Shown: positions 1-64,000 of the stretch, piece after piece
How the letters are laid out: each line of letters begins with the position of its first letter
Position numbering within the stretch: position 1 is the first letter of the stretch
Source of the DNA: Bacteroidia bacterium
GTDB taxonomy: Bacteria; Bacteroidota; Bacteroidia; UKL13-3
DNA: 64,000 nucleotides
Direction: 5' to 3'
Assembly (NCBI GenBank): GCA_025454975.1
Contig: JALONK010000026.1
Location: forward strand, 1 to 64,000
The notes under the pieces: generated by a model
Database searches by the model: none
What the model was told of the DNA's origin: nothing
Seen by the model: only the letters and a program-made list of their open reading frames with translations
Position numbers and translations under genes: made by a program

Positions 1-7
1 AGCAAAA

Positions 8-295
8 ATGGAATTTGCAAAAAGAAACTTATCGGCAGATTTATTGGAAAGATTAGCTGAAGAAATAGCGCAACACCAATTAGAAAATGAAAATAAAGCA
101 AATGAACCATTATGGATAGGCTGGAAAGTTTTTACATTTATTTTTCCGGGTTTGTTTCAACTTTTTTTTGGCATGACTTTTAAAGCTGATGGCTACGACC
201 GAAAAGCAAAAGAGTTCTTAAGTTGGACAATCTATGGTTATTGTTTTTATTTAGGTTTAGCAGCAGTAGTAATTATTTTAAACATGATATTGTAA
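8..295 (+). CDS. Small two-helix membrane protein, unrecognised
   Basis: This 95-residue protein was not recognised. A charged, probably helical N-terminus (residues 1-36) is followed by two likely membrane helices. The first is aromatic, at about 40-58 (FTFIFPGLFQLFF), and the second is at about 72-94, with a short charged linker between them. Both termini would then lie on the same side of the membrane. The ATG at 8 is the first visible start, but the frame stays open to the left edge, so the real start could lie outside the window. The nearest downstream gene is about 300 bases away, so no operon partner is visible and no function is claimed. Confidence 0.55.
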   Translation: MEFAKRNLSADLLERLAEEIAQHQLENENKANEPLWIGWKVFTFIFPGLFQLFFGMTFKADGYDRKAKEFLSWTIYGYCFYLGLAAVVIILNMIL

Positions 296-602
296 CAATA
301 TTATCCTTACCAATAAAGGTGCGTTCAACTAATTGGATAACATAAAAGAACATTCGCCAATATTGTCAGTTATACAACTACTTTGTATCAATAAAAGTTT
401 ATATTCGGTGCAGTTAATAAACCAATAATTTATTGATACTTGCGTTTACGGTTGACCAATCGAATGATGCACAGCTCAACAGAACTTGATTAGTGAACAG
501 TGTTTGAGTTTTGCAGCATTCAAGCCATACCTGCGTGTCACATTAATTTTCACGACACTTTTGGTTGGTATTCAATAGCCGATACTTATTTAAATCAAAT
601 AA
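296..602. other. Non-coding gap with inverted repeats
   Basis: No convincing gene lies here. Just after the first stop codon, TTATCC (301-306) and GGATAA (335-340) form a short dyad. A stronger nested inverted repeat occupies 385-439 and is listed separately. The stretch before the next start (about 560-602) is AT-rich and probably carries the promoter of the propeller lipoprotein, but no clear promoter element was seen. Confidence 0.4.
385..439. repeat. Nested inverted repeat, 55 bases
   Basis: GTATCAATAAA at 385-395 is matched perfectly by TTTATTGATAC at 429-439. Inside them a second pair, GTTTAT (397-402) and ATAAAC (416-421), is nested. Together they would fold into a 17-pair hairpin interrupted by small bulges, with a 13-base terminal loop. 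There is no T-run after it, so it is not an ordinary intrinsic terminator. It could be a structured RNA, a recombination site or a repeat; the sequence does not decide. Confidence 0.5.
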
Positions 603-1655
603 ATGAAAATATCACAAATACATGTTATCAATCTTCTTATCGTATTGTTTTTAGGCATGGCTTGTAACGGGCCTATTACACCAAATCAAGATGAGGATTC
701 AAGGCTTGAAAAAACAACTGCTACCTGCTCTGTTTCTCGTTTTTTGCAAGACAAATCAGGGAACCTTTGGTTTGGTACTACAACTAACGGGTTATTTAAG
801 TACGATGGTAAAACCTTTCACCAATATACAATTACGGATGGTTTAGATTGTAATAAAATTCATTGTTTGTTGGAAGATAATGAAGGTAAAATATGGGTTG
901 GCACAGAAGAAGGACTTTGTATTTACAATGGTAGAACATTTGATAAAATAAAAATTCCTTTACCCAACAATATACCTGCTAATAACAATCCTTATTATCA
1001 AAACCACTGGGTATTTAGTATGATACAAGCTAAAAGTGGAAAGCTATGGTTTGCCACAATTGATGGTGTTTATATTTACGATGGTAAATCATTTACACAT
1101 TTTCCTATTCATGAGGCTGCTAATGGCTTTTTAACTCCCAACAATAAAGTGGAACGTATGTTAGAAGATAAGGATGGAAATATTTGGTTAGGTGGCAGAA
1201 CGAATGAGGGTGTATTTAGTTACGATGGTAAAGCTATAACGCATTTAAAATTGTCGGAATTAATGCAAGGACAATATGGACCAAAACCTAAACCAATAAG
1301 TTGGGGCTGGCCTCAATTGCAGGATAAAAAAGGTAATCTATGGTTTAGTAATTGGGGTGGAGCTTACCGGTATGATGGAAAAACATATAAGAGTTTTACG
1401 GCAAAAGATGGCTTACCAAGAGAAGTTACCCGAATTGTAGAAGACAGAGAGGGAAATCTTTGGTTTGGTTCTGTTGATGGAATCAGGCGGTACGATGGTA
1501 AAACTTTTACTCATTTTAAAGATGGACTTATCAATCCATGGGTTTGGGATATTTTAGAAGATAAGGCCGGAAATATTTGGGTGGGAACAAGAGAAAATGG
1601 TGTATACTATTTTGACGGTACAAAATTTAAAGACTATCGCACATTTAAGCAGTAG
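603..1655 (+). CDS. Seven-bladed Reg_prop propeller lipoprotein
   Basis: Likely an exported lipoprotein made of two-component-regulator propeller (Reg_prop) repeats. A signal peptide ends in a lipobox (LGMAC), so Cys21 would be lipidated. Seven repeats of about 40-50 residues follow, each with the signature DKxGNLWFGT then a YDGKTF turn. Seven is the number needed for one complete beta-propeller. In Bacteroidota such propellers usually form the periplasmic sensor half of hybrid two-component systems. Here the protein ends after the seventh repeat, with no transmembrane, kinase or DNA-binding domain in it or downstream. It is therefore a stand-alone propeller, perhaps a ligand- or surface-binding protein. 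The family call is firm; the role is unknown. Confidence 0.85.
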   Translation: MKISQIHVINLLIVLFLGMACNGPITPNQDEDSRLEKTTATCSVSRFLQDKSGNLWFGTTTNGLFKYDGKTFHQYTITDGLDCNKIHCLLEDNEGKIWVGTEEGLCIYNGRTFDKIKIPLPNNIPANNNPYYQNHWVFSMIQAKSGKLWFATIDGVYIYDGKSFTHFPIHEAANGFLTPNNKVERMLEDKDGNIWLGGRTNEGVFSYDGKAITHLKLSELMQGQYGPKPKPISWGWPQLQDKKGNLWFSNWGGAYRYDGKTYKSFTAKDGLPREVTRIVEDREGNLWFGSVDGIRRYDGKTFTHFKDGLINPWVWDILEDKAGNIWVGTRENGVYYFDGTKFKDYRTFKQ

Positions 1656-1693
1656 TAAAAATAAAACTACCAAACAATACTCAGGTTAATTTT

Positions 1694-1735
1694 AGCCACT
1701 TCGCGTTATTGCTGCTAAGCGCAATTGTATCGAGA
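1694..1735 (+). repeat. REP-like element, type A, short variant
   Basis: This is a member of the palindromic repeat family seen also at 1736, 3009 and 35213. The outer arms are AGCCACTTCG and TATCGAGAAG. The central hairpin, ATTGC to GCAAT, is shortened compared with the other type A copies. It abuts the next copy in direct orientation. Confidence 0.7.
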
Positions 1736-1792
1736 AGCCACTTCGAGTGATTGCTGTACGGGCTGCGCTAGGCGCAATTGTATCGAGAAGTG
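1736..1792 (+). repeat. REP-like element, type A
   Basis: The outer arms CACTTCGAGTGA and TATCGAGAAGTG pair except for a tandem G-A mismatch step. The centre is an ATTGC/GCAAT stem around a GC-rich loop. It lies directly after the short copy at 1694, making a head-to-tail tandem. At the other two loci a type A copy is instead paired with an inverted type B copy. Confidence 0.75.
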
Positions 1793-2041
1793 ATAATTAA
1801 AATAGTAGTTATGCTCATCTTGTCGGATGTTAAGTTCTATTTAAAATGATATGAATAATTTATAATTATTTTAAAGCCCATTTCAATGGTTGTTTCCGTG
1901 TATTGGAAAAGTCAATTAAAACCCTCTTTATTATTAAAGTTATAGACACTAATTCATTTTTTGCAAACAAATTTTTGAGGATATGCTTAAACCGTTCCTC
2001 TACTCAAGTAAATGCTTAAAAACCAAAACGAAAATAATTTG
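1793..2041. other. AT-rich non-coding stretch before the kinase gene
   Basis: Between the tandem repeat and the promoter of the zeta-like kinase nothing beyond AT-rich sequence was recognised. An in-frame ATG at 1983 would extend the kinase by 24 residues, but that extension is lysine-rich and lies upstream of the Walker A region and of a good promoter element, so it was not used. Confidence 0.4.
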
Positions 2042-2049
2042 TAAGTTTG
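2042..2049 (+). promoter_or_regulatory. Candidate -7 promoter element (TAAGTTTG)
   Basis: TAAGTTTG matches the Bacteroidota -7 consensus TAnnTTTG and ends five bases before the chosen ATG at 2055. Transcription would then begin at or next to the start codon. No clear -33 TTTG was found at the usual distance. Confidence 0.35.
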
Positions 2050-2054
2050 CAACA

Positions 2055-2639
2055 ATGAATAACAAAAAACTTTACATAATAGCAGGTTGTAATGGAGCAG
2101 GAAAAACGACTGCCTCGTTTACGATTCTACCTGAAATTTTAGATTGTAAAGAATTTGTAAATGCTGATGAAATTGCCAAAGGACTTTCGCCATTTCAACC
2201 TGAAAAAGTTTCATTTGAAGCAGGAAGAATAATGCTCAACAGAATTAATGAACTAATTTCTGAGCATAAAAATTTTGCTTTTGAAACTACTTTATCAACC
2301 AAAATTTATAAGAGCAAAATCACAGAAGCGAAAAATAAAGGTTATAGAGTAATACTTCTATTCTTTTGGCTTCAAAACATAGAATTAGCCAAAGAACGAG
2401 TAAAAACAAGGGTTTCTGAAGGTGGACATAACATTGATTCTGAGGTTATCGAAAGAAGGTATATCAGAGGAATAAAAAATCTATTCGACATCTATCTTCC
2501 AATTGTTGATGGAGCATTTATTTTTGATAACTCGGAAGTTAAACACCAACTGTTAGCAGATAAACAGTTTGAAAACATTCTTAATATTGTAGACATAAAC
2601 AAGTTTAATCTTTTAAAAAGTTACTATGACAGCAACTGA
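2055..2639 (+). CDS. Zeta-toxin-like P-loop kinase
   Basis: This 194-residue protein belongs to the zeta-toxin/AAA-type small kinase group. Walker A is GCNGAGKT at residues 11-18. It is followed by the VNADEIA motif (35-41), FETTLST (76-82), the lid-like RVSEGGHNI (119-127) and RRYIRG (134-139), all in the expected order. True zeta toxins phosphorylate UDP-N-acetylglucosamine and block wall synthesis; related kinases have other or unknown substrates, so the substrate here is inference only. The start at 2055 places Met next to the first beta strand, and TAAGTTTG lies just upstream. Its end overlaps the start of a 50-residue protein by 14 bases, an arrangement typical of toxin-antitoxin pairs. 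Confidence 0.8.
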   Translation: MNNKKLYIIAGCNGAGKTTASFTILPEILDCKEFVNADEIAKGLSPFQPEKVSFEAGRIMLNRINELISEHKNFAFETTLSTKIYKSKITEAKNKGYRVILLFFWLQNIELAKERVKTRVSEGGHNIDSEVIERRYIRGIKNLFDIYLPIVDGAFIFDNSEVKHQLLADKQFENILNIVDINKFNLLKSYYDSN

Positions 2640-2778
2640 AAGACATATTGAAGAGAAAAATAAGATACTCAAAGGCCTTGAAATAGCGTATGAAAAACTT
2701 ATAGAATTTAAGAAAATGAAAAACAGTGAACTCGTGATTTTACGTGACAATAAAATCGTGAAAATAAAACCGGAATAA
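2626..2778 (+). CDS. 50-residue partner of the zeta-like kinase, possible antitoxin
   Basis: A 50-codon reading frame starts with ATG at 2626, inside the last codons of the kinase, and ends at TAA 2776-2778. The protein is highly charged: an N-terminal helix (residues 1-32, rich in Glu and Lys) is followed by a short strand-like tail ending in RDNKIVKIKPE. The 14-base overlap implies translational coupling. By position and size it is a candidate antitoxin for the kinase, although it has no recognised DNA-binding motif and classical zeta systems have an unrelated epsilon antitoxin. It is real by layout; the role is inferred. Confidence 0.6.
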   Translation: MTATERHIEEKNKILKGLEIAYEKLIEFKKMKNSELVILRDNKIVKIKPE

Positions 2779-3008
2779 ATTCAATCGCCTTACTTGCCCG
2801 GTTGTTGCAAAGTTTTGTCAAAAAATATCATAAGCGTTTTAACATTTTAGCTTGTTATGTCGTTGGTATAATCTTTATAGCTCTCCCAAATGCATAGCAT
2901 AAGGTTTAAATTAAACTTAATTGGTGCTTTGTATAGAATTGTATGCAACACTTTTTGTTATAACATTAACTCAGCAAGAAACCTACGCCAAATTAAGTTG
3001 GTGTTATA

Positions 3009-3066
3009 AGCCACTTCGAGTGATTGCTGTAATAGCCTGTGCGTGGTGCAATCATATCGAGAAGTG
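3009..3066 (+). repeat. REP-like element, type A (left half of composite)
   Basis: The outer arms are CACTTCGAGTGA and TATCGAGAAGTG, with a central ATTGC/GCAAT stem. It is followed after a 26-base AT-rich spacer by an inverted type B copy. The same A-spacer-B order, with a similar spacer, recurs at 35213-35347. Confidence 0.8.
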
Positions 3067-3092
3067 TTCATATAGATAATTCCCTTACCACC

Positions 3093-3141
3093 CACTTCTC
3101 GATACAACCTGATGTTAGCATCAGGTCACTCGAAGCGGCTT
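3093..3141 (-). repeat. REP-like element, type B (right half of composite)
   Basis: This copy is inverted relative to the type A copy and shares its outer arms. The centre is replaced by a perfect hairpin, CCTGATG-TTAG-CATCAGG. In the second locus (35299) the same hairpin carries the loop CTAA, which is the reverse complement of TTAG. The hairpin therefore appears flipped between the two copies. Confidence 0.8.
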
Positions 3142-3433
3142 TTACTTTCAATTGAAAATTTTAGTCACTTAGTGTTGTATAAACATCCCAAGAACGGTAC
3201 AATTTAAAAGCAGAAATAAATCAAAATATAAATGGTATAACCTAAAAGCCAACTACCGTGTTTACGATTTTTCCGGCTTAGGGAATGAAGCAAGCTGCCG
3301 TGCAGCGCGTAATGCCCGACCCTAAAGGGCCTTGCAGTTGCTTGTGCCCGGGCGGAACTTTAGGGGAAGCCCCTACTCCTTTTCTTTTTTCTTCTATTGT
3401 ATATTTGTGTCGGTTGTTTTAGCGTTGTTATCA

Positions 3434-4084
3434 ATGATGTATCGCTTATTTTATTTTGGTATTTGTATGTTTGGGCTTTCTTGCACTCAGCCTAATTCGC
3501 AGCCATCGGTTGATACTTTAATAAAAAAAATAGATTCGTTGTCGGCCCAAATTCAAGCATTAAAGTTAACTGCTTCGGATACCGTATATTTAGACTCACA
3601 ACCGCAACCAAAACAAATTCCTGTTGCCAAACAAAGCTTAGATAAACCTAAATTTAAAAAGCCTGAAGCATTGCCGGATAAACTGGTTGACTCAGTTGTT
3701 TATTTCTATAAAAACAGTACAAGGGTTTCGGTAATTTACAAACCGTGGTTTAATGGAGTAAGAAAAGTTTTGTTCTTTAAACCAAATGGTGAACAAACTT
3801 TTGAATTAGAAGAAATAAGGAAATCATTTTCATCAAATGTTACCATTAAAGAATGGTACGATAATGGAGCAGTGAAAAAAATTGAATGTGCAACCTACCC
3901 TGATGCAAGTATGTATTGGTACACCTCGGTAATTACTTTTGATGAACAAAACATGCCTTTATGGAAAACCCAATCGCAACATCCGGAAACAAGTGTGAGC
4001 ATACCAGGAAACAATGATTATTATTGGAAAAACGGAGCATGGCACAAGCAAGAAACAGTGATTGAACAACCTGTTCCTCACTAA
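3434..4084 (+). CDS. Lipoprotein with YwqK-like C-terminal region, function unknown
   Basis: A lipoprotein of about 216 residues. From the ATG pair at 3434/3437 a short hydrophobic signal leads to the lipobox GLSC, placing the lipidated Cys at about residue 17. An upstream TTG at 3332 would add 34 residues encoded by the GC-rich structured block, so it was rejected. After the signal comes a Ser/Thr/Lys-rich linker with a short coiled-coil-like segment (LIKKIDSLSAQIQALK). A C-terminal domain then carries phrases such as FFKPNGEQ and EWYDNGAVKKIE that resemble the MORN-like YwqK repeats of Bacteroidota lipoproteins. It is followed, convergently, by corA. The role is unknown. Confidence 0.65.
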   Translation: MMYRLFYFGICMFGLSCTQPNSQPSVDTLIKKIDSLSAQIQALKLTASDTVYLDSQPQPKQIPVAKQSLDKPKFKKPEALPDKLVDSVVYFYKNSTRVSVIYKPWFNGVRKVLFFKPNGEQTFELEEIRKSFSSNVTIKEWYDNGAVKKIECATYPDASMYWYTSVITFDEQNMPLWKTQSQHPETSVSIPGNNDYYWKNGAWHKQETVIEQPVPH

Positions 4085-4106
4085 TTTTTTGCACCTAAAT
4101 AATGAT

Positions 4107-5042
4107 TTAAAATAAATTCTTTTTTCGGAAATACATTACGCCTAAACCGGATAAGCCTATAGCAATTCCCATTACATACCAAAAGGCATAGGTGGTATGT
4201 TGTAAGGGTAAATCAACATTCATTCCATACAAACTAGCCACTAAAATAGGGAGTGAAAGAATAATAGTTACCGAGGTTAAAAAGCGAATAGTGATGTTAA
4301 GGTTGTTTGAAATAATTGATGAATGTGCTCCCATCATATTACTTAAAATATTTGAATAGATGTTCGACATTTCAATGGCTTGTTTGGTTTCAATTACCAC
4401 ATCTTCTATCAATTCTTTTTCTACTTCTCGAATATTGGATAACAAACTTAGTTTTTGCAAACGCATCATCATAAGTTCGTTACTTTTAAGTGATGTTGTA
4501 AAATACACCAACGATTTTTCTAAGCTTAATAATTGCAACAATTCACGGTTACGTGTGGCCTTATGAAGCAATAACTGTATATCATCTGCTTTGTTATTAA
4601 TAGCTTTTAGGTAACGTAAGTATAAAATAGATGATCGTAAAAACAGTTGCAAAACAAATCGTTCGCGCAAGGCTGTATGGTGTGCTTTCAATCGTTGCTC
4701 GATAAATGTTTGCACCAATTCGGTTTCGCGGTTACAGATGGTAATGATTAAATCGCGCTTTAAAATAATGCCAAGCGGAACAGTAATATAAGGTAAGTCT
4801 GCATTATCACTAAGCTGAACGGGAATGCGACAAACAATTAACATACAATTTTTATGTTGTTCAACGCGTGGACTTTCGTCAGCATCTAATGGGTCGCTTA
4901 TTAAATCCGGTTCAATTAATAACTTAGCACTCATTGATTCAATTTCGCCTGAGGAAGGAGCCACTAAGTTTATCCAACAGTCTTTTTCAACTTGTTTGAT
5001 AGGTTGTAGTATGCCGTTTTCCGTTTTGAAAATTTGAATCAT
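4107..5042 (-). CDS. corA: CorA-family divalent cation transporter
   Basis: A 311-residue CorA/MgtE-like Mg2+ (or Co2+/Ni2+) channel of the inner membrane. The large N-terminal part (1-245) is the cytoplasmic funnel with long helices. Two membrane helices lie at about 250-271 and 285-304, with the family signature YGMN at the end of the first, as in all CorA proteins. The basic tail RKKNLF is usual for the cytosolic C-terminus. The length agrees with the family. It lies 15 bases after guaA on the same strand, so the two are probably co-transcribed. The family is certain; the metal preference cannot be read from the sequence. Confidence 0.9.
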   Translation of the reverse strand: MIQIFKTENGILQPIKQVEKDCWINLVAPSSGEIESMSAKLLIEPDLISDPLDADESPRVEQHKNCMLIVCRIPVQLSDNADLPYITVPLGIILKRDLIITICNRETELVQTFIEQRLKAHHTALRERFVLQLFLRSSILYLRYLKAINNKADDIQLLLHKATRNRELLQLLSLEKSLVYFTTSLKSNELMMMRLQKLSLLSNIREVEKELIEDVVIETKQAIEMSNIYSNILSNMMGAHSSIISNNLNITIRFLTSVTIILSLPILVASLYGMNVDLPLQHTTYAFWYVMGIAIGLSGLGVMYFRKKNLF

Positions 5043-5057
5043 GTTTGCGTATTCATT

Positions 5058-6584
5058 TTATTCCCACTCGATAGTTGCAGGTGGTTTTGAACTGATGTCG
5101 TACACTACCCTGTTAATACCTTTAACCCTATTGATTATTTTATTGGAAACAGTGGCCATAAATTCATAAGGCAGGTGACTCCAATCGGCTGTCATGCCAT
5201 CAACGCTGGTTACTGCACGTAAGCAAACTACATGCTGATAGGTGCGTTCGTCGCCCATTACTCCTACACTTTGCACCGGAAGAAATATGGCGCCGGCTTG
5301 CCATACTTTATCATATAAACCCTGTGCTTTAAGTTCATCAATAAAAATGGCATCAGCTTCTTTAAGAACGTTTAATTTTTCTTCGGTAATTTCACCCAAT
5401 ACGCGAATTGCAAGGCCCGGACCCGGAAAAGGATGACGATTTAAAATATTTGGATTTAAACCTAAAGCTCCACCTACTGCCCTTACTTCATCTTTAAACA
5501 ACATGCGTAAAGGTTCAACAATTTTAAGCTTCATTTTTTCAGGTAATCCACCCACATTGTGGTGCGATTTAATGGTAGCTGATGGACCTTTAACACTTAC
5601 TGATTCAATCACATCAGGATAAATAGTACCTTGTGCAAGCCAGGTTGCGCCATCAATTTTGGCTGCTTCTTCTTCAAATACTTCAATAAAAACTCGACCA
5701 ATGGTTTTACGTTTTTGTTCAGGATCGCTAATGCCGTTTAACTCATGTAAGAAACGTTGTGCAGCATTAACACCAACAACATTTAGACCCATTTCGTTAT
5801 AGGCTTCTAAAACTTGCTCAAATTCATGTTTGCGCAATAAACCGTTATCAATAAAAATACCGGTAAGGTTTTTACCGATAGCATGGTGCAACAATAATGC
5901 AGCTACACTACTATCAACGCCTCCTGACAATCCTAAAATAACTTTATCGTTACCTAATTTTTGCTTTAGTTCGGCAGTAGTGTTTTCAATAAAATGAACA
6001 GGAGTCCACGATTGACTTAAACCGGCAACATGTTTAATAAAGTTGAATAATAACTGTTTTCCGTCAGTACTATGCGTTACTTCGGGATGAAACTGAATAC
6101 CATAAGTTGGCTCATTTTCTATTTTAAACGCAGCCACATGCACATCATGAGTACTTGCAATTACGTGAAAACCTTCGGGCAATTCGGTAATGGTATCGCC
6201 ATGGCTCATCCACACTTGTGATTGAAGAGAGATACCGCTGAACAACACATCATCAGTGAGGTGAGAAATAGTAGCTCTGCCATATTCTCTAATTTTGGAA
6301 GGGGTAACTTTTCCATTATTCGAGTGAGCCAGGTATTGAGCGCCATAGCACACCCCAAGCAGAGGCAATTTTCCTCTCCAAACAGATAAATCAATTGCAG
6401 GTAATATGCCATCGGTAACTGAATAAGGACTTCCCGAAAGAATTACGGCTTTAACAGCTTCATCATGTTCCGGCAAATGTGTGCAGGGATGAATTTCTGA
6501 ATATACATTTAATTCTCTAAGTCTGCGAGCAATGAGTTGCGTGTATTGCGAGCCAAAATCAATAATCAGTACTTTCTCTTCCAT
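5058..6584 (-). CDS. guaA: GMP synthase (glutamine-hydrolysing)
   Basis: This enzyme converts XMP, glutamine and ATP to GMP in purine synthesis. The class I glutamine amidotransferase domain comes first (1-190), with nucleophile Cys79 in GVCYGAQ and the catalytic His in FHPEVTHS. The ATP pyrophosphatase domain follows with the PP-loop LSGGVDSS near residue 220. The C-terminal dimerisation domain ends in KPPATIEWE, the standard GuaA terminus. At 508 residues it is full length. On the minus strand a TAAATTCG element lies about ten bases before the ATG and could be the -7 promoter. corA follows 15 bases downstream. Confidence 0.97.
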
Positions 6585-6641
6585 AATTGGGATGCGAATT
6601 TACATAAATAATCCAAACTCGCTTTAACAGATTATGAAGGA

Positions 6642-7499
6642 TTATTCGGATTTTCTACTTACAACATAACCAAATATGGCAGCAGTAATAAACATGATTA
6701 AACTGTAAATGGCCGGAGGAATGCTCATCATGCTGTTACCCAATACATTTAAAGCAATATATATAGCCATGGTTCCATTATGAATACCAATTTCCATACC
6801 GATAGCAATGGCCTGTTTACGAGGTACTTTAAACCACAATGGAAGATAATATCCAATAGCCATGCTTAAAACATTAAACAACAAAGCCGGAATACCCACT
6901 TGATTAAAGAAACCAACAACATTATTTTTTTCTTTAATAATGGCTGCTGCTATAATCAATACTAAAAATATGGCCGACAATATGCGAACAGGTTTATCCA
7001 TTTTTATGGAAACCGATGGTGCTTTTGATTTAATGAGCATGCCAATGCTTACCGGAATTAAAACTATTAAAAACACTTCCACTATTTTTTTGAACTGCAT
7101 AGGAACAGCCAAATCATTTTGCATAAAATAGTTGATGGCAAAGTTTACAATAAACGGTAACGATAATAGGGTTAATAAACTATTTACAGCCGTTAAGGTA
7201 ATATTTAAAGCAACATCTCCTTTCGACAGGTGGCTGTATAAATTAGCTGTTGGTCCGCCGGGTGATGCGGCTAACAGCATTAAACCAATGGCTAATTCGG
7301 CAGGTAGTTTAAAGCCAACAGCCAATGCAAAGCAGAGGGCCGGCAGTATTAACATTTGACAAAACAACCCTATAAAAATAGCTTTAGGGTACAACACCAC
7401 CCTTTGAAAATCGGCGATGGTAAGCGACAATCCCAGTCCTAGCATAATTATAGCTAAGGCAGCGGGTAACAATACAGTAAGTAAAGCATTTGTTTCCAT
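6642..7499 (-). CDS. Bile acid:sodium symporter (BASS) family transporter
   Basis: A 285-residue integral membrane protein with nine or ten hydrophobic segments. It has BASS-family features: the GLFCQMLILPALCF segment early on, the unwound LLAASPGGPTANLYS crossing motif near residues 75-90, and a second EIGIHNGTMA motif near 240. These two motifs form the sodium and substrate sites in known structures. BASS proteins carry organic anions (bile acids, pantothenate, pyruvate or others), and the substrate is not predictable here. It is a single-gene unit in the guaA direction, 57 bases away. The upstream 110 bases are shared with a divergent methyltransferase gene. Confidence 0.9.
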   Translation of the reverse strand: METNALLTVLLPAALAIIMLGLGLSLTIADFQRVVLYPKAIFIGLFCQMLILPALCFALAVGFKLPAELAIGLMLLAASPGGPTANLYSHLSKGDVALNITLTAVNSLLTLLSLPFIVNFAINYFMQNDLAVPMQFKKIVEVFLIVLIPVSIGMLIKSKAPSVSIKMDKPVRILSAIFLVLIIAAAIIKEKNNVVGFFNQVGIPALLFNVLSMAIGYYLPLWFKVPRKQAIAIGMEIGIHNGTMAIYIALNVLGNSMMSIPPAIYSLIMFITAAIFGYVVSRKSE

Positions 7500-7610
7500 A
7501 GGTAAGTATACATTAATTTCAGGAAAAACAACAAGTTAACATAAATGTTTATGGTTTTATTTCATAACTGAGGTAAAAATGCGAAGGCTATTTTATTTAT
7601 TTGCACCCTG

Positions 7611-8450
7611 ATGATTGCCCGTAAAATATTTTATGCGTTAAGTCCGGTGATGCGAAGAAGAGTGCGCAAATGGATTTATGCCCCTTTAGATATGTGGGAT
7701 AAACTAACAGGTAATACCATAGATATGGTGCCCCCAAGGGGAATGATTTTTACAGGTTCAGGAGATTTTATTGCATCAGGAAATGTTATAAAAACAATTT
7801 GTATTGAGCAAGGTGGATTAAAACCTGATGGTAAAATTTTGGATATTGGTTGTGGAATCGGGCGATTGGCCAGGGCATTAACAGGGTATTTAACTCACGG
7901 ACAATATGAAGGTTTTGATGTTGTTGAAGATGGCATAGTATGGTGTAAATCGCATATTCAACCAAGATTTCCTCAGTTTAATTTTACCTATACCCCACTT
8001 CGCAACGATTTATACAATTTAGATACACAACAACAAGCGAAAGAATTTATTTTTCCTTATCCCGATAATCAATTTGATGTTGTAATACTAACTTCGGTAT
8101 TTACTCACATGCAACCCGAAGAGGTAGCACATTATTTATTTGAAATAAACCGTGTTTTAAAACCGGGAGGCAGATGTGTGGCTACCTATTTTATAATGAA
8201 TTCAAAAACCGAAGTGGCTTTGCATCAAAACAAAAAGTTAATGCAATTTCCTTATGCGTATGAAGGTTATTATCTTCATGATAACAACGTGAAGGATGCA
8301 AACATAGCATTTGATGAACAACGCTTAACCAGGCTGATGGTGAAGGCCGGCTTCCAATCACATGAATGGCATTGGGGTTGGTGGCGAGGACTTAAAAAGA
8401 ATGATTGTTTAAACTTTCAAGATGTGGTGATTGCTACCAAACCACAATAA
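7611..8450 (+). CDS. Class I SAM-dependent methyltransferase
   Basis: A 279-residue methyltransferase of the Rossmann-type class I fold. Motif I is ILDIGCGIGRL (76-86). A DVVILTSVFTHM segment (motif IV region) and the post-motif VLKPGGRC (about 184-191) follow. A basic N-terminal stretch (MRRRVRKW) precedes the domain. The substrate cannot be told from the sequence; similar proteins in Bacteroidota often sit in glycan or lipid loci, but neighbours here give no clue. ATTTGC stands six bases before the ATG, suggesting a very short leader. A strong hairpin terminator follows the stop. Confidence 0.85.
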   Translation: MIARKIFYALSPVMRRRVRKWIYAPLDMWDKLTGNTIDMVPPRGMIFTGSGDFIASGNVIKTICIEQGGLKPDGKILDIGCGIGRLARALTGYLTHGQYEGFDVVEDGIVWCKSHIQPRFPQFNFTYTPLRNDLYNLDTQQQAKEFIFPYPDNQFDVVILTSVFTHMQPEEVAHYLFEINRVLKPGGRCVATYFIMNSKTEVALHQNKKLMQFPYAYEGYYLHDNNVKDANIAFDEQRLTRLMVKAGFQSHEWHWGWWRGLKKNDCLNFQDVVIATKPQ

Positions 8451-8451
8451 A

Positions 8452-8478
8452 AAAGCTGCACCGTATAGATGCAGCTTT
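8452..8478. terminator. Bidirectional hairpin terminator
   Basis: AAAGCTGCA (8452-8460) and TGCAGCTTT (8470-8478) form a perfect nine-pair stem around a nine-base loop. It lies between the convergent methyltransferase and DUF2911 genes, with A-runs and T-runs at its base, so it can serve both strands. Confidence 0.85.
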
Positions 8479-8500
8479 GAGTTGACAAATAAGATATAAT

Positions 8501-9358
8501 TTATTTCTTTTTAGTTGTAGCAGCAGGTTTCCAATCTTCTAAAGCCTTTTCTACTTGAGCTTTATAAAAGAATCCATCAGGATTTTTATCACCAAGTTCT
8601 TTTGCTTTTAATGCATAAGTGTAAGCTTCTTTAGTCATTCCTTTAGCATTTAAGATTTGCGCTTTAACCCAGTTATTAAACCATTGGTTGCTTAAAGTTA
8701 AACTCATGTTTACATATTCAAGGGCTTTATTATAATCCTTTTGATCATAATAATAGCGGGCAGCATTATTATACTGAACCCATGCATTAGCTAATACTTT
8801 ATCAATATTTTCTACTGCTTGTTTGCTTGTAGCACATTTTACTTTAAACGCAACACGTACTTTTTCCCATTCTAAATTAATAAAAGTTTCTTCTTCCGAA
8901 AAGTTTGAGAAACTGTACTGTAAACGTTCGCGTAATTCTGTTAATGCCACAGGCGTTGATTTTACGCGAACCACATCATTAGCTTCTTTATAATCATCCT
9001 GAGAAGCATTCGCATCTTTATTAATGGCAATGGTCCAATCGGTTTTAGTTGGAATCATAAAAATGGCATAGGTACCTTTAGGTACAGTAACGCCTTCAAT
9101 ACTTACATCTTTGCTAAAAGTAATTTTAGTAGAAGCATTAGCACCGGCTCTCCACACTTGGTCGAACGGTACTAACTCGCCCCAAATAGAACGACCACGA
9201 ACAGCAGGGCTGCTGTATTCAATGCTAATATCCGTAAGTCCGATTTGTTGCATTACACTTGCTTTCGGACTTGGTTGAGGTAATTGTAATTGTGCAATTG
9301 CACGGTTTGAAATGATGGATACCAATCCAATCATTACGCATAAAAGTTGTTTTTTCAT
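8501..9358 (-). CDS. Exported DUF2911 protein with TPR-like tail
   Basis: A 285-residue exported protein with signal peptide MKKQLLCVMIGLVSIISN and probable cleavage after NRAIA. Residues about 25-170 form a DUF2911 domain, recognisable by SPAVRGRSIWGELVPFDQVWRAGAN (read in two parts: SPAVRGRSIWGELVPF and DQVWRAGAN) and VPKGTYAIFMIP. The C-terminal 100 residues contain helical pairs like tetratricopeptide repeats (YNNAARYYYDQKDYNKALEY). DUF2911 function is unknown; these are periplasmic or surface proteins common in Bacteroidota. A longer frame reaching 9472 overlaps the SDR gene and lacks a signal peptide, so ATG 9356-9358 was chosen. It is the last gene of the minus-strand operon. Confidence 0.85.
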   Translation of the reverse strand: MKKQLLCVMIGLVSIISNRAIAQLQLPQPSPKASVMQQIGLTDISIEYSSPAVRGRSIWGELVPFDQVWRAGANASTKITFSKDVSIEGVTVPKGTYAIFMIPTKTDWTIAINKDANASQDDYKEANDVVRVKSTPVALTELRERLQYSFSNFSEEETFINLEWEKVRVAFKVKCATSKQAVENIDKVLANAWVQYNNAARYYYDQKDYNKALEYVNMSLTLSNQWFNNWVKAQILNAKGMTKEAYTYALKAKELGDKNPDGFFYKAQVEKALEDWKPAATTKKK

Positions 9359-9383
9359 ATGATCAATTTTTAGGTTGTTATTA

Positions 9384-10175
9384 TTATAAGTTAGGGGTGC
9401 GACCACCATCAACCGGAAGGTTAATGCCGGTGATGTAAGCAGCATATTCGCTAGATAAAAAAGCAATAGCATAGGCTATTTCATCAGGTGATGCAAATCG
9501 CGATAATGGAATTTCGGATGTCATTTCATGCGTAACCTCTTCAATAGTTGCTTTTTGTTTTTGTGCCTTACCTTCGATTATTTGCTTCAACCTATCTGTG
9601 GCTGTTGCACCGGGCAATACATTATTCACTGTGATGCCGTAAGGTGCCAACTCAAAACTTAGTGTTTTAGCCCAATTAGCCACAGCAGCTCTTATGGTAT
9701 TAGAAACACCTAATCCTTTTAAAGGTGCTTTTACCGAAGTTGATATTACATTAATAATCCTGCCATATCCGCTTGCTCGCATACCATCGGTAACAGCTTG
9801 TACCAAAACTTGGTTGCATAACAAATGATTGGTAAATGCAGCAGTGTATTCATGTAACTCAGCATCAATAGCCGTTCCTGCGGGTGGTCCGCCGGTATTG
9901 TTTACTAAAATATGATACACCTTAGGTTCATTTATTTTCTTTTGCAAGCTTTCTCTCAATTCATCGGGCTTATTAAAATCGGCCGCGATAAAATCATGGG
10001 TTTGTCCGGCCGAAGTATCTAAATCTCTGATGATACGACTAAGTAAATTTGCATCCCTTGAAATTAATGTTACCGAAGCACCGGCTTTAGCCAGTAGTTT
10101 AGCTGTTGCATTTCCAATACCTCTGGAAGCACCGCATACTATAGCTTGTTTACCTGTTAAGTTTATATTCATCAT
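9384..10175 (-). CDS. Short-chain dehydrogenase/reductase with atypical active site
   Basis: A 263-residue SDR-fold protein resembling 3-oxoacyl-ACP reductases. The cofactor loop GASRGIG (15-21) and NNTGG (92-96) are present, and the C-terminus is a typical VDGG ending. The catalytic tetrad is broken: Ser145 is present in ISTS, but the Tyr expected 13 residues later is Ser158 and the Lys is Arg162 (motif GVSNTIRAAV). A BKR-like SDR subgroup with imperfect tetrads is known, so this is probably a real lineage rather than a decayed gene. Normal reductase activity is doubtful. It lies five bases after a hot-dog thioesterase gene, hinting at acyl-CoA or acyl-ACP metabolism. Confidence 0.85.
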   Translation of the reverse strand: MMNINLTGKQAIVCGASRGIGNATAKLLAKAGASVTLISRDANLLSRIIRDLDTSAGQTHDFIAADFNKPDELRESLQKKINEPKVYHILVNNTGGPPAGTAIDAELHEYTAAFTNHLLCNQVLVQAVTDGMRASGYGRIINVISTSVKAPLKGLGVSNTIRAAVANWAKTLSFELAPYGITVNNVLPGATATDRLKQIIEGKAQKQKATIEEVTHEMTSEIPLSRFASPDEIAYAIAFLSSEYAAYITGINLPVDGGRTPNL

Positions 10176-10180
10176 GCTTT

Positions 10181-10582
10181 TTATTTAAGTTCCTGCAATC
10201 GAGCAAACAATTGCGTTAACTTTTCTTTTTTAACTATTTTTTGTCCGGTTTTGATTGTGGCAATCACACGTGTATCGCATTTGGCAATAATTTCGCAATG
10301 CACTGCATTTCCTTCCACTGCTAATAATGTGGCCTCAAATATAACCTCTTCTGCAATTAAAGCCGGACTTTCGTGATTAATATGCAGATAGGTTCCAATT
10401 CCTTCTTCATCTGCTTCTTTCATATCTAAAACAAACAAACGACTTGCCCATTCGGCATCTCTTCCCAAGGCAAAAGTAGCATAAACAGGATGAACCGTTC
10501 CTGCATCAAAGGTAGCCGTATCGGTTATTTGAACTATTTTACTGAAATATTTTTTATCGTTAGTTTTAAATGGATTAATCAT
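10181..10582 (-). CDS. Hot-dog fold thioesterase, FlK-like
   Basis: A 133-residue single hot-dog domain resembling fluoroacetyl-CoA thioesterase (FlK) and related acyl-CoA thioesterases. Recognisable parts are VYATFALGRDAEWASRLF (the long helix), the strand GIGTYLHINHESPA and the ending IATIKTGQKIVKKEKLTQLF. Fluoroacetate itself is unlikely as the natural substrate; most relatives act on small or unknown acyl-CoAs. It sits between an MsbA-like ABC exporter (12 bases upstream) and an atypical SDR (5 bases downstream), so it is co-transcribed with both. The fold is fairly sure; the reaction is inferred from the family. Confidence 0.75.
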   Translation of the reverse strand: MINPFKTNDKKYFSKIVQITDTATFDAGTVHPVYATFALGRDAEWASRLFVLDMKEADEEGIGTYLHINHESPALIAEEVIFEATLLAVEGNAVHCEIIAKCDTRVIATIKTGQKIVKKEKLTQLFARLQELK

Positions 10583-10594
10583 GAATGTTATTGC

Positions 10595-12424
10595 TTACAA
10601 AAAGGTTTGCATGTCGGTTAATTTTTTATAGGCGCCATTGGCAGCAATTAATTCAGCATGCGTGCCTCTTTCAATGATTTCACCTTGTTGCATCACCACA
10701 ATTAAATCAGCATGTTGAATGGTGCTTAAACGATGCGCAATTACAATGCTTGTGCGGTTTTTCATCAGGTTTTGGATAGCTTCTTGAACCAAACGTTCAC
10801 TTTCTGTATCTAATGCTGATGTGGCTTCATCTAATATTAATATCGGGGGATTTTTTAAAACAGCCCTGGCTATACTTAATCGTTGGCGTTGACCACCGCT
10901 TAGCTTTCCTCCTCTATCACCAATATTACTTTGATAGCCATTTTCCATTTGAGTAATAAACTCATGGGCATTAGCAATTTTTGCAGCTTCGATAACAGCC
11001 TGTTCAGTTAATCCTTTTGTTCCAAAAGCAATGTTGTTAAAAACGGTATCATTAAACAAAATGCTTTCTTGGGTAACAATACCCATCAGTTGGTTAAGGC
11101 TATTAAGAGACAGTTGGCGAATATCATTCCCATCAATGGTGATGCTGCCTTCAGTAACATCATAATAACGAGGTAAAAGGTCGGCCATCGTTGTTTTACC
11201 TGCACCACTTTGTCCAACCAATGCAATCATTTTACCTTTCGGAATTACTAGACTTACTTTGTTTAATACTTTGCGCTCTTGGTCGTAACTAAATGAAACT
11301 TCGTTGAAAGAAATCGCTTCTTTTAATGTATCTAGTTGAATAGGTTGAGGAACTTCTTTAATCGGCACTTCGGTTTCCAATATTTTAAATATACGTTCAC
11401 CGCTTGCAATACCACGTTGAATGTTGGTTACAGCCGATGATATGGCTTTAGCCGGCACCAATACTTGAGAAAACAACACGATGTAAGTGATAAATTCACT
11501 AGCGTTTAAGTCAGAATTATTTTCCAATACCAATTGACCTCCATATAATAACACACCCACTACAACCGTAACCCCTAAAAATTCGGACACAGGAGAAGCC
11601 ATCTCACGCTTATTCCACATTGATTTAATGAGGTTTCGGTAGGCGCCGTTTTGATCTTCAAATTTGTTTCGTGTGTAATGTTGCGCATTAAATGCTTTGA
11701 TAATTCTGGCACCTGAAATGGTTTCTTCAATAATACTTAAAATATTCCCCAACAACTCTTGTCCGGTTACCGCTTGACGTTTCAACGATTTTGAAATTCG
11801 AGAAATGATAAATCCTGATACAGGTAATACCAACATAGTAAACAAGGTAAGCTTCACACTCATGGTGAATAATAAAATAATGTAACCCGCAATCATTAAT
11901 GGTTCACGAAAAATAACCTGTACCGAACTCACCACCGATACTTCTATTTCGGTAACATCATTTGATAAGCTCGACATTAAATCACCTTTTCGTTGGTCTT
12001 GAAAATAACCAACATGCAGGTTTAATATTTTATCAAACAAAGCAGAACGGATGCGGCGAATAACGTTGGTGCGCATTTTAGTAAGAATGCGTTGCGACCA
12101 ATATTTAAATAAATTAGATAAGAATACAGAAATTACAATAATGATACATACAAATTGAAGTGCACCTGATCGCCCGTATTCAATAAATATTTTGCTGAAA
12201 TAATAATTAAAAGCACCTTTAACAAAATCGAGGTTTAAAGAAAACGCAGGTAATGATTGAACCAGTTCGGGTGGCGTTTGGTTAAAGATCACATTTAACA
12301 ACGGAATTAATAAAGTAAAATTAACCAAGCCAAAAATTACAGCCAGTATTGCAACAACAATATATTTAGGTATAAAACTCGAGTATGGTTTCGCAAATGC
12401 TAATAAACGAAAGTATGTTTTCAT
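10595..12424 (-). CDS. MsbA-like ABC exporter (fused permease and ATPase)
   Basis: A 609-residue half-transporter: six membrane helices (about 15-335) followed by an ATP-binding domain. Walker A is GQSGAGKTT (about 405), the signature motif is LSGGQRQRLSIARA, Walker B is ILILDEATSALD, and the switch His is in IVIAHRLST. It acts as a homodimer in the inner membrane. Family members export lipids (MsbA), peptides or drugs. Its place in an operon with an LptF/G-type permease and a glycosyltransferase makes lipid A or lipooligosaccharide flipping the best guess. This is inference from context. Confidence 0.88.
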   Translation of the reverse strand: MKTYFRLLAFAKPYSSFIPKYIVVAILAVIFGLVNFTLLIPLLNVIFNQTPPELVQSLPAFSLNLDFVKGAFNYYFSKIFIEYGRSGALQFVCIIIVISVFLSNLFKYWSQRILTKMRTNVIRRIRSALFDKILNLHVGYFQDQRKGDLMSSLSNDVTEIEVSVVSSVQVIFREPLMIAGYIILLFTMSVKLTLFTMLVLPVSGFIISRISKSLKRQAVTGQELLGNILSIIEETISGARIIKAFNAQHYTRNKFEDQNGAYRNLIKSMWNKREMASPVSEFLGVTVVVGVLLYGGQLVLENNSDLNASEFITYIVLFSQVLVPAKAISSAVTNIQRGIASGERIFKILETEVPIKEVPQPIQLDTLKEAISFNEVSFSYDQERKVLNKVSLVIPKGKMIALVGQSGAGKTTMADLLPRYYDVTEGSITIDGNDIRQLSLNSLNQLMGIVTQESILFNDTVFNNIAFGTKGLTEQAVIEAAKIANAHEFITQMENGYQSNIGDRGGKLSGGQRQRLSIARAVLKNPPILILDEATSALDTESERLVQEAIQNLMKNRTSIVIAHRLSTIQHADLIVVMQQGEIIERGTHAELIAANGAYKKLTDMQTFL

Positions 12425-12477
12425 GAATATTTATTGAGCGCAATTTAAGTTAAAAAGATAAAGTAATTCAACCTTAC

Positions 12478-13677
12478 TTAATCATGGCCCATTCTTTCGC
12501 GTTTGGTATTCAGGTATTTTTCGTTGTGTACATTTGGTACCGAGCGAATAGGAACATTTTCCACAATTTCTAATCCATATCCTATCAATCCTGCTCGTTT
12601 GGTTGGATTATTTGTCATCAACCTCATTTTTGTGATACCAATATCACGAAGCATTTGCGCACCTACGCCATAATCTCGTTCATCAGGTTTGAAACCCAAT
12701 TTAACATTTGCATCAACAGTATCTAATCCTTGTTCTTGTAGTTTATAGGCTTTTAACTTATTCATTAACCCAATACCTCTGCCTTCTTGGTTGATGTAAA
12801 CGATGGCTCCTTTGCCTTCTTTTTCAATCATTTCCATAGCTTTATTTAATTGTTCGCCACAATCGCAACGAAGGCTATGAAAAATATCACCGGTGAGGCA
12901 TGACGAATGTACTCGAACCAAAACAGGTTCATCTATTTCCCAACTGCCTTTTTTAAGTACAAGATGTTCCTGACCATTATCTTTTTGCTGATATGCCACC
13001 AATTCGAAACTCCCATGTTGGGTAGGCATTTCAACCGCAATTACTCTTCTGATGAGTGACTCGGTACGCAAGCGATATTCAATTAAATCTTTGATGGTAA
13101 TTAATTTCAATTGAAAGCGTTCGGCTACTTTTACCAAATCTGGTAAACGTGCCATACTACCATCTTCATTTAATATTTCAACAATACAGCCTGCCGGTTC
13201 AAAACCTGCTAGCCTTGCCAAATCAATGGCAGCTTCGGTGTGTCCGGCTCTACGCAATACACCATCCTTTTGAGCTACTAATGGAAAAATATGTCCGGGT
13301 TTACCTAATTCATCCGGCTTGGTATTTGGGTCAATTAGTGCCTGAACGGTTTTCGCGCGGTCTTGGGCACTTATGCCGGTTGTACACCCTTGTGTAAGCA
13401 AGTCAACAGAAACAGTAAAAGCTGTTTCATGTACGGCATTATTATCGCGAACCATAAGGTTTAAACCCAGCTCACGGCTGCGCTCTTCGGTTATCGGTGC
13501 ACAAATTAAACCTCTGCCATGGGTTGCCATAAAATTAATCACCTCAGGTGTTACATTTTTAGCTGCCGTAAGAAAATCACCTTCATTTTCACGGTCTTCA
13601 TCATCAACCACAATCACCATTTTACCGGCCTTAATATCTTCAACCGCCTCTTCTATCGTATTGAATTTTATTTCCAT
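12478..13677 (-). CDS. ribBA: Bifunctional DHBP synthase / GTP cyclohydrolase II
   Basis: A 399-residue fusion catalysing the two entry steps of riboflavin synthesis. The N-terminal RibB half (1-200) makes 3,4-dihydroxy-2-butanone 4-phosphate from ribulose 5-phosphate and shows [11 protein letters not shown] and the [13 protein letters not shown] segment. The C-terminal RibA half opens GTP. Its zinc ligands are in SSCLTGD and RCDCGEQL, and the catalytic region reads [12 protein letters not shown]. Length and order are normal. The ATG overlaps the stop of the upstream glycosyltransferase gene by one base (TAATG), indicating coupled translation. No FMN riboswitch was seen. Confidence 0.96.
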
Positions 13678-14882
13678 TAGTTGTTCCTTAATCCTTTATA
13701 AAATTGTAACAGCGAATCTACAATTTTGTTAATATGATATTGTTCATTCACCAATTGTTTGGCTTGTTCGCCAATTTGTTGTGCAAAGGTATTATTCATT
13801 AATAATTGAATGGCTTCAATAAACTGATTTGCATCATTCGCTACCAATACATGTTTTTTATGTTCAGCCTCAATACCTTGAATACCTAATGTGGTTGTTA
13901 CCACACATTTTCCTAATGCCATTCCTTCTAAAATTTTAACACGAATACCGCTTCCCGAAAACAATGGTACAACCATAATTTGTTTATCGCTCATAAAGGT
14001 ATTTGCATCCGGAACATCAGCATACACTTTTACTCCGGGAATATCTGCTTGTAAAAACGATTCGGGCATTCCTCTTCCTCCCAAAGCAAAGGTTATTTCA
14101 GGATTTTGCTGATGTACGGTTGGCCAAACCTCTTGTAAAAACCATTGCATGGCATGCACATTTGGTTGCCATTCCATACTTCCTAAATGAAATATGGTTG
14201 TTGAATTCCCTTGATATTTAGTTTGTTGAATTTGATTGGCAAACAATCCGAATGGCGCATGAAATATAGGCTTAGCACAGCCCATTCGCTTAAAATCTGC
14301 TGCATCATAAGTTGTTACCGTGGTTATTGCATCAAATTCATTAAGCATACTTATTTCATAATGCTCTAATTGTTTAGATAATTGATGAAGGTACCAACGT
14401 TTAGCGGCATGAGTAGTTACATCGGCCAAGGTTGACCAAATGCGGTATTCAACATTATGCTGTCTGAGTACACATGGTGCATTGGTATATTGCCTAACCG
14501 TAGATAAATAAGGTGCTGTAAATAAACTTTCAAAAATTATTACATCAAACGTTGAGGTTTGTAACAAGTGTTGTAATAATGTATGCATTTCTGGAACATC
14601 AAACCTACTGATGTTATACGACTTATTTTGCATTAAGGCTGCGGCTGCCTGTAACGGCTTAACGCGATTGTCGCAATACGCCGTATGCCATTTAGCTATT
14701 GACTTTAGCTCGAATGGAAAATTATTTTCGGCAACGAAATGTTTTTCGGTATTTAAGGCCGCAACCGTTACCTCACAACCGGCCTCGGCATACGCTTTTG
14801 TAAACTGATAATAACCTAATGCGCCTCCATCTTTAAGTGGCCAAGGCACACGATTCATGATTTGTAAAATACGTAAATTCAT
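13677..14882 (-). CDS. GT-B glycosyltransferase (GT4-like)
   Basis: A 401-residue GT-B type glycosyltransferase. The N-terminal half opens with [20 protein letters not shown], an acceptor-binding glycine-rich loop. The C-terminal half contains [20 protein letters not shown] and the nucleotide-sugar site [19 protein letters not shown]. These are typical of group 1 (GT4) transferases, which retain the anomeric configuration. There is no membrane helix, so it is cytoplasmic or peripheral. It overlaps the upstream lptF/G-type gene by four bases (ATGA) and ribBA by one base. Its place next to an LPS-transport permease suggests a role in lipooligosaccharide or another surface glycan; donor and acceptor are unknown. 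Confidence 0.85.
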
Positions 14883-16303
14883 TTCTTGATAAAGAAAATA
14901 CGTTTAACTAATGAAACCCATACTGCTTTATCAAACAAACCACTATCATTTGCAGCTAAATAAATGAGTATCAAACCAACGGGGGTTAATACCATAATTG
15001 CCAACCACATTCCTGATAATGCGGTTGCTGCTTCGGTTTTTACCATCTTTTCACCCACAATGCTAATGATATGGAAAATAATATAAAACAAAACGGAAAT
15101 CACCACGGGCATTCCAAACCCACCTTTACGAATAATGGCTCCAAATGGTGCTCCAATAAAAAACATCACCAAACAAGCAACTGATAAAGTAAACTTTCTA
15201 TGCCATTCAATATCAAAACGCACACGGGTTTTTCTGGTGTCATTAATATCAGTTAATGCATAATCAACATAACCCTTACCTGATCGAGCATTATTTAATG
15301 CAGCGCTTACGGCATTTGCACGGGTAAATTTATTGATATGACTAATAATAGAATCTGTGGTTCCAGCCTCAACAAACGGAGTTGTTTTTTTCCAAATGGT
15401 ATCCGGCCTACGCACATAAATGGCAATGTTTTGCCTTAACATTTGTGCTTTTTGATACATGAGTACCGTTAACGAATCGTAGCCACTATTAAGTTGCAAC
15501 ACATTAAGCATTTGATGGTGGTTTTTAAACAAGTTTTCGTCGGTTCGGTTAAACTTAAAAGCTTGCAAGTCAAATACTATTTTTTCTTCTTTAAAGGTAA
15601 AGGTGGTATGAGGAAAGTTTCTATCATAATTGGATTGTTTATCCATTTCTTCATACCTGGCTCCGTTAAACAAGGTGAAAAACAAATACCTTTTATCTTC
15701 ACTCATTTCCATGTTACCACTTTCAGCAGTAATAATTATCGGCCTGCTTCCTCCACTTCTTTGGTCGTAAATAGTAATGTCGGTAAGTTCATCGGTTTCT
15801 TTGTTTCGTTTACCAACTCGTAAGCTGATGCCTTCAATACCATTATAAAAAACACCATCCTGAATAAGTATAGATGGTTTTTGATTTTTGATATCATACA
15901 ACAAAGAACCTTTCTTTAAATTGGCTTTGGGAATTAATACATTAGAGGTAAAAAATCCAAAAACGCCTAAAATTAACATCACAATAAACAGCGGCTGTAA
16001 CATTCTGAAAATAGAAACCCCGGCTGCTTTGGCGGCAACCAATTCGTATGATTCACCAAGATTACCGAACGTCATTATACTTGCCAATAATATGGATAAA
16101 GGCAAGGCCATAGGCACAATACTGGCTGAAAAATAAAACATCAGTTGGGCTATCACCCAAAAGCTTAACCCTTTGCCTGCAAGGTCGTCAATATACAGCC
16201 AAACAAATTGCATAAGCAGGATAAATGTTACCACCAAAAAGGTTGGAACAAAAGCCCTTACGAATTGTTGAACGATTAGTAGGTGTAACTTTTTCAAATA
16301 CAC
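14879..16303 (-). CDS. LptF/LptG (YjgP/YjgQ) family permease
   Basis: A 474-residue inner-membrane permease of the LPS export ABC system. Four core helices fit the family: three near the N-terminus (about 15-130, with AAKAAGVSIFRML between) and three at the C-terminus (about 375-460). A periplasmic beta-jellyroll region of about 240 residues lies between them. In proteobacteria LptF and LptG form the channel with LptB; Bacteroidota carry one or two paralogues, so F or G was not chosen. The start codon is GTG at 16301-16303; a TTG two codons later is the alternative, and the next Met lies inside the first helix. It is the first gene of a seven-gene minus-strand operon. Confidence 0.88.
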   Translation of the reverse strand: MYLKKLHLLIVQQFVRAFVPTFLVVTFILLMQFVWLYIDDLAGKGLSFWVIAQLMFYFSASIVPMALPLSILLASIMTFGNLGESYELVAAKAAGVSIFRMLQPLFIVMLILGVFGFFTSNVLIPKANLKKGSLLYDIKNQKPSILIQDGVFYNGIEGISLRVGKRNKETDELTDITIYDQRSGGSRPIIITAESGNMEMSEDKRYLFFTLFNGARYEEMDKQSNYDRNFPHTTFTFKEEKIVFDLQAFKFNRTDENLFKNHHQMLNVLQLNSGYDSLTVLMYQKAQMLRQNIAIYVRRPDTIWKKTTPFVEAGTTDSIISHINKFTRANAVSAALNNARSGKGYVDYALTDINDTRKTRVRFDIEWHRKFTLSVACLVMFFIGAPFGAIIRKGGFGMPVVISVLFYIIFHIISIVGEKMVKTEAATALSGMWLAIMVLTPVGLILIYLAANDSGLFDKAVWVSLVKRIFFIKK

Positions 16304-16318
16304 TTAATTTGTAAACGG

Positions 16319-16861
16319 ATGCAAAAATCAACATTTAATCTGACAAAACATGAACTGGATTTTATTTCTGAACCGGTTTATATGCAAATGAAACAAAATT
16401 TAATACGCCATGTTCAAGCTTGGTTTGATGCCTTAGGTATGGATTTGATGCAAACTTATTATCCTCATGTATCGGGTAATCATAAAGTTACACGCGGGGA
16501 AAATTATTTAGATATGCCCTATGTTGTTTTAGACATACCTCAATTAAAAGCTGATTCCTTGACAGGAAAATTAAGATTAATGTTTTGGTGGGGACATTAT
16601 ATTTCATTGCAATATTTTGTAACACCGGATAAAGCAGCGGCCTTGGCTGCCCAACCACAAACTTTACCCTTATTGCTGTTGGTTGGGGATGATATTTATG
16701 AAAATGATTTAGACAAACCCGGCTTTATCCCATTACATCAATTATCATCATCTCTTAATCATGCTTCCTTAACCAAGGTATGTATGAAGGTACCTTTTAG
16801 TGAGTGGGAAAATTTAACTGAACATATCCAGAAGTTTATGTTGGCTGTGCATCAACCATAG
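16319..16861 (+). CDS. Conserved-looking soluble protein, unrecognised
   Basis: A 180-residue soluble protein without signal peptide or membrane helix; it was not recognised. It begins with a helix-rich part (residues 1-45) and continues into a mixed domain with RLMFWWGHYISLQYF and LPLLLLVGDDIYEND. It stands alone between the divergent lptF/G-type gene and mtaB, 65 bases before the latter. ATTTGT lies six bases upstream of the ATG, like several other genes here. Codon use and base composition look like the neighbours. It is very probably a real gene of unknown role. Confidence 0.7.
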   Translation: MQKSTFNLTKHELDFISEPVYMQMKQNLIRHVQAWFDALGMDLMQTYYPHVSGNHKVTRGENYLDMPYVVLDIPQLKADSLTGKLRLMFWWGHYISLQYFVTPDKAAALAAQPQTLPLLLLVGDDIYENDLDKPGFIPLHQLSSSLNHASLTKVCMKVPFSEWENLTEHIQKFMLAVHQP

Positions 16862-16911
16862 GAATAATGGTATAAACTAATTTGAACGATGTTAGTAAAG
16901 TAATGAAATAG

Positions 16912-16919
16912 TATATTTG
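16912..16919 (+). promoter_or_regulatory. Candidate -7 promoter element (TATATTTG)
   Basis: TATATTTG fits TAnnTTTG exactly and ends seven bases before the mtaB start codon. This would give a transcript with almost no leader. The same TATATTTG and seven-base spacing occurs before the 5-formyl-THF cyclo-ligase gene on the other strand. Confidence 0.5.
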
Positions 16920-16926
16920 TGCCGAA

Positions 16927-18234
16927 ATGACAAAAACAGTCGCATTTTATACCCTCGGTTGTAAGTTAAATTTTTCCGAAACTTCAACCATTGGCAGGCA
17001 ACTTGGCGAATCAGGCTTTGAAAAAGTTGCTTTTGAGCAAGGAGCTGATGTGTATGTTATTAATACCTGCTCTGTAACCGATAATGCCGATAAAAAATGC
17101 AGCAAAATTGTAAAAGAGGCTTTACGTCATAACCCCCGGGCATTTGTTACCATTATTGGATGTTATGCCCAGTTAAAACCACAAGAAATTGCTAATATTC
17201 CAGGTGTTGATTTGGTTTTAGGTGCTGCAGAAAAGTTTAACCTGCCTGCTTATTTAGAGGTGACGGATAAAAAACAAAAAGCTCAAATTGAAAACAGTAA
17301 GATTAAGGAAGTTATAGCATACCACAGCTCTTATTCTATCGGCGATAGAACACGTACCTTTTTAAAGGTGCAGGATGGATGCGATTATTTCTGTTCGTTT
17401 TGTACCATTCCTTTGGCGCGCGGAAGCAGCCGAAGTGATACCATTGCCAATGTAGTAAAACAAGCAAAAGAAATTGTGGCGAATGGAACTAAAGAAATTG
17501 TTTTAACAGGAGTAAATACAGGCGATTTTGGAGCGAATACCGGTGAGAGCTTTTATGGCTTATTACAAGCACTTGAGCAGGTTGAAGGACTTGAACGTTT
17601 GCGTATTTCTTCCATTGAACCCAATTTATTGTCAGACGAAATTATATCGTTTGCAGCCCAATCTAAAAAAATTGTTCCTCACTTTCATATTCCATTACAA
17701 TCAGGTAGTGATACTTTATTAAAAAGTATGCGTCGTAAATACCTCACTGAATTATATACCGAACGCGTTAAGCTAATTAAGTCGTTAATGCCTGATTGTT
17801 GTATAGGGGTTGATGTTATTGTTGGTTATCCCGGAGAAACCGATGAACTCTTCCTAGAAACTTATCAATACCTGAATGAATTAGACATTTCCTACCTCCA
17901 TGTGTTTACTTACAGCGAAAGGATTAATACAACGGCTTATAAACTTCCGGGTAAAGTATATAAACATATCCGTGCTGATCGTTCAAAAATGTTACATATC
18001 CTAAGTGATAAAAAGAAAAGATATTTTTACGAAAATGAATTAGGCAAAACTTTTTCAGTGTTGTGGGAGGCCGAAAACGATGGTAATGTTATGTACGGTT
18101 TTACTGAAAATTATATAAAAGTAAAAACAACTTACGACCCGATGCTGGTTAATGAAATTACCCAATTTACACTTGAGCGCATTGACGAGGATTTAATTGT
18201 AAGTGGTAAAGTGCTTTATCCTGTTCCGGCTTAA
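16927..18234 (+). CDS. mtaB: tRNA t6A37 methylthiotransferase MtaB
   Basis: A 435-residue radical SAM methylthiotransferase that adds a methylthio group to N6-threonylcarbamoyladenosine at position 37 of tRNA. The N-terminal UPF0004 domain holds three cluster cysteines (TLGCKLN, NTCSVTD, IGCYAQ). The radical SAM motif CDYFCSFC (CxxxCxxC) follows near residue 150, and the C-terminus is a TRAM-like RNA-binding domain. The CSVTD wording and the TLGCKLN start separate MtaB from MiaB and RimO. The stop overlaps the stop of the convergent aldose epimerase gene (TTAA at 18231-18234), with no terminator between. Confidence 0.93.
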   Translation: MTKTVAFYTLGCKLNFSETSTIGRQLGESGFEKVAFEQGADVYVINTCSVTDNADKKCSKIVKEALRHNPRAFVTIIGCYAQLKPQEIANIPGVDLVLGAAEKFNLPAYLEVTDKKQKAQIENSKIKEVIAYHSSYSIGDRTRTFLKVQDGCDYFCSFCTIPLARGSSRSDTIANVVKQAKEIVANGTKEIVLTGVNTGDFGANTGESFYGLLQALEQVEGLERLRISSIEPNLLSDEIISFAAQSKKIVPHFHIPLQSGSDTLLKSMRRKYLTELYTERVKLIKSLMPDCCIGVDVIVGYPGETDELFLETYQYLNELDISYLHVFTYSERINTTAYKLPGKVYKHIRADRSKMLHILSDKKKRYFYENELGKTFSVLWEAENDGNVMYGFTENYIKVKTTYDPMLVNEITQFTLERIDEDLIVSGKVLYPVPA

Positions 18235-19103
18235 GGCGTAAAGCTCAGTTTGTAATGCGCCTTAAAAGTTTCTTTTGGCCCAAGGCTTAATATTCCGGGC
18301 TTTTGTGATAAGTCGGTATGCCCATTAACATCATCTGCATAACCAAACCAAGGCTCTAAACAAACAAACCGTTGCGAACCTTTTTTGGTCCACACGGCAA
18401 ACTGAGGAAAGCCATCAAAATCCATTTTTACTGAATAGGTTGCAACTGTATGTTTTAAAGTAACTTGTGTTGAGGCTAGTGTTTTAAACACAATAGCATC
18501 TTTATCAAACAATGATGCATGCAATGGAAGGATGTTTTGATGATGTAACAATTCCTCCTTCTCACCGGTAAACAAACCCTCCTGTAATAAGTAACGTGCA
18601 GCGGTTTCAGTTTTATTAAACTCAAGGGTAAATTGACTTAAATCAGCAACAGGCAATAAAAATCCGGGATGTGCACCAATGGAAAACCAAATGGTTTTGG
18701 CATCTGCATTTATTACTTCGTACCCACAAATTAACTGTTCATGCTCCCACCTGTATGTCAAAATTAATTTAAAATGGAAAGGATAATGTTGAACGGTATC
18801 GGTATTAAATGACAGTTGAAGCGCAATACTATCATCGGAATGTGATATACAAGTAAAATGTTTATCCCTCGCAAAACCATGCTGAGTTAAAGGATATGTA
18901 TTTTGTTCATACCTTAATTGATCACCTTTTAAGCGCCCTACTATAGGAAACAAAACCGGTGCTGTTCTCGGCCAAATATCCGGATCAGCCTGCCACATAA
19001 ACTCAGTTCCACTATTGTGCTGTACACTTTTTAATTCGGCACCTAAACTTGAAATGGTTGCCGAAAATTCTCCGGAAGAAATGGTATAAAGTTGCGACAT
19101 CAT
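18231..19103 (-). CDS. Aldose 1-epimerase family protein (LacX-like)
   Basis: A 290-residue galactose mutarotase-fold protein. Family marks are SLGAELKSVQ near the start, PVLFPIVGRL, LTQHGFARD with the first active His, and SIGAHPGFLLP with the second His. The glutamate-containing CLEPWFGYADD follows near the end. It would interconvert alpha and beta anomers of a hexose; LacX-type members often have uncertain sugar specificity. Two adjacent ATGs exist (19101-19103 and 19098-19100). It is the last gene of a minus-strand group, one base after the BatA/VWA gene, so it is translated from the same message. Confidence 0.87.
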   Translation of the reverse strand: MMSQLYTISSGEFSATISSLGAELKSVQHNSGTEFMWQADPDIWPRTAPVLFPIVGRLKGDQLRYEQNTYPLTQHGFARDKHFTCISHSDDSIALQLSFNTDTVQHYPFHFKLILTYRWEHEQLICGYEVINADAKTIWFSIGAHPGFLLPVADLSQFTLEFNKTETAARYLLQEGLFTGEKEELLHHQNILPLHASLFDKDAIVFKTLASTQVTLKHTVATYSVKMDFDGFPQFAVWTKKGSQRFVCLEPWFGYADDVNGHTDLSQKPGILSLGPKETFKAHYKLSFTP

Positions 19104-19104
19104 T

Positions 19105-21129
19105 TTATTTTAATAACCTAATTAATAAAATCTCAACTAACAAAAATAAACAAGCAGCAAGTATAAAATAGCGCCATAGTTGAGTTCCGTTTATGGCTCC
19201 CGATATTCCGGCCTGTATGATTTTAGCATCAGATTCGTCCCAATTTAGCTGAGGTAACCTGCTTAATTGTTTAAATGATTCTTCATCCAAAAACTTCATT
19301 TCACTTTCTAACCTAGATTCATTCATGGCAATTTCAGCTATTATTTGTTTCTTTTCTTTACCTGATGCAGTGTACCATCCTGCAAACGCAAGACCTTCAG
19401 TTTCAATAAAGGGCTGACCTTTTCTAAAGGTTAATTCATTAACCAATTGTTGCTTGGTTGATTTGAGTTCTATTAATTTTTCTCCATTTACTAATGATGG
19501 TTTAATTTCAACAGGTGAGGATTGACCAATAATTTGATAAGTTGGCAAATTGCGTTTACTTCCCAAAGCAGCATTTAACATGAATGCAACAAACAAACTG
19601 TGTTCGGTAAAGTTGCTTGAACTTTGAGCTAAAGGCACAGCCAATTGATAACAAACGCCCTTACCTAAGTTGGCTTGCCATAAAAAATCTTCACCATTAT
19701 TTAAAGAAGCAACTGATGTACCTTTAGTTAAACCCGACTTGGTTAAAGGCATATAACTAAACACCTTAGGCCACGCAGTATTAACCTGAATTTTTTCATA
19801 TACCCGCTGTAAAACCGGCAGTCGGGTTTGCACCTGTTCAATTTGTAACGATTGCTTAGTTAAGTTTCCATACATTGGAAACTGTAATGAACTTAACCAA
19901 GGATTTCCAACCAAAGGCTGCTCGGCGTTGGGTATATATAACAAAGTTCCGCCTTGTTCAATATATTTTGTAAGTTCATTTTGTAGCCCACTACTCATTT
20001 GGGTGGGTTCATTTAAAATAATAAAATTATAATCGGCAAGGTTGGTGTAATTAATGTTACCATATTGCTGCCATATTAATTGATAAGAGGCATCGTCGGC
20101 ATACACAGCTTTGATATTAGATTGAAGTGTATTACTAATTAACAAAACCGATTGTTTGGCATCGGGCTGAATAGAAAAATATAATACATCATCGAAAATA
20201 ATTGGGTAGTCGGTTATTTCAACCTTCCCCTTTTGTATACCGGGTTGATTTAGAGTTAAGGTAAATGGTGCGTTCACTTGTTCACCTCCACCAATATTCA
20301 CATTCACCAACACTTTTTGAACTTCATTAATATATATTTTAACAGCTAAAGCTTCTACAGCATTTTTTCCATGATTTGTAAGTTTAATAACGCCGCTAAT
20401 AGGTTTATTTAAAGTAAAATGCGGGTCGTTAAAGTAGATGCTATCTACACTAATATTGTTTACCTGTTCATGCTTCACCGGCAAAGCGTTAACTACAATA
20501 CTGCTATCAGCATCTTTTACACCACCGGAAAACGGTTTTTGTTGAAAGTCTGAAATCAGGTATAAATTTTTACGCTCGGGGTTTTCCGTTTGTAAGGCAC
20601 TGCGCGATCTTTTATATATTTGATTTAATGACGCTGAATAAGCGGAAGGTTCAACTTTACTAATACTTTCTAAAGCATCTTTCTTAGATAGTACCCGTTG
20701 TTCGGCACCCGATAATGCATTGGTTAAAATAATAAAATTTGCCGCATCAGGATAACCATTCACTACTGCCCTAGCCTTTTCTTTAGCCATTTCAAGCACA
20801 GGTCCCGAACTTCCATTCGCATTCATGCTATAGCTATTGTCGACAAATATTGCTACTGCATGATTACCTCCTTGCGTATTAACTATGGCTGCCGGAAAAA
20901 ATGGTTTGGCAAAAGCCAATACCAATGCACTAATCGCTAAAATTCGCATCAATAAAATCAACCAATCTTTCAGCTTTTGGCTCGCTTTGTTTTGTTCTTG
21001 CAATTGAGCCAATAAGCGGATATCAGAAAACAAAACTTTCTTATATCGCCTGAAATGAAACAGGTGAATAATAACAGGAATACTTACTGCTGTAAGTGCC
21101 CACAAAAATCCCGGATACACGAATTGCAT
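19105..21129 (-). CDS. BatA-domain and von Willebrand A membrane protein
   Basis: A 674-residue membrane protein. The N-terminus is a BatA (aerotolerance) domain: the first helix at about 3-23 is followed by HLFHFRRYKKVLFSDIRLL and a second helix at 58-80. A periplasmic von Willebrand A domain comes next, with the metal-binding DNSYS motif near residue 92. A large beta-rich region and a GATase-like segment (about 320-400, NFIILNEPTQ) follow, and a final helix lies at about 652-672. Such proteins are common in Bacteroidota next to bat operons; here no moxR or other bat gene is nearby. Their biochemical role is unknown. It is 18 bases downstream of the YdeI-like gene. Confidence 0.88.
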   Translation of the reverse strand: MQFVYPGFLWALTAVSIPVIIHLFHFRRYKKVLFSDIRLLAQLQEQNKASQKLKDWLILLMRILAISALVLAFAKPFFPAAIVNTQGGNHAVAIFVDNSYSMNANGSSGPVLEMAKEKARAVVNGYPDAANFIILTNALSGAEQRVLSKKDALESISKVEPSAYSASLNQIYKRSRSALQTENPERKNLYLISDFQQKPFSGGVKDADSSIVVNALPVKHEQVNNISVDSIYFNDPHFTLNKPISGVIKLTNHGKNAVEALAVKIYINEVQKVLVNVNIGGGEQVNAPFTLTLNQPGIQKGKVEITDYPIIFDDVLYFSIQPDAKQSVLLISNTLQSNIKAVYADDASYQLIWQQYGNINYTNLADYNFIILNEPTQMSSGLQNELTKYIEQGGTLLYIPNAEQPLVGNPWLSSLQFPMYGNLTKQSLQIEQVQTRLPVLQRVYEKIQVNTAWPKVFSYMPLTKSGLTKGTSVASLNNGEDFLWQANLGKGVCYQLAVPLAQSSSNFTEHSLFVAFMLNAALGSKRNLPTYQIIGQSSPVEIKPSLVNGEKLIELKSTKQQLVNELTFRKGQPFIETEGLAFAGWYTASGKEKKQIIAEIAMNESRLESEMKFLDEESFKQLSRLPQLNWDESDAKIIQAGISGAINGTQLWRYFILAACLFLLVEILLIRLLK

Positions 21130-21147
21130 AGTCGGTAAATATATGAA

Positions 21148-21771
21148 TTACTTTTTATCCTTAAACGATGCTTTTGGTGTGTACTGATTTGCACGGATGT
21201 TAGTTTCGGCTAACTTAATGGTTTCCAATATTCTTTTTTGTCGTGTTGCCTCAGTTTTGGCTTGTAATATCCATTCTAAAATGCCTCTTCTGGCAAAGGG
21301 CGGGAAAGCATTCCAATACTGTTGAGCCTTAGCATTTACATTTAAAAGCATCAGAAAATCCTCAGGTTCTTTTAGCGCATCCACATCATTTAAGGCATCC
21401 CATGTCCCTGTTTGTTTAGCCAGTTCCACCATCATTAATCCTGATTCATGCATTAAACCTGCTGCCATTAGTCGTTCTACTTTATCTTTATTTACTTTAC
21501 TCCACAAACTTTTTGGATTGCGTTTTGAGAAAAACTGATAATAACTAAGTTCATCTCTTTTATTCGGTTTACTGTCAATCCACCCAAAACATAAGGCTTC
21601 TTCAACTGCTTCGGGATAATATACTGTAGGTTGAACACTTTCTTTTTTATAAATAATTAACCACACCGATTGTTCTTTAGCATGATAGTTAAGTAACCAA
21701 TTACGCCATTCATCTCGTGATGTAGCTTTAATACATTGAATACCATTTTTTAACTCTTTAGCCATTGCCAT
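21148..21771 (-). CDS. YdeI/OmpD-associated family protein
   Basis: A 207-residue soluble protein of the YdeI/OmpD-associated group. Typical wording is EWRNWLLNYHAKEQSVWLII, then VEEALCFGWIDSKPNK and the RFSKRNPKS-like FFSKRNPKSLWSKVN. The tail with REILEWILQAKTEATRQKR-like helices (GILEWILQAKTEATRQKR) is also usual. The family has been linked to resistance to cationic peptides, but the biochemical activity is not known. Starts at residues 1 and 3 are both possible; the first ATG is used. It heads a three-gene unit with the BatA/VWA and epimerase genes. Confidence 0.85.
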   Translation of the reverse strand: MAMAKELKNGIQCIKATSRDEWRNWLLNYHAKEQSVWLIIYKKESVQPTVYYPEAVEEALCFGWIDSKPNKRDELSYYQFFSKRNPKSLWSKVNKDKVERLMAAGLMHESGLMMVELAKQTGTWDALNDVDALKEPEDFLMLLNVNAKAQQYWNAFPPFARRGILEWILQAKTEATRQKRILETIKLAETNIRANQYTPKASFKDKK

Positions 21772-21900
21772 TTTTTTTCTTTATTCCTTCGCTATTAGGT
21801 CGTAAAAATATCATAATCAATCCTTGTAATTATGAAGTGTAAAGATGTTGAAAATATTGATGTATGTTATAGTATTTGTTGACTATTTTTACCGCATTAT

Positions 21901-23559
21901 ATGTTGAAGCAATTACATATTCAAAATTATGCTATCATTAAATCGGTTGATATTCCGTTTAGTGAGCAATTAAACATTATTACCGGAGAAACCGGAGCAG
22001 GAAAAAGTATTGTTATGGGAGCCTTAGGTTTAATTCTTGGCGAACGTGCAGATACGAAAGTGCTATTAAATCAGGAAGAAAAATGTGTGGTTGAAGGTAC
22101 TTTTTACATCAAACCATATAAACTAAAAGATTTTTTCGAGGCACATGAACTTGATTACGATCATACCTGCGTTATCAGAAGAGAAATTACTCCTCAAGGT
22201 AAAACAAGAGCATTTATTAATGACACTCCTGTAAATTTAAATCAGTTAAAAGAACTAGGCGAGCAATTGGTTGATATTGTTGGGCAACATCAAACTTTAG
22301 AATTAAATGATACGCATTTTCCTTTTTTAATGGTTGATGCCATTGCAGGTAATGATGACGTATTAAACACCTATGAGCAACTGTATAAAACCTATAAATT
22401 AACTGAGAAAAAATTAGCCGGTTTAATTGAGCAAGAAAATCAGGCACGTGCTGATGAAGATTATTTTAAGTTTATTCTACATGAAATTAATGAAATAAAT
22501 CCATTGCCTGATGAACAAGAGCAATTGGAAAAACAACTTGAATTACTAAGTAATGCTGAAGTCATCCAACAACAATCGGCTTCGGCTGCACGTTTGCTCA
22601 GTGGTGATGAACAAAGTGTAATAGATGGCTTAAATCAATTGAAATCTGAATTGGCAACTGCTGCTAAACATTACAGCCCACTGCAACAAATTATTGAACG
22701 CATTCAATCATGCACCATTGAATTAAAAGATGTTGCCGGTGAGTTAGAACAAATAGCAGAAGATACCCAGGCCGATCCAGAAAACTTAGCTAAAATTGAA
22801 TCACGTTTGCAAGCATTATTCAACTTGCAAAAGAAACATCGGGTATTAAATAATGTAGAATTAATCGCCTTTGCTGAAGATATCAGCACCAAACTTTCAG
22901 CCATTTCAAGCTTAGGTGATCAAATAAATGATACCCAAACCTTGTTGCATGAACAAATAAAACAGTTACAACAACTGGCAGAAAAGTTAAGCCATGCAAG
23001 AAAAAAGGCGATACCACAAATTGAAAAACAAGTAAATGCTTTATTAGTGCAGGTGCAAATGCCGGATGCTCAAATCCAAATTAAGCACACTGAAAGTAAA
23101 GAAAATAAATTTACACCAAATGGAATTGATGCGCTTGAATTATTATTTTCTGCGAATAAAGGCGGACAATTTCAACCCGTGAATAAGGTAGCCAGTGGCG
23201 GTGAATTAAGTCGGTTGATGTTATGTATTAAATCTATTATCAGTGATAAAATGGCATTACCAACCATTGTGTTTGATGAAATTGATACCGGTATTAGCGG
23301 GGAAGCTGCACAAAAAGTAAGTAAAGTGTTAAAAGCTCATGCAGCCAAACACCAAGTAATTGCCATCACACATTTACCTCAAATAGCAGGTAAAGCCGAC
23401 AGTCATATATTTATCTTCAAACAAAAGCAAGGAAATTCAACTCAAACAGGTATCAGTTTATTAAATGAACAAGAACGAGTTGCTGAAATTGCAAGAATGT
23501 TGCATGGAGAAAATCCATCGGAAAAAGTAATGGAAGCCGCTAAGGAATTAATGGGTTAA
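21901..23559 (+). CDS. recN: DNA repair protein RecN
   Basis: A 552-residue SMC-like ATPase used in double-strand break repair. Walker A GETGAGKS is at 30-37. The middle (about 150-390) is a long antiparallel coiled coil with a central break. The C-terminal ABC half holds the signature VASGGELSRLML near 440, Walker B PTIVFDEIDTGISG and the ITHLPQIA motif. Length is normal for RecN. It is a single-gene unit with its own promoter region of about 130 bases (shared with the divergent YdeI-like gene). It ends six bases before the convergent ade gene, with no terminator visible. Confidence 0.95.
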   Translation: MLKQLHIQNYAIIKSVDIPFSEQLNIITGETGAGKSIVMGALGLILGERADTKVLLNQEEKCVVEGTFYIKPYKLKDFFEAHELDYDHTCVIRREITPQGKTRAFINDTPVNLNQLKELGEQLVDIVGQHQTLELNDTHFPFLMVDAIAGNDDVLNTYEQLYKTYKLTEKKLAGLIEQENQARADEDYFKFILHEINEINPLPDEQEQLEKQLELLSNAEVIQQQSASAARLLSGDEQSVIDGLNQLKSELATAAKHYSPLQQIIERIQSCTIELKDVAGELEQIAEDTQADPENLAKIESRLQALFNLQKKHRVLNNVELIAFAEDISTKLSAISSLGDQINDTQTLLHEQIKQLQQLAEKLSHARKKAIPQIEKQVNALLVQVQMPDAQIQIKHTESKENKFTPNGIDALELLFSANKGGQFQPVNKVASGGELSRLMLCIKSIISDKMALPTIVFDEIDTGISGEAAQKVSKVLKAHAAKHQVIAITHLPQIAGKADSHIFIFKQKQGNSTQTGISLLNEQERVAEIARMLHGENPSEKVMEAAKELMG

Positions 23560-23565
23560 TTATGC

Positions 23566-25164
23566 TTAGTTTACAAATGCAAATCGAACACTATCAAATA
23601 AACCTTTATCACTTAACTTTAATTCGGGTATTACCAATAAGGCCATAAAACTTAAACTCATAAACGGAGCTTGTAACCGAGAACATAAAGTAATTTTGGC
23701 AAAAGCATCTAATTTTTTATAAGCTTCAGTAACCTCATCGGCACTTGCATTGCTCATCAAACCTGCTACAGGCAAAGGCAAAACTAATGCTGTTTGTTCA
23801 TCAACCGCACTTAATCCGCCTTGATGGTTTATCACTTGATTAATCGCTTTGGAAAGCATAACATCATCACAACCTACTGCAATAATATTGTGGCTATCGT
23901 GTGCTACACTCGAAGCAATTGCTCCTGTTGTTAAACCAAACCCTTTGATATAAGCACATGCAGCGGTACTCTGCTTGTATCGGTTAATCACCACTAACTT
24001 ATGAATTCCTGCCGAAGGGGTTAATGCTGATTCAGGTAATTCAATTCTATTGGTTATCAATTGCCCGTCGTTACATACGATCACTTGCTCGGCATGTTTA
24101 GGCTGATATGCAAGGGCTGACGCTTGAATAGGTTGAACATGAAATTGATTTGGCGTTGAAGAAGCATCTGTTACAAAGCTGACCACACCATGGTGATAAA
24201 CCCTCTCTCCTTTTACGAAGGTTTGTTTTACGTTAAACTCACGTAAATTATCAACAACAATTAAATCGGCTGCATCTCCAACGCGCAACAATCCAACAGG
24301 AAGTTTATAATGTGTAACCGGATTAACACAAGCCACTTGCAACACATCAAAAATATTATATCCTAAGGCTACGGCACGTTTACATAAGGTATTAATATGG
24401 CCATGCTCAAATGAATCAGGGTGTTTGTCGTCGCTGCAAAACATCAGTTGAGCAGAAAAATTTTTAATGGCTGGAATTAATGCATCAAAATTTCTGGCAG
24501 CACTACCCTCTCTGATAATAACTTTAACACCATGCTCCAATTTTTCAAGGGCTTCTTCTAATGTAAAACATTCGTGGTCGGTAGTTATGCCTGCATCAAA
24601 ATATGCCTTCATTTGATCACCTCTTAATCCCGGCGCATGTCCATCCACCGGTTTACCAAAAAATTGAGCGGCGGCTATTTTTCGCATCACCTCTTCATCC
24701 TTAGCAATTACTCCGGGATAATTCATCATTTCGGCTAGGTATACAATTTCATCTTTCTCTAATAATTGCCTCACTTCCGCTGCATGAATGGCGGCTCCTG
24801 CGGTTTCAAAAATGGTGGCAGGCACACAACTGGGTGCTCCAAAAAAGAAATGAAACGGGACACGTTTACCATCCTCAATCATAAAATTGACTCCGGGTAC
24901 TCCTAAAACATTGGCAATTTCATGTGGATCACTTACAGTAGCTACGGTGCCATGTTTTACGGCTACACTTGCAAAAACGGAGGGCACCATTAACGAACTT
25001 TCAATATGCACATGTGCATCAATAAATCCCGGTATAATATATTCGGTATAAGAATGATTGTTAGGTGTGATGTTCGTAAGTATGCCATCTTCAATAGTGA
25101 TAGAGGCCGGGGTGATGGTTTTATTAAACACATCAACCACATTACCTGATAAGGTTTGTATCAT
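23566..25164 (-). CDS. ade: Adenine deaminase
   Basis: A 532-residue amidohydrolase converting adenine to hypoxanthine in purine salvage. The metal-binding site IPGFIDAHVHIESS lies near residue 50. GHAPGLRGDQ, DHECFTLEEA and MFCSDDKHPDS supply further ligands in the family order, and the C-terminal Ade domain has VAHDSHNIIAVGCDD. The length is slightly below that of the Bacillus enzyme. The start codon overlaps the stop of the upstream cdd gene by one base, so the two salvage enzymes are made together. This pairing of ade and cdd supports the assignment. Confidence 0.95.
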   Translation of the reverse strand: MIQTLSGNVVDVFNKTITPASITIEDGILTNITPNNHSYTEYIIPGFIDAHVHIESSLMVPSVFASVAVKHGTVATVSDPHEIANVLGVPGVNFMIEDGKRVPFHFFFGAPSCVPATIFETAGAAIHAAEVRQLLEKDEIVYLAEMMNYPGVIAKDEEVMRKIAAAQFFGKPVDGHAPGLRGDQMKAYFDAGITTDHECFTLEEALEKLEHGVKVIIREGSAARNFDALIPAIKNFSAQLMFCSDDKHPDSFEHGHINTLCKRAVALGYNIFDVLQVACVNPVTHYKLPVGLLRVGDAADLIVVDNLREFNVKQTFVKGERVYHHGVVSFVTDASSTPNQFHVQPIQASALAYQPKHAEQVIVCNDGQLITNRIELPESALTPSAGIHKLVVINRYKQSTAACAYIKGFGLTTGAIASSVAHDSHNIIAVGCDDVMLSKAINQVINHQGGLSAVDEQTALVLPLPVAGLMSNASADEVTEAYKKLDAFAKITLCSRLQAPFMSLSFMALLVIPELKLSDKGLFDSVRFAFVN

Positions 25165-25655
25165 TATTTCCTTTTTAATTCATCAACCCAAAACATATAA
25201 GGCATAAAGGTTCGTAATCCATTGGCCACGTAAATAACACCGGTTTCACCTTGAAGGATAACACGTATGGGCTGTTTAAATTTGATTTCATATTCGCTCA
25301 TGCTTTGCAGGCAAGCGCCACAACTCATGATAGGTTCTTTCACTTCATACTCTTCTGCCTTAACTGTAATGGCCATGGTGGTAACCGGCTGGTTGGGATA
25401 AGTGGCACCGGCACTAAATATGGCTACCCTTTCGGCACATAAGCCACTGGGATAGGCAATATTTTCTTGATTACTGCCTTTAATAACAACGCCATTTTGT
25501 AAACGTAAGGCACATCCCACATGGAATTTTGAATATGGTGCATAAGAGGTTTCAACAGCTTCTTTAGCTAATTGTAACAACTCCCTGTCTGCCGAGCTAA
25601 GTTCGTCAATTGAAGCATACTCATGCAACAATGATTCTCTTTTTATTTCCTTCAT
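25164..25655 (-). CDS. cdd: Cytidine deaminase
   Basis: A 163-residue zinc-dependent deaminase converting cytidine and deoxycytidine to uridines. The motif AYPSGLCAERVAI carries the Cys-Ala-Glu core, and MSCGACLQ supplies the other two cysteines. SYAPYSKFHVGCAL is the usual substrate-binding segment. The frame extends to 25721, but the extra 22 residues are hydrophobic and unlike the family, so the ATG at 25653-25655 was chosen. It is the first gene of the cdd-ade unit and is divergent from the saccharopine dehydrogenase gene, with a 66-base gap holding both promoters. Confidence 0.93.
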   Translation of the reverse strand: MKEIKRESLLHEYASIDELSSADRELLQLAKEAVETSYAPYSKFHVGCALRLQNGVVIKGSNQENIAYPSGLCAERVAIFSAGATYPNQPVTTMAITVKAEEYEVKEPIMSCGACLQSMSEYEIKFKQPIRVILQGETGVIYVANGLRTFMPYMFWVDELKRK

Positions 25656-25721
25656 CTGATTTCTCTCAATAAAAAGTTGAAAGTAAAAGTATAGTTTCGC
25701 GATGGATAAAACAACACACAC

Positions 25722-27047
25722 ATGAAAAAGATTTTGGTTTTCGGGGCTGGACTTTCATCAACATACCTTATACATTATTTACTTGAACAAGCTGATAGCG
25801 AACAATGGGAAATAACCGTTGCGGATGCTGCACTTGCGCAAGCTGCCAAAAAAGTGGGTGAACACCCTAAAGCACAAGCCATTCAATTAGACGCTAGTGA
25901 CACCGATGCTGTGAAAATTGCAGTTGAGGCGCATGATTTGGTTATTTCATTGATGCCACCAACCATTCATCCTTTAATTGCAAAAATTTGTGTGATGTAT
26001 GGCAAACATTTAATTACGGCAAGTTATGTAAGTGATGAAATGAAGTTGCTACATGATGATGCTGTTGAAGCCGGTGTATTGTTGCTAAATGAATGTGGAC
26101 TAGATCCCGGAATTGATCACCTGTCGGCCATGAAAATCATTCATGAAATTGAAGAAAAAGGTGGTACAGTTACGTCATTCAAATCATATTGTGGCGGATT
26201 GGTTGCTCCTGAATTTGATGATAACCCTTGGAATTATAAATTTACTTGGAATCCTAAAAATGTAGTACTGGCCGGACAAGCAACAGCGAAATATTTGCAT
26301 CAACATGAATTAACTTTTATCCCACCTTCACGAATATTTACAGAAACCGAAACCATTGATATGGGGGAATTTGGTATGTATGAAAGTTATGCCAACCGCG
26401 ACTCTTTAGGTTATATCAAACCTTACGGACTCACAAAAGCTCATACTGTATTACGTGGTACTTTAAGAAAACCAGGCTATGGTGCTGCTTGGAATGCCTT
26501 GTATTTATTAGGATTAACAGATGATACCTTTGTAATTAATAATACCAATGAATTTACGTATGCTTCATGGGTAAGTGCATTTACTCCCGGAAATAAACAA
26601 TTTCCTCTTAACCAACGGGTAGCTGATTTTTTAGGTATTCGTGTTGATGATATCATCATGCAAAAACTATCATGGCTCGGTTTATTCAGCGATGAAAAGA
26701 TTACCTTAAACAGCGGTTCGCCTGCGGCTATTTTGCTGCATTTGCTTCAACAAAAATGGCAATTAAAACAAGGTGAATTGGATATGATTGTAATGCATCA
26801 TATTATAGGTTATGAATTAAATGGCGAACAAAAAGAAGTAAAAAGTTCGTTGATGGTGAAAGGTGAAACTGCGGTGCTTACAGCAATGGCTAAAACTGTT
26901 GGCTTACCAATGGCTATTACCGCAAAAAATATTTTACAACAAAAAATAACAGATGCAGGTGTTCAAATTCCGCTAACACCAATGTATTACATTCCTGTAT
27001 TAAAAGAATTAGAACATTATGGTGTAATATTTAACGAACAATGGTAA
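25722..27047 (+). CDS. Saccharopine dehydrogenase family protein
   Basis: A 441-residue NAD(P)-dependent enzyme. The N-terminal Rossmann motif is VFGAGLSSTYL (6-16). HDLVISLMPPTIH and LITASYVSD follow, then NECGLDPGIDHLSAM. These are the marks of saccharopine reductases/dehydrogenases of the C-terminal (Lys9-like) type, here as a single-function protein. In fungi and animals the family works in lysine metabolism; in bacteria close relatives act on lysine degradation or carboxyspermidine synthesis. The speA gene at 49561 makes a polyamine link possible but is too far away to be evidence. Start ATG 25722 directly precedes the Rossmann strand. Confidence 0.9.
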   Translation: MKKILVFGAGLSSTYLIHYLLEQADSEQWEITVADAALAQAAKKVGEHPKAQAIQLDASDTDAVKIAVEAHDLVISLMPPTIHPLIAKICVMYGKHLITASYVSDEMKLLHDDAVEAGVLLLNECGLDPGIDHLSAMKIIHEIEEKGGTVTSFKSYCGGLVAPEFDDNPWNYKFTWNPKNVVLAGQATAKYLHQHELTFIPPSRIFTETETIDMGEFGMYESYANRDSLGYIKPYGLTKAHTVLRGTLRKPGYGAAWNALYLLGLTDDTFVINNTNEFTYASWVSAFTPGNKQFPLNQRVADFLGIRVDDIIMQKLSWLGLFSDEKITLNSGSPAAILLHLLQQKWQLKQGELDMIVMHHIIGYELNGEQKEVKSSLMVKGETAVLTAMAKTVGLPMAITAKNILQQKITDAGVQIPLTPMYYIPVLKELEHYGVIFNEQW

Positions 27048-27053
27048 GGATTA

Positions 27054-27344
27054 TTAAAACACGAATTTCAAACTAATAATAACCACACCATAAATAAACG
27101 TAGATAAAATTACACCGCGTGCACAGTATAATTTGTTGGCGCGGATGAATAAAAAAAACACACCAAGGTTGAGGATCGCACATAAACTCAATAATGGTGA
27201 TAGCAGGTTTTTTTCAGCAGCCATTTTAAAGAAATCTAAAAATGGAGAATGACTGAAATTTACTATATAAAAGCCAATTACACCGAGCACCGGACCAATT
27301 AATCCGGCTAAAATTCCTATTATTAATTTATCTTTTAAAGTCAT
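27054..27344 (-). CDS. Small three-helix membrane protein, unrecognised
   Basis: A 96-residue hydrophobic protein with three likely membrane helices at about 8-30, 45-65 and 72-94. Helix one reads GILAGLIGPVLGVIGFYIVNF. No family was recognised, but similar small proteins follow surE or lpxB in Bacteroidota as far as memory goes. It lies six bases after surE on the same strand, so it is probably co-transcribed. Its stop is six bases from the stop of the convergent saccharopine dehydrogenase gene. A role cannot be proposed. Confidence 0.65.
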   Translation of the reverse strand: MTLKDKLIIGILAGLIGPVLGVIGFYIVNFSHSPFLDFFKMAAEKNLLSPLLSLCAILNLGVFFLFIRANKLYCARGVILSTFIYGVVIISLKFVF

Positions 27345-27350
27345 TAGTAA

Positions 27351-28130
27351 TTAGCTTAACGAATAATCCCAACTGTTTAGTACCGGCATGGCATGATGTG
27401 CTGTTAAATCAAAATGAACAGGAACAACACTGGCATAACCATTAGCCAAAGCCCATTCATCAGTATCATCACCTTTATCATTATTCACAAACTGTCCGGT
27501 TAACCAATAATATTTTCTTCCATTAGGGTCAACGCGTTCGTCAAAATCTTCCTTCCATTTGGCAACAGCTTGCCTGCATACTTTAATACCCTTGAATTCA
27601 TGAGCGACTAACTTTGGTATATTCACATTTAATAAGGTAGAAGCAGGTAAACCACGGTCAAGAATATTTTGTGCAATTTTTCGCGCAACTTGAGCTGATA
27701 GGGAAAAGTCGGCATCGTACGCATAATCACATAAACTAAAACCAACAGCCGGGATGCCTTCAATGGCTGCTTCCATGGCTGCACTCATGGTTCCGCTGTA
27801 TAATACGTTAATACTCGAATTACTGCCATGATTAATGCCCGATACCATTAAATCAGGCTTACGATGTAAAACCTTATCTACGGCCAACTTTACACAATCA
27901 GCAGGAGTTCCACTGCATTGGTAAGCCAGAATATCACCATAAATATCTGTTTTGTTTAAACGTAAAGGTTTGCTGATGGTTACAGCATGGCCCATGCCAC
28001 TTTGCGGACTATCAGGAGCTACCACTACAACTTCTCCTAATGAACGAACGGCTTCAATTAAATTTCTAATTCCGGGCGCCGTAATCCCGTCATCATTGCT
28101 CACTAAAATCAGTGGTTTTTGTTGCGACAT
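27351..28130 (-). CDS. surE: 5'/3'-nucleotidase SurE
   Basis: A 259-residue metal-dependent nucleotidase that removes phosphate from nucleoside monophosphates, used in stationary phase and salvage. The N-terminal ILVSNDDGITAPGI contains the metal-binding Asp pair and Asn. VVAPDSPQSGMGHAVT and DLMVSGINHGSN complete the site, and YSGTMSAAMEAAIEGIPAVG is the usual following helix. Length and motif order agree with SurE. It stands first in a two-gene unit with a small membrane protein. Its promoter region is the 230-base gap shared with the end of the RND operon. Confidence 0.95.
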   Translation of the reverse strand: MSQQKPLILVSNDDGITAPGIRNLIEAVRSLGEVVVVAPDSPQSGMGHAVTISKPLRLNKTDIYGDILAYQCSGTPADCVKLAVDKVLHRKPDLMVSGINHGSNSSINVLYSGTMSAAMEAAIEGIPAVGFSLCDYAYDADFSLSAQVARKIAQNILDRGLPASTLLNVNIPKLVAHEFKGIKVCRQAVAKWKEDFDERVDPNGRKYYWLTGQFVNNDKGDDTDEWALANGYASVVPVHFDLTAHHAMPVLNSWDYSLS

Positions 28131-28302
28131 ACAATTGTGATTTAACCTATGCTTATAACGGCAATGTTAGCAGTATGGTTTTATAATCCCAAACCAATTT
28201 ATCCATAATTTACCATAACAATCACAAACCTTGATAAAGCAATTTAAATTAATCGTAAATACTTATTTTGAAAGCACTTTTGCATCGGCATATTCAAACA
28301 AA

Positions 28303-28339
28303 AACAGTGGTCTGAAGAAAAAATTCTTCGACCACTGTT
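28303..28339 (-). terminator. Intrinsic terminator of the RND operon
   Basis: Read on the minus strand, AACAGTGGTC and GACCACTGTT close a stem that continues through GAAGAA/TTCTTC. It has one bulge and is followed by a short T-run. It lies 22 bases after the stop codon of the outer membrane factor gene. Confidence 0.85.
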
Positions 28340-28361
28340 AACGGAAAGCAGCATTATTTAT

Positions 28362-29801
28362 TTAATTCCATCCACCTCCTAAAGCCCTGTACACATTAAC
28401 CTTGGCATGTAACTGATTTGTTTTTATCTCAATTAAATCCATTTTTGATTCCAAGGCTTCACGTTGTGTTAACAATACTTCTGCATAATCGGCACGTGCC
28501 GAATTAAATAAATTTCCGGCAATGGTTACTGATTGCATCAACAATTCAACCTCCTTATTTTTTGTCATAAAACTTTTAGTGTAATTATCCAATTTGTTTA
28601 ATTGATTTAAAACATCAACGTAGGCATTCAACACAGTTTGCTCATAGTTATAGATTGATTGAAGTTGACGAGCATTAGCAGTATTATAGGCAGCCTTAAT
28701 GGCATTCCTGTTAATCAATGGAGCCATTAGGTCGCCGGCAAGGTTATAAAATACCGATGTTGGATTTAATAAATAAGTTGTATTTAATGCCTGAAAACCT
28801 AGTCCGGCGCGAATACCAACACGAGGATAAAAATTGGCACGAGCAACCTGTACATCTAATTTTGCAGCTTGCATGGCCAATTCCATTTGTTTGATATCAG
28901 CCCTATTTTGTAAAAGTTGGGCTGGTATTCCACCCAATACAGCGTCAACCTTCACTTCAAAAAATTGTTGCGAAGCTCTAGGAATAACAGAAGGAAATCT
29001 TCCCGTTAAAAAATATAACCTGTTTTCTAACTCGGTGCGACGTTGCTTAATCTCAAATAGTAGGTTTTGTGTGTTTAATAATTGAGCCTCAAAACGATTT
29101 ACTGCAAGTTGTGTTACTTTGGCCGATTCTTTTTGTTGTTGTACCACCTTTAATGCTGAAGATTGAATTTCGATATTCCTCTCAATTATTTGCAGCAAAT
29201 TATCTAGTGCCATTAATTCATAATAACTGTCTGCTATTTCAGCAATCAACCTAGTAATCATAAAACGTCTTCCTTCAATTCCTGCCAAATACCTAACAAC
29301 CGCAGCTTTCTTTGCACGATGTAACCTTTTCCAAACATCTATCTCCCATGAAGCATTTACCCCGAATCCGTAATCCTGTAGCGGGGTTTTAAACTTTTGT
29401 CCGGGTTCAACCTCTAAATTTTCTTCTAACACACCAAAACGGGTGTATTTACCAACTTTATCCATACCCGCGCCTGCGCCACCTTGCAAAAATGGAAGAT
29501 ACTCCCCTTTTCTGGCCCTTGTTTCATTTTTATTTATTTCTATTTCTTGCATCATTATTTTAAGCTCTCGGTTATTATTTAAAGCCGTATCAATTAATGC
29601 ACATAATAATGAATCATTGAAATATGAACGCCAGTTTAATAATGCTACGTTATTGCTCGAATCGGTTGAGTTAGCTGTATATATTGAAGGAATTTCCGAT
29701 TGTATATTAGGATGTTTGTTGATGGGCGTTTTACATCCAACCATTATCATAAACACAGCGGCAATTAGCACAAGCACACAACTAAATATTTTACTTTTCA
29801 T
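28362..29801 (-). CDS. RND efflux outer membrane factor (TolC/NodT family lipoprotein)
   Basis: A 479-residue outer membrane channel for the tripartite pump encoded upstream. The signal peptide ends in a lipobox (IMVGC), so it is lipid-anchored, as in the NodT group. Two OEP repeats follow, with long helices rich in Asn, Gln and Ala. GFGVNASWEIDVWKRL and QNRADIKQMELAMQAA are family segments. A longer frame starts at 29834, but ATG 29799-29801 leads straight into the signal peptide and is preferred. It overlaps the end of the permease gene by 11 bases. A good terminator follows. Confidence 0.92.
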   Translation of the reverse strand: MKSKIFSCVLVLIAAVFMIMVGCKTPINKHPNIQSEIPSIYTANSTDSSNNVALLNWRSYFNDSLLCALIDTALNNNRELKIMMQEIEINKNETRARKGEYLPFLQGGAGAGMDKVGKYTRFGVLEENLEVEPGQKFKTPLQDYGFGVNASWEIDVWKRLHRAKKAAVVRYLAGIEGRRFMITRLIAEIADSYYELMALDNLLQIIERNIEIQSSALKVVQQQKESAKVTQLAVNRFEAQLLNTQNLLFEIKQRRTELENRLYFLTGRFPSVIPRASQQFFEVKVDAVLGGIPAQLLQNRADIKQMELAMQAAKLDVQVARANFYPRVGIRAGLGFQALNTTYLLNPTSVFYNLAGDLMAPLINRNAIKAAYNTANARQLQSIYNYEQTVLNAYVDVLNQLNKLDNYTKSFMTKNKEVELLMQSVTIAGNLFNSARADYAEVLLTQREALESKMDLIEIKTNQLHAKVNVYRALGGGWN

Positions 29802-32800
29802 GTTTTGGTCTCCTATTCTTTTTAAGCAACACATTCAACTTCATCATTTTTTTTACCAGCCCGGCCTTTCTTTGTTCATCTATAAAATCTTCGGTTAGCG
29901 GATTATGATCTTCGTTTTGAATTAACTTTCTTCCTTCAGCCATTGTTCCAAAAATGTAATACAAACCCGGTACGATAATTACGCCGAAAACTGTTCCTAA
30001 CAACATACCTCCCATGGCTGATGAACCAATGGTTTTATTACCAATGGCTCCTGCCCCGGTTGCCCTAACCAATGGAACCAATCCTGCGATAAATGCAAAA
30101 GAAGTCATTAAAATAGGTCGGAAACGTACTTTAGCACCTTCAATGGCTGCGGCCAATACTGTTGCGCCTTCATTATGCTTTTGCACCGCAAACTCAACAA
30201 TTAATACTGCATTTTTACCCAATAATCCTACCAGCATAATTAAACCAATTTGCGCATAAATATCATTTGATAAGCCTAATAACTTTAAAAGTAAAAACGA
30301 ACCAAATACCCCGGCCGGTAAAGAAAAAACCACGGTCAACGGAATGATAAAACTTTCATATTGTGAAGCCAATACCAAATAAACAAATACCAATACAATG
30401 ATAAAAATATATACAGCTTCATTACCTCTGTTCGCTTCATCATACGATAAACCTTCCCAGGCAATATCATAGCCATTGGGTAAGTTTTGTGCTGCCACTT
30501 CCTTAATGGCTTCAATTGCATCTCCTGTAGTATAACCTTTCGTAGGAACTCCTCTTATGGATGATGAAGTATATAAATTATAACGTGTAATTTCATTAGG
30601 GCCTTGCGTTTTTCTTAATGTAATAAATGATGAATAAGGCACCATTTCGTCACGATTATTTTTCACATACAAATTCAAAATATCAGAAGGTAAGCGCCTA
30701 TACTGTGGTGCCGATTGGGTATATACTTTATAAAAAGTATTAAAGCGTGTAAAACCTTGCTCGTACGTACTGCCAATCAATATGTTTAAGTTTTCCATCG
30801 CAGCTCCAATAGAAACACCTTTCTGCATGGCCTTTTCATTATCAATAACAATTTCATATTGCGGATAATTTGCTGCATAAAAGGTAAACAAACCGGATAA
30901 TTCTTTGCGCTGTTTTAAAGCTTCCATAAAGGCAGCATTCACCCTGTCAAATTCTTGATAATCTATGGTTGATTCCTTGTTTAACAAACGGAGTGAAAAT
31001 CCATCTGACGATCCATAACCTGGCACCGCAGGTGGTTCAAAAAACTCAACAACTGCGCCTATGTTTTTTGTTTTCTCTTCCAACGCTTCAATAATTTCTT
31101 TCACACTATGTTCCCTGTCGTGCCAGTCTTTTAAATTTATTAAACATGTGCCGGCATTCGATCCCCTGCCTTCAGTTAAAATTTCATAACCCGCCAATGA
31201 GGTAACCGAATGTATATCTTCAATTTCTTCGGCCACTTTTTGTAATTCTCGCGACACATCATTGGTACGCTCTAAAGTGCTTCCCGGTGGGGTTTGTATG
31301 ATAGCATAAATTTGTCCTTGATCTTCGTTGGGAATAAAACCTGATGGTAAAAATTGATTCACGCCAAAAATACCAAAGGCAAAAGATGCCAAAAGCACAA
31401 CAGTTATAAACCTACGATTAACAATTTTCTCTAACAACCTGGTATAACTTCCCGTAAGTCCATCAAACTTTTTATTAAACCAATTTAGGAACAAAGTAAC
31501 GGGTGTTTTTTTCTTGGGTTTTCCATGGTTATTTTTTAATATCATGGCACATAAAACCGGAGTTAAAGTTAGTGCTACCACACCTGATAATACAATGGCA
31601 CTAGCCATGGTAATAGAAAACTGCCGATAAAAAACACCTACCGGTCCGGTCATAAAAGCAATAGGTACAAACACCGCTGTCATAATTAAAGTAATGGCAA
31701 TTACGGCACCACTAATTTCATGCAGCACCTTTTTAACTGCCATGTATGGTGTTAAATGTTCTTCTTCCATTTTTGCATGCACAGCCTCCACCACAACAAT
31801 GGCATCATCCACTACTATTCCAATCGCCAATACCAACGCAAATAAAGTAATAAGGTTAATGGTAAGTCCGAGCATTTGCATAAATACAAAAGCACCCACC
31901 AATGATACAGGTACGGCAATAATTGGAATTAAGGTTGAACGCCAATCACCTAAAAATAAAAACACAACCAACGCCACCAATACGAATGCTTCTAATAAAG
32001 TATGCAACACTTTATCAATGGAGGCATTTACAAATTTGGAAACATCATAGTTAATTTCATACTCCATGCCGGGCGGAAAATCGGGCCGCAACTCTTCAAG
32101 CTTTGCCTTGGCCCTCGCAATTACATCGCTAGCATTGGTACCAAAGTTTTGTTTTAAAACAATTGATGCCGATGCATAACCATCTTTATTAGAATAAATA
32201 TCAAAAAATTCGCTTCCTAATTCTACCTCTGCCACATCTTTTAACTTTAAACTTTCACCATTCGCATTGGCACGAACAATAATATTTTCATATTCCTCAG
32301 GCTTATTAAACCTACCTTTATATGATAAAGTAAACTCTAATGATTGTGCTGTTTTACCTGATGCCTGGCCTAACCTGCCCGGTCGTCCGATAATACTTTG
32401 TTCTTCCATGGCATGCATCACCTCTTCAGTTGAAATATTATAAGCTCGCATGCGATCAGGCTTTAACCAAACCCTCATGGCATAGGTTCTACTGCCTAAT
32501 ATCTGTGCTCGTCCCATGCCTTTTATGCGCTGCAATTCAGGAATGATGTGCACATTAGCGTAGTTGTACAAAAACTTTTCGTCGGCATTTTTATTAGTGC
32601 TGTAAAGGTTAACATACATCAACATGCTGGGTTGAATCGGGGTAATAATTATACCTTCTCGTTGTACCAATGGAGGCAAATTATTCATGATGGCATCAAC
32701 CCTGGTTTTAACATTTACCACCGCTGCATTTGGGTCGGTGCCGGGTTCAAACACAATTTGAATAGTTGCCTCACCGGCACTTGTTGCATCAGAAGTTAAA

Positions 32801-33030
32801 TACAACATTCCCTGCACGCCGTTTATGGCACGCTCTAAAGGAATTAATGTTGACTCAACTAAAATTTGTGCGCTTGAACCCGGATAGGCGATGAAAATAT
32901 TTACCCGTGGTGGAGCAATATCAGGAAACTGAGAAATGGGACGAGTTTTTATGGCAAGTATACCCAAAAACACAATGGCCAATGATAGCGAAATGGCCAA
33001 TACCGGACGTTGAATAAATTTACTAAACAT
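29791..33030 (-). CDS. RND efflux inner-membrane permease (HAE1/AcrB type)
   Basis: A 1079-residue proton-driven pump of the hydrophobe/amphiphile efflux (HAE1) family. The N-terminal FIQRPVLAISLSLAIVFLG helix, twelve expected membrane helices in two groups of six and two large periplasmic loops are all visible. The proton-relay motif GIVVDDAIVVVE is in helix four (about 400-412). The tail is basic. Likely substrates are drugs, detergents or bile-like compounds; metals are less likely because this is not the CusA (HME) type. It lies 19 bases after the adaptor gene and overlaps the outer membrane factor gene, so the three are one operon. Confidence 0.95.
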   Translation of the reverse strand: MFSKFIQRPVLAISLSLAIVFLGILAIKTRPISQFPDIAPPRVNIFIAYPGSSAQILVESTLIPLERAINGVQGMLYLTSDATSAGEATIQIVFEPGTDPNAAVVNVKTRVDAIMNNLPPLVQREGIIITPIQPSMLMYVNLYSTNKNADEKFLYNYANVHIIPELQRIKGMGRAQILGSRTYAMRVWLKPDRMRAYNISTEEVMHAMEEQSIIGRPGRLGQASGKTAQSLEFTLSYKGRFNKPEEYENIIVRANANGESLKLKDVAEVELGSEFFDIYSNKDGYASASIVLKQNFGTNASDVIARAKAKLEELRPDFPPGMEYEINYDVSKFVNASIDKVLHTLLEAFVLVALVVFLFLGDWRSTLIPIIAVPVSLVGAFVFMQMLGLTINLITLFALVLAIGIVVDDAIVVVEAVHAKMEEEHLTPYMAVKKVLHEISGAVIAITLIMTAVFVPIAFMTGPVGVFYRQFSITMASAIVLSGVVALTLTPVLCAMILKNNHGKPKKKTPVTLFLNWFNKKFDGLTGSYTRLLEKIVNRRFITVVLLASFAFGIFGVNQFLPSGFIPNEDQGQIYAIIQTPPGSTLERTNDVSRELQKVAEEIEDIHSVTSLAGYEILTEGRGSNAGTCLINLKDWHDREHSVKEIIEALEEKTKNIGAVVEFFEPPAVPGYGSSDGFSLRLLNKESTIDYQEFDRVNAAFMEALKQRKELSGLFTFYAANYPQYEIVIDNEKAMQKGVSIGAAMENLNILIGSTYEQGFTRFNTFYKVYTQSAPQYRRLPSDILNLYVKNNRDEMVPYSSFITLRKTQGPNEITRYNLYTSSSIRGVPTKGYTTGDAIEAIKEVAAQNLPNGYDIAWEGLSYDEANRGNEAVYIFIIVLVFVYLVLASQYESFIIPLTVVFSLPAGVFGSFLLLKLLGLSNDIYAQIGLIMLVGLLGKNAVLIVEFAVQKHNEGATVLAAAIEGAKVRFRPILMTSFAFIAGLVPLVRATGAGAIGNKTIGSSAMGGMLLGTVFGVIIVPGLYYIFGTMAEGRKLIQNEDHNPLTEDFIDEQRKAGLVKKMMKLNVLLKKNRRPKHEK

Positions 33031-33049
33031 GTTGCTAACGTTTATAAGT

Positions 33050-34138
33050 TTATTCAGCTTTTAACTGTTCAAGGTTTTGAACAATGGTATAAAACGATTG
33101 ATAATCCGCTTTAACTTGATCACCATTTTTAACTTTTCGTAATCCGTCGGTAAGGATTTTATCGGTTGGTAAAAGCCCTGAATTAACCGCATATACATGT
33201 GGCATTTCATAACCAATTGAAATTTCTCTGGATTGTATTTTGTGATGTTCATCAATGACATAAACAAACTTTTTGTCCAAGATTTCGAATGTGGCTTTTT
33301 GAGGAATTAGTAATGCATTTTTTAAAATTACAGGCATTAATATATTACCGGTTTCTCCATGTCGCAATAAGCGATTAGGGTTATTAAACGTGGCTCTAAA
33401 GGCTATGTTACCGGTTTCATTATTAAAGTCGGCTTCAATGGTTTCGATATTTCCTTCCTCTTTAAAAAATTCGTTATTGGCCATTTTAAGTTTCACTTTA
33501 TCCGAATGTTCATCGGTACCCAAACGAGTTTTATAGGAGATGTATTCGGCTTCCGGAACGTTAAAATATACCCACATTTTATTGTTATCAGATAAGGTAG
33601 TTAACAGTTCCCCTTCATCTAATAAACTTCCTAAACGCACATCGTTAAAACGTCCTACAATTCCGTCAAATGGAGCTCGAAGTTCGGTAAACTTTAAATG
33701 GGCTTTAGCCAAATTTAAATCGGCCGCTGCCTTTGCCATTTTTGCCTTAGCCAATGCCAATTCATTTTTCGATACTATATTACTATCGGCCAATGCTTTT
33801 GTGTTTTTATATTCAATTTCGGTAAACGACAATTCGGCTGCTGCCTTCTGAGTTTCGGCTTGATATACAATTGGCATAATTTGAAAAAGCAATTGTCCCT
33901 TTTTTACGAACTGCCCTTCATCTACATAAATTTTTTCGAGGTAGCCTTTTTCTAATGCCCGTATTTCAATGTGTTGAATAGAGCGAATCTGACAAACATA
34001 TTCTTGGTTTATCAGGGTATCAACCTGAATGGGCGTTGTCATGGTAAAAGTTGATGTTTGGCGTTGGTGTTGTTCTGCATGGTTACAGGCACTAACCATA
34101 AGCATGGTTATTACAACCATAAATAAATTAAATTTCAT
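33050..34138 (-). CDS. RND efflux periplasmic adaptor (membrane fusion protein)
   Basis: A 362-residue lipoprotein adaptor joining the permease and the outer membrane factor. The lipobox MVSAC gives a lipidated Cys at about residue 18. The lipoyl halves (ALEKGYLEKIYVDEGQFVKK and LRAPFDGIVGRFND) flank an alpha-hairpin rich in Ala, Lys and Glu at about 90-145. A beta-barrel and a membrane-proximal domain complete the expected order. It is followed by the permease gene after 19 bases. It is preceded by a small secreted protein gene, separated by 90 bases with two hairpins. Confidence 0.93.
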   Translation of the reverse strand: MKFNLFMVVITMLMVSACNHAEQHQRQTSTFTMTTPIQVDTLINQEYVCQIRSIQHIEIRALEKGYLEKIYVDEGQFVKKGQLLFQIMPIVYQAETQKAAAELSFTEIEYKNTKALADSNIVSKNELALAKAKMAKAAADLNLAKAHLKFTELRAPFDGIVGRFNDVRLGSLLDEGELLTTLSDNNKMWVYFNVPEAEYISYKTRLGTDEHSDKVKLKMANNEFFKEEGNIETIEADFNNETGNIAFRATFNNPNRLLRHGETGNILMPVILKNALLIPQKATFEILDKKFVYVIDEHHKIQSREISIGYEMPHVYAVNSGLLPTDKILTDGLRKVKNGDQVKADYQSFYTIVQNLEQLKAE

Positions 34139-34208
34139 GAAATGTTAAATTGATTTAGTAAATAAATGATGAAATCCCTTCTCCGGATGGGAGAAAGCAT
34201 ACTTGAAA

Positions 34209-34227
34209 ATCCCTTTAGAATTGGGAT
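34209..34227 (-). terminator. Weak hairpin, possible attenuator before the RND genes
   Basis: On the minus strand ATCCC and GGGAT form a five-pair stem with a nine-base loop, followed by TTTT, directly after the stop of the small secreted protein gene. A second hairpin, TTCTCC/GGAGAA, lies at 34179-34195. Together they could reduce transcription into the RND genes. The first stem is short, so this is tentative. Confidence 0.35.
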
Positions 34228-34228
34228 G

Positions 34229-34630
34229 TTATACTAAATCAGGAAAATTTTTCCATGCTTGATGCCACACATAAAGCGGAAGTGTAACCGCCGAACGGCA
34301 TTTTTTATTTACGGTTAATAACAGTTGGTTACAAGAATAACCATCATGTTTTGCCATTAACCTCACTTGGGTTTGAGTGTAATTTAACTGAAAAAAATGT
34401 TCATCATTTTCATCATCTACTTCCACTTCCAACAACTCGGCATACAAAAAACCAACCTCAGTATGTTTGAGGCTATGTACATGTTTTGTATGAGACAGTG
34501 CTGTATAAACATCATCACCAAGAACCGCCGCTTTACATAATGGAGCTGCACTCGACAGTAACATCCCAACCATTAATAAAAAGGCTATCGGGAATTTTAC
34601 TATTGCGAATAAGGTTTTGGTTCTAATCAT
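34229..34630 (-). CDS. Small secreted protein at the head of the RND operon
   Basis: A 133-residue exported protein, not recognised. A signal peptide with a long hydrophobic core (IVKFPIAFLLMVGMLLSSA) is followed by a region rich in possible metal ligands. KHVHSLKH and the acidic EVEVDDENDEHFF stand out, and further cysteines follow (SCNQ, KKCRS). The frame extends to 34687, but the extra residues precede the signal peptide, so ATG 34628-34630 was chosen. It lies 90 bases before the adaptor gene on the same strand. A role as a sensor or binding protein for the pump is possible, but nothing in the sequence proves it. Confidence 0.65.
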   Translation of the reverse strand: MIRTKTLFAIVKFPIAFLLMVGMLLSSAAPLCKAAVLGDDVYTALSHTKHVHSLKHTEVGFLYAELLEVEVDDENDEHFFQLNYTQTQVRLMAKHDGYSCNQLLLTVNKKCRSAVTLPLYVWHQAWKNFPDLV

Positions 34631-35212
34631 TTCGTTACACAAAAGTGAACAATTAAACACTAAATAACAACAATCAAACCAAAACAAAATACCTGTTATA
34701 AATCATTATTCTAAACTCACATATACATACAAGTAAAACCAGCCAACTGATTTAATGTAATGTTACATGTGTTTGAAAGCCTCTGGTAGCCGGTAGCAAA
34801 AAAAATTCTTTTATAAATTATGCGAAGTATTAATCCCAAAAACAAAACCAACTAACCACTAAATTCTTATTCCTTTAGCCAATGAAATATTATTTGAAAT
34901 GTAAGTTTATTTTAGTAATTAGATATATCTATAATAAGCATCTCTAAAAATAATACGATTAAAAATTAATTGAATATTAAATACACTCAAGCTTTCGGAA
35001 AATAAAAGCTAGCTATGATAAACATAACAAATCAATGGATATTTGATTATAATAATATAAGACCTCATTACGCATTAAATGGAAAAAGTCCTTCTATGAT
35101 AAAATAAAAAATTGTCTACTTTTGACTTGTACTCAAAATGGGATGCTTACAACACTTTCTATTCCATAACTTCTCATTTCTAAATAAATTCTAACATGAA
35201 CCATTCGATTCA

Positions 35213-35270
35213 AGCTTACTTCGAGTGATTGCTGCAAGGGCTGTGCGTTGTGCAATTGTATCGAGAAGTG
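35213..35270 (+). repeat. REP-like element, type A (second composite copy)
   Basis: The arms ACTTCGAGTGA and TATCGAGAAGTG surround an ATTGC/GCAAT stem, closely matching 3009-3066. A 28-base spacer similar to that of the first locus separates it from the inverted type B half. Confidence 0.8.
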
Positions 35271-35298
35271 TTCACATAAAATAATTCCCCTTCTCACC

Positions 35299-35347
35299 CA
35301 CTTCTCGATACAACCTGATGCTAACATCAGGTTACTCGAAGCGGCTT
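35299..35347 (-). repeat. REP-like element, type B (second composite copy)
   Basis: An inverted copy with the perfect central hairpin CCTGATG-CTAA-CATCAGG. It is the same length (49 bases) as the copy at 3093. The flanking sequence past it (to about 35383, AGCCACTTCGAGTG) resembles the flank of the first locus, so the duplicated unit is longer than the two halves. Confidence 0.8.
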
Positions 35348-35616
35348 ATATTTACCATAGAAAATGTTAGCCACTTCGAGTGTGCACAGAATAGCCCGCA
35401 CTCAAGTTAATTTCATTATGTAATCACCGCACATTAAGTACCCATAAAAAGTATAATTTCAACCATGTTTTTTTATCAAGGGGAAAAATCAAAATTGATT
35501 TCATAACTGAACGTTAAAATGTTTTCATCCATTAGATAGGAGAAAGAGTCACATGTTATTTTCTATAAAAATCTTATAAATATTGAGGTGTTTAAACCTG
35601 CATTTTCAATTTTATA

Positions 35617-35682
35617 GAGTGAAAACCCTAACAAATAGAAATGAAAAATGGATGTTTTTGATAATTTATATTGTCAATTTTG
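35617..35682 (+). promoter_or_regulatory. Conserved upstream module, copy 1
   Basis: Contains GAAAACCCTA (35621-35630), ATGAAAAA (35641) and CAATTTTG (35675-35682). The second copy at 39842-39907 has the same three words in the same order, with an identical 54-base distance between the first and last. It lies about 190 bases before the XRE gene. Function unknown; a shared promoter or operator is likely. Confidence 0.45.
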
Positions 35683-35875
35683 GATAGACTATAATAAATA
35701 TTTTTAGTAAAGTATTTTTAAGGTAATAAACTTTGTATTCTCTAACTTAATAAAGGCATAAAAAAGTTTACCTGTTAAAAGTATGTAAGCGATATAAAAA
35801 TAGCAACCAATCGATTATCATATAAAAGTACTTTAGACTGATGTTATCAAATTGAAACAATTAATTCCTCACCTT

Positions 35876-36091
35876 ATGTTTCTTTCAGATAGAATAAGAA
35901 AAATTAGAGTAGCTAAAATGTTAACCCAAGAACAAGTAGCTCAAAAATGCGGTATTTCTTCGTCGGCTTATGGACAAATAGAAAGAAATGCACAACATTC
36001 ATCTTATGATACCTTAAAAAGAGTGGCAGAAGCCCTTTCCGTTAGTCTTTTGTTTTTGATAGATACGGAAAACGACAAAACGGTTGATTAA
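35876..36091 (+). CDS. XRE-family helix-turn-helix regulator
   Basis: A 71-residue DNA-binding protein consisting of one XRE/Cro-type helix-turn-helix domain. LSDRIRKIRVAKMLTQEQVAQ forms the first two helices and is followed by ISSSAYGQIERN (recognition helix) and a short leucine-rich tail; the first segment is read as LSDRIRKIRVAK plus MLTQEQVAQ. An upstream TTG at 35852 would add eight residues that do not belong to the domain, so ATG 35876 is used. It lies 74 bases before the large T9SS protein gene on the same strand and may regulate it. No partner toxin is present. Confidence 0.85.
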   Translation: MFLSDRIRKIRVAKMLTQEQVAQKCGISSSAYGQIERNAQHSSYDTLKRVAEALSVSLLFLIDTENDKTVD

Positions 36092-36165
36092 AATACAAGT
36101 TATAACTTGTTGTGCTTGCGATTCTTAATATCGAATTTTGATATAAATTCTAATCCCATTTAACC

Positions 36166-39100
36166 ATGAAAAATTTAAAATTACCTATTCGGCTCGTGAT
36201 TCTATTTATTGTTTTATTAGCATCACAACAAACATTCGGACAAGTTTCTCCTCTCTCAAATCCTTTACAGCATGTTAACGAACAGATGCGTAACATCTTC
36301 ACACCTCTAAGTAAACCACCTTCAAATTTGAACTATTTATATGAAATGAGCGGACACCTAACAGAGGATAAATTTTGGACGAACGTTTCTTATGACATGA
36401 GTTCAACTGAAAATTGGTATAAACTTTATTGGGAGCAATTTTATATGGCTTACGATACGAGTTCGTTACTACATGATATGGAAATTCATGAAAATGCACT
36501 TCAATTTAGAAGTGATACTATTCCATTAGGAGTTTTGGATGTATCGTATTACACACTGGTCAGCAATGCACTTACCAGCAACAATTACTTCGATTTCGAT
36601 ACTGTAAATGATATCATAACTGATATAGCCGGAAGAGTTGGTTATCCTTATAATGAGGAAAACATTTTCACTTTCGCCCCATTATTTGATAAAGGAAAAT
36701 ATTCTAAAATAACTTGGGTAATAAGTCCTTCATTTATTTTTAACGATTTCGCAAATGCCAATTTTTATAACCCATCATTATATTCATTTCAAGTTGATTT
36801 TGGTGATGGAAACGGTTTTAAGACTTTCGACCCGACAACCATACATTATGTAACAATAGATTATGGAGCGTTAGGTTATTCGAATGAAATAACCATGAAT
36901 GCTCAAATATTAGAAGATGGGGTATTAAGAAAACATTCAAGAAGCAAATTTTTGTTAGGGAAAAAAGGTACTCCGGCAAGACCATTTGATGAGGTTGTAT
37001 TTTATAACGACATGCCTGTTTTTATATACAGGGCTTGCGGTTCAACACCTTTAAACAGAAAAATTGTAGTATACCTAGAAGGGATTGACTTATTGGATTT
37101 CATTCCAAAATTTAATAGAGATGCCGTAGAAATCTATCACGAGATGTTACAGCAACCAAATATTAGTCAACTAGCCAATTATGGATATGATTTTTACATT
37201 GTTGATTGGCAAAATAGTAGAATAGATATGCGATCAAATGCTATGTCAATTGTAGCACTTTTAGATGCGCTTAAAGCTGAGGTTCAAAATGATCATGAAT
37301 TTATAATTATAGGGGAAAGTATGGGTGGAATTATAGCAAGATTTGCTTTATCATTTATGGAATCACCTCTTTATACTGATCCTATTAATTTCCCAAATGC
37401 TAATAGAAGAGAGCGAATGCATAACTGCAGATTGATGATAACTTGGGACTCCCCGCATCAAGGAGCTAACCTACCATTATCAATTCAACACATGTATGAT
37501 GCTGTATTGAAATTACCAGGTAAAATGATTTTTGGTATACCAATAAGCATGAGATTTATTTTTGCTCATTTCAATTTATTTTTAGATGCAATGGCAACTA
37601 AACAATTATTAATTAATCATATTGATACTAAAAGTCCTTTTGGATTATATAAAACATATACGGAACATCCTGAAAGAACTCAATTTTTAATGGATTTAGC
37701 TAGCCTTGGAAATTACCCACAATTTTGTAAAAAAATGGCAGTATCAAACGGTGCATTAAATGGCGAAATGCAAACCAAGTTCAGCAGTCCAACCAGCCGT
37801 GTTGCAAATGATAAATTATTGGATTTTAGTACTGCTTTATATGCAAAAATTCTATGGTTTTTTAAAGTCCCTATAATGGGAGCCGATTTAGAATTAAGAA
37901 CTAATCCTGCTGGTCAAGGCAAAATCTTTCAATTTAATGCCGGTACATGGGGAATCAAACTGAAATTTTATTTATTTGGTGTAAAACTAATTACCGGATA
38001 CAATTCCCTTTTCAATTTTTCAGAATATGCTGATGTAAATGCACACTGTGTTAATTCAGGAGGATATCTTTATTTTAGTGGGTTAGAAAAAGTAATCGGT
38101 AATTCAACAGCTTCCGGAACCCATTGGAACTTGAGTAGATATAGTCTGTTAAACCTTGCTTCCTTTAGATCTGGTTCTGATGGAAATGGATGTTGGTCAA
38201 CACAAGCACATGTTGGTTATGATGGTATTGCTTCCATTAATTTCGACTTATCAATTTGTAGCGATGGAATGCAATTTGGTTTTATTCCTTTACAAAGTGC
38301 TTTAGACTTCGGTGTTCTTAATTCTGTGCCGTTAGATCATAACTTTGAGGCCGATTTAATTGCTAACCCTGCAATAATGAATACAAGCACACCATTTGAT
38401 GTAATTGTTGCCATTAGTGGAGCAGACGCTGGATACCCTTTAGGGCTCGGACTATTTAAGTTAAACCGTGGCCATCTATATGTAAAATATGAAGGTGAAG
38501 ACCAGTTTTTAGAGCAATCATTTCCATTTAGAGATTGCATAAGTATTCCGGCCAATGGAAATGGTATATTCGGACACTGGGTAAATAGAGAAATTGGAGA
38601 TGAAATTTTTTACTTGGATAACCTGATTTGTAATCGAAATGCCATTTATGAAGCTGAACACAGATTATATGTAAATGCATTCAATAATCCTTGGTATAAA
38701 TATGCAAACGGCACAGGTGTTGGTAAACCTGGATTTTTTTCAAAAGTTAATCATTTTATTATTGCCGATAATGTGAATGCCGATTTCAGGTACGACCAAG
38801 TTCTTCCCATTCCTACTCCACCTAATTTTTACTTTTCACCTGCTCCAAATCAAGGATTCCCACCTTTTACAGGTTCTTGGACAGAAAATATGAGTAGCAG
38901 AATCGCTTGTCCCGGCTGTTTCGATTTTGGTAAAAAAGCAATCGAATCAACAAAATTGAATAATAGAACACTTTCATCATCTTCCTTCTCATTTTACCCA
39001 AATCCTAATGAAGGAGTTATCTATCTTAATTATTCGTTTGTTAATAGTGATAATCTAATTCTTCAGATAACCGATTTATATGGTAGAATAATTTATTCAA

Positions 39101-39240
39101 GAAGTTTAAATAAAGTAGATAATGCCAATTCAGTTTCAACTATTATTAATTTGAAGGAAGAAAATCTTAAAAGCGGATTTTATTTTATAAGCCTTTCAAA
39201 TGGTAAGGAAGTGTTATCTAAAAAACTAGTTATTAAATAA
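36166..39240 (+). CDS. T9SS-exported alpha/beta-hydrolase, lipase-like
   Basis: A 1024-residue secreted protein. The signal peptide ends near FGQ (about residue 26). A long N-terminal region without recognised domain is followed near residues 370-440 by an alpha/beta-hydrolase core. The nucleophile elbow is GESMGG, and TWDSPHQGA resembles the PHxGA loop of PGAP1-type and triacylglycerol lipases. The C-terminal 75 residues are a type A T9SS sorting domain starting FYPNPNEG and ending GKEVLSKKLVIK. The protein should therefore be carried across the outer membrane. Lipid or ester substrate is inferred; the catalytic Asp and His were not placed. The gene follows an XRE regulator. Confidence 0.85.
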   Translation: MKNLKLPIRLVILFIVLLASQQTFGQVSPLSNPLQHVNEQMRNIFTPLSKPPSNLNYLYEMSGHLTEDKFWTNVSYDMSSTENWYKLYWEQFYMAYDTSSLLHDMEIHENALQFRSDTIPLGVLDVSYYTLVSNALTSNNYFDFDTVNDIITDIAGRVGYPYNEENIFTFAPLFDKGKYSKITWVISPSFIFNDFANANFYNPSLYSFQVDFGDGNGFKTFDPTTIHYVTIDYGALGYSNEITMNAQILEDGVLRKHSRSKFLLGKKGTPARPFDEVVFYNDMPVFIYRACGSTPLNRKIVVYLEGIDLLDFIPKFNRDAVEIYHEMLQQPNISQLANYGYDFYIVDWQNSRIDMRSNAMSIVALLDALKAEVQNDHEFIIIGESMGGIIARFALSFMESPLYTDPINFPNANRRERMHNCRLMITWDSPHQGANLPLSIQHMYDAVLKLPGKMIFGIPISMRFIFAHFNLFLDAMATKQLLINHIDTKSPFGLYKTYTEHPERTQFLMDLASLGNYPQFCKKMAVSNGALNGEMQTKFSSPTSRVANDKLLDFSTALYAKILWFFKVPIMGADLELRTNPAGQGKIFQFNAGTWGIKLKFYLFGVKLITGYNSLFNFSEYADVNAHCVNSGGYLYFSGLEKVIGNSTASGTHWNLSRYSLLNLASFRSGSDGNGCWSTQAHVGYDGIASINFDLSICSDGMQFGFIPLQSALDFGVLNSVPLDHNFEADLIANPAIMNTSTPFDVIVAISGADAGYPLGLGLFKLNRGHLYVKYEGEDQFLEQSFPFRDCISIPANGNGIFGHWVNREIGDEIFYLDNLICNRNAIYEAEHRLYVNAFNNPWYKYANGTGVGKPGFFSKVNHFIIADNVNADFRYDQVLPIPTPPNFYFSPAPNQGFPPFTGSWTENMSSRIACPGCFDFGKKAIESTKLNNRTLSSSSFSFYPNPNEGVIYLNYSFVNSDNLILQITDLYGRIIYSRSLNKVDNANSVSTIINLKEENLKSGFYFISLSNGKEVLSKKLVIK

Positions 39241-39400
39241 GGTAATTAATATTCAAGGTGATGTAATCAACAGACGCAAGTAATCTTGTTATATTATTTA
39301 AATTTTAATAACAACTTAGCGTTACATAAAATTTGTAATCAACACAGGTTTTAAAATTATACTGAAGAGAAAACCTTTAACATAATAACTGAATACTTAC

Positions 39401-39456
39401 TGCTGTAGATGTAACCTTAGTTTTATACGCTATTGTTTTATCTACAGCATTTTTTT
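39401..39456 (+). terminator. Hairpin with T-run, probable terminator
   Basis: TGCTGTAGAT (39401-39410) pairs perfectly with ATCTACAGCA (39440-39449) and is followed by seven T (39450-39456). The loop of 29 bases is long. It is 160 bases after the T9SS gene stop, so it probably ends that transcript. Confidence 0.65.
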
Positions 39457-39841
39457 ATTCTTGATTAAATCTTTTGGGTGTTATATATCATAATTACTTA
39501 CAAAATATATTATCACCTTTTGTAGTTGAACTCTTTGATTCTAAATTTATATAAATCGAGTTAGCCACTCATAAGGTTGTTTCTAATATTTTCTCTAATT
39601 AAAGTTCACCTTGTAAAATCACATTCTCCCCCGAACAATAAAATAAACATCACTCACAGTAGCAATCACCCTATGTATTAAGTCCAACTCATGGAATAAT
39701 TATAATTTTAATTGTTCTCTGACAATTCACCAATAGGATAATTTTTAAGACGTCATTCACTAACATAGATTAGCATCCATATTTAATTTCTGTGTATTTC
39801 ATTCATGTGAATTACAACAATTTTATACTAAATTAATTTTA

Positions 39842-39907
39842 GAGGGAAAACCCTATTAAAAAAAATGAAAAACTGGTTTATTACTATGAACTAAAATTTC
39901 AATTTTG
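39842..39907 (+). promoter_or_regulatory. Conserved upstream module, copy 2
   Basis: Contains the small dyad AGGG-AAAA-CCCT, with GAAAACCCTA at 39846-39855, ATGAAAAA at 39865 and CAATTTTG at 39900-39907. Spacing of the outer words is 54 bases, exactly as in copy 1 at 35621-35682. It lies about 160 bases before the first trypco2-like gene. Confidence 0.45.
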
Positions 39908-40068
39908 TATCATACTTTAAACAAGTGACAGACGTGTATAACTAATTAAAAGCTTATAAAATGAATATGAAACTTGGTCAATTCTCATTGATATAAGTAT
40001 GAAGTCGGACATTCTGAAACAGCGACTAAAAACTCTGAAAGTAAGAAAAACCTTAACTTTTTATTCAA

Positions 40069-40353
40069 ATGGCATTAGATACTCAAAAAGAAGTTATTAA
40101 AGAACTTATTGCAACGACATCAGAAGGCGCAATTGAAGCCTATGATGATTTAATCAACAGTGGGGCACAAATAAAGTTAGATGAATTTGAAATCGAAACT
40201 ACTTATGCTGCTGAAACAGAATTTAAAATTGAAAGCAATAATAAGATTTCATTTAAGATGAAAGGCTTTAAAGCAAGTTTTGGAACGAAAGTTTCAAGAA
40301 GAAATACGCAAACGTATGGTTTAAAAGTACGTTTCTTATTTGTTGGCGTTTAA
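40069..40353 (+). CDS. Trypco2-like domain protein, first of a tandem pair
   Basis: A 94-residue protein with the layout of the trypsin-co-occurring domain 2 (trypco2). It has an N-terminal helix (about 3-31), then strands beginning KLDEFEIETTY, a middle strand pair SFKMKGFKASFG and the closing strand GLKVRFLFV. No signal peptide or membrane helix is present. Trypco2 domains are known from NTP-dependent bacterial conflict systems, where they accompany trypsin-like peptidases and other effectors. Here no peptidase, NTPase or effector gene lies within several kilobases. It is nine bases before a second protein of the same type. The family call rests on pattern resemblance only. Confidence 0.6.
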   Translation: MALDTQKEVIKELIATTSEGAIEAYDDLINSGAQIKLDEFEIETTYAAETEFKIESNNKISFKMKGFKASFGTKVSRRNTQTYGLKVRFLFVGV

Positions 40354-40362
40354 TTTCTTAAT

Positions 40363-40686
40363 ATGAGCGTTAACTTATCTTCTGTAATTATTGCAGTTTC
40401 AAAATCTGTTGAGGAGGCAAAAACGGAAATAGAAAAAGGAAGTAAAGTTGTAGATTTAGACGAGGTAGAAGTAGACTTAAATGTAAAACTTGGTTCAAAC
40501 ATCAATGATTTAGTAGACGGTAGTTTTAAAGAAATAAAACCTTTAAGGGTATTTCAATTAGAAAGACTATCTAAACTAGAAAGTAAAGAAACTATCTACA
40601 CAAAATCTGAATTAAAAAGTTTAACAGAAAAGTTTTCTGATGACTTATCTGAAGTTACACTTCGACTTGTATTTTCTTTTAAATAA
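40363..40686 (+). CDS. Trypco2-like domain protein, second of a tandem pair
   Basis: A 107-residue protein with the same order as its neighbour: a leading helix (about 5-26), the acidic strand VDLDEVEVDLNVKL, and a closing strand TLRLVFSF. Between them lies an inserted charged helical segment (about 55-95) that the first protein lacks. The two proteins share little identity beyond the pattern, so an old duplication or a conserved heteromeric pair are both possible. The nine-base gap implies one transcript. No recognised effector is nearby. Function is unknown. Confidence 0.55.
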   Translation: MSVNLSSVIIAVSKSVEEAKTEIEKGSKVVDLDEVEVDLNVKLGSNINDLVDGSFKEIKPLRVFQLERLSKLESKETIYTKSELKSLTEKFSDDLSEVTLRLVFSFK

Positions 40687-40702
40687 TTTCTTCCTATAAC
40701 AT

Positions 40703-40776
40703 CCGAATTGCAAACGCGGGATGGCTTTAACTTCCTATAAATAAAGAGGCTTAAAAACACCCGCTTTGCAAATCGG
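40703..40776. repeat. Long imperfect palindrome, 74 bases
   Basis: CCGAATTGCAAACGCGGG (40703-40720) is matched on the other arm by CCCGCTTTGCAAATCGG (to 40776). A small inner dyad, CTTTA/TAAAG, lies between. The GC-rich arms stand out from the AT-rich surroundings. It follows the trypco2-like pair by 16 bases and may end their transcript. There is no T-run, and it looks more like an interspersed REP-type element. Confidence 0.6.
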
Positions 40777-41017
40777 TAAATTCGCAATGATTAACATTTG
40801 CAACTAGTGTTGTTTTTGTTGGTGTCATCATCACAATTTAATTTCGCATACACTCTTCATTTACAAAAATATCTATGACTAAAATTTTATAGTCTGATGA
40901 ACCGTTTTAATCAGTTATCTAAAATGGTTAACAAACTCTATAATTTTTAAACATGATTATCACTCACCTATACATAACATTGATGGGCATTGAACAAATG
41001 ATTCATTCAAGTAAAAT

Positions 41018-41033
41018 GTGAAACTATTTTCAC
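41018..41033. promoter_or_regulatory. Dyad GTGAAA-N4-TTTCAC
   Basis: A perfect six-base dyad with a four-base centre lies 107 bases before the Crp/Fnr start codon. Geometry (arm-N4-arm) is like FNR sites, so it may be an autoregulatory operator. Tentative. Confidence 0.3.
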
Positions 41034-41100
41034 GCAATTTCCCATCTGTTTTGAGTTAACTTTAATATAGATCAAATTTCCATATTCACTCTGTTTATCA

Positions 41101-41108
41101 TACTTTTG
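41101..41108 (+). promoter_or_regulatory. Candidate -7 promoter element (TACTTTTG)
   Basis: TACTTTTG fits TAnnTTTG and lies 31 bases before the Crp/Fnr start codon. A -33 partner is not clear. Confidence 0.35.
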
Positions 41109-41139
41109 GTTTTATTTATGCACTCAATTCATAATTTTC

Positions 41140-41709
41140 ATGCAGTCGTATCTTGAAAAAATAAACCAATACATCTCCGGCTTGGATAAGGAAACTATTG
41201 CTGCATTAGAACAAATCTCCGATATTAAAACTTATAAAAAGGGCGATTTATTACTCAAACAAAATGAAGTGTCGTCAAAAAGTTATCATATTTTAAGTGG
41301 CATTGCACGTAAGTTTTTTATACATAATGATAAAGAAATTACAACCGAACTTTACTTTGAACAAGATTTGGCTTTTTCGTTTGAAAGTTATACGCTTCAA
41401 ACCCCTAGTAAAGAATATATCGAAGCGCTTACTGATGTAAAAGTTTCTGTTATCCATTATCATGCCTTTCAAGATGCGAAACAAAAATTTCCAAAGTTAA
41501 CTACCCTAGATTTAATGCTGGTGGAATATTATTCCATTTGGCTCGAAAATCGTCTGTTTCAATTTCATACCCAATCCGCTACCGAAAAGTATTTGGATAT
41601 CGTTACCAAAAGTCCTCACCTCATTCAACAGTTACCGCTTACCATCATCGCATCATACCTTAATATCTCGCTCGAAACCCTAAGCCGAATCAGAGCTAAA
41701 ATCTCTTAG
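41140..41709 (+). CDS. Crp/Fnr family transcriptional regulator
   Basis: A 189-residue regulator. Residues about 20-115 form a cyclic-nucleotide-binding-like beta-roll (YKKGDLLLKQNEVSSKSYHI, then GIARKFFIH). A dimerisation helix follows, and a C-terminal helix-turn-helix, ASYLNISLETLSRIRAKI, is at about 170-188. Length matches the short Bacteroidota Crp/Fnr group. No cysteine cluster is present, so it is not an oxygen-sensing FNR. A dyad TTTGAC-CTAA-GTCAAA lies 8 bases after its stop codon and before the exporter gene; this is the likely target. The ligand is unknown. Confidence 0.88.
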   Translation: MQSYLEKINQYISGLDKETIAALEQISDIKTYKKGDLLLKQNEVSSKSYHILSGIARKFFIHNDKEITTELYFEQDLAFSFESYTLQTPSKEYIEALTDVKVSVIHYHAFQDAKQKFPKLTTLDLMLVEYYSIWLENRLFQFHTQSATEKYLDIVTKSPHLIQQLPLTIIASYLNISLETLSRIRAKIS

Positions 41710-41717
41710 CAATTATT

Positions 41718-41735
41718 ATTTGACCTAAGTCAAAT
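41718..41735. promoter_or_regulatory. FNR-like operator dyad before the SMR gene
   Basis: ATTTGAC-CTAA-GTCAAAT is a perfect seven-base dyad with a four-base centre. It closely follows the Crp/FNR box form TTGAT-N4-ATCAA. It lies between the Crp/Fnr gene and the SMR exporter gene, 53 bases before the latter's ATG, as expected for control of the exporter by the adjacent regulator. Confidence 0.6.
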
Positions 41736-41787
41736 GTATTCCGTAGTATTCAATTCAATTTTACAGCCGAATTAATACTTATAACTT

Positions 41788-42108
41788 ATGCATTGGATTT
41801 ACCTAACAATGGCCGGCATTTTTGAAATTGGATGGGCCGTTGGACTGAAACAAATGGATGGTCATAAAAACCTGAGTTGGACCATTATTTTTTACATCAG
41901 CATTATCACAAGCTTTTACTTTTTACAGCTTGCTCTTAAATCAATTCCTGTTTCAACTGCTTATGCCATTTACACCGGCATTGGAACTTTAGGAACAGTA
42001 ATGGTTTCTATTTTATTTTTAAAAGAACCTATATCGTTTGCTAAAGTAGGTTGTATGTTATGTATAGTAGGGGGTGTTATCGGACTTAAACTTAGTACAA
42101 ATTTTTAA
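41788..42108 (+). CDS. SMR family transporter, Gdx/SugE-type
   Basis: A 106-residue four-helix exporter of the small multidrug resistance family. The essential Glu13 sits in EIGWAVGLK. This wording (Trp16, Ala17, Lys21) marks the Gdx/SugE subtype, which exports guanidinium, rather than the Qac subtype. The inner motif VSTAYAIYTGIGTLG and the end GGVIGLKLSTNF are also SugE-like. SMR proteins work as antiparallel dimers. No guanidine riboswitch was recognised upstream; control by the adjacent Crp/Fnr protein is more likely. It is two bases before the next gene, so the two form an operon. Confidence 0.88.
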   Translation: MHWIYLTMAGIFEIGWAVGLKQMDGHKNLSWTIIFYISIITSFYFLQLALKSIPVSTAYAIYTGIGTLGTVMVSILFLKEPISFAKVGCMLCIVGGVIGLKLSTNF

Positions 42109-42110
42109 CC

Positions 42111-43187
42111 ATGACAAATAGAATTATTGGCTTTGATTTAGCCCGGGCTTACGCCATCTTTGGTATGTTTATCGTGAACTTCAACATGGTGTTTGGAAGC
42201 CATTCACAACAAACATCTCTTGATCGTTTTCTTATGCTCTTTAATGGTAATTCAAGTACCATGTTCGTTATACTGGCAGGAATGGGTGTTTCACTTATGG
42301 CCAATAGCGCTAATGATAATTTGATTCAACAAAACCAAATAAAAAAAATCATCCTTAAACGTTCCCTGTTTTTATTCGCTTTTGGTTTATTATTTTACAG
42401 TTGGTGGCCCGCTGATATACTCCATTTTTATGGCGGATATTTGCATCTGGCGGCTTTAATACTTTTTGTTCCTAAACAGTATTTTCTATTTGGTGCTGCC
42501 CTTTGTGTGCTTATTTTTCATGGTTTGTTGATGTGGATTCCGTTTGATACAGGATGGAATTTTAACAACTTTACTTACGCAGATTTCTGGACTTGGAATG
42601 GATTTCTCAGAAATACTTTTTATAATGGCTGGAACGCAATCTTCCCTTGGTTTGCCTACTTTTTAGTCGGGTTGTATTTAGGCCGTCTGCCTTGGAAAAA
42701 TTCACACATCCCCAATCGAATGTTTCTGTTCGGTCTTGTGCTGTATGTAATCATGTTTTTTACTCAAACTTATTTGCCACTTTGGATTCATAATCCTGAC
42801 ATTGTATCTTATTTAACTGCCGATTATCTGCCTCCTTATGTACCTTTTATGCTAAGCACATCGGCATTCAGTTTGATGCTCATCAGTATATTTATAAAGC
42901 TGGGTAATTATGTTGAAGGTAAGACATTAGCTAACCTACTTGCGTATACAGGCCAAATGACATTAACACATTACGTACTACATTTAACAATTGGGTTGAT
43001 AGGTTTATCCATCATTGCCCAAAAACCACTGACGTATGATATATTACAATTACCTCCCACTGATGCATTTGTAATTTTATCCTATAGTATTTGTTATTTT
43101 GTAATCAGTTGCTTGATAACTTTTGCCTGGCGAAAAAGGTTTAAACAAGGTCCATTAGAAATGATTATGCGCAAGTTTTCTGACTAA
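42111..43187 (+). CDS. DUF418/DUF1624-like multi-pass membrane protein
   Basis: A 358-residue integral membrane protein with about nine or ten helices. The N-terminus RIIGFDLARAYAIFGMFIVN is the typical opening of the DUF418/DUF1624 (YeiB-like) group, related to membrane acyltransferases. The WPADILHFYGGYLHLAA segment near 105-120 and a C-terminal TGQMTLTHYVLHLTIG are also characteristic. The biochemical function is unknown, although an acyl transfer role is often proposed. It is separated by two bases from the SMR exporter gene and is part of the same transcript. A bidirectional terminator follows. Confidence 0.8.
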   Translation: MTNRIIGFDLARAYAIFGMFIVNFNMVFGSHSQQTSLDRFLMLFNGNSSTMFVILAGMGVSLMANSANDNLIQQNQIKKIILKRSLFLFAFGLLFYSWWPADILHFYGGYLHLAALILFVPKQYFLFGAALCVLIFHGLLMWIPFDTGWNFNNFTYADFWTWNGFLRNTFYNGWNAIFPWFAYFLVGLYLGRLPWKNSHIPNRMFLFGLVLYVIMFFTQTYLPLWIHNPDIVSYLTADYLPPYVPFMLSTSAFSLMLISIFIKLGNYVEGKTLANLLAYTGQMTLTHYVLHLTIGLIGLSIIAQKPLTYDILQLPPTDAFVILSYSICYFVISCLITFAWRKRFKQGPLEMIMRKFSD

Positions 43188-43232
43188 GGAAATATTGGTA
43201 CTTTGCACTAATTGTGGTTGATACTTCAATAA

Positions 43233-43263
43233 AAATCCCGAGCATTTAATATACCCGGGATTT
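43233..43263. terminator. Bidirectional hairpin terminator
   Basis: AAATCCCG (43233-43240) pairs with CGGGATTT (43256-43263) around a 15-base AT-rich loop. It lies between the convergent DUF418-like and topoisomerase genes, with an A-run before and T-rich sequence after it. Confidence 0.8.
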
Positions 43264-43266
43264 CTT

Positions 43267-45981
43267 TTAAAATAATTTTGGTTGATCAGTTGGAGGTGTT
43301 TTTGGCTTAAACTTTGGTTTCTGCTGATTTAATAAACTGTCATCATCGTTTAATAATCGTTTTACCTTTTCTTGTTCCTCTTGCAACAAGTCTTCATTAA
43401 CAAGTAATGATTGTTGAAGTACCGGTGCATCAACAACAACCGGTTTACTTTCTTGTTGTTCATCTTCAGGTTCATTTTGCACCAAGAATAAACTGATAAA
43501 ATCTTTACCGGCAATTTTATTTCCAATTGCCTTCCATCCTTTAACATCAATAAACTCGGTTAATTGATAAGTTTCCTCAAGGTTACTGTCTTTACCCTTC
43601 CCTCCTTTTCGTTCCATTACAATAACAGGTTCTAAATAATCGGTAGCCATTACAATGCGGTTATTATTTCCTTCAGGAATACACATAAATGGCTTGTTTA
43701 AGGTATTGGTTTCTAATAAAAATCGTTTTACAAAATACGCCTTTTCCCTGTCGTTGTAATACAATACGGTTAATGGACGCTTAGGGTTAAACTTACGAAT
43801 ATGCAAAACTTGATCAGCGTTGTAGTGATTGGTTAATTCGAAATTTGTCATTTCATAATTACCATCCTTTGTAACCACTAAAATTACATCATTGGTATCA
43901 AACTCTCCTAAAAATTTACCTCTACTATCTACATTTAAGCGACCAATTACTTCATCATACCAAATTTTACGACCACCTAATGTACTTGCACCTTTAGCTT
44001 TTAATTTGATAGCTTTAATCAGATATTTACTTACTATGTTCCCCATCACCGATCTGCCTTTAATTGCCAAATCAGCAAAATTAAAATCGAATTGTAGTTT
44101 GCGGGCATGGCTAAGCGGACTCAAGGTAATCTCTACCAATTCAGCTTCACTGTTGGGGTTAGCTGTAAAATATAAAACTTTACTATTAGGAGCGCCGGTG
44201 GTTAAATCATATTCTTTATCCCTGGTAATTCCTAAAACATTAAATCGTTTGGCATAAGCCACTTTGGTTTTACCATCCATGTAAATAAGGTTATAAACGC
44301 GGCGTTCATCATTCTTTCTAAACACATCCACATGAATAATATCCTTTCCCATAAAAGCCTTTTCGCTAACCTTGCTCACCATCATTTTACCATCTTTCCT
44401 AAACACAATAATGTCGTCAATATCCGAACAATCGCACACATAATCATCTTTCTTTAATCCATATCCTACGAAACCTTCACTCTTATTAACATATAATTTT
44501 TGGTTGGCAATAGCTACTTGTTTGGCTTGGATAACATCAAATATTTTTATTTCCGTTTTACGTTCTTTTCCTTTTCCGTATTTCTTTAATAAATTTTCAT
44601 AATACTTCACCTGATAAGCTTTCAGGTTGTCTAAATCATATTGAACCTGCTCGAGTTCAGCTAGTAATTTTGCCATCAATTCATCGGCTTTTATACTATC
44701 AAATCGAGTGATACGAATCATCGGTATTTTGGTTAACTTATCATAATCATCGTTTGTAATTTCGCGAATGAATTGCTTTTTATACTTTTTAAATCGCTCG
44801 TCTAAATACACAAATAATCCATCTTTATCGGTATATTTTTTAAAGTCGATATACATTTCATCTTTGATGAATATCTTTTCTAACGAAGCAAAAAACAATT
44901 GCTCATTCAGTTCAGATTTGCGTATTTCTAATTCTTGACGAAGTAGTTCACGGGTATGATCAACAGATAATCGAAGCAATTCATGAACATCTGTAAAAAT
45001 AGGCTTGTCTTCAACAATCACACAAGCGTTAGGAGATATGCTCACCTCACAATCAGTAAATGCGTATAAGGCATCAATAGTAATATCCGGCGATACACCC
45101 GGTGCCAATTGAATTTCTATTTCAACGTCTTTTGCAGTGTTATCAACTACCTTTTTAATTTTAATTTTACCGCTATCATTCGCTTTTAATACACTATCAA
45201 TTAAACTGGTGGTAGTGGTTGAATAAGGAATTTCCTTAATAATCAGAGTCTTTTTATCCAGCTCTTCAATTTTTGCCCTTACCCTTACCTTTCCTCCTTT
45301 AGCACCTCCATTGTAATTAGTAACATCAACCAATCCGCCGGTGGCAAAGTCAGGAAATAATTCAAATCGTTTTCCTTTGGTGCAATCAATAGCCGCTTTA
45401 ATAATTTCAACAAAATTATGCGGTAACATTTTAGTGGCTAATCCTACAGCAATACCTTCCACTCCTTGAGCTAATAATAGGGGAAATTTCATCGGAAGAG
45501 TTACAGGCTCTCTTTTCCTTCCATCATAAGACAATTGCCAGTTGGTGGTTTGCGGATTAAAGGCAACATCAAGCGCAAATTTACTAAGTCGCACTTCGAT
45601 ATAACGCGCTGCTGCTGCCGAATCGCCCGTTCTTACATCACCCCAGTTACCTTGTGTTTCAAACAATAAATCTTTTTGACCTAATCCAACTAATGCATCC
45701 CCAATGGCAGCATCTCCATGCGGATGATACTGCATGGTTTGACCAATTACATTAGCTACTTTATTAAACCTTCCATCCTCAATCTCATACATCGCATGCA
45801 AAATCCTTCTTTGTACCGGCTTTAATCCGTCGTTTACGGCCGGTACTGCGCGTTCTAATATTACATAAGATGCATAATCAAGAAACCAGTTTTGGTATAA
45901 GCCCGTAACAGGTGTTACCTGAGCCAGTCCATGGTCCTGTTCTTGATTTTCATTATTTTCAATATGCTCGTCACTCATCAT
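43267..45981 (-). CDS. parC: Topoisomerase IV/gyrase subunit A (ParC-like)
   Basis: A 904-residue type IIA topoisomerase subunit that cuts and rejoins DNA. The catalytic Tyr127 lies in AARYIEVRLSKFAL. The breakage-reunion core runs to about 490 with DGLKPVQRRIL and YHPHGDAAIGDALVGL, and a beta-pinwheel-like C-terminal domain follows. The last 80 residues form an acidic and Gln/Pro-rich tail that varies in the family. Placing 24 bases after a ParE-type gene supports topoisomerase IV rather than gyrase. In Bacteroidota these two are hard to separate by sequence, so ParC is a context-based choice. Confidence 0.88.
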   Translation of the reverse strand: MMSDEHIENNENQEQDHGLAQVTPVTGLYQNWFLDYASYVILERAVPAVNDGLKPVQRRILHAMYEIEDGRFNKVANVIGQTMQYHPHGDAAIGDALVGLGQKDLLFETQGNWGDVRTGDSAAAARYIEVRLSKFALDVAFNPQTTNWQLSYDGRKREPVTLPMKFPLLLAQGVEGIAVGLATKMLPHNFVEIIKAAIDCTKGKRFELFPDFATGGLVDVTNYNGGAKGGKVRVRAKIEELDKKTLIIKEIPYSTTTTSLIDSVLKANDSGKIKIKKVVDNTAKDVEIEIQLAPGVSPDITIDALYAFTDCEVSISPNACVIVEDKPIFTDVHELLRLSVDHTRELLRQELEIRKSELNEQLFFASLEKIFIKDEMYIDFKKYTDKDGLFVYLDERFKKYKKQFIREITNDDYDKLTKIPMIRITRFDSIKADELMAKLLAELEQVQYDLDNLKAYQVKYYENLLKKYGKGKERKTEIKIFDVIQAKQVAIANQKLYVNKSEGFVGYGLKKDDYVCDCSDIDDIIVFRKDGKMMVSKVSEKAFMGKDIIHVDVFRKNDERRVYNLIYMDGKTKVAYAKRFNVLGITRDKEYDLTTGAPNSKVLYFTANPNSEAELVEITLSPLSHARKLQFDFNFADLAIKGRSVMGNIVSKYLIKAIKLKAKGASTLGGRKIWYDEVIGRLNVDSRGKFLGEFDTNDVILVVTKDGNYEMTNFELTNHYNADQVLHIRKFNPKRPLTVLYYNDREKAYFVKRFLLETNTLNKPFMCIPEGNNNRIVMATDYLEPVIVMERKGGKGKDSNLEETYQLTEFIDVKGWKAIGNKIAGKDFISLFLVQNEPEDEQQESKPVVVDAPVLQQSLLVNEDLLQEEQEKVKRLLNDDDSLLNQQKPKFKPKTPPTDQPKLF

Positions 45982-46005
45982 TCGTATTTTTTAACAACCC
46001 ATTAC

Positions 46006-47877
46006 TTAAGCTACTGCTTTTTCTTCAATAATATCTTTCTCTATTCGTAAATTATCAATGATAAAATTTTGTCGGTCCATGGTGTTTTTTCCCATATAAT
46101 ATTCCAACAACGATTTGATTGTTGTGTCTTGTGAAAGAATAACCGGTTGTAATTTTATTTCATCTCCAATAAACAATCCAAACTCATCAGGCGAAATTTC
46201 ACCTAAGCCCTTAAATCGTGTAATTTCAGGCTTTCCTCCAAGTTTTTGAATGGCTTTTTGCTTCTCATCTTCCGAATAACAATAGTGTGTATGTTGTTTA
46301 TTCCTTACCCTAAACAAAGGCGTTTCAAGAATATAAACATGTCCGTTCTTTACCAAATCCGGAAAAAACTGAAGAAAAAATGTCAACATCAACAATCGAA
46401 TATGCATCCCGTCAACATCAGCATCAGTGGCAATTACAATGCGATTATAACGTAAACCATCCAAGCCTTCTTCTATATTTAACGCATGTTGTAACAAGTT
46501 AAACTCTTCGTTTTCATACACCACTTTTTTGGTTAGTCCATAACAATTCAACGGCTTACCTCTTAAACTAAACACTGCCTGTGTTTCAACATCACGGCTC
46601 TTAGTTATGCTTCCACTTGCACTATCACCCTCGGTTATAAACAAAGTAGTATCGTAACGTTTTTCATGTTTTTCATCATCGTAATGAGCCCTGCAATCAC
46701 GTAATTTTTTATTGTGTAATGATGCTTTTTTAGCACGCTCATTAGCCAATTTCTTAATGCCTGCCATATCCTTACGCTCACGCTCACTTTGCATGATTCG
46801 TTTTTGCAAGGCATCAGCAACTGTTGGATTTTTATGTAAATAATCATCCAAAGCTTTCTTTAAAAAATCACCAATAAAATTTTTCATGGTTGGTCCGTCA
46901 ATGGCAACATTGGTTGAACCTAATTTTGTTTTGGTTTGACTTTCAAATACCGGTTCTTGAACCCTAACACTAACGGCAGCAATAATGCTTGCCCTGATAT
47001 CAGCTAAATCAAATTCTTTTCGATAAAATTCGCGAATAGTTTTCGCATAGGCTTCTCTAAAGGCCAACAAATGTGTTCCACCTTGAGTGGTGTGCTGACC
47101 ATTAACAAAACTATAATACTCCTCACCATATTGATTTTCATGAGTTATGGCAACCTCTATATCCTCTCCTTTTAAATGTATAATTGGGTAACGTAAATGC
47201 TCTTCATTGGTCTTCCTCTTTAACAAATCAAGTAAACCATCCTTACTATAAAACTTTTTATCGTTGTAAATTATGGTTAACCCACTGTTTAAATATGCAT
47301 AATTCCACAGCATATTCTCGATATACTCCGGAATAAAATGGAAGTTTTTAAAGATGGTATCATCTGGCGTAAAATAAACAGCAGTGCCATTGGGCTCTAA
47401 AGTTTCCTGAAGTTTATATTCCTTCACCAATTCACCTTTACTAAAGTCGGCGGCTTTGGTTTGACCATCCCTGAAGGCCTGTACCTTAAATTGAACAGAT
47501 AAGGCATTAACAGCTTTCGTTCCCACACCATTTAGTCCAACCGATTTTTGAAACGCTTTACTATCATATTTACCACCGGTGTTTATTTTGCTTACCACAT
47601 CAACCAACTTTCCCAACGGAATTCCCCGTCCATAATCCCGCACATATACCATTCCATCGGTAATTTTAATGTCAATAGTTTTACCATAACCCATGGTATG
47701 TTCATCAATACAGTTATCTAAAACCTCTTTTAATAAGATGTAAATTCCGTCATCAGGCGATGAACCATCACCTAATTTACCAATATACATACCCGGGCGT
47801 ATCCTAATATGTTCACGCCAATCCAACGAACGAATACTACTTTCGTCGTAAATTACTTTTGTTTCTTTTTCTGCCAT
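46006..47877 (-). CDS. parE: Topoisomerase IV subunit B (ParE-like)
   Basis: A 623-residue ATPase subunit of a type IIA topoisomerase. The GHKL ATP site is shown by [10 protein letters not shown] and [11 protein letters not shown], and [14 protein letters not shown] is the ATP-lid motif. The TOPRIM domain has [14 protein letters not shown] (glutamate ligand) and the DxD pair [12 protein letters not shown]. The EGDSASGS form is usual for the Bacteroidota topoisomerase IV B subunit, while gyrase B has EGDSAGG. The length is that of ParE without the large GyrB insertion. It precedes the ParC-like gene by 24 bases on one transcript. Confidence 0.92.
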
Positions 47878-48278
47878 ATCCTTCTCGCAAATAAGGGTGT
47901 GAAATTATGTAACTGTTGTGTTTAGTAATCCACAGTGGAAACAAAAAATGTGGGAAAACAATGTTTCGGTGATATTCAAGCTAAAAAAACTACGGATTAA
48001 CCGGACTTCCCAAGTTTTTGCAAAAAATTTTAGGTTCTGAACAATTAATTTTAATATTGATAATCAAAGCATTAGTAGCGTTTTACAGAATAATGACATG
48101 AAAACAATAAGGTTAGGCGTATGGTTTGCGTGTCTATAGGCAAAAGCAATTGTCAATCTTTAAAACTTACTGATATGAAAAATCTTGTTTTATCACCAAT
48201 CCAATTCAAACTTCGTGCTGCGGCTATTTTGTGTTTATTAGCAGCAGTAGCACTAAGTATGTAAAACCCGGTTAAGGG
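47878..48278. other. Intergenic region before parE with a tiny reading frame
   Basis: On the minus strand a TTATTTGC element and an AGAAGGA sequence lie directly before the parE start and may be its promoter and ribosome site. The remainder holds a 29-codon plus-strand frame (48175-48264), listed separately, and a short AACCC/GGGTT dyad at 48265-48280. Nothing else was recognised. Confidence 0.4.
48175..48264 (+). CDS. Possible 29-residue hydrophobic peptide
   Basis: A short frame from ATG 48175 to TAA 48262-48264 encodes MKNLVLSPIQFKLR followed by a hydrophobic stretch (AAAILCLLAAVALSM). It would be a one-helix membrane peptide with a basic N-terminus. A small AACCC/GGGTT hairpin follows the stop. 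Such composition can arise by chance in 400 bases, and no ribosome site is obvious. Listed with low confidence. Confidence 0.25.
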   Translation: MKNLVLSPIQFKLRAAAILCLLAAVALSM

Positions 48279-49544
48279 TTATTGTTGTTGTAATACCTGC
48301 ATCATTGCCTTAGCTTTTAGCATGCATTCGTTATACTCTTCTTCAGCAACCGAATCGTATGTTATGGCACCGCCAACTTCAAAGCTTAGGTAATGATTGC
48401 GGGTGTTGTATTGTAAACTTCTAATTACCACATTCAAATCAAATTCGCCTTGTGGGTTGATATAGCCAATTGATCCTGAATATAAGCCTCGTGCAGTATT
48501 TTCATATTGTTCAATCAATTTCATAGCCATAATTTTGGGTGCCCCTGTCATACTTCCCATCGGGAATGCATGCTTAATAATATCAACCAAATGCACGTTT
48601 TCATCAGGTATTGAACTCACCGTTGAAATTAACTGATGTACTTGTGGGAACGAATAAATACCGAAAAGTTCATCAACCCTTATACTTCCTGTAATTGCTG
48701 TTCGTGCCAAATCATTTCTAACCAAGTCAACAATCATTAAATTTTCGGCCCTTTCTTTTTCACTATTAAACAGATTGTGCTTTTGTTGTTCATCATCCTT
48801 TATGTTTAACAAACGAGGCGCTGTTCCTTTAATAGGTTGTGAATATATTCTCCCGTTGCTTTTACATAAAAATCGTTCAGGACTTGCACACATTAAACTG
48901 CGTTCACCCCAATTAAAAAATCCACCAAATGGCACCGGCGATTTTTGAGACAATAAATCGTACAAGCTTAGCGGACAAACTTCGGTATGCGCATAAAATT
49001 CCATACAGTAGTTAAGCTCATACACATCTCCTTCAATTATATGTTGCTTAATTGCTTCAATATGTTGTAAATATTGCTCACGCATTACCTTACTTATGGG
49101 TATAATTGGTGATAGTTGTGCAGGTTCAAAACCCGACGATTGATTTAACCAACGCTCAACTAATGCTTCTCCGGCTATTACTTGTAACTGATGATTGATG
49201 GCTACCACTTCCTTAGGAACAAATGCTGTAATTAATGGAAAACCTATATAATCGGGATGAGCCGATGTAAGGTTTTCAATGCTATTTTTCAGTTCATAGC
49301 TTAAAGCTAATCCTATCCAACAATCCGGGTGTGTATTTATAAAATGTTGTAATCCTTCAAAAGGATTATCATCTGTGCATACATAATCATATTTAGCTCC
49401 AAATGCAGCAAGAAATTCGAGTTTACCTAAACCTAAGGCATTATCAACAAAATGATTATCCAACAACATCACCTGAGTAAAGCTTTTGGCGTGCAATAAA
49501 GCACAGCGCTTAATCCACAAGGCTTGTTTTGGGCTTAGTTGCAT
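48279..49544 (-). CDS. pabB: Aminodeoxychorismate synthase component I
   Basis: A 421-residue chorismate-utilising enzyme for p-aminobenzoate, a folate precursor. PIKGTAPR carries the Lys that distinguishes PabB from anthranilate synthase (which has PIAGT). The C-terminal core shows EKERAENLMIVDLVRNDLAR, PMGSMTGAPKIMAM, RGLYSGSIGYI and EEYNECMLKA in family order. The N-terminal part is shorter than in E. coli, as usual for Bacteroidota. No glutamine amidotransferase subunit (pabA) lies nearby. It is 16 bases after the arginine decarboxylase gene, probably co-transcribed. Confidence 0.9.
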   Translation of the reverse strand: MQLSPKQALWIKRCALLHAKSFTQVMLLDNHFVDNALGLGKLEFLAAFGAKYDYVCTDDNPFEGLQHFINTHPDCWIGLALSYELKNSIENLTSAHPDYIGFPLITAFVPKEVVAINHQLQVIAGEALVERWLNQSSGFEPAQLSPIIPISKVMREQYLQHIEAIKQHIIEGDVYELNYCMEFYAHTEVCPLSLYDLLSQKSPVPFGGFFNWGERSLMCASPERFLCKSNGRIYSQPIKGTAPRLLNIKDDEQQKHNLFNSEKERAENLMIVDLVRNDLARTAITGSIRVDELFGIYSFPQVHQLISTVSSIPDENVHLVDIIKHAFPMGSMTGAPKIMAMKLIEQYENTARGLYSGSIGYINPQGEFDLNVVIRSLQYNTRNHYLSFEVGGAITYDSVAEEEYNECMLKAKAMMQVLQQQ

Positions 49545-49560
49545 TTAAATAGAGGCTAAA

Positions 49561-50967
49561 TTATTTATAACCCAACACCTTCATCATCTGTTCAGCATTT
49601 TGTTCTTCGGCAAATACCTGAACATCTAGCGAGCCATCTTCTTTTTTGTCAATAACCAAGTGTTTAGGTGCCGGAATTAAACAATGTTGTATACCTCCGT
49701 ATCCGCCCAAACTTTCTTGGTAAGCACCGGTGTGAAAAAAGCCCATATATAAAGGTTCATCCTCTTGTAATTTAGGCATGAACACCTGATTAGTGTGAGT
49801 GTCACTGTTGTAAAAATCTTGGCTATCGCAGGTTAATCCCCCAAGATTAATTCGTTTAAATTCTTTATCCCACTGATTAATGGCCAATAAAATAAACTTT
49901 TGTCCAATGCCCCAAGTATCAGGCAATGTGGTGATAAAGGAAGAGTCAATCATGTACCAACTTTCTTTATCATTTTGTTGTTTTTCGCCAATAATATTAT
50001 ACACTGCACCACCGCTTTCACCAACTGTAAACGAACCAAACTCAGTAAATATATTCGGTGGGGTTACATTTCTATTTTCACAAATGGTTTTGATATAATA
50101 TACAATCTGATCGATCATATAAGGATAGTCGTGCTCAACACCTAATGAGGTATATATAGGCATTCCTCCACCAATATCCAACGTATCTAAATCATCACAA
50201 ACCTCTTTTAAATCGCAATACACATTTACCAATCGCGTAAGTTCACTCCAGTAATAAGTGGTATCTTTTATACCGCTATTCACAAAAAAGTGTAACATTT
50301 TTAACTTAAACAATGGATTGTTTTTTATTTTCTCTTCGTAAAGTTCTTTAACGATTTTAAAACTTGTTCCTAACCGAGAAGTATAAACTAAAAACCCTGG
50401 TTCTTCTTCAGTGGCGATGCGAATACCCAATTTCATGGGTTGTGTTACTTTGTTAGCTAACAAATCAAACTCACCCGGATTATCTAAAACTGCAATTAAG
50501 TTATCAAATCCATTGTTTACCATTTCAACTATACCTTGCAGGTAAACATCATTTTTATAACCATTACAAACAATGTATTTCGACTTAGGAAATTTGCCCT
50601 CGGCATGTAAATTTTTGAGTAAATTTAAATCAAAGGCTGATGAAGTTTCAATATCTGCGCCGTGTTTAAGTACTTCATTTAGCACAAAGCTAAAATGTGA
50701 ACTTTTGGTACAATAACAGTAATAATATTCACCGGGATAGTCATATTTTTCAATTGCCTGCTCAAATAGCACCCTCGACTTATTGATTTGAGAGCCAATT
50801 TTTGGCAAGTAAGTAAACTTAAATGGCGTCCCGTATTGCTTAATCAACTCCATTAAATCAACTCCGTGAAAATTAAGCTGATTGTTTTTTACCTCAAAAC
50901 CGTGACGGGGAAAGTAAAATGTTTGATTGATTAAGTCGATGTACTTGTTTTTTATTCCTGTTGACAA
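49561..50967 (-). CDS. speA: Arginine decarboxylase (PLP fold III type)
   Basis: A 468-residue PLP-dependent decarboxylase that turns arginine into agmatine for polyamine synthesis. The PLP lysine is in YCYCTKSSHF (near residue 87). IETSSAFDL, TLDIGGGMP (phosphate loop) and the C-terminal YQESLGGYGG follow the alanine-racemase-like fold III pattern. The length agrees with the Bacteroidota form rather than the larger E. coli SpeA. Lysine or a related amino acid as substrate cannot be excluded. The start codon is TTG at 50965-50967; an in-frame stop lies five codons upstream and the next Met is at residue 39, too late for the fold. Confidence 0.85.
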   Translation of the reverse strand: MSTGIKNKYIDLINQTFYFPRHGFEVKNNQLNFHGVDLMELIKQYGTPFKFTYLPKIGSQINKSRVLFEQAIEKYDYPGEYYYCYCTKSSHFSFVLNEVLKHGADIETSSAFDLNLLKNLHAEGKFPKSKYIVCNGYKNDVYLQGIVEMVNNGFDNLIAVLDNPGEFDLLANKVTQPMKLGIRIATEEEPGFLVYTSRLGTSFKIVKELYEEKIKNNPLFKLKMLHFFVNSGIKDTTYYWSELTRLVNVYCDLKEVCDDLDTLDIGGGMPIYTSLGVEHDYPYMIDQIVYYIKTICENRNVTPPNIFTEFGSFTVGESGGAVYNIIGEKQQNDKESWYMIDSSFITTLPDTWGIGQKFILLAINQWDKEFKRINLGGLTCDSQDFYNSDTHTNQVFMPKLQEDEPLYMGFFHTGAYQESLGGYGGIQHCLIPAPKHLVIDKKEDGSLDVQVFAEEQNAEQMMKVLGYK

Positions 50968-51083
50968 CCTGGGTAAGTATTAATTGTGTAACAAAACTGA
51001 ATATCGGTGCAATGTTAAAAAATCAAATCTTATTTTTTGTATGTTTTTTACATCCCATTATTAATTTTACGTGAACACCTCAC

Positions 51084-52145
51084 TTAAAACGGAAATCTTA
51101 TATTTAACATGTAAATGCTTTGGTCTTTGTTACCGTCGCTTTGATGATTCATAAATTCAACTCCGTAGTTTACCAAACCCGGACCATCATATAACAAACC
51201 AAACTTCATTCCTTTGTGTATAGCGGCAATTTCAGGAGCCCTAAACGTTCCAATATTAAAACCAACCCAATACGGATTACCTCTATTGTTTCTATTCAAG
51301 TTAAACATGGTTTTTAAATCGTAAGCAATAAAAAAGCGCTGATTACTTAAATCAGGAGTTTGGTCATAAAACGCACCACCTGCTAATGAAATACCAGCAC
51401 GTATTACTTGGTTGTTATATTTATTATTAAAACAACCCATTAAATTAAGTTCTGTAATCGGACTAAAGGTATTGCCAATTATAGTGATACCAAAACTTGG
51501 ATTTGCTTCTATTTCAATAAATCTGCGTTGTAACTGAGGTGTATACTGAAATCCTGTTGGTGTGATTTGTATCTTAAAATGTGTTATTTTATTGAACCTT
51601 TTTTGCTCTTCATTCATTTTAGCCATGGCCTGTTCAATGCTAAACAACGACATTTTTGGCAGGATGCTGTCGGGGTTATCAAAATAAAAGTGCATTTGCA
51701 CATCCGTTGCCAAATAATACCAAGCAATATGATATTTAGGCAAATCGTATAACATCCGATATTTTTCGTAACCAATATCAATGCCATAGTTACTGAAAGA
51801 AGTTGATTCAACTTTAAGTCGGCGTTGTTGCTCATTAAGCACAAAATAATATATATGCTGAGCTTCTTTATCAATGGCAGCATTGCTTATGGCCTGGTTA
51901 TAATCGTTGATAAATGCTGTTTTTATGGCATCAAATGCAGCACCTACCTTTACATAATCTGCTAAAGTTTTACCTGTAATCACCAACCTGTCTCTACCTC
52001 CCAAGTTAATACTTACAGTATCACTCATCATTGAATATTTATCATTTTCAGATTTTAAAGTTAGATAACTTTGTGCAGAAACTGTTATGGCTAAACTGCA
52101 TTGCATAATAAGGCCTAACAGTAAAATATTATAGTTACATTTCAT
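51084..52145 (-). CDS. Exported protein of the sigma-factor locus, unrecognised
   Basis: A 353-residue exported protein with signal peptide (LLLGLIMQCSLAITVSAQ). The N-terminal half is helical (about 60-200). From about 210 onward alternating strands (QRRFIEIEANPSFGITIIG, GISLAGGAFYDQTP, IAYDLKTMFNLN, YWVGFNIGTF) end in a final YMLNIRFPF, a typical outer membrane beta-barrel ending. It was not recognised as a named family. It lies 10 bases after the membrane protein at 52156, so these two are a unit with the nearby ECF sigma gene. It may be the target or sensor of that system. Confidence 0.65.
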   Translation of the reverse strand: MKCNYNILLLGLIMQCSLAITVSAQSYLTLKSENDKYSMMSDTVSINLGGRDRLVITGKTLADYVKVGAAFDAIKTAFINDYNQAISNAAIDKEAQHIYYFVLNEQQRRLKVESTSFSNYGIDIGYEKYRMLYDLPKYHIAWYYLATDVQMHFYFDNPDSILPKMSLFSIEQAMAKMNEEQKRFNKITHFKIQITPTGFQYTPQLQRRFIEIEANPSFGITIIGNTFSPITELNLMGCFNNKYNNQVIRAGISLAGGAFYDQTPDLSNQRFFIAYDLKTMFNLNRNNRGNPYWVGFNIGTFRAPEIAAIHKGMKFGLLYDGPGLVNYGVEFMNHQSDGNKDQSIYMLNIRFPF

Positions 52146-52155
52146 AGCTTTATAT

Positions 52156-52803
52156 TTAAAATATTGAACGTATTTTCAAGAAATTTTTACGACCACTTTT
52201 TGCTTGTTGTTTATCACCAAAGCCCACATTAAAGCGATATTTCTTGGCCTGTATAAAAATTTGATTTGGGGCTGTATCTTTAACCAATGGTTTATTATAA
52301 TCCAGTTCGATAAAACGTTCAGTGGTAGCTTTGGCAACAACTACAGGTGGTAAACTGTCCTTTATTTCGGCAGCTTTTGGTTCAGGTAAATCAACCTTAG
52401 CAATGCTAATAACTGTATCCTTTTCCTGAATAATCGGCAATTGTATACGGGTTGGATGTTTTGCTGATTTATAGCGAATGCTGCCCTTCTTTTTGGCAGG
52501 TTTGGCTACAGTTACTTTTTGATTAACAACAGGTGCGCTAGCTTTAGTTACCTTCGCTATTGTTTTAGGCTGGTGAGATTGATAATATTTAAACCATAAC
52601 AACCCTGCTCCACCAAACAATAAGCATGCAGCAGCTATCTGCCACCAGAAAACTAAACCGCGTTTTTTAACCCCTGATTTTTTATGATGTAAGGCTGTTT
52701 GTAAAATATCCCATTTAGCTTGCAAATCGGGTTCATAACCTTTAGGTAAATCATGAAGATTATTAAGTTTTTCTTGAATTTTTTTTATACTTTTCTTTTC
52801 CAT
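52156..52803 (-). CDS. Single-pass membrane protein, possible anti-sigma factor
   Basis: A 215-residue protein with a short cytoplasmic N-terminus (1-48, helical, WDILQTALHHKK), one membrane helix (about 50-70, WWQIAAACLLFGGAGLLW) and a basic/proline-rich periplasmic part. The C-terminus ends KNFLKIRSIF. The layout is that of Bacteroidota anti-sigma-like membrane proteins, although no zinc-binding anti-sigma motif (HxxxCxxC) is present. It stands between a GT-C glycosyltransferase gene and the exported protein gene, downstream of an ECF sigma gene. The anti-sigma role is inferred from position. Confidence 0.55.
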   Translation of the reverse strand: MEKKSIKKIQEKLNNLHDLPKGYEPDLQAKWDILQTALHHKKSGVKKRGLVFWWQIAAACLLFGGAGLLWFKYYQSHQPKTIAKVTKASAPVVNQKVTVAKPAKKKGSIRYKSAKHPTRIQLPIIQEKDTVISIAKVDLPEPKAAEIKDSLPPVVVAKATTERFIELDYNKPLVKDTAPNQIFIQAKKYRFNVGFGDKQQAKSGRKNFLKIRSIF

Positions 52804-52878
52804 TGATTACTGTTTTGCCGTTTGTTTTATTTGATAATGCAAAACACAATAAAAAAGTTGCCTCACCTGTAAAATTCT

Positions 52879-54315
52879 TTAATTAACAGATTCTAATTCA
52901 TAAAGAGTCATAACCGAAGCGCGTGAAGTCCAGTTAAACCAATTTAGATGATTGGTTATCCATTGCGGATAAACCTGATATACTTTTTTATACCTGTATT
53001 TTCCATCAACTTGGCCATCTTTATTGCATCTATAACTAATAAACAAAGCCGGATTGGGTATGTTATCAGGAAGGGTTTCAATGCCAATAAAAGTTACTTG
53101 CTTCTTACCATAAAATACATTTTTTAAACCATAGTCATCATAAGGATTTGATTGTCCGCTTCCATATAAGGTAAACTTTTGGTGCGGGTATTCAAGTTCT
53201 AAATACTTCAATAAGGCAATTTCGTGCGCTGCCGGCAAAATTATATGAGGTATCAGTAATATTATATTAGCGAGAACCATAACATAGGCAATACCTTTTT
53301 TCAGGAGGTTTTTACTTAAACTATCATAAATAACAAATGCTACATAAGGCATAAAAACCATAACAGGATACATAAATCGTGTTTCTTTGTGGGCCACTAA
53401 AGTATGGCCTAGCCAAAACATCCAACCCATCAAAACCGGTAACGACCTGGGGTTACGAACACTAAAAACAATGAGTGCTGCTAAGAATAAACCACCGGGT
53501 AACCATAATCCGTCGCTAAGCAGATGCAACAGATAATAATACCATGGGTCGGTACCGTAATTTGATGCTTTATCAAGTACTATGTTTTCATAAAAATATG
53601 AATAAGGAGCAAATACCCATTGACCATAAAAATACCGGTCGCATACCACAGAAACGAAACAAACACCTAAAGCACCTAAGGCATAAACAAACACTTGTTT
53701 AACATTAAATTTATAATTGAACAGGTACCACATCACGGTTCCTGCAATTGCAAAAGCCGCTTGAAAGCGAAAGGCAAAAGCTAATCCTGCAAAAATACCG
53801 GCAGCAAAAAAGTGCTTTAATAATTTGGCTTGATTTAATTTGGAAATAAGAAGTAATAACATTGAAGCCGACAATCCTTCCGACGACCACCTTGCACCAA
53901 TATAAGGCATTACACAAAATAAATAAGAAGTTAAAACAGCAACAGGATTTTTGTGCAGTTGTAACGATTTTAAGAATCGAAACAAGGCAAAAAACAACAA
54001 GACACTGCTGAATAACCTAAAGAAAAACATTTGTGTGAAAGGATTAACTATGCCAACAGTATTAAAACCTTTAATCAAAATAGCAGTTATCAAAGGCTGA
54101 AGTGTTGGCCGCATGTGGTGATGAAACTCCCATGCCATGTCGGCCGCTTGATTTACGCCCAACAAATATCCTGCAAACTCAAGTATTTGAAAATGCTCAT
54201 CACCATGTCGGTAACCTATGCTAAAATAAGCAGTTAAAGTCCATATAAAACCGGCAAGAAGATAACTTAACGTAAGACTATTTTTAGCAATAAATAGGTT
54301 ACTCTGATTTTTCAT
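52879..54315 (-). CDS. GT-C glycosyltransferase, GT22/mannosyltransferase-like
   Basis: A 478-residue multi-pass membrane protein with about ten helices. Near the N-terminus, after helix one, stands YRHGDEHFQILEF: the His-Asp-Glu motif is the first-loop catalytic acid region of GT-C enzymes. PIGARWSSEGLSA-like (YIGARWSSEGLSASM) and HKETRFMYPVMVF are the segments characteristic of the Alg9/Alg12/PIG-B (GT22) family. Such enzymes use polyprenyl-phosphate mannose to extend a lipid-linked glycan. The substrate here is unknown. It is unusual in being embedded between an ECF sigma factor gene and the membrane/exported pair. Confidence 0.82.
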   Translation of the reverse strand: MKNQSNLFIAKNSLTLSYLLAGFIWTLTAYFSIGYRHGDEHFQILEFAGYLLGVNQAADMAWEFHHHMRPTLQPLITAILIKGFNTVGIVNPFTQMFFFRLFSSVLLFFALFRFLKSLQLHKNPVAVLTSYLFCVMPYIGARWSSEGLSASMLLLLISKLNQAKLLKHFFAAGIFAGLAFAFRFQAAFAIAGTVMWYLFNYKFNVKQVFVYALGALGVCFVSVVCDRYFYGQWVFAPYSYFYENIVLDKASNYGTDPWYYYLLHLLSDGLWLPGGLFLAALIVFSVRNPRSLPVLMGWMFWLGHTLVAHKETRFMYPVMVFMPYVAFVIYDSLSKNLLKKGIAYVMVLANIILLIPHIILPAAHEIALLKYLELEYPHQKFTLYGSGQSNPYDDYGLKNVFYGKKQVTFIGIETLPDNIPNPALFISYRCNKDGQVDGKYRYKKVYQVYPQWITNHLNWFNWTSRASVMTLYELESVN

Positions 54316-54411
54316 TCTTGCAACTTAAACAATCATAATGATTTATTCCAAACAGATATAAATAACAAGCGTAAAAAATTAATAGAAAGTGAGGTTTGAA
54401 ATTAATATGCC

Positions 54412-54963
54412 TTATGCCCTACCATAACCATAACCATAAACAGGTTGGGTTAAAATTTTCTTTAGCTTTGCTTTTGCTTTAAAGAATTGTGTTTTGCTCG
54501 TACTTTCTGAAATATCGAGCATATCTGCAATTTCCTTATGGCTGTATCCTTCAACTACGTATAAATTAAATACAGTGCGAAATCCAAGCGGCAATTGCAT
54601 GATAGCGTCCTGCAATTCTTTGGCCTCAATATGCTCAAAATGCTGAAGCGGCACATCTTCCGTAAGTTCATCAATTGGAATTAAACCGATATGGTGTTTT
54701 TTCCTAACAAACATCAAAGCTTCATTAACGGCAATTTTTTTACACCACCCATAAAATCCAAATTCATCCTTAAATTCAAAATCGCTGATGTTCTGAAAAA
54801 CTTTAAGCATGGTTTTTAACACACAATCCTCAGCTTCTGCAGTATGCACAATATAACGTTGTACAACCCTGAATAATGCCGGATAACAAGCATTAAACAC
54901 AGCTTGCTGTTCAACAGCATTACCTAATTTAAGTTGATCTACCGTGTGTTTTTGAATCTTCAT
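54412..54963 (-). CDS. ECF-type RNA polymerase sigma factor
   Basis: A 183-residue sigma-70 family protein. Region 2 is at about 20-85 (FNACYPALFRVVQRYIVH, then the -10 recognition segment DFEFKDEFGFYGWCKKIAVNEAL read in parts: FEFKDEFGFYGW and KKIAVNEAL). Region 4 is at about 115-165, with LPLGFRTVFNLYVVEGYSHKEIADML in parts (LPLGFRTVFNLY, GYSHKEIADML) as the helix-turn-helix. The length and the missing region 3 mark an ECF factor. The gene heads a minus-strand run with the GT-C gene (96 bases), membrane protein and exported protein. Its stimulus is not known. Confidence 0.9.
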   Translation of the reverse strand: MKIQKHTVDQLKLGNAVEQQAVFNACYPALFRVVQRYIVHTAEAEDCVLKTMLKVFQNISDFEFKDEFGFYGWCKKIAVNEALMFVRKKHHIGLIPIDELTEDVPLQHFEHIEAKELQDAIMQLPLGFRTVFNLYVVEGYSHKEIADMLDISESTSKTQFFKAKAKLKKILTQPVYGYGYGRA

Positions 54964-55009
54964 TACTTGGTTAATGCAAGTTATAAATAAAAAGTTGCCT
55001 CATAAGAAA

Positions 55010-55795
55010 TTATTTTTTTATTAATTGGTCACCTACACAAATTTTGCCGGTCGTTTCTACCACTACATTCATTCCAAATAGTATTTTTTGATTCACATTT
55101 CTATAAGTTGATAAAGTTGCCAGTGGCTCCTTTCCTTTAACTCCTGTAAGTTGATTTATGGTAGTAACCGTGCACCTGGCGCAAGGTTTTACTCCTTTTA
55201 ATTTCACACCATTTACTTCAAATAACCTAAGTTCATCTTCTTCATGCGGGGCAGCATTTGAAATTACCATATTAGGACGAAACCTATCCATACCAATTGG
55301 ATATTTTAGTTTTTGATTTAATAAATGTAATGATGCTTCACTTATAATTAATATTGGATAACCATCGGCTAAACTCACTTGTTCAAAGTTGTGAGCATAT
55401 TTGGTATCCACATTACGTACCGCCTCATCTGTCATAAACATCAACCGAACCTTATGTTTTAGTTGATCAGAAAACCAATCATTAATTGATGGTTCAGCAG
55501 AAATACACCGAACTTTATCATCCCAAATTTTTACTTCATGCCTTTCACCTTCATGTAATGAATAAGGTATGGTAATTCCTTGTTGTTTATAAACTACTTC
55601 AAAACCTGCTGATGTTTTATGTAAAGTAAACAAGGCTAATTCAGAAAATTGACGCTGTGAGATAAATTCCCCATGCTCATTAACCAACATGTACCTTCTA
55701 TCATTTGCAGGTCCTTTAGGGGTTATTTCCATAGAAGGAACCTCTATCCCACCCATCCCTTTTATTGGATAATAATATAAGGCTGAAACCCGCAT
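55010..55795 (-). CDS. MOSC domain protein (mARC/YcbX-like)
   Basis: A 261-residue protein with an N-terminal beta-barrel MOSC_N domain (LYYYPIKGMGGIEV at the start) and a C-terminal MOSC domain. The conserved cysteine lies in VKPCARCTVTTIN, preceded by MDRFRPNMVI. These are the marks of the mARC/YcbX group, which binds the molybdenum cofactor and reduces N-hydroxylated compounds, often with a ferredoxin or flavin partner. YcbX carries a C-terminal ferredoxin domain; this protein does not. No molybdenum cofactor genes were seen near. It is 47 bases upstream of the sigma gene, perhaps independently expressed. Confidence 0.88.
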   Translation of the reverse strand: MRVSALYYYPIKGMGGIEVPSMEITPKGPANDRRYMLVNEHGEFISQRQFSELALFTLHKTSAGFEVVYKQQGITIPYSLHEGERHEVKIWDDKVRCISAEPSINDWFSDQLKHKVRLMFMTDEAVRNVDTKYAHNFEQVSLADGYPILIISEASLHLLNQKLKYPIGMDRFRPNMVISNAAPHEEDELRLFEVNGVKLKGVKPCARCTVTTINQLTGVKGKEPLATLSTYRNVNQKILFGMNVVVETTGKICVGDQLIKK

Positions 55796-56011
55796 TTGAT
55801 ATTTAATTCAATGTAATGAACAACAAGACTAAGCCTAACTTTTGTGATGCACAAGTTATTATTTTATACAATTTGTTAAAAAAATGGAAACTGTATAACT
55901 ATTCATGGGAAATAACGACTAACCATAGTTGCTTTAAATGAAACCATTAGTGTTGATGTTGAATCATAATAAGGGTAAGTTTGATTAAATAATCAAAACG
56001 AATTAACCAGT

Positions 56012-56407
56012 ATGATAATGTCGAACCTCTTCCGGAGCAACTTATTAGTTTCAACTTTACTAATTTTTAGTTGCACAGGTACACAAGATATTGAAGGCGA
56101 ATGGCGGATAATGGCCACCTCTTCAACCGAGATTGATACGACATCAGCTTTTAAGGATTTAAATAATAAAGTAACAAACTTTGTAATGAAACCGGCAACA
56201 GTGGCTACCATTACCGTTAATTCAAAACAAATTATCCTTTATAACCAAAATGGTGATGTATTGATGAAGGAAAACTATAAGATATTTTTAACTGAAACTG
56301 ATTATTGCAAAATGCTGATAGGAAAAGATACCGCTGTTTTTTATTACCAATTGCAACCCGTAGAGTTTACTTTGGGAGGCATTACCTATTATTTAAAACA
56401 AAACTGA
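56012..56407 (+). CDS. Small lipoprotein, lipocalin-like pattern
   Basis: A 131-residue predicted lipoprotein. The signal peptide ends in LIFSC, so Cys21 would be lipidated. The mature part starts with DIEGEWRI and continues as alternating strands (VATITVNSKQIILYNQNGD, TAVFYYQLQ), which resembles small lipocalin-like proteins of Bacteroidota. No motif for a ligand was identified. The ATGs at 56012 and 56018 are both possible; both are in frame. It is a single gene between the divergent MOSC gene and a convergent XRE gene. Function is unknown. Confidence 0.6.
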   Translation: MIMSNLFRSNLLVSTLLIFSCTGTQDIEGEWRIMATSSTEIDTTSAFKDLNNKVTNFVMKPATVATITVNSKQIILYNQNGDVLMKENYKIFLTETDYCKMLIGKDTAVFYYQLQPVEFTLGGITYYLKQN

Positions 56408-56498
56408 TTATCGAAGGGTAATAATCAACATAAGCTACATTCTGCAAACCAAGGCCAACAAGAAAATCACTGAAAAAGTGTAAAAGATAAAATTGATT

Positions 56499-56792
56499 TT
56501 ATTGCTTACGTTCCAAATCACTTATCCAACTGTGCAACTCAATTAACTCTTTTAAAGTAGATTGTTGTTGTTGAATTAATACATATAACAATACTTGTAA
56601 GATGGGCACTTCAATGGCTTCCCCTATTTTTTCAAGTTTACTGACATCAATACTTGTAAATTTACCCGATTCAAATTTCGAATAATTGGCCTTCGACCAA
56701 CCAATTTGATGAGCAACCCATTCCTGTTTAATATTTTTCTTTACCCTTATTGTTTTAATTACGGAAGTAATTTCAAGATTTAAGCTTCCCAT
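56499..56792 (-). CDS. XRE-family helix-turn-helix regulator
   Basis: A 97-residue regulator with a single XRE domain: VIKTIRVKKNIKQEWVAHQI forms the first helices, and GWSKANYSKFESGK contains the recognition helix. A leucine-rich, glutamine-rich helical tail follows (about 66-97), perhaps for dimerisation. It is unlike the XRE protein at 35876 apart from the fold. It stands alone with about 250 bases upstream before the ceramidase-like gene, and no toxin or partner is adjacent. A housekeeping or stress regulatory role is possible, but the target is unknown. Confidence 0.82.
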   Translation of the reverse strand: MGSLNLEITSVIKTIRVKKNIKQEWVAHQIGWSKANYSKFESGKFTSIDVSKLEKIGEAIEVPILQVLLYVLIQQQQSTLKELIELHSWISDLERKQ

Positions 56793-57043
56793 ATAACATT
56801 CTTAGTTAATCATGAATAACTATGGGGTAAAAGGAGTTCATTTCAAAAGTACAATTTATTTTAAAGTATTTTGAAATATGATGAAATGAACATAAAGAAT
56901 AATGATATGAGCAAAAAATCATGGATTCTAGCTAACCTTACTACATCATGTAATCGCAAAAATTAGATAATGAATATTTGTTAGTGTGAAAACAAATTGT
57001 TTTTATTGAAACATCAAATCAACCTAATTGTTATTGTGTGTAA

Positions 57044-57733
57044 ATGGTAAAGATTGAGCAACAAGAAGTACCCCTTCCCGATGGGGGAATATGGTACACC
57101 GAAACTAATCCGAAAGCTTTTATAGTTGAGCCGTTTAATGCATTATCAGCAGTTATATTTATTGGCATAGCTGCATTTTGGTTTTACAAATTAGGCGGCA
57201 GGTATAAAAATATGCCCTTTTTATTCAGTGCTACTGTTTTGTTAGCCATTGGTGCAATTGGCGGAAGTATTTATCATGCTTTCAGGTATGCGGCATTTTT
57301 TATTATGATGGATTGGTTGCCAATTCTAATTTTATGTTTAATGGCTGCTTGTTATTTTTTATGGCAAAGCAGTGGCAGTTTAACTAAATCATTAGTAATA
57401 ATGGTTGGTATAATTACCGCTCAAGTTGCTATTTGGATGATTGGTAATTATAAAGACCGACACATGAATATCAACATCAATTATGCGTTGATGGGCCTCA
57501 CAATTTTAGGTCCTTTGTGGATTTATATGCGTAAAACAAAATTCAAAAATTGGTTAATGATTGTGATTGCTCTCGGTAGTTTTATCTTAGCTTTGGGTTG
57601 TCGAATTTATGATAATTACACCGACTTAAGCATTGGTACCCACTTTTTATGGCATGGCTTTGGTGCTATTGCTTGCCACCAAATGTTTAGGTACATCTAT
57701 CATAACTATTATATCACCCATCCTGCACAATAA
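57044..57733 (+). CDS. Alkaline-ceramidase-like (CREST superfamily) membrane hydrolase
   Basis: A 229-residue protein with seven likely membrane helices. It has the conserved pattern of alkaline ceramidases (CREST superfamily): the Glu-Asn motif VEPFNALS near residue 28, Ser-x-x-His in GGSIYHAF near 78, the Asp in MMDWLPI near 90, and two histidines in LWHGFGAIACHQMF near 206. These would bind zinc in the membrane. Animal and yeast members split ceramides; bacterial members have hardly been studied, and some Bacteroidota do make sphingolipids. Ceramide as substrate is therefore plausible but unproven. It lies 85 bases before mpl. Confidence 0.75.
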   Translation: MVKIEQQEVPLPDGGIWYTETNPKAFIVEPFNALSAVIFIGIAAFWFYKLGGRYKNMPFLFSATVLLAIGAIGGSIYHAFRYAAFFIMMDWLPILILCLMAACYFLWQSSGSLTKSLVIMVGIITAQVAIWMIGNYKDRHMNININYALMGLTILGPLWIYMRKTKFKNWLMIVIALGSFILALGCRIYDNYTDLSIGTHFLWHGFGAIACHQMFRYIYHNYYITHPAQ

Positions 57734-57818
57734 ACTATACCCATGCTTTAGCTTGTTTATAAATATTCTTTCCGCAGTGACGCAGGTGAAGCTAAATTGC
57801 ACTTAAATTTTCTTTAGC

Positions 57819-59153
57819 ATGCGTGTACATTTCATTTCAATTGGCGGAGCAGTAATGCATAATCTTGCACTGGCTTTACATAAAAAAGGTTATAAAGTTT
57901 CGGGGAGTGATGATGAAATTTATGAACCCGCTAAAAGCAGGTTAGCTAATGCTGGAATATTACCTGACGAAATTGGTTGGCAACCACAACTCATCACCAA
58001 CAATATTGATGCCGTTGTGTTAGGTATGCACGCCAGAAAAGATAATCCTGAATTACAAAAAGCCATAGCGTTGGGATTAAAAATATATTCATTTCCTGAG
58101 TATATGTATGAACAAACCAAAAACAAAAAACGAATTGTAGTTGGTGGAAGTCATGGTAAAACAAGCACCACGGCTATGATTTTGTTTGTATTGAAATATT
58201 ATGGGATTGATTTTGATTATTTGGTTGGTAGCCTTATCGAAGGTTTTGACACCATGGTTGGTATAAGTGAAACCTCCCAATTAGCGGTTTTTGAAGGCGA
58301 CGAATATTTGAACTCAGCTTTAGATCCTCGACCGAAATTCCATTTCTATCATACCGAAATTGGGATTATTACAGGAATTGCGTGGGACCATATTAATGTT
58401 TTTCCTACCTACGAAAATTATGTAGAACAGTTTGAAATTTTCATTAAAGATTTACCATCGAGTGGAGCTTTAATTTATTGCGCAGATGATGAAGAAGTAA
58501 AAAAAGTAAGCGAACATACACCTTGCGCTGCTCGATTAATTCCATATAATACACCTCCACATGTAGTTGAAAATGGTATCACTTACCTCCTGCTAAATGG
58601 TAATAAAATACCTCTTAAGGTTTTTGGAAATCATAATTTACAAAACATGATGGCTGCAAAATTTGCATGTATGGAGGCCGGAATAGCTGAAGAACAATTT
58701 TTTGAAGCCATACAACATTTTAAAGGGACTGCAAAACGCTTGGAAACACTTAAAGAGACTGATACTTCTATCGTATTTAGAGATTTTGCACATGCACCAA
58801 GTAAACTCAAAGCCACCGTAAATGCTGTAAAAAATCTTCATCCCGAACGAACTTTAATAGCTGCTTATGAACTACACACTTACAGTAGTTTGAATAAAGC
58901 CTTTTTACCCCACTATGCCCATACCATGCATGAAGCAGATATAAAAGCTGTGCTGTTTAGCAAGCACGCCTTAACGATGAAAAAAATGCCAATGCTTGAT
59001 GAACATGAAGTGGCACAAGCTTTTGGTGATGGGGTGCAAGTATTTACAGATAAAGATGAGCTTAAACTGTTCATCAACAAACATTACAGTGGTAAAGAAA
59101 ACATCTTATTAATGAGCAGTGGTACATTTGATGGTATGCCAACAGATTTTTAA
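57819..59153 (+). CDS. mpl: UDP-N-acetylmuramate:tripeptide ligase (Mpl)
   Basis: A 444-residue Mur ligase of the murein recycling type. It joins the recycled L-Ala-gamma-D-Glu-meso-diaminopimelate tripeptide to UDP-N-acetylmuramate. The N-terminus MRVHFISIGGAVMHNLALAL is the Mpl form; MurC has GIGGIGMSG instead. The ATP site is VGGSHGKTSTTAM. FEGDEYLNSALDPRPKF, AWDHINVFPT and FAHAPSKLKATV follow in order. The length fits Mpl. No other recycling genes lie beside it. It ends 12 bases before the convergent cyclo-ligase gene, with no clear terminator. Confidence 0.88.
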   Translation: MRVHFISIGGAVMHNLALALHKKGYKVSGSDDEIYEPAKSRLANAGILPDEIGWQPQLITNNIDAVVLGMHARKDNPELQKAIALGLKIYSFPEYMYEQTKNKKRIVVGGSHGKTSTTAMILFVLKYYGIDFDYLVGSLIEGFDTMVGISETSQLAVFEGDEYLNSALDPRPKFHFYHTEIGIITGIAWDHINVFPTYENYVEQFEIFIKDLPSSGALIYCADDEEVKKVSEHTPCAARLIPYNTPPHVVENGITYLLLNGNKIPLKVFGNHNLQNMMAAKFACMEAGIAEEQFFEAIQHFKGTAKRLETLKETDTSIVFRDFAHAPSKLKATVNAVKNLHPERTLIAAYELHTYSSLNKAFLPHYAHTMHEADIKAVLFSKHALTMKKMPMLDEHEVAQAFGDGVQVFTDKDELKLFINKHYSGKENILLMSSGTFDGMPTDF

Positions 59154-59165
59154 TAAAATGTTCTC

Positions 59166-59708
59166 TTAATCATTTGCCACAATTACCTGTTTTACTTTAT
59201 AATCATGCGGTTCAACAGGGATAGTTTCTAAATATTGAAATGGATAACTCAGACCAACTGAATGTGAACCTATGCAGTTCGATAGAAAAGCATCATAATA
59301 ACCGCCACCATAGCCCAATCTAAAACCATGATAATCGTATGCTAAAGCAGGTACTATTATCATATCTGGAGTGTTATTAAACTCAATTGTTTGCGATGGA
59401 TGTTGAGTTCCAAAGAGTCCCTTTTCTAAAAATTGTAAATCCTTTAAGATAACATGTTTTAATTGGCGTTTGGGTAAAGTAACCGGACAAATTACGATGA
59501 TTGAATGGGACAAAAGCCATTCAATAAATTTAAAAATATCAGGCTCACCTCGCATTGGTAAAAACACATGAACACTCTTCGGATTTTGTTGAGTTACCAG
59601 CCTAACTAATGAATCATTAAACTGTTGGTCATACCTGTTTTTTTGGTATAAAGGCAATTGGTTGCGTTGCAAAAGCATTTGGCGTCGTAACATTTGTTTT
59701 GCATTCAT
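59166..59708 (-). CDS. 5-formyltetrahydrofolate cyclo-ligase
   Basis: A 180-residue enzyme that converts 5-formyltetrahydrofolate to 5,10-methenyltetrahydrofolate with ATP. The ATP-binding signature FRLGYGGGYYDAFL lies near residue 130 and is preceded by MIIVPALAYDYHG; PMRGEPDIFKFIEWLL is the middle motif. The length is normal for the family. On the minus strand TATATTTG ends seven bases before the ATG, an exact promoter -7 element, so it probably has its own start. The upstream metallochaperone gene ends 39 bases away. Confidence 0.92.
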   Translation of the reverse strand: MNAKQMLRRQMLLQRNQLPLYQKNRYDQQFNDSLVRLVTQQNPKSVHVFLPMRGEPDIFKFIEWLLSHSIIVICPVTLPKRQLKHVILKDLQFLEKGLFGTQHPSQTIEFNNTPDMIIVPALAYDYHGFRLGYGGGYYDAFLSNCIGSHSVGLSYPFQYLETIPVEPHDYKVKQVIVAND

Positions 59709-59715
59709 GTTAAAA

Positions 59716-59723
59716 CAAATATA
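59716..59723 (-). promoter_or_regulatory. Candidate -7 promoter element (TATATTTG)
   Basis: On the minus strand TATATTTG ends seven bases before the cyclo-ligase ATG. The same word and spacing precede mtaB, which supports the reading as a promoter with almost no leader. Confidence 0.45.
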
Positions 59724-59747
59724 CTGTTCCCTAATAAGTAGTTGATA

Positions 59748-60956
59748 CTAATAATTTGCAAATGGATCATTTACAAACTGCTTTTTCTCATAAAGGTACA
59801 TTTCTGATTCGTCCAGTAAACAAGCATTCAAATCGGCATGAAGTTTATCTGTGTTAATGTGCTGACCAATAAAAACTAATTCATTCAACCGATCACCCCA
59901 AGTTTTATCCCATTTATTTAAAATGTATGCTTTATTTTCAATAAAGGATGGTAAACTATTTCTTTCAATTTCAGGAATAGAACACCACCAAACGCCCGCT
60001 TTTTCTATTCGTGCCGAACCTCCGGCTTGTGAAAAGTTAAAAGCATCGTCAGGCCTTGATGCTATCCAAAAAAGTCCTTTCGCTCTAATTATTGTAGATG
60101 GATATACCTCTTGTAAAAAATGCCATAAACGTTGAGGGTGAAATGGTCGGTGACTCCTATAAACAGTTGAGCCTATACCATATTCATCAGTTTCAGGCAC
60201 ATGCACTTCAGCTTCTAATTCTTTTTGCCAGCCCGCAGAAGTTTCGGCGGTATTAAAATCAAACAAGCGCGTATGTAAAAGTTCCTGTAAATCAACTTTC
60301 GAAAAAGAAGTAGTTATAAATTTTGCTCCGGGATTTAAGCGTTTAATAGCTGAAGTTAACAATCCTAAAGTACCTTTATCAACTAAATCAGCTTTGTTTA
60401 AGATTATAATATTGGCGAACTCAATTTGATCGGTTATTAAGTTCACAATGGTACGTTCATCACCTTCCATATTGGTAAGTTCACGGTCAATTAAGCGCTC
60501 ATTTGTACCAAAATCTTTCATGAAATTATAAGCATCAACAACTGTTACCATTGCATCAATATAACTGAACGCCGATAAATCAATTCCCGTGGTTTCATCA
60601 ACATAACTAAAAGTTTGTGCTACCGGAATTGGTTCGCTGATCCCGGTACTTTCAATAATCAAATAATCAAACCTTCCTTCTAAGGCTAACTTTTTAACCT
60701 CATCTATCAAATCACCACGTAAGGTACAGCAAATACAACCATTGCTCATTTCCACCAGTTTTTCTTCTGTACGAGATAAGGTATTTCCTTGTTTAATCAA
60801 TCCTGCATCAATATTTACCTCGCTCATATCATTTACTATAACTGCAACCTTTAAGCCTTGTTTGTTGTGCAAAATATGATTTAACAAGGTTGTTTTACCT
60901 GCCCCAAGAAAACCACTTAATACGGTTACCGGTAATTTTTTTGCTGATGCATTCAT
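59748..60956 (-). CDS. COG0523 (CobW/ZigA-type) GTPase, zinc metallochaperone-like
   Basis: A 402-residue G3E GTPase. Walker A is GFLGAGKTT, followed by [15 protein letters not shown]. The metal site [12 protein letters not shown] is a CxCC motif. [15 protein letters not shown] and NKADLVD complete the nucleotide site. A C-terminal CobW_C domain ends with ...[10 protein letters not shown]. The [10 protein letters not shown] wording places it in the ZigA/YciC-like subgroup, which delivers zinc under zinc shortage. A TTG at 60966-60968 would add four residues; ATG 60954-60956 is preferred. Directly upstream lies a 41-base perfect palindrome, the probable operator of a Fur-family repressor. Confidence 0.88.
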
Positions 60957-60991
60957 AAGTTTCTTCAATTAAAATAGAATGCAATGATAAA

Positions 60992-61032
60992 TAATATTTT
61001 TAAATGCAACAATGTTGCATTTAAAAATATTA
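60992..61032. promoter_or_regulatory. 41-base perfect palindrome, likely Fur-family (Zur-like) operator
   Basis: The arm TAATATTTTTAAATGCAAC (60992-61010) is mirrored exactly by GTTGCATTTAAAAATATTA (61014-61032) around AAT. The core TGCAAC-AAT-GTTGCA has the size and symmetry of a Fur-family operator. It starts 36 bases before the ATG of the zinc-chaperone-like gene and would cover its promoter. It lies also just after the GH13 gene, but has no T-run and does not look like a terminator. Confidence 0.65.
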
Positions 61033-61063
61033 CATTAAGATAATAATGGAGAAATACACTTAA

Positions 61064-62533
61064 TTATGGAAGTTTGAAGATAATGGTTGAGTTTGGCTGC
61101 ATTTCTATTTTACGCTCAACACTAACACCTTGTTCAATCCAAACATTACCTATGCTAGGTTTGCTGATGGTAATATTTTTAGCAGATACATTGTGTATAA
61201 CTAACACTTTATTGATTCCATCATGTAGCTCATACGCAATTACAGAAGGAGTTTGAGTAATCAGTTGTGTAGGCAATAAATTACCTTTACTAAATACAGG
61301 ATTCGCATTACGAATAGCAATCCACCTTTTATAATGATAATATATAGCATTAGAATCAGTTAGTTGGGCAGCTAAAGGCTTAACCGTATTTAGATTACTG
61401 TACCTTGGAATTTGCCAAGTGGTATTCGAAACATCTTTGGTATTCCATAAAAATGGTTCGCGTCGGTATTCGTCAGGAAACTTACCTAACATACCAATTT
61501 CTTCCCCATAATACATGAAAGATAAACCAGGGAGGGTCATTAGCAAGGTGAAGGCCTGTTTGCTTTTAGCTTCATCGCCTCCAAATATACTGTGATAGCG
61601 GTCTTGATCATGATTTGTGATAAATATTGCATCCAAAAAATCAGGTTTATAAGTTTTATACAATGCATGAATGGCATATAAACGTTCGGTAAATCCTTTT
61701 CCGGTACCTGATGAAATATGATGAGTAATAGCCTTTGATAAATCAAAATTAAATGAGGCATCTAAACTACTTTTTAAATAAGTGGCCACAATGCTGTCTT
61801 TATTCCAAACTTCACCAATTAATAACACATCTGGCTTTACTGCACGCATGGCTGTTCTAAACTCACTCCACCATTCATTATTTTTTATTACATCAGAGGC
61901 ATCATACACGTGTTGTGCAGCATCTAACCTAAATCCGTCAATATTGGCTTCCTTCAACCAAAATGCTCCGGCATCTTTAATGGCATCTCGCACCGGCTGA
62001 TAATCAAAATTTAAATCAGGCATTCGTTCCCAAAAAAATGCATAATATTTTTGTTGTGGATTTCTTGGGTTACTATACCACTCTTTGCGACCAATTGTAT
62101 CAAAATTCCACACATAAAAAGGTGTGTAAGGCGAATTAACTTGTGTTGATGCCTTAAACCACGGGTGTTCACTGCTGGTATGATTTACCACAAAATCCAT
62201 TATAACTTTTATTTGTTTTTGATGAGCTTCCTGCACCAATAATTTAAATTCCTCAAGCGTACCATACTCAGGATCTATGGCCTTGTAATCCGTTACATCA
62301 TATTTGTGATAGGTAGGACTTGGATGTATTGGTGTAAGCCAAATACCTTTAATGCCTAATTGTTGTAAATAGGTTAACTTTTGCCGAATCCCATTAATAT
62401 CACCGACTCCGTCGCCATTACCATCGGCAAAGGAGCGAACAAAAATTTGATAAAATACCGGAAGTGATTGATTTTGCTGGGCATTCAACCCCATTACACT
62501 TATTAAAAAACATATAAAAAGATATTTTTTCAT
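61064..62533 (-). CDS. Exported GH13 alpha-amylase family enzyme
   Basis: A 489-residue exported glycoside hydrolase. A signal peptide (MKKYLFICFLISVMGLNA) precedes a full (beta/alpha)8 GH13 domain. Conserved regions are DFVVNHTSSEHPW (region I), GFRLDAAQHV (II, with the catalytic Asp), LLIGEVW (III, acid Glu) and FITNHDQDR (IV). A C-terminal beta domain ends the protein. QIFVRSFADGNGDGVGD with its calcium-type DxDGxGD loop is typical of oligosaccharide-active enzymes (oligo-glucosidase or cyclomaltodextrinase types). The exact substrate is unknown. It is divergent from a sugar transporter, which points to use of the released sugar. Confidence 0.9.
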   Translation of the reverse strand: MKKYLFICFLISVMGLNAQQNQSLPVFYQIFVRSFADGNGDGVGDINGIRQKLTYLQQLGIKGIWLTPIHPSPTYHKYDVTDYKAIDPEYGTLEEFKLLVQEAHQKQIKVIMDFVVNHTSSEHPWFKASTQVNSPYTPFYVWNFDTIGRKEWYSNPRNPQQKYYAFFWERMPDLNFDYQPVRDAIKDAGAFWLKEANIDGFRLDAAQHVYDASDVIKNNEWWSEFRTAMRAVKPDVLLIGEVWNKDSIVATYLKSSLDASFNFDLSKAITHHISSGTGKGFTERLYAIHALYKTYKPDFLDAIFITNHDQDRYHSIFGGDEAKSKQAFTLLMTLPGLSFMYYGEEIGMLGKFPDEYRREPFLWNTKDVSNTTWQIPRYSNLNTVKPLAAQLTDSNAIYYHYKRWIAIRNANPVFSKGNLLPTQLITQTPSVIAYELHDGINKVLVIHNVSAKNITISKPSIGNVWIEQGVSVERKIEMQPNSTIIFKLP

Positions 62534-62540
62534 GACTACT

Positions 62541-62577
62541 TATTGTTATATAGCAATAATAGTGTATTTTGTACACC
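62541..62577. promoter_or_regulatory. Divergent promoter region with dyads
   Basis: Between the GH13 gene and the sugar transporter gene a perfect dyad GTGTA-TTTTG-TACAC (62562-62576) follows an imperfect ATTGT...GCAAT dyad (62542-62557). Both genes could be controlled by one sugar-responsive regulator binding here. No such regulator is visible in the window. Confidence 0.4.
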
Positions 62578-62590
62578 AATTAAAATAATA

Positions 62591-63853
62591 ATGGCATTTA
62601 CTATAGAATCGAAAAAAGCAGATACAACATCTGATGCAGGAAAAGGATATAATGTGGCATTGTATTCTTTAATGACTTTATTTTTTATGATGGGTTTTAT
62701 AACCTGTTTAAATGATATCTTGATTCCATATTTAAAAAAGATATTTCAGCTTACTTATACCCAGGCCAACCTTATCAATCTTTGTTTTTTTGGAGCCTAT
62801 TTTGTGATGTCAATCCCTTCAGGAAAAATTATTGAGAAAGTAGGCTATAAATCGGCCATGATTCTTGGTTTTGTGATAGCGGCATTAGGCTGTTTTTTAT
62901 TTTATCCTGCGGCCAGTTTTAAAATATACGAACTGTTTTTAGGAGCTTTATTTATTCTGGCCTCCGGTATTACATTATTACAAGTTGCAGGAAATCCTTA
63001 TGTAGCAGTATTAGGTAAACCGGATACAGCTTCATCGCGACTTACCTTAACTCAAGCATTTAATTCGGTAGGAACAACAATAGCACCATATTTCGGTCAG
63101 GTATTAATATTGGCTTATTTACCTGAAGTTATTGATGAGAGTACTGAAATTAATATCAGCGCTGTCCAACTTCCTTATGTATTTATAGGTATTACTTTAT
63201 TGGTTATCGCTGTGGTTTTATCGGTTATTAAATTACCTGTTATATCACATAAACAGAATGAAAATACAGTTGAAACAAAGTTAACCACAGAAAAAGAAAA
63301 TATTTTGGCTTACAAACATTTATGGTTAGGAGCTATTGGTATATTTTGTTATGTGGGCGCAGAGGTTGCTATTGGCAGTCATATCGTTAGTTATTTAAAA
63401 CTACCTGAAATTATGGGTTTAGATGAAAAAGCAGCCGGTGGTTATGTTGCTTACTATTGGGGTGGTGCAATGATAGGACGATTTATTGGCAGTGGAGTTC
63501 TACAAAAATTTAATCCGGGAAAAGTATTGGCATTTAACGCAAGCATGGCATCTTTATTAGTTGTATTTTCTATTGTAATGAAAGGCGATACAGCCATGTG
63601 GTTATTATTAGCCGTAGGGTTAATGAATTCGCTTATGTTTGCTACCATATTTACATTGGCATTAAAAGGATTGGGCAAATTTACCGATACCGGAAGTGGT
63701 ATTTTATGTACCGCAATTGTTGGTGGGGCAATTGTTCCTTTATTATTTGGAATGATTGGCGACAACGCCGGTCTTAAAGTAGCATTCTTATTACCTGTAT
63801 GCTGTTATTTATATATCATTTATTTCGGATTAAAAGGACACTTAACAAAATAG
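62591..63853 (+). CDS. Sugar MFS transporter, FucP/NagP family
   Basis: A 420-residue major facilitator with twelve helices. FMMGFITCLNDILIPYLKKIF and FGAYFVMSIPSGKIIEKVG near the N-terminus, then LLQVAGNPYVAVLG and RLTLTQAFNSVGTTIAP, are the marks of the fucose/glucose-galactose/N-acetylglucosamine (FucP, GluP, NagP) family. It is proton- or sodium-coupled sugar uptake in the inner membrane. A TTG at 62543 would add 16 residues; ATG 62591 is preferred. It lies 13 bases before an N-acetylglucosamine-kinase-like gene, which favours the NagP function. The GH13 enzyme divergent to it favours glucose; the question is open. Confidence 0.88.
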   Translation: MAFTIESKKADTTSDAGKGYNVALYSLMTLFFMMGFITCLNDILIPYLKKIFQLTYTQANLINLCFFGAYFVMSIPSGKIIEKVGYKSAMILGFVIAALGCFLFYPAASFKIYELFLGALFILASGITLLQVAGNPYVAVLGKPDTASSRLTLTQAFNSVGTTIAPYFGQVLILAYLPEVIDESTEINISAVQLPYVFIGITLLVIAVVLSVIKLPVISHKQNENTVETKLTTEKENILAYKHLWLGAIGIFCYVGAEVAIGSHIVSYLKLPEIMGLDEKAAGGYVAYYWGGAMIGRFIGSGVLQKFNPGKVLAFNASMASLLVVFSIVMKGDTAMWLLLAVGLMNSLMFATIFTLALKGLGKFTDTGSGILCTAIVGGAIVPLLFGMIGDNAGLKVAFLLPVCCYLYIIYFGLKGHLTK

Positions 63854-63866
63854 ACACAAACACTTT

Positions 63867-64000
63867 ATGATATTAATTGCAGATAGTGGCTCAACAAAAA
63901 CAGATTGGGCTCTTATTCAACCTAAAGAAGGAACATTTAATGTTTATCATACCATTGGTTACAACCCTTATTTTATAGATAGTGAAGCTATTTATTACTC
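63867..64000 (+). CDS. N-acetylglucosamine kinase-like protein (partial, cut by window end)
   Basis: The first 44 codons are visible. ILIADSGSTKTDWALI is the ATP-binding phosphate-1 motif of the BadF/BadG-type sugar kinase (ASKHA) family, in the form seen in Bacteroidota N-acetylglucosamine kinases. A following strand NVYHTIGYNPYFID also fits. It begins 13 bases after the NagP-like transporter gene on the same strand, so uptake and phosphorylation are co-expressed. The rest lies beyond the window, so the sugar acted on is inferred from these residues and the context only. Confidence 0.75.
   Translation, partial: MILIADSGSTKTDWALIQPKEGTFNVYHTIGYNPYFIDSEAIYY

Follow-up and report, generated by a model that had tools for sequence, protein, structure and literature searches.

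It has been reported that COG0523 genes and HisI paralogues are linked to zinc depletion or to the zinc repressor Zur (PMC2770081, available sections), and COG0523 genes preceded by a Zur box are a known type of arrangement. Zur boxes of the 7-1-7 type, one over the -35 element and one over the -10 element, are described for B. subtilis yciC and S. coelicolor znuA (PMC6103462, available sections). A third system for comparison is the bidirectional intrinsic terminator. The locus considered here, in a window of 64,000 nucleotides (the whole stretch of DNA that was analysed), resembles all three in part. As in the COG0523 systems of PMC2770081, a box of Fur-family type precedes a COG0523 gene, and other zinc-linked genes, e.g. 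HisI paralogues, are among the targets; the box letters here are TGCAACNNNGTTGCA, and the training sets named in the available sections of that work are from Firmicutes and Proteobacteria. As at yciC and znuA, the box would lie over promoter elements, and several Bacteroidota promoters carry two boxes 36-40 bases apart, but the Bacteroidota box is fused with TAnnTTTG and the window shows the upstream box only. Like bidirectional terminators, the locus has a long perfect hairpin soon past a stop codon, and the related sites L107 and L158 add an A-tract and a T-tract; unlike them, it carries a predicted operator at the apex and a tail that enters the next predicted promoter, and the stem in the window is AT-rich with a weak T-run.

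No mention of Bacteroid- or Flavobacteri- was found in the available sections of PMC2770081, and no Bacteroidota Zur box is described in those of PMC2770081, PMC6103462, PMC9723704, PMC6613475, PMC4219657, PMC9976891 and PMC8794818. In the literature searched, RegPrecise and most subscription journals being outside its scope, no description was found of the letters of the Bacteroidota box, of its fusion with TAnnTTTG or of long arms that recur around it. For this large phylum the result provides a zinc-repressor box and a promoter layout that can be tested. It also points to operators repeatedly fused with hairpins, which would illustrate how genes under tight repression are protected from the genes next to them.

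The palindrome and its neighbouring genes

The palindrome occupies positions 60992-61032, with no strand assigned, and reads TAATATTTTTAAATGCAAC-AAT-GTTGCATTTAAAAATATTA. Its 20-base arms pair exactly around one unpaired centre base, and as a hairpin it has 19 pairs and a 3-base loop; the earlier note's account of a 41-base palindrome with exact 20-base arms was confirmed by direct reading and by a script scan. In that scan it was the only perfect inverted repeat of the window with arms of at least 12 bases and a loop of at most 8. In 20 first-order Markov sequences as long as the window the longest arms were 9-12 bases, compared with 20 in the palindrome, and a chance origin was therefore rejected. 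The calculated RNA fold of the palindrome with its flanks was -22.6 kcal/mol (z -6.1), and that of the DNA strand -15.7 kcal/mol (z -7.0). Arms that are AT-rich and 20 bases long could be extruded under supercoiling, and the strand fold energy is consistent with an extruded cruciform, as the earlier note had suggested. However, no finding requires extrusion, and long arms are absent at most box sites, so that we regard a cruciform as extremely improbable.

An alpha-amylase gene (61064-62533) has its stop codon on one side of the palindrome, and a ZigA-like COG0523 GTPase gene (59748-60956), the predicted target, has its start on the other. Both genes are on the minus strand and read leftward, and RNA reading through from the alpha-amylase gene would carry the hairpin, which stands 31 bases past the alpha-amylase stop in that gene's reading direction. 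The likely start codon of the ZigA-like gene, chosen by eye, is the ATG at 60956, which is 35 bases from the palindrome. The encoded protein has Pfam cobW and CobW_C domains, and its best NCBIfam model is ZigA (NF038288); the score of 535 bits is below the cut-off of 600, and the gene was therefore named ZigA-like. Of the description as a zinc-chaperone-like GTPase of COG0523, the family assignment was upheld by the two domains and by ZigA as the best model, while a match at the ZigA cut-off was missed.

The core box, its targets and its candidate regulator

The 15-base core TGCAACATTGTTGCA (61005-61019, letters on the minus strand) is predicted to be a Zur operator, on the grounds of its recurrence, its targets and its co-occurrence with a Zur-like gene. 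Its minus-strand centre, TGCAACA-T-TGTTGCA, is a 7-1-7 inverted repeat of the Fur-family-box type. Six exact cores TGCAACNNNGTTGCA were found in the genome of the window, compared with 0.57 expected under an order-3 model for which 150 kb of the same genome served as training sequence. One is in the palindrome, two are inside genes, and the others are at C57:13542, C80:5298 and C82:7016. The core at C57:13542 stands 4 bases before an open frame for a small outer-membrane barrel protein, and a core with one mismatch at C57:16510 stands directly before a TonB-dependent receptor gene; both belong to the same cluster, which includes a Fur-family (Zur-like) gene. The core at C80:5298 follows a Fur-purA pair. 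That at C82:7016 is 192 bases before cinA, for which no zinc link was seen; beyond cinA in this locus (L033:2326-3223) lies a gene for a histone-like protein rich in lysine and alanine, which matches PF07382 below the cut-off. When up to two mismatches were allowed, the box was not enriched in the window (4 found, 4.26 expected), and no match to znuA was found in the genome.

The box also recurs before orthologues. With at most one mismatch and within 300 bases upstream, it was present at 32 of 80 loci with a ZigA-like gene, compared with 18 of 1746 control pieces; these loci, nearly all from Bacteroidota by record title, came from a larger scan, and the controls were pieces of the same loci. 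The remaining 48 orthologues had no box under these limits, and many of them may be in operons. In the three nearest family genomes having full-length copies, none of six ZigA genes had a box within 220 bases. In one family member of 3.2 Mb (G022:C1; L019, L029, L031) there are three ZigA-like genes that are almost the same. The 220 bases upstream are identical for two of these genes, and the box precedes none of the three. Among the 80 loci, a homologue of the regulator encoded at C57 occurred in 22 and TonB receptor homologues in 8.

In a wider scan, 64 of 295 genomes of the class contained the exact box, the positions 15 bases outward on either side having to be A or T. A regulon sample of 46 loci, 20 of them picked by hand, contained 51 sites (10 inside genes), from which 61 genes read away. 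Pfam assigned these 61 target genes to FUR (8), TonB plug (6), MerC (5), pyridine-nucleotide oxidoreductase (4), cobW (3), DUF4625 (3) and phosphoribosyl-AMP cyclohydrolase, i.e. HisI (2). The earlier note had proposed a Fur-family operator of a zinc regulon and had asked for the core before other zinc-related promoters. Both the 7-1-7 repeat and the recurrence at zinc-linked genes speak for such an operator at the level of sequence: the core was found again at the TonB-receptor cluster beside the Zur-like gene and at the ZigA-like orthologues, and in other genomes at Fur-family, CobW, MerC, TonB-receptor and HisI genes. When the presence of the regulator was defined as a match to a profile of 21 Zur-like proteins (110 of the 295 genomes), box and regulator occurred together in 47 genomes, the box alone in 17, the regulator alone in 63 and neither in 168. 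The regulator was thus present in 47 of 64 genomes with the box and 63 of 231 without it, an odds ratio of 7.4 with relatedness uncorrected. A phylum survey requiring A or T next to the core found it in 8 of 395 genomes.

The C57 protein reaches the Pfam FUR model with 42.5 bits (cut-off 23.1). It was named Zur-like because the NCBIfam search gave no curated Zur or Fur model at its cut-off. E. coli Zur was the best PDB match of the Zur-like profile. Zinc-ligand positions were taken from the available sections of PMC4219657, according to which Zur proteins conserve Cys88 better than any other residue of the B site. In the Zur-like alignment both CxxC pairs, which would hold the structural zinc, are invariant, and by eye 18 of 21 rows have Cys at the Cys88 place, a position of the sensory site; the C57 protein has both pairs and this Cys. 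The protein is likely Zur, as judged from its sequence.

Another Fur-family protein, such as Fur, PerR or a manganese or haem sensor, might instead read the box, in which case the regulon would not be one of zinc. Several observations point that way: the C57 protein is below the cut-off of all curated models for Zur or Fur, its sequence taken singly matched Fur structures slightly better than Zur, the TonB receptor best matches haem-type models (all below cut-off), and 17 of 64 box genomes have no Zur-like gene at the threshold used, at least 7 of these having the site inside a gene. They are set against the profile match to E. coli Zur, the conserved Cys at the Cys88 place, and targets that include COG0523 and HisI, kinds known to be linked to Zur. 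We therefore consider a regulator other than Zur improbable. In the C57 cluster itself (L032:4910-8911), the TonB receptor gene, two lipoprotein genes and a gene for a barrel protein with His-rich loops adjoin the Zur-like gene; the receptor matches both haem-type and ZnuD models below their cut-offs, the haem-type ones best.

Position of the box relative to promoter elements

Bacteroidota promoters have a TTG as their -33 element. The -7 element of the main sigma factor of the phylum has been reported as TAnnTTTG (PMC9723704, available sections). On the minus strand of the window, TATCATTG at 60982-60989, with one mismatch to this consensus, is the predicted -7 element, and the TTG of the right half-site of the core, at 61007-61009 and 17 bases before it, is the predicted -33 element; an alternative TTG at 61010-61012 would have a spacing of 20.

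Short-armed and long-armed sites differ in this respect. Of 100 short-armed sites, 49 have TAnnTTTG overlapping the box at a constant offset of -6, with at most 7 at any other offset. Among long-armed sites, it is found at offset 29-33 in 7 of 11 (four exact, three with one mismatch), and 16-21 bases ahead of it stands a TTG that belongs to the core; TAnnTTTG is absent from this range in L068, L158, L100 and L095. L213, a later find, has it at offset 33 by eye. The motif positions suggest that the box overlies the promoter: at many sites it would cover the -7 element, and here probably the -33 element. By eye, two boxes 36-40 bases apart share one intergenic space in L050, L084, L094, L161, L177, L180, L194 and L195, a spacing that fits one box over -33 and one over -7. 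That the core is a Zur operator over the promoter of the ZigA-like gene is, in our judgement, quite likely.

Long arms and a candidate terminator-like hairpin

The arms outside the core are a separate question. Among 33 sites upstream of ZigA-like genes, flank symmetry is nearly all or nothing: at least 13 flank pairs follow in a row in the window, L068, L104 and L107, the next-longest run is 9, and the rest are at most 4. Four of these sites have at least 12 of 16 flank positions paired, compared with a mean of 0.18 and a maximum of 2 in 2000 trials with reshuffled flanks. Flank runs of at least 8 occurred in 12 of 112 distinct sites, and L183/L213, the one new long-armed site of the phylum survey, brought the long-armed sites to 13. 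The arm letters differ at every one of them, and a repeated element or mobile piece was rejected on this ground.

The earlier note had taken the symmetry as a hint of two overlapping dimers, which would here be Zur dimers on an operator as long as the whole palindrome. E. coli Zur does bind znuABC as two dimers (PMC4219657, available sections), but the arms hold no second copy of a half-site and vary between sites, and most sites consist of the 15-base core alone. This reading was rejected as very improbable.

At 11 of the 13 long-armed sites the flanking genes are co-directional, L157 being scored from one readable neighbour; of the short-armed sites that are not inside genes, 33 of 88 are placed in this way (P 0.002). 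The exceptions are L160, where the genes diverge, and L213, where the upstream gene is divergent and 1.6 kb away; no tRNA was found in this long gap. In 909 kb of loci, 15 perfect hairpins with arms of at least 14 bases lack a box. Nine of them lie between convergent genes, four between co-directional genes, none between divergent genes, one in a half-known setting and one in coding sequence, and these are the places of terminators. Judged by eye, L107 and L158 have the A-tract and T-tract look of bidirectional terminators, and L104 and L159 have no T-run. With three G-C pairs, the window stem is at the minimum of a simple terminator scan, which found 8 sites against 6.0 expected by chance. 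A second copy of the target, from which covariation of the arms could be read, was found neither in the G479 family (80 genomes) nor in the G139 family (5 genomes).

From these data we infer the following mechanism. With zinc, the Zur-like protein encoded on contig C57 would bind TGCAACATTGTTGCA and cover the -33 element, and the ZigA-like gene would be off; when zinc is absent, the gene would be transcribed. The arms outside the 15-base core would be a second feature overlaid on the operator. When RNA of the alpha-amylase gene reads on past its stop, they would form the 19-pair hairpin in it, halting or hindering this RNA ahead of the zinc gene, so that the repressor would retain sole control of it. 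The RNA of the ZigA-like gene itself would be free of the hairpin because its predicted start point (near 60977) is past it. That the arms are an insulating terminator-like hairpin, as their context statistics and form suggest, has in our view slightly less than an even chance; the whole reading, in which the core is a Zur operator and the arms such an insulator, we hold to be somewhat favoured.

The arms could also be functionless. The core would still be a Zur operator, and a single template switch of the polymerase at the inverted repeat would have copied one flank onto the other. Perfect stems can arise in one such event (PMC8794818, available sections), and the all-or-nothing, perfect symmetry, with arms differing between lineages, is as template switching would make it. 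The excess of co-directional settings and the likeness of L107 and L158 to terminators, however, are not predicted by it, and we consider functionless arms unlikely. As an origin of the arms, template switching can be compatible with a useful hairpin or with none.

The insulator reading can be extended to a composite evolved repeatedly in Bacteroidota, in which a perfect terminator-like hairpin has a repressor operator as its apex and continues from its 3' arm directly into the -7 element. One stretch of 40-60 bases would then end the upstream transcript, supply the -33 element and act as the zinc switch. Template switching would have produced the arms, and they would have been retained because repression would fail if RNA read through. 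This extension is speculative, and we think it rather improbable. At L100:2064-2155, in Spirosomataceae, two boxes precede a ZigA-like gene; the first stands in a long perfect hairpin, and a plain box over the -7 element follows.
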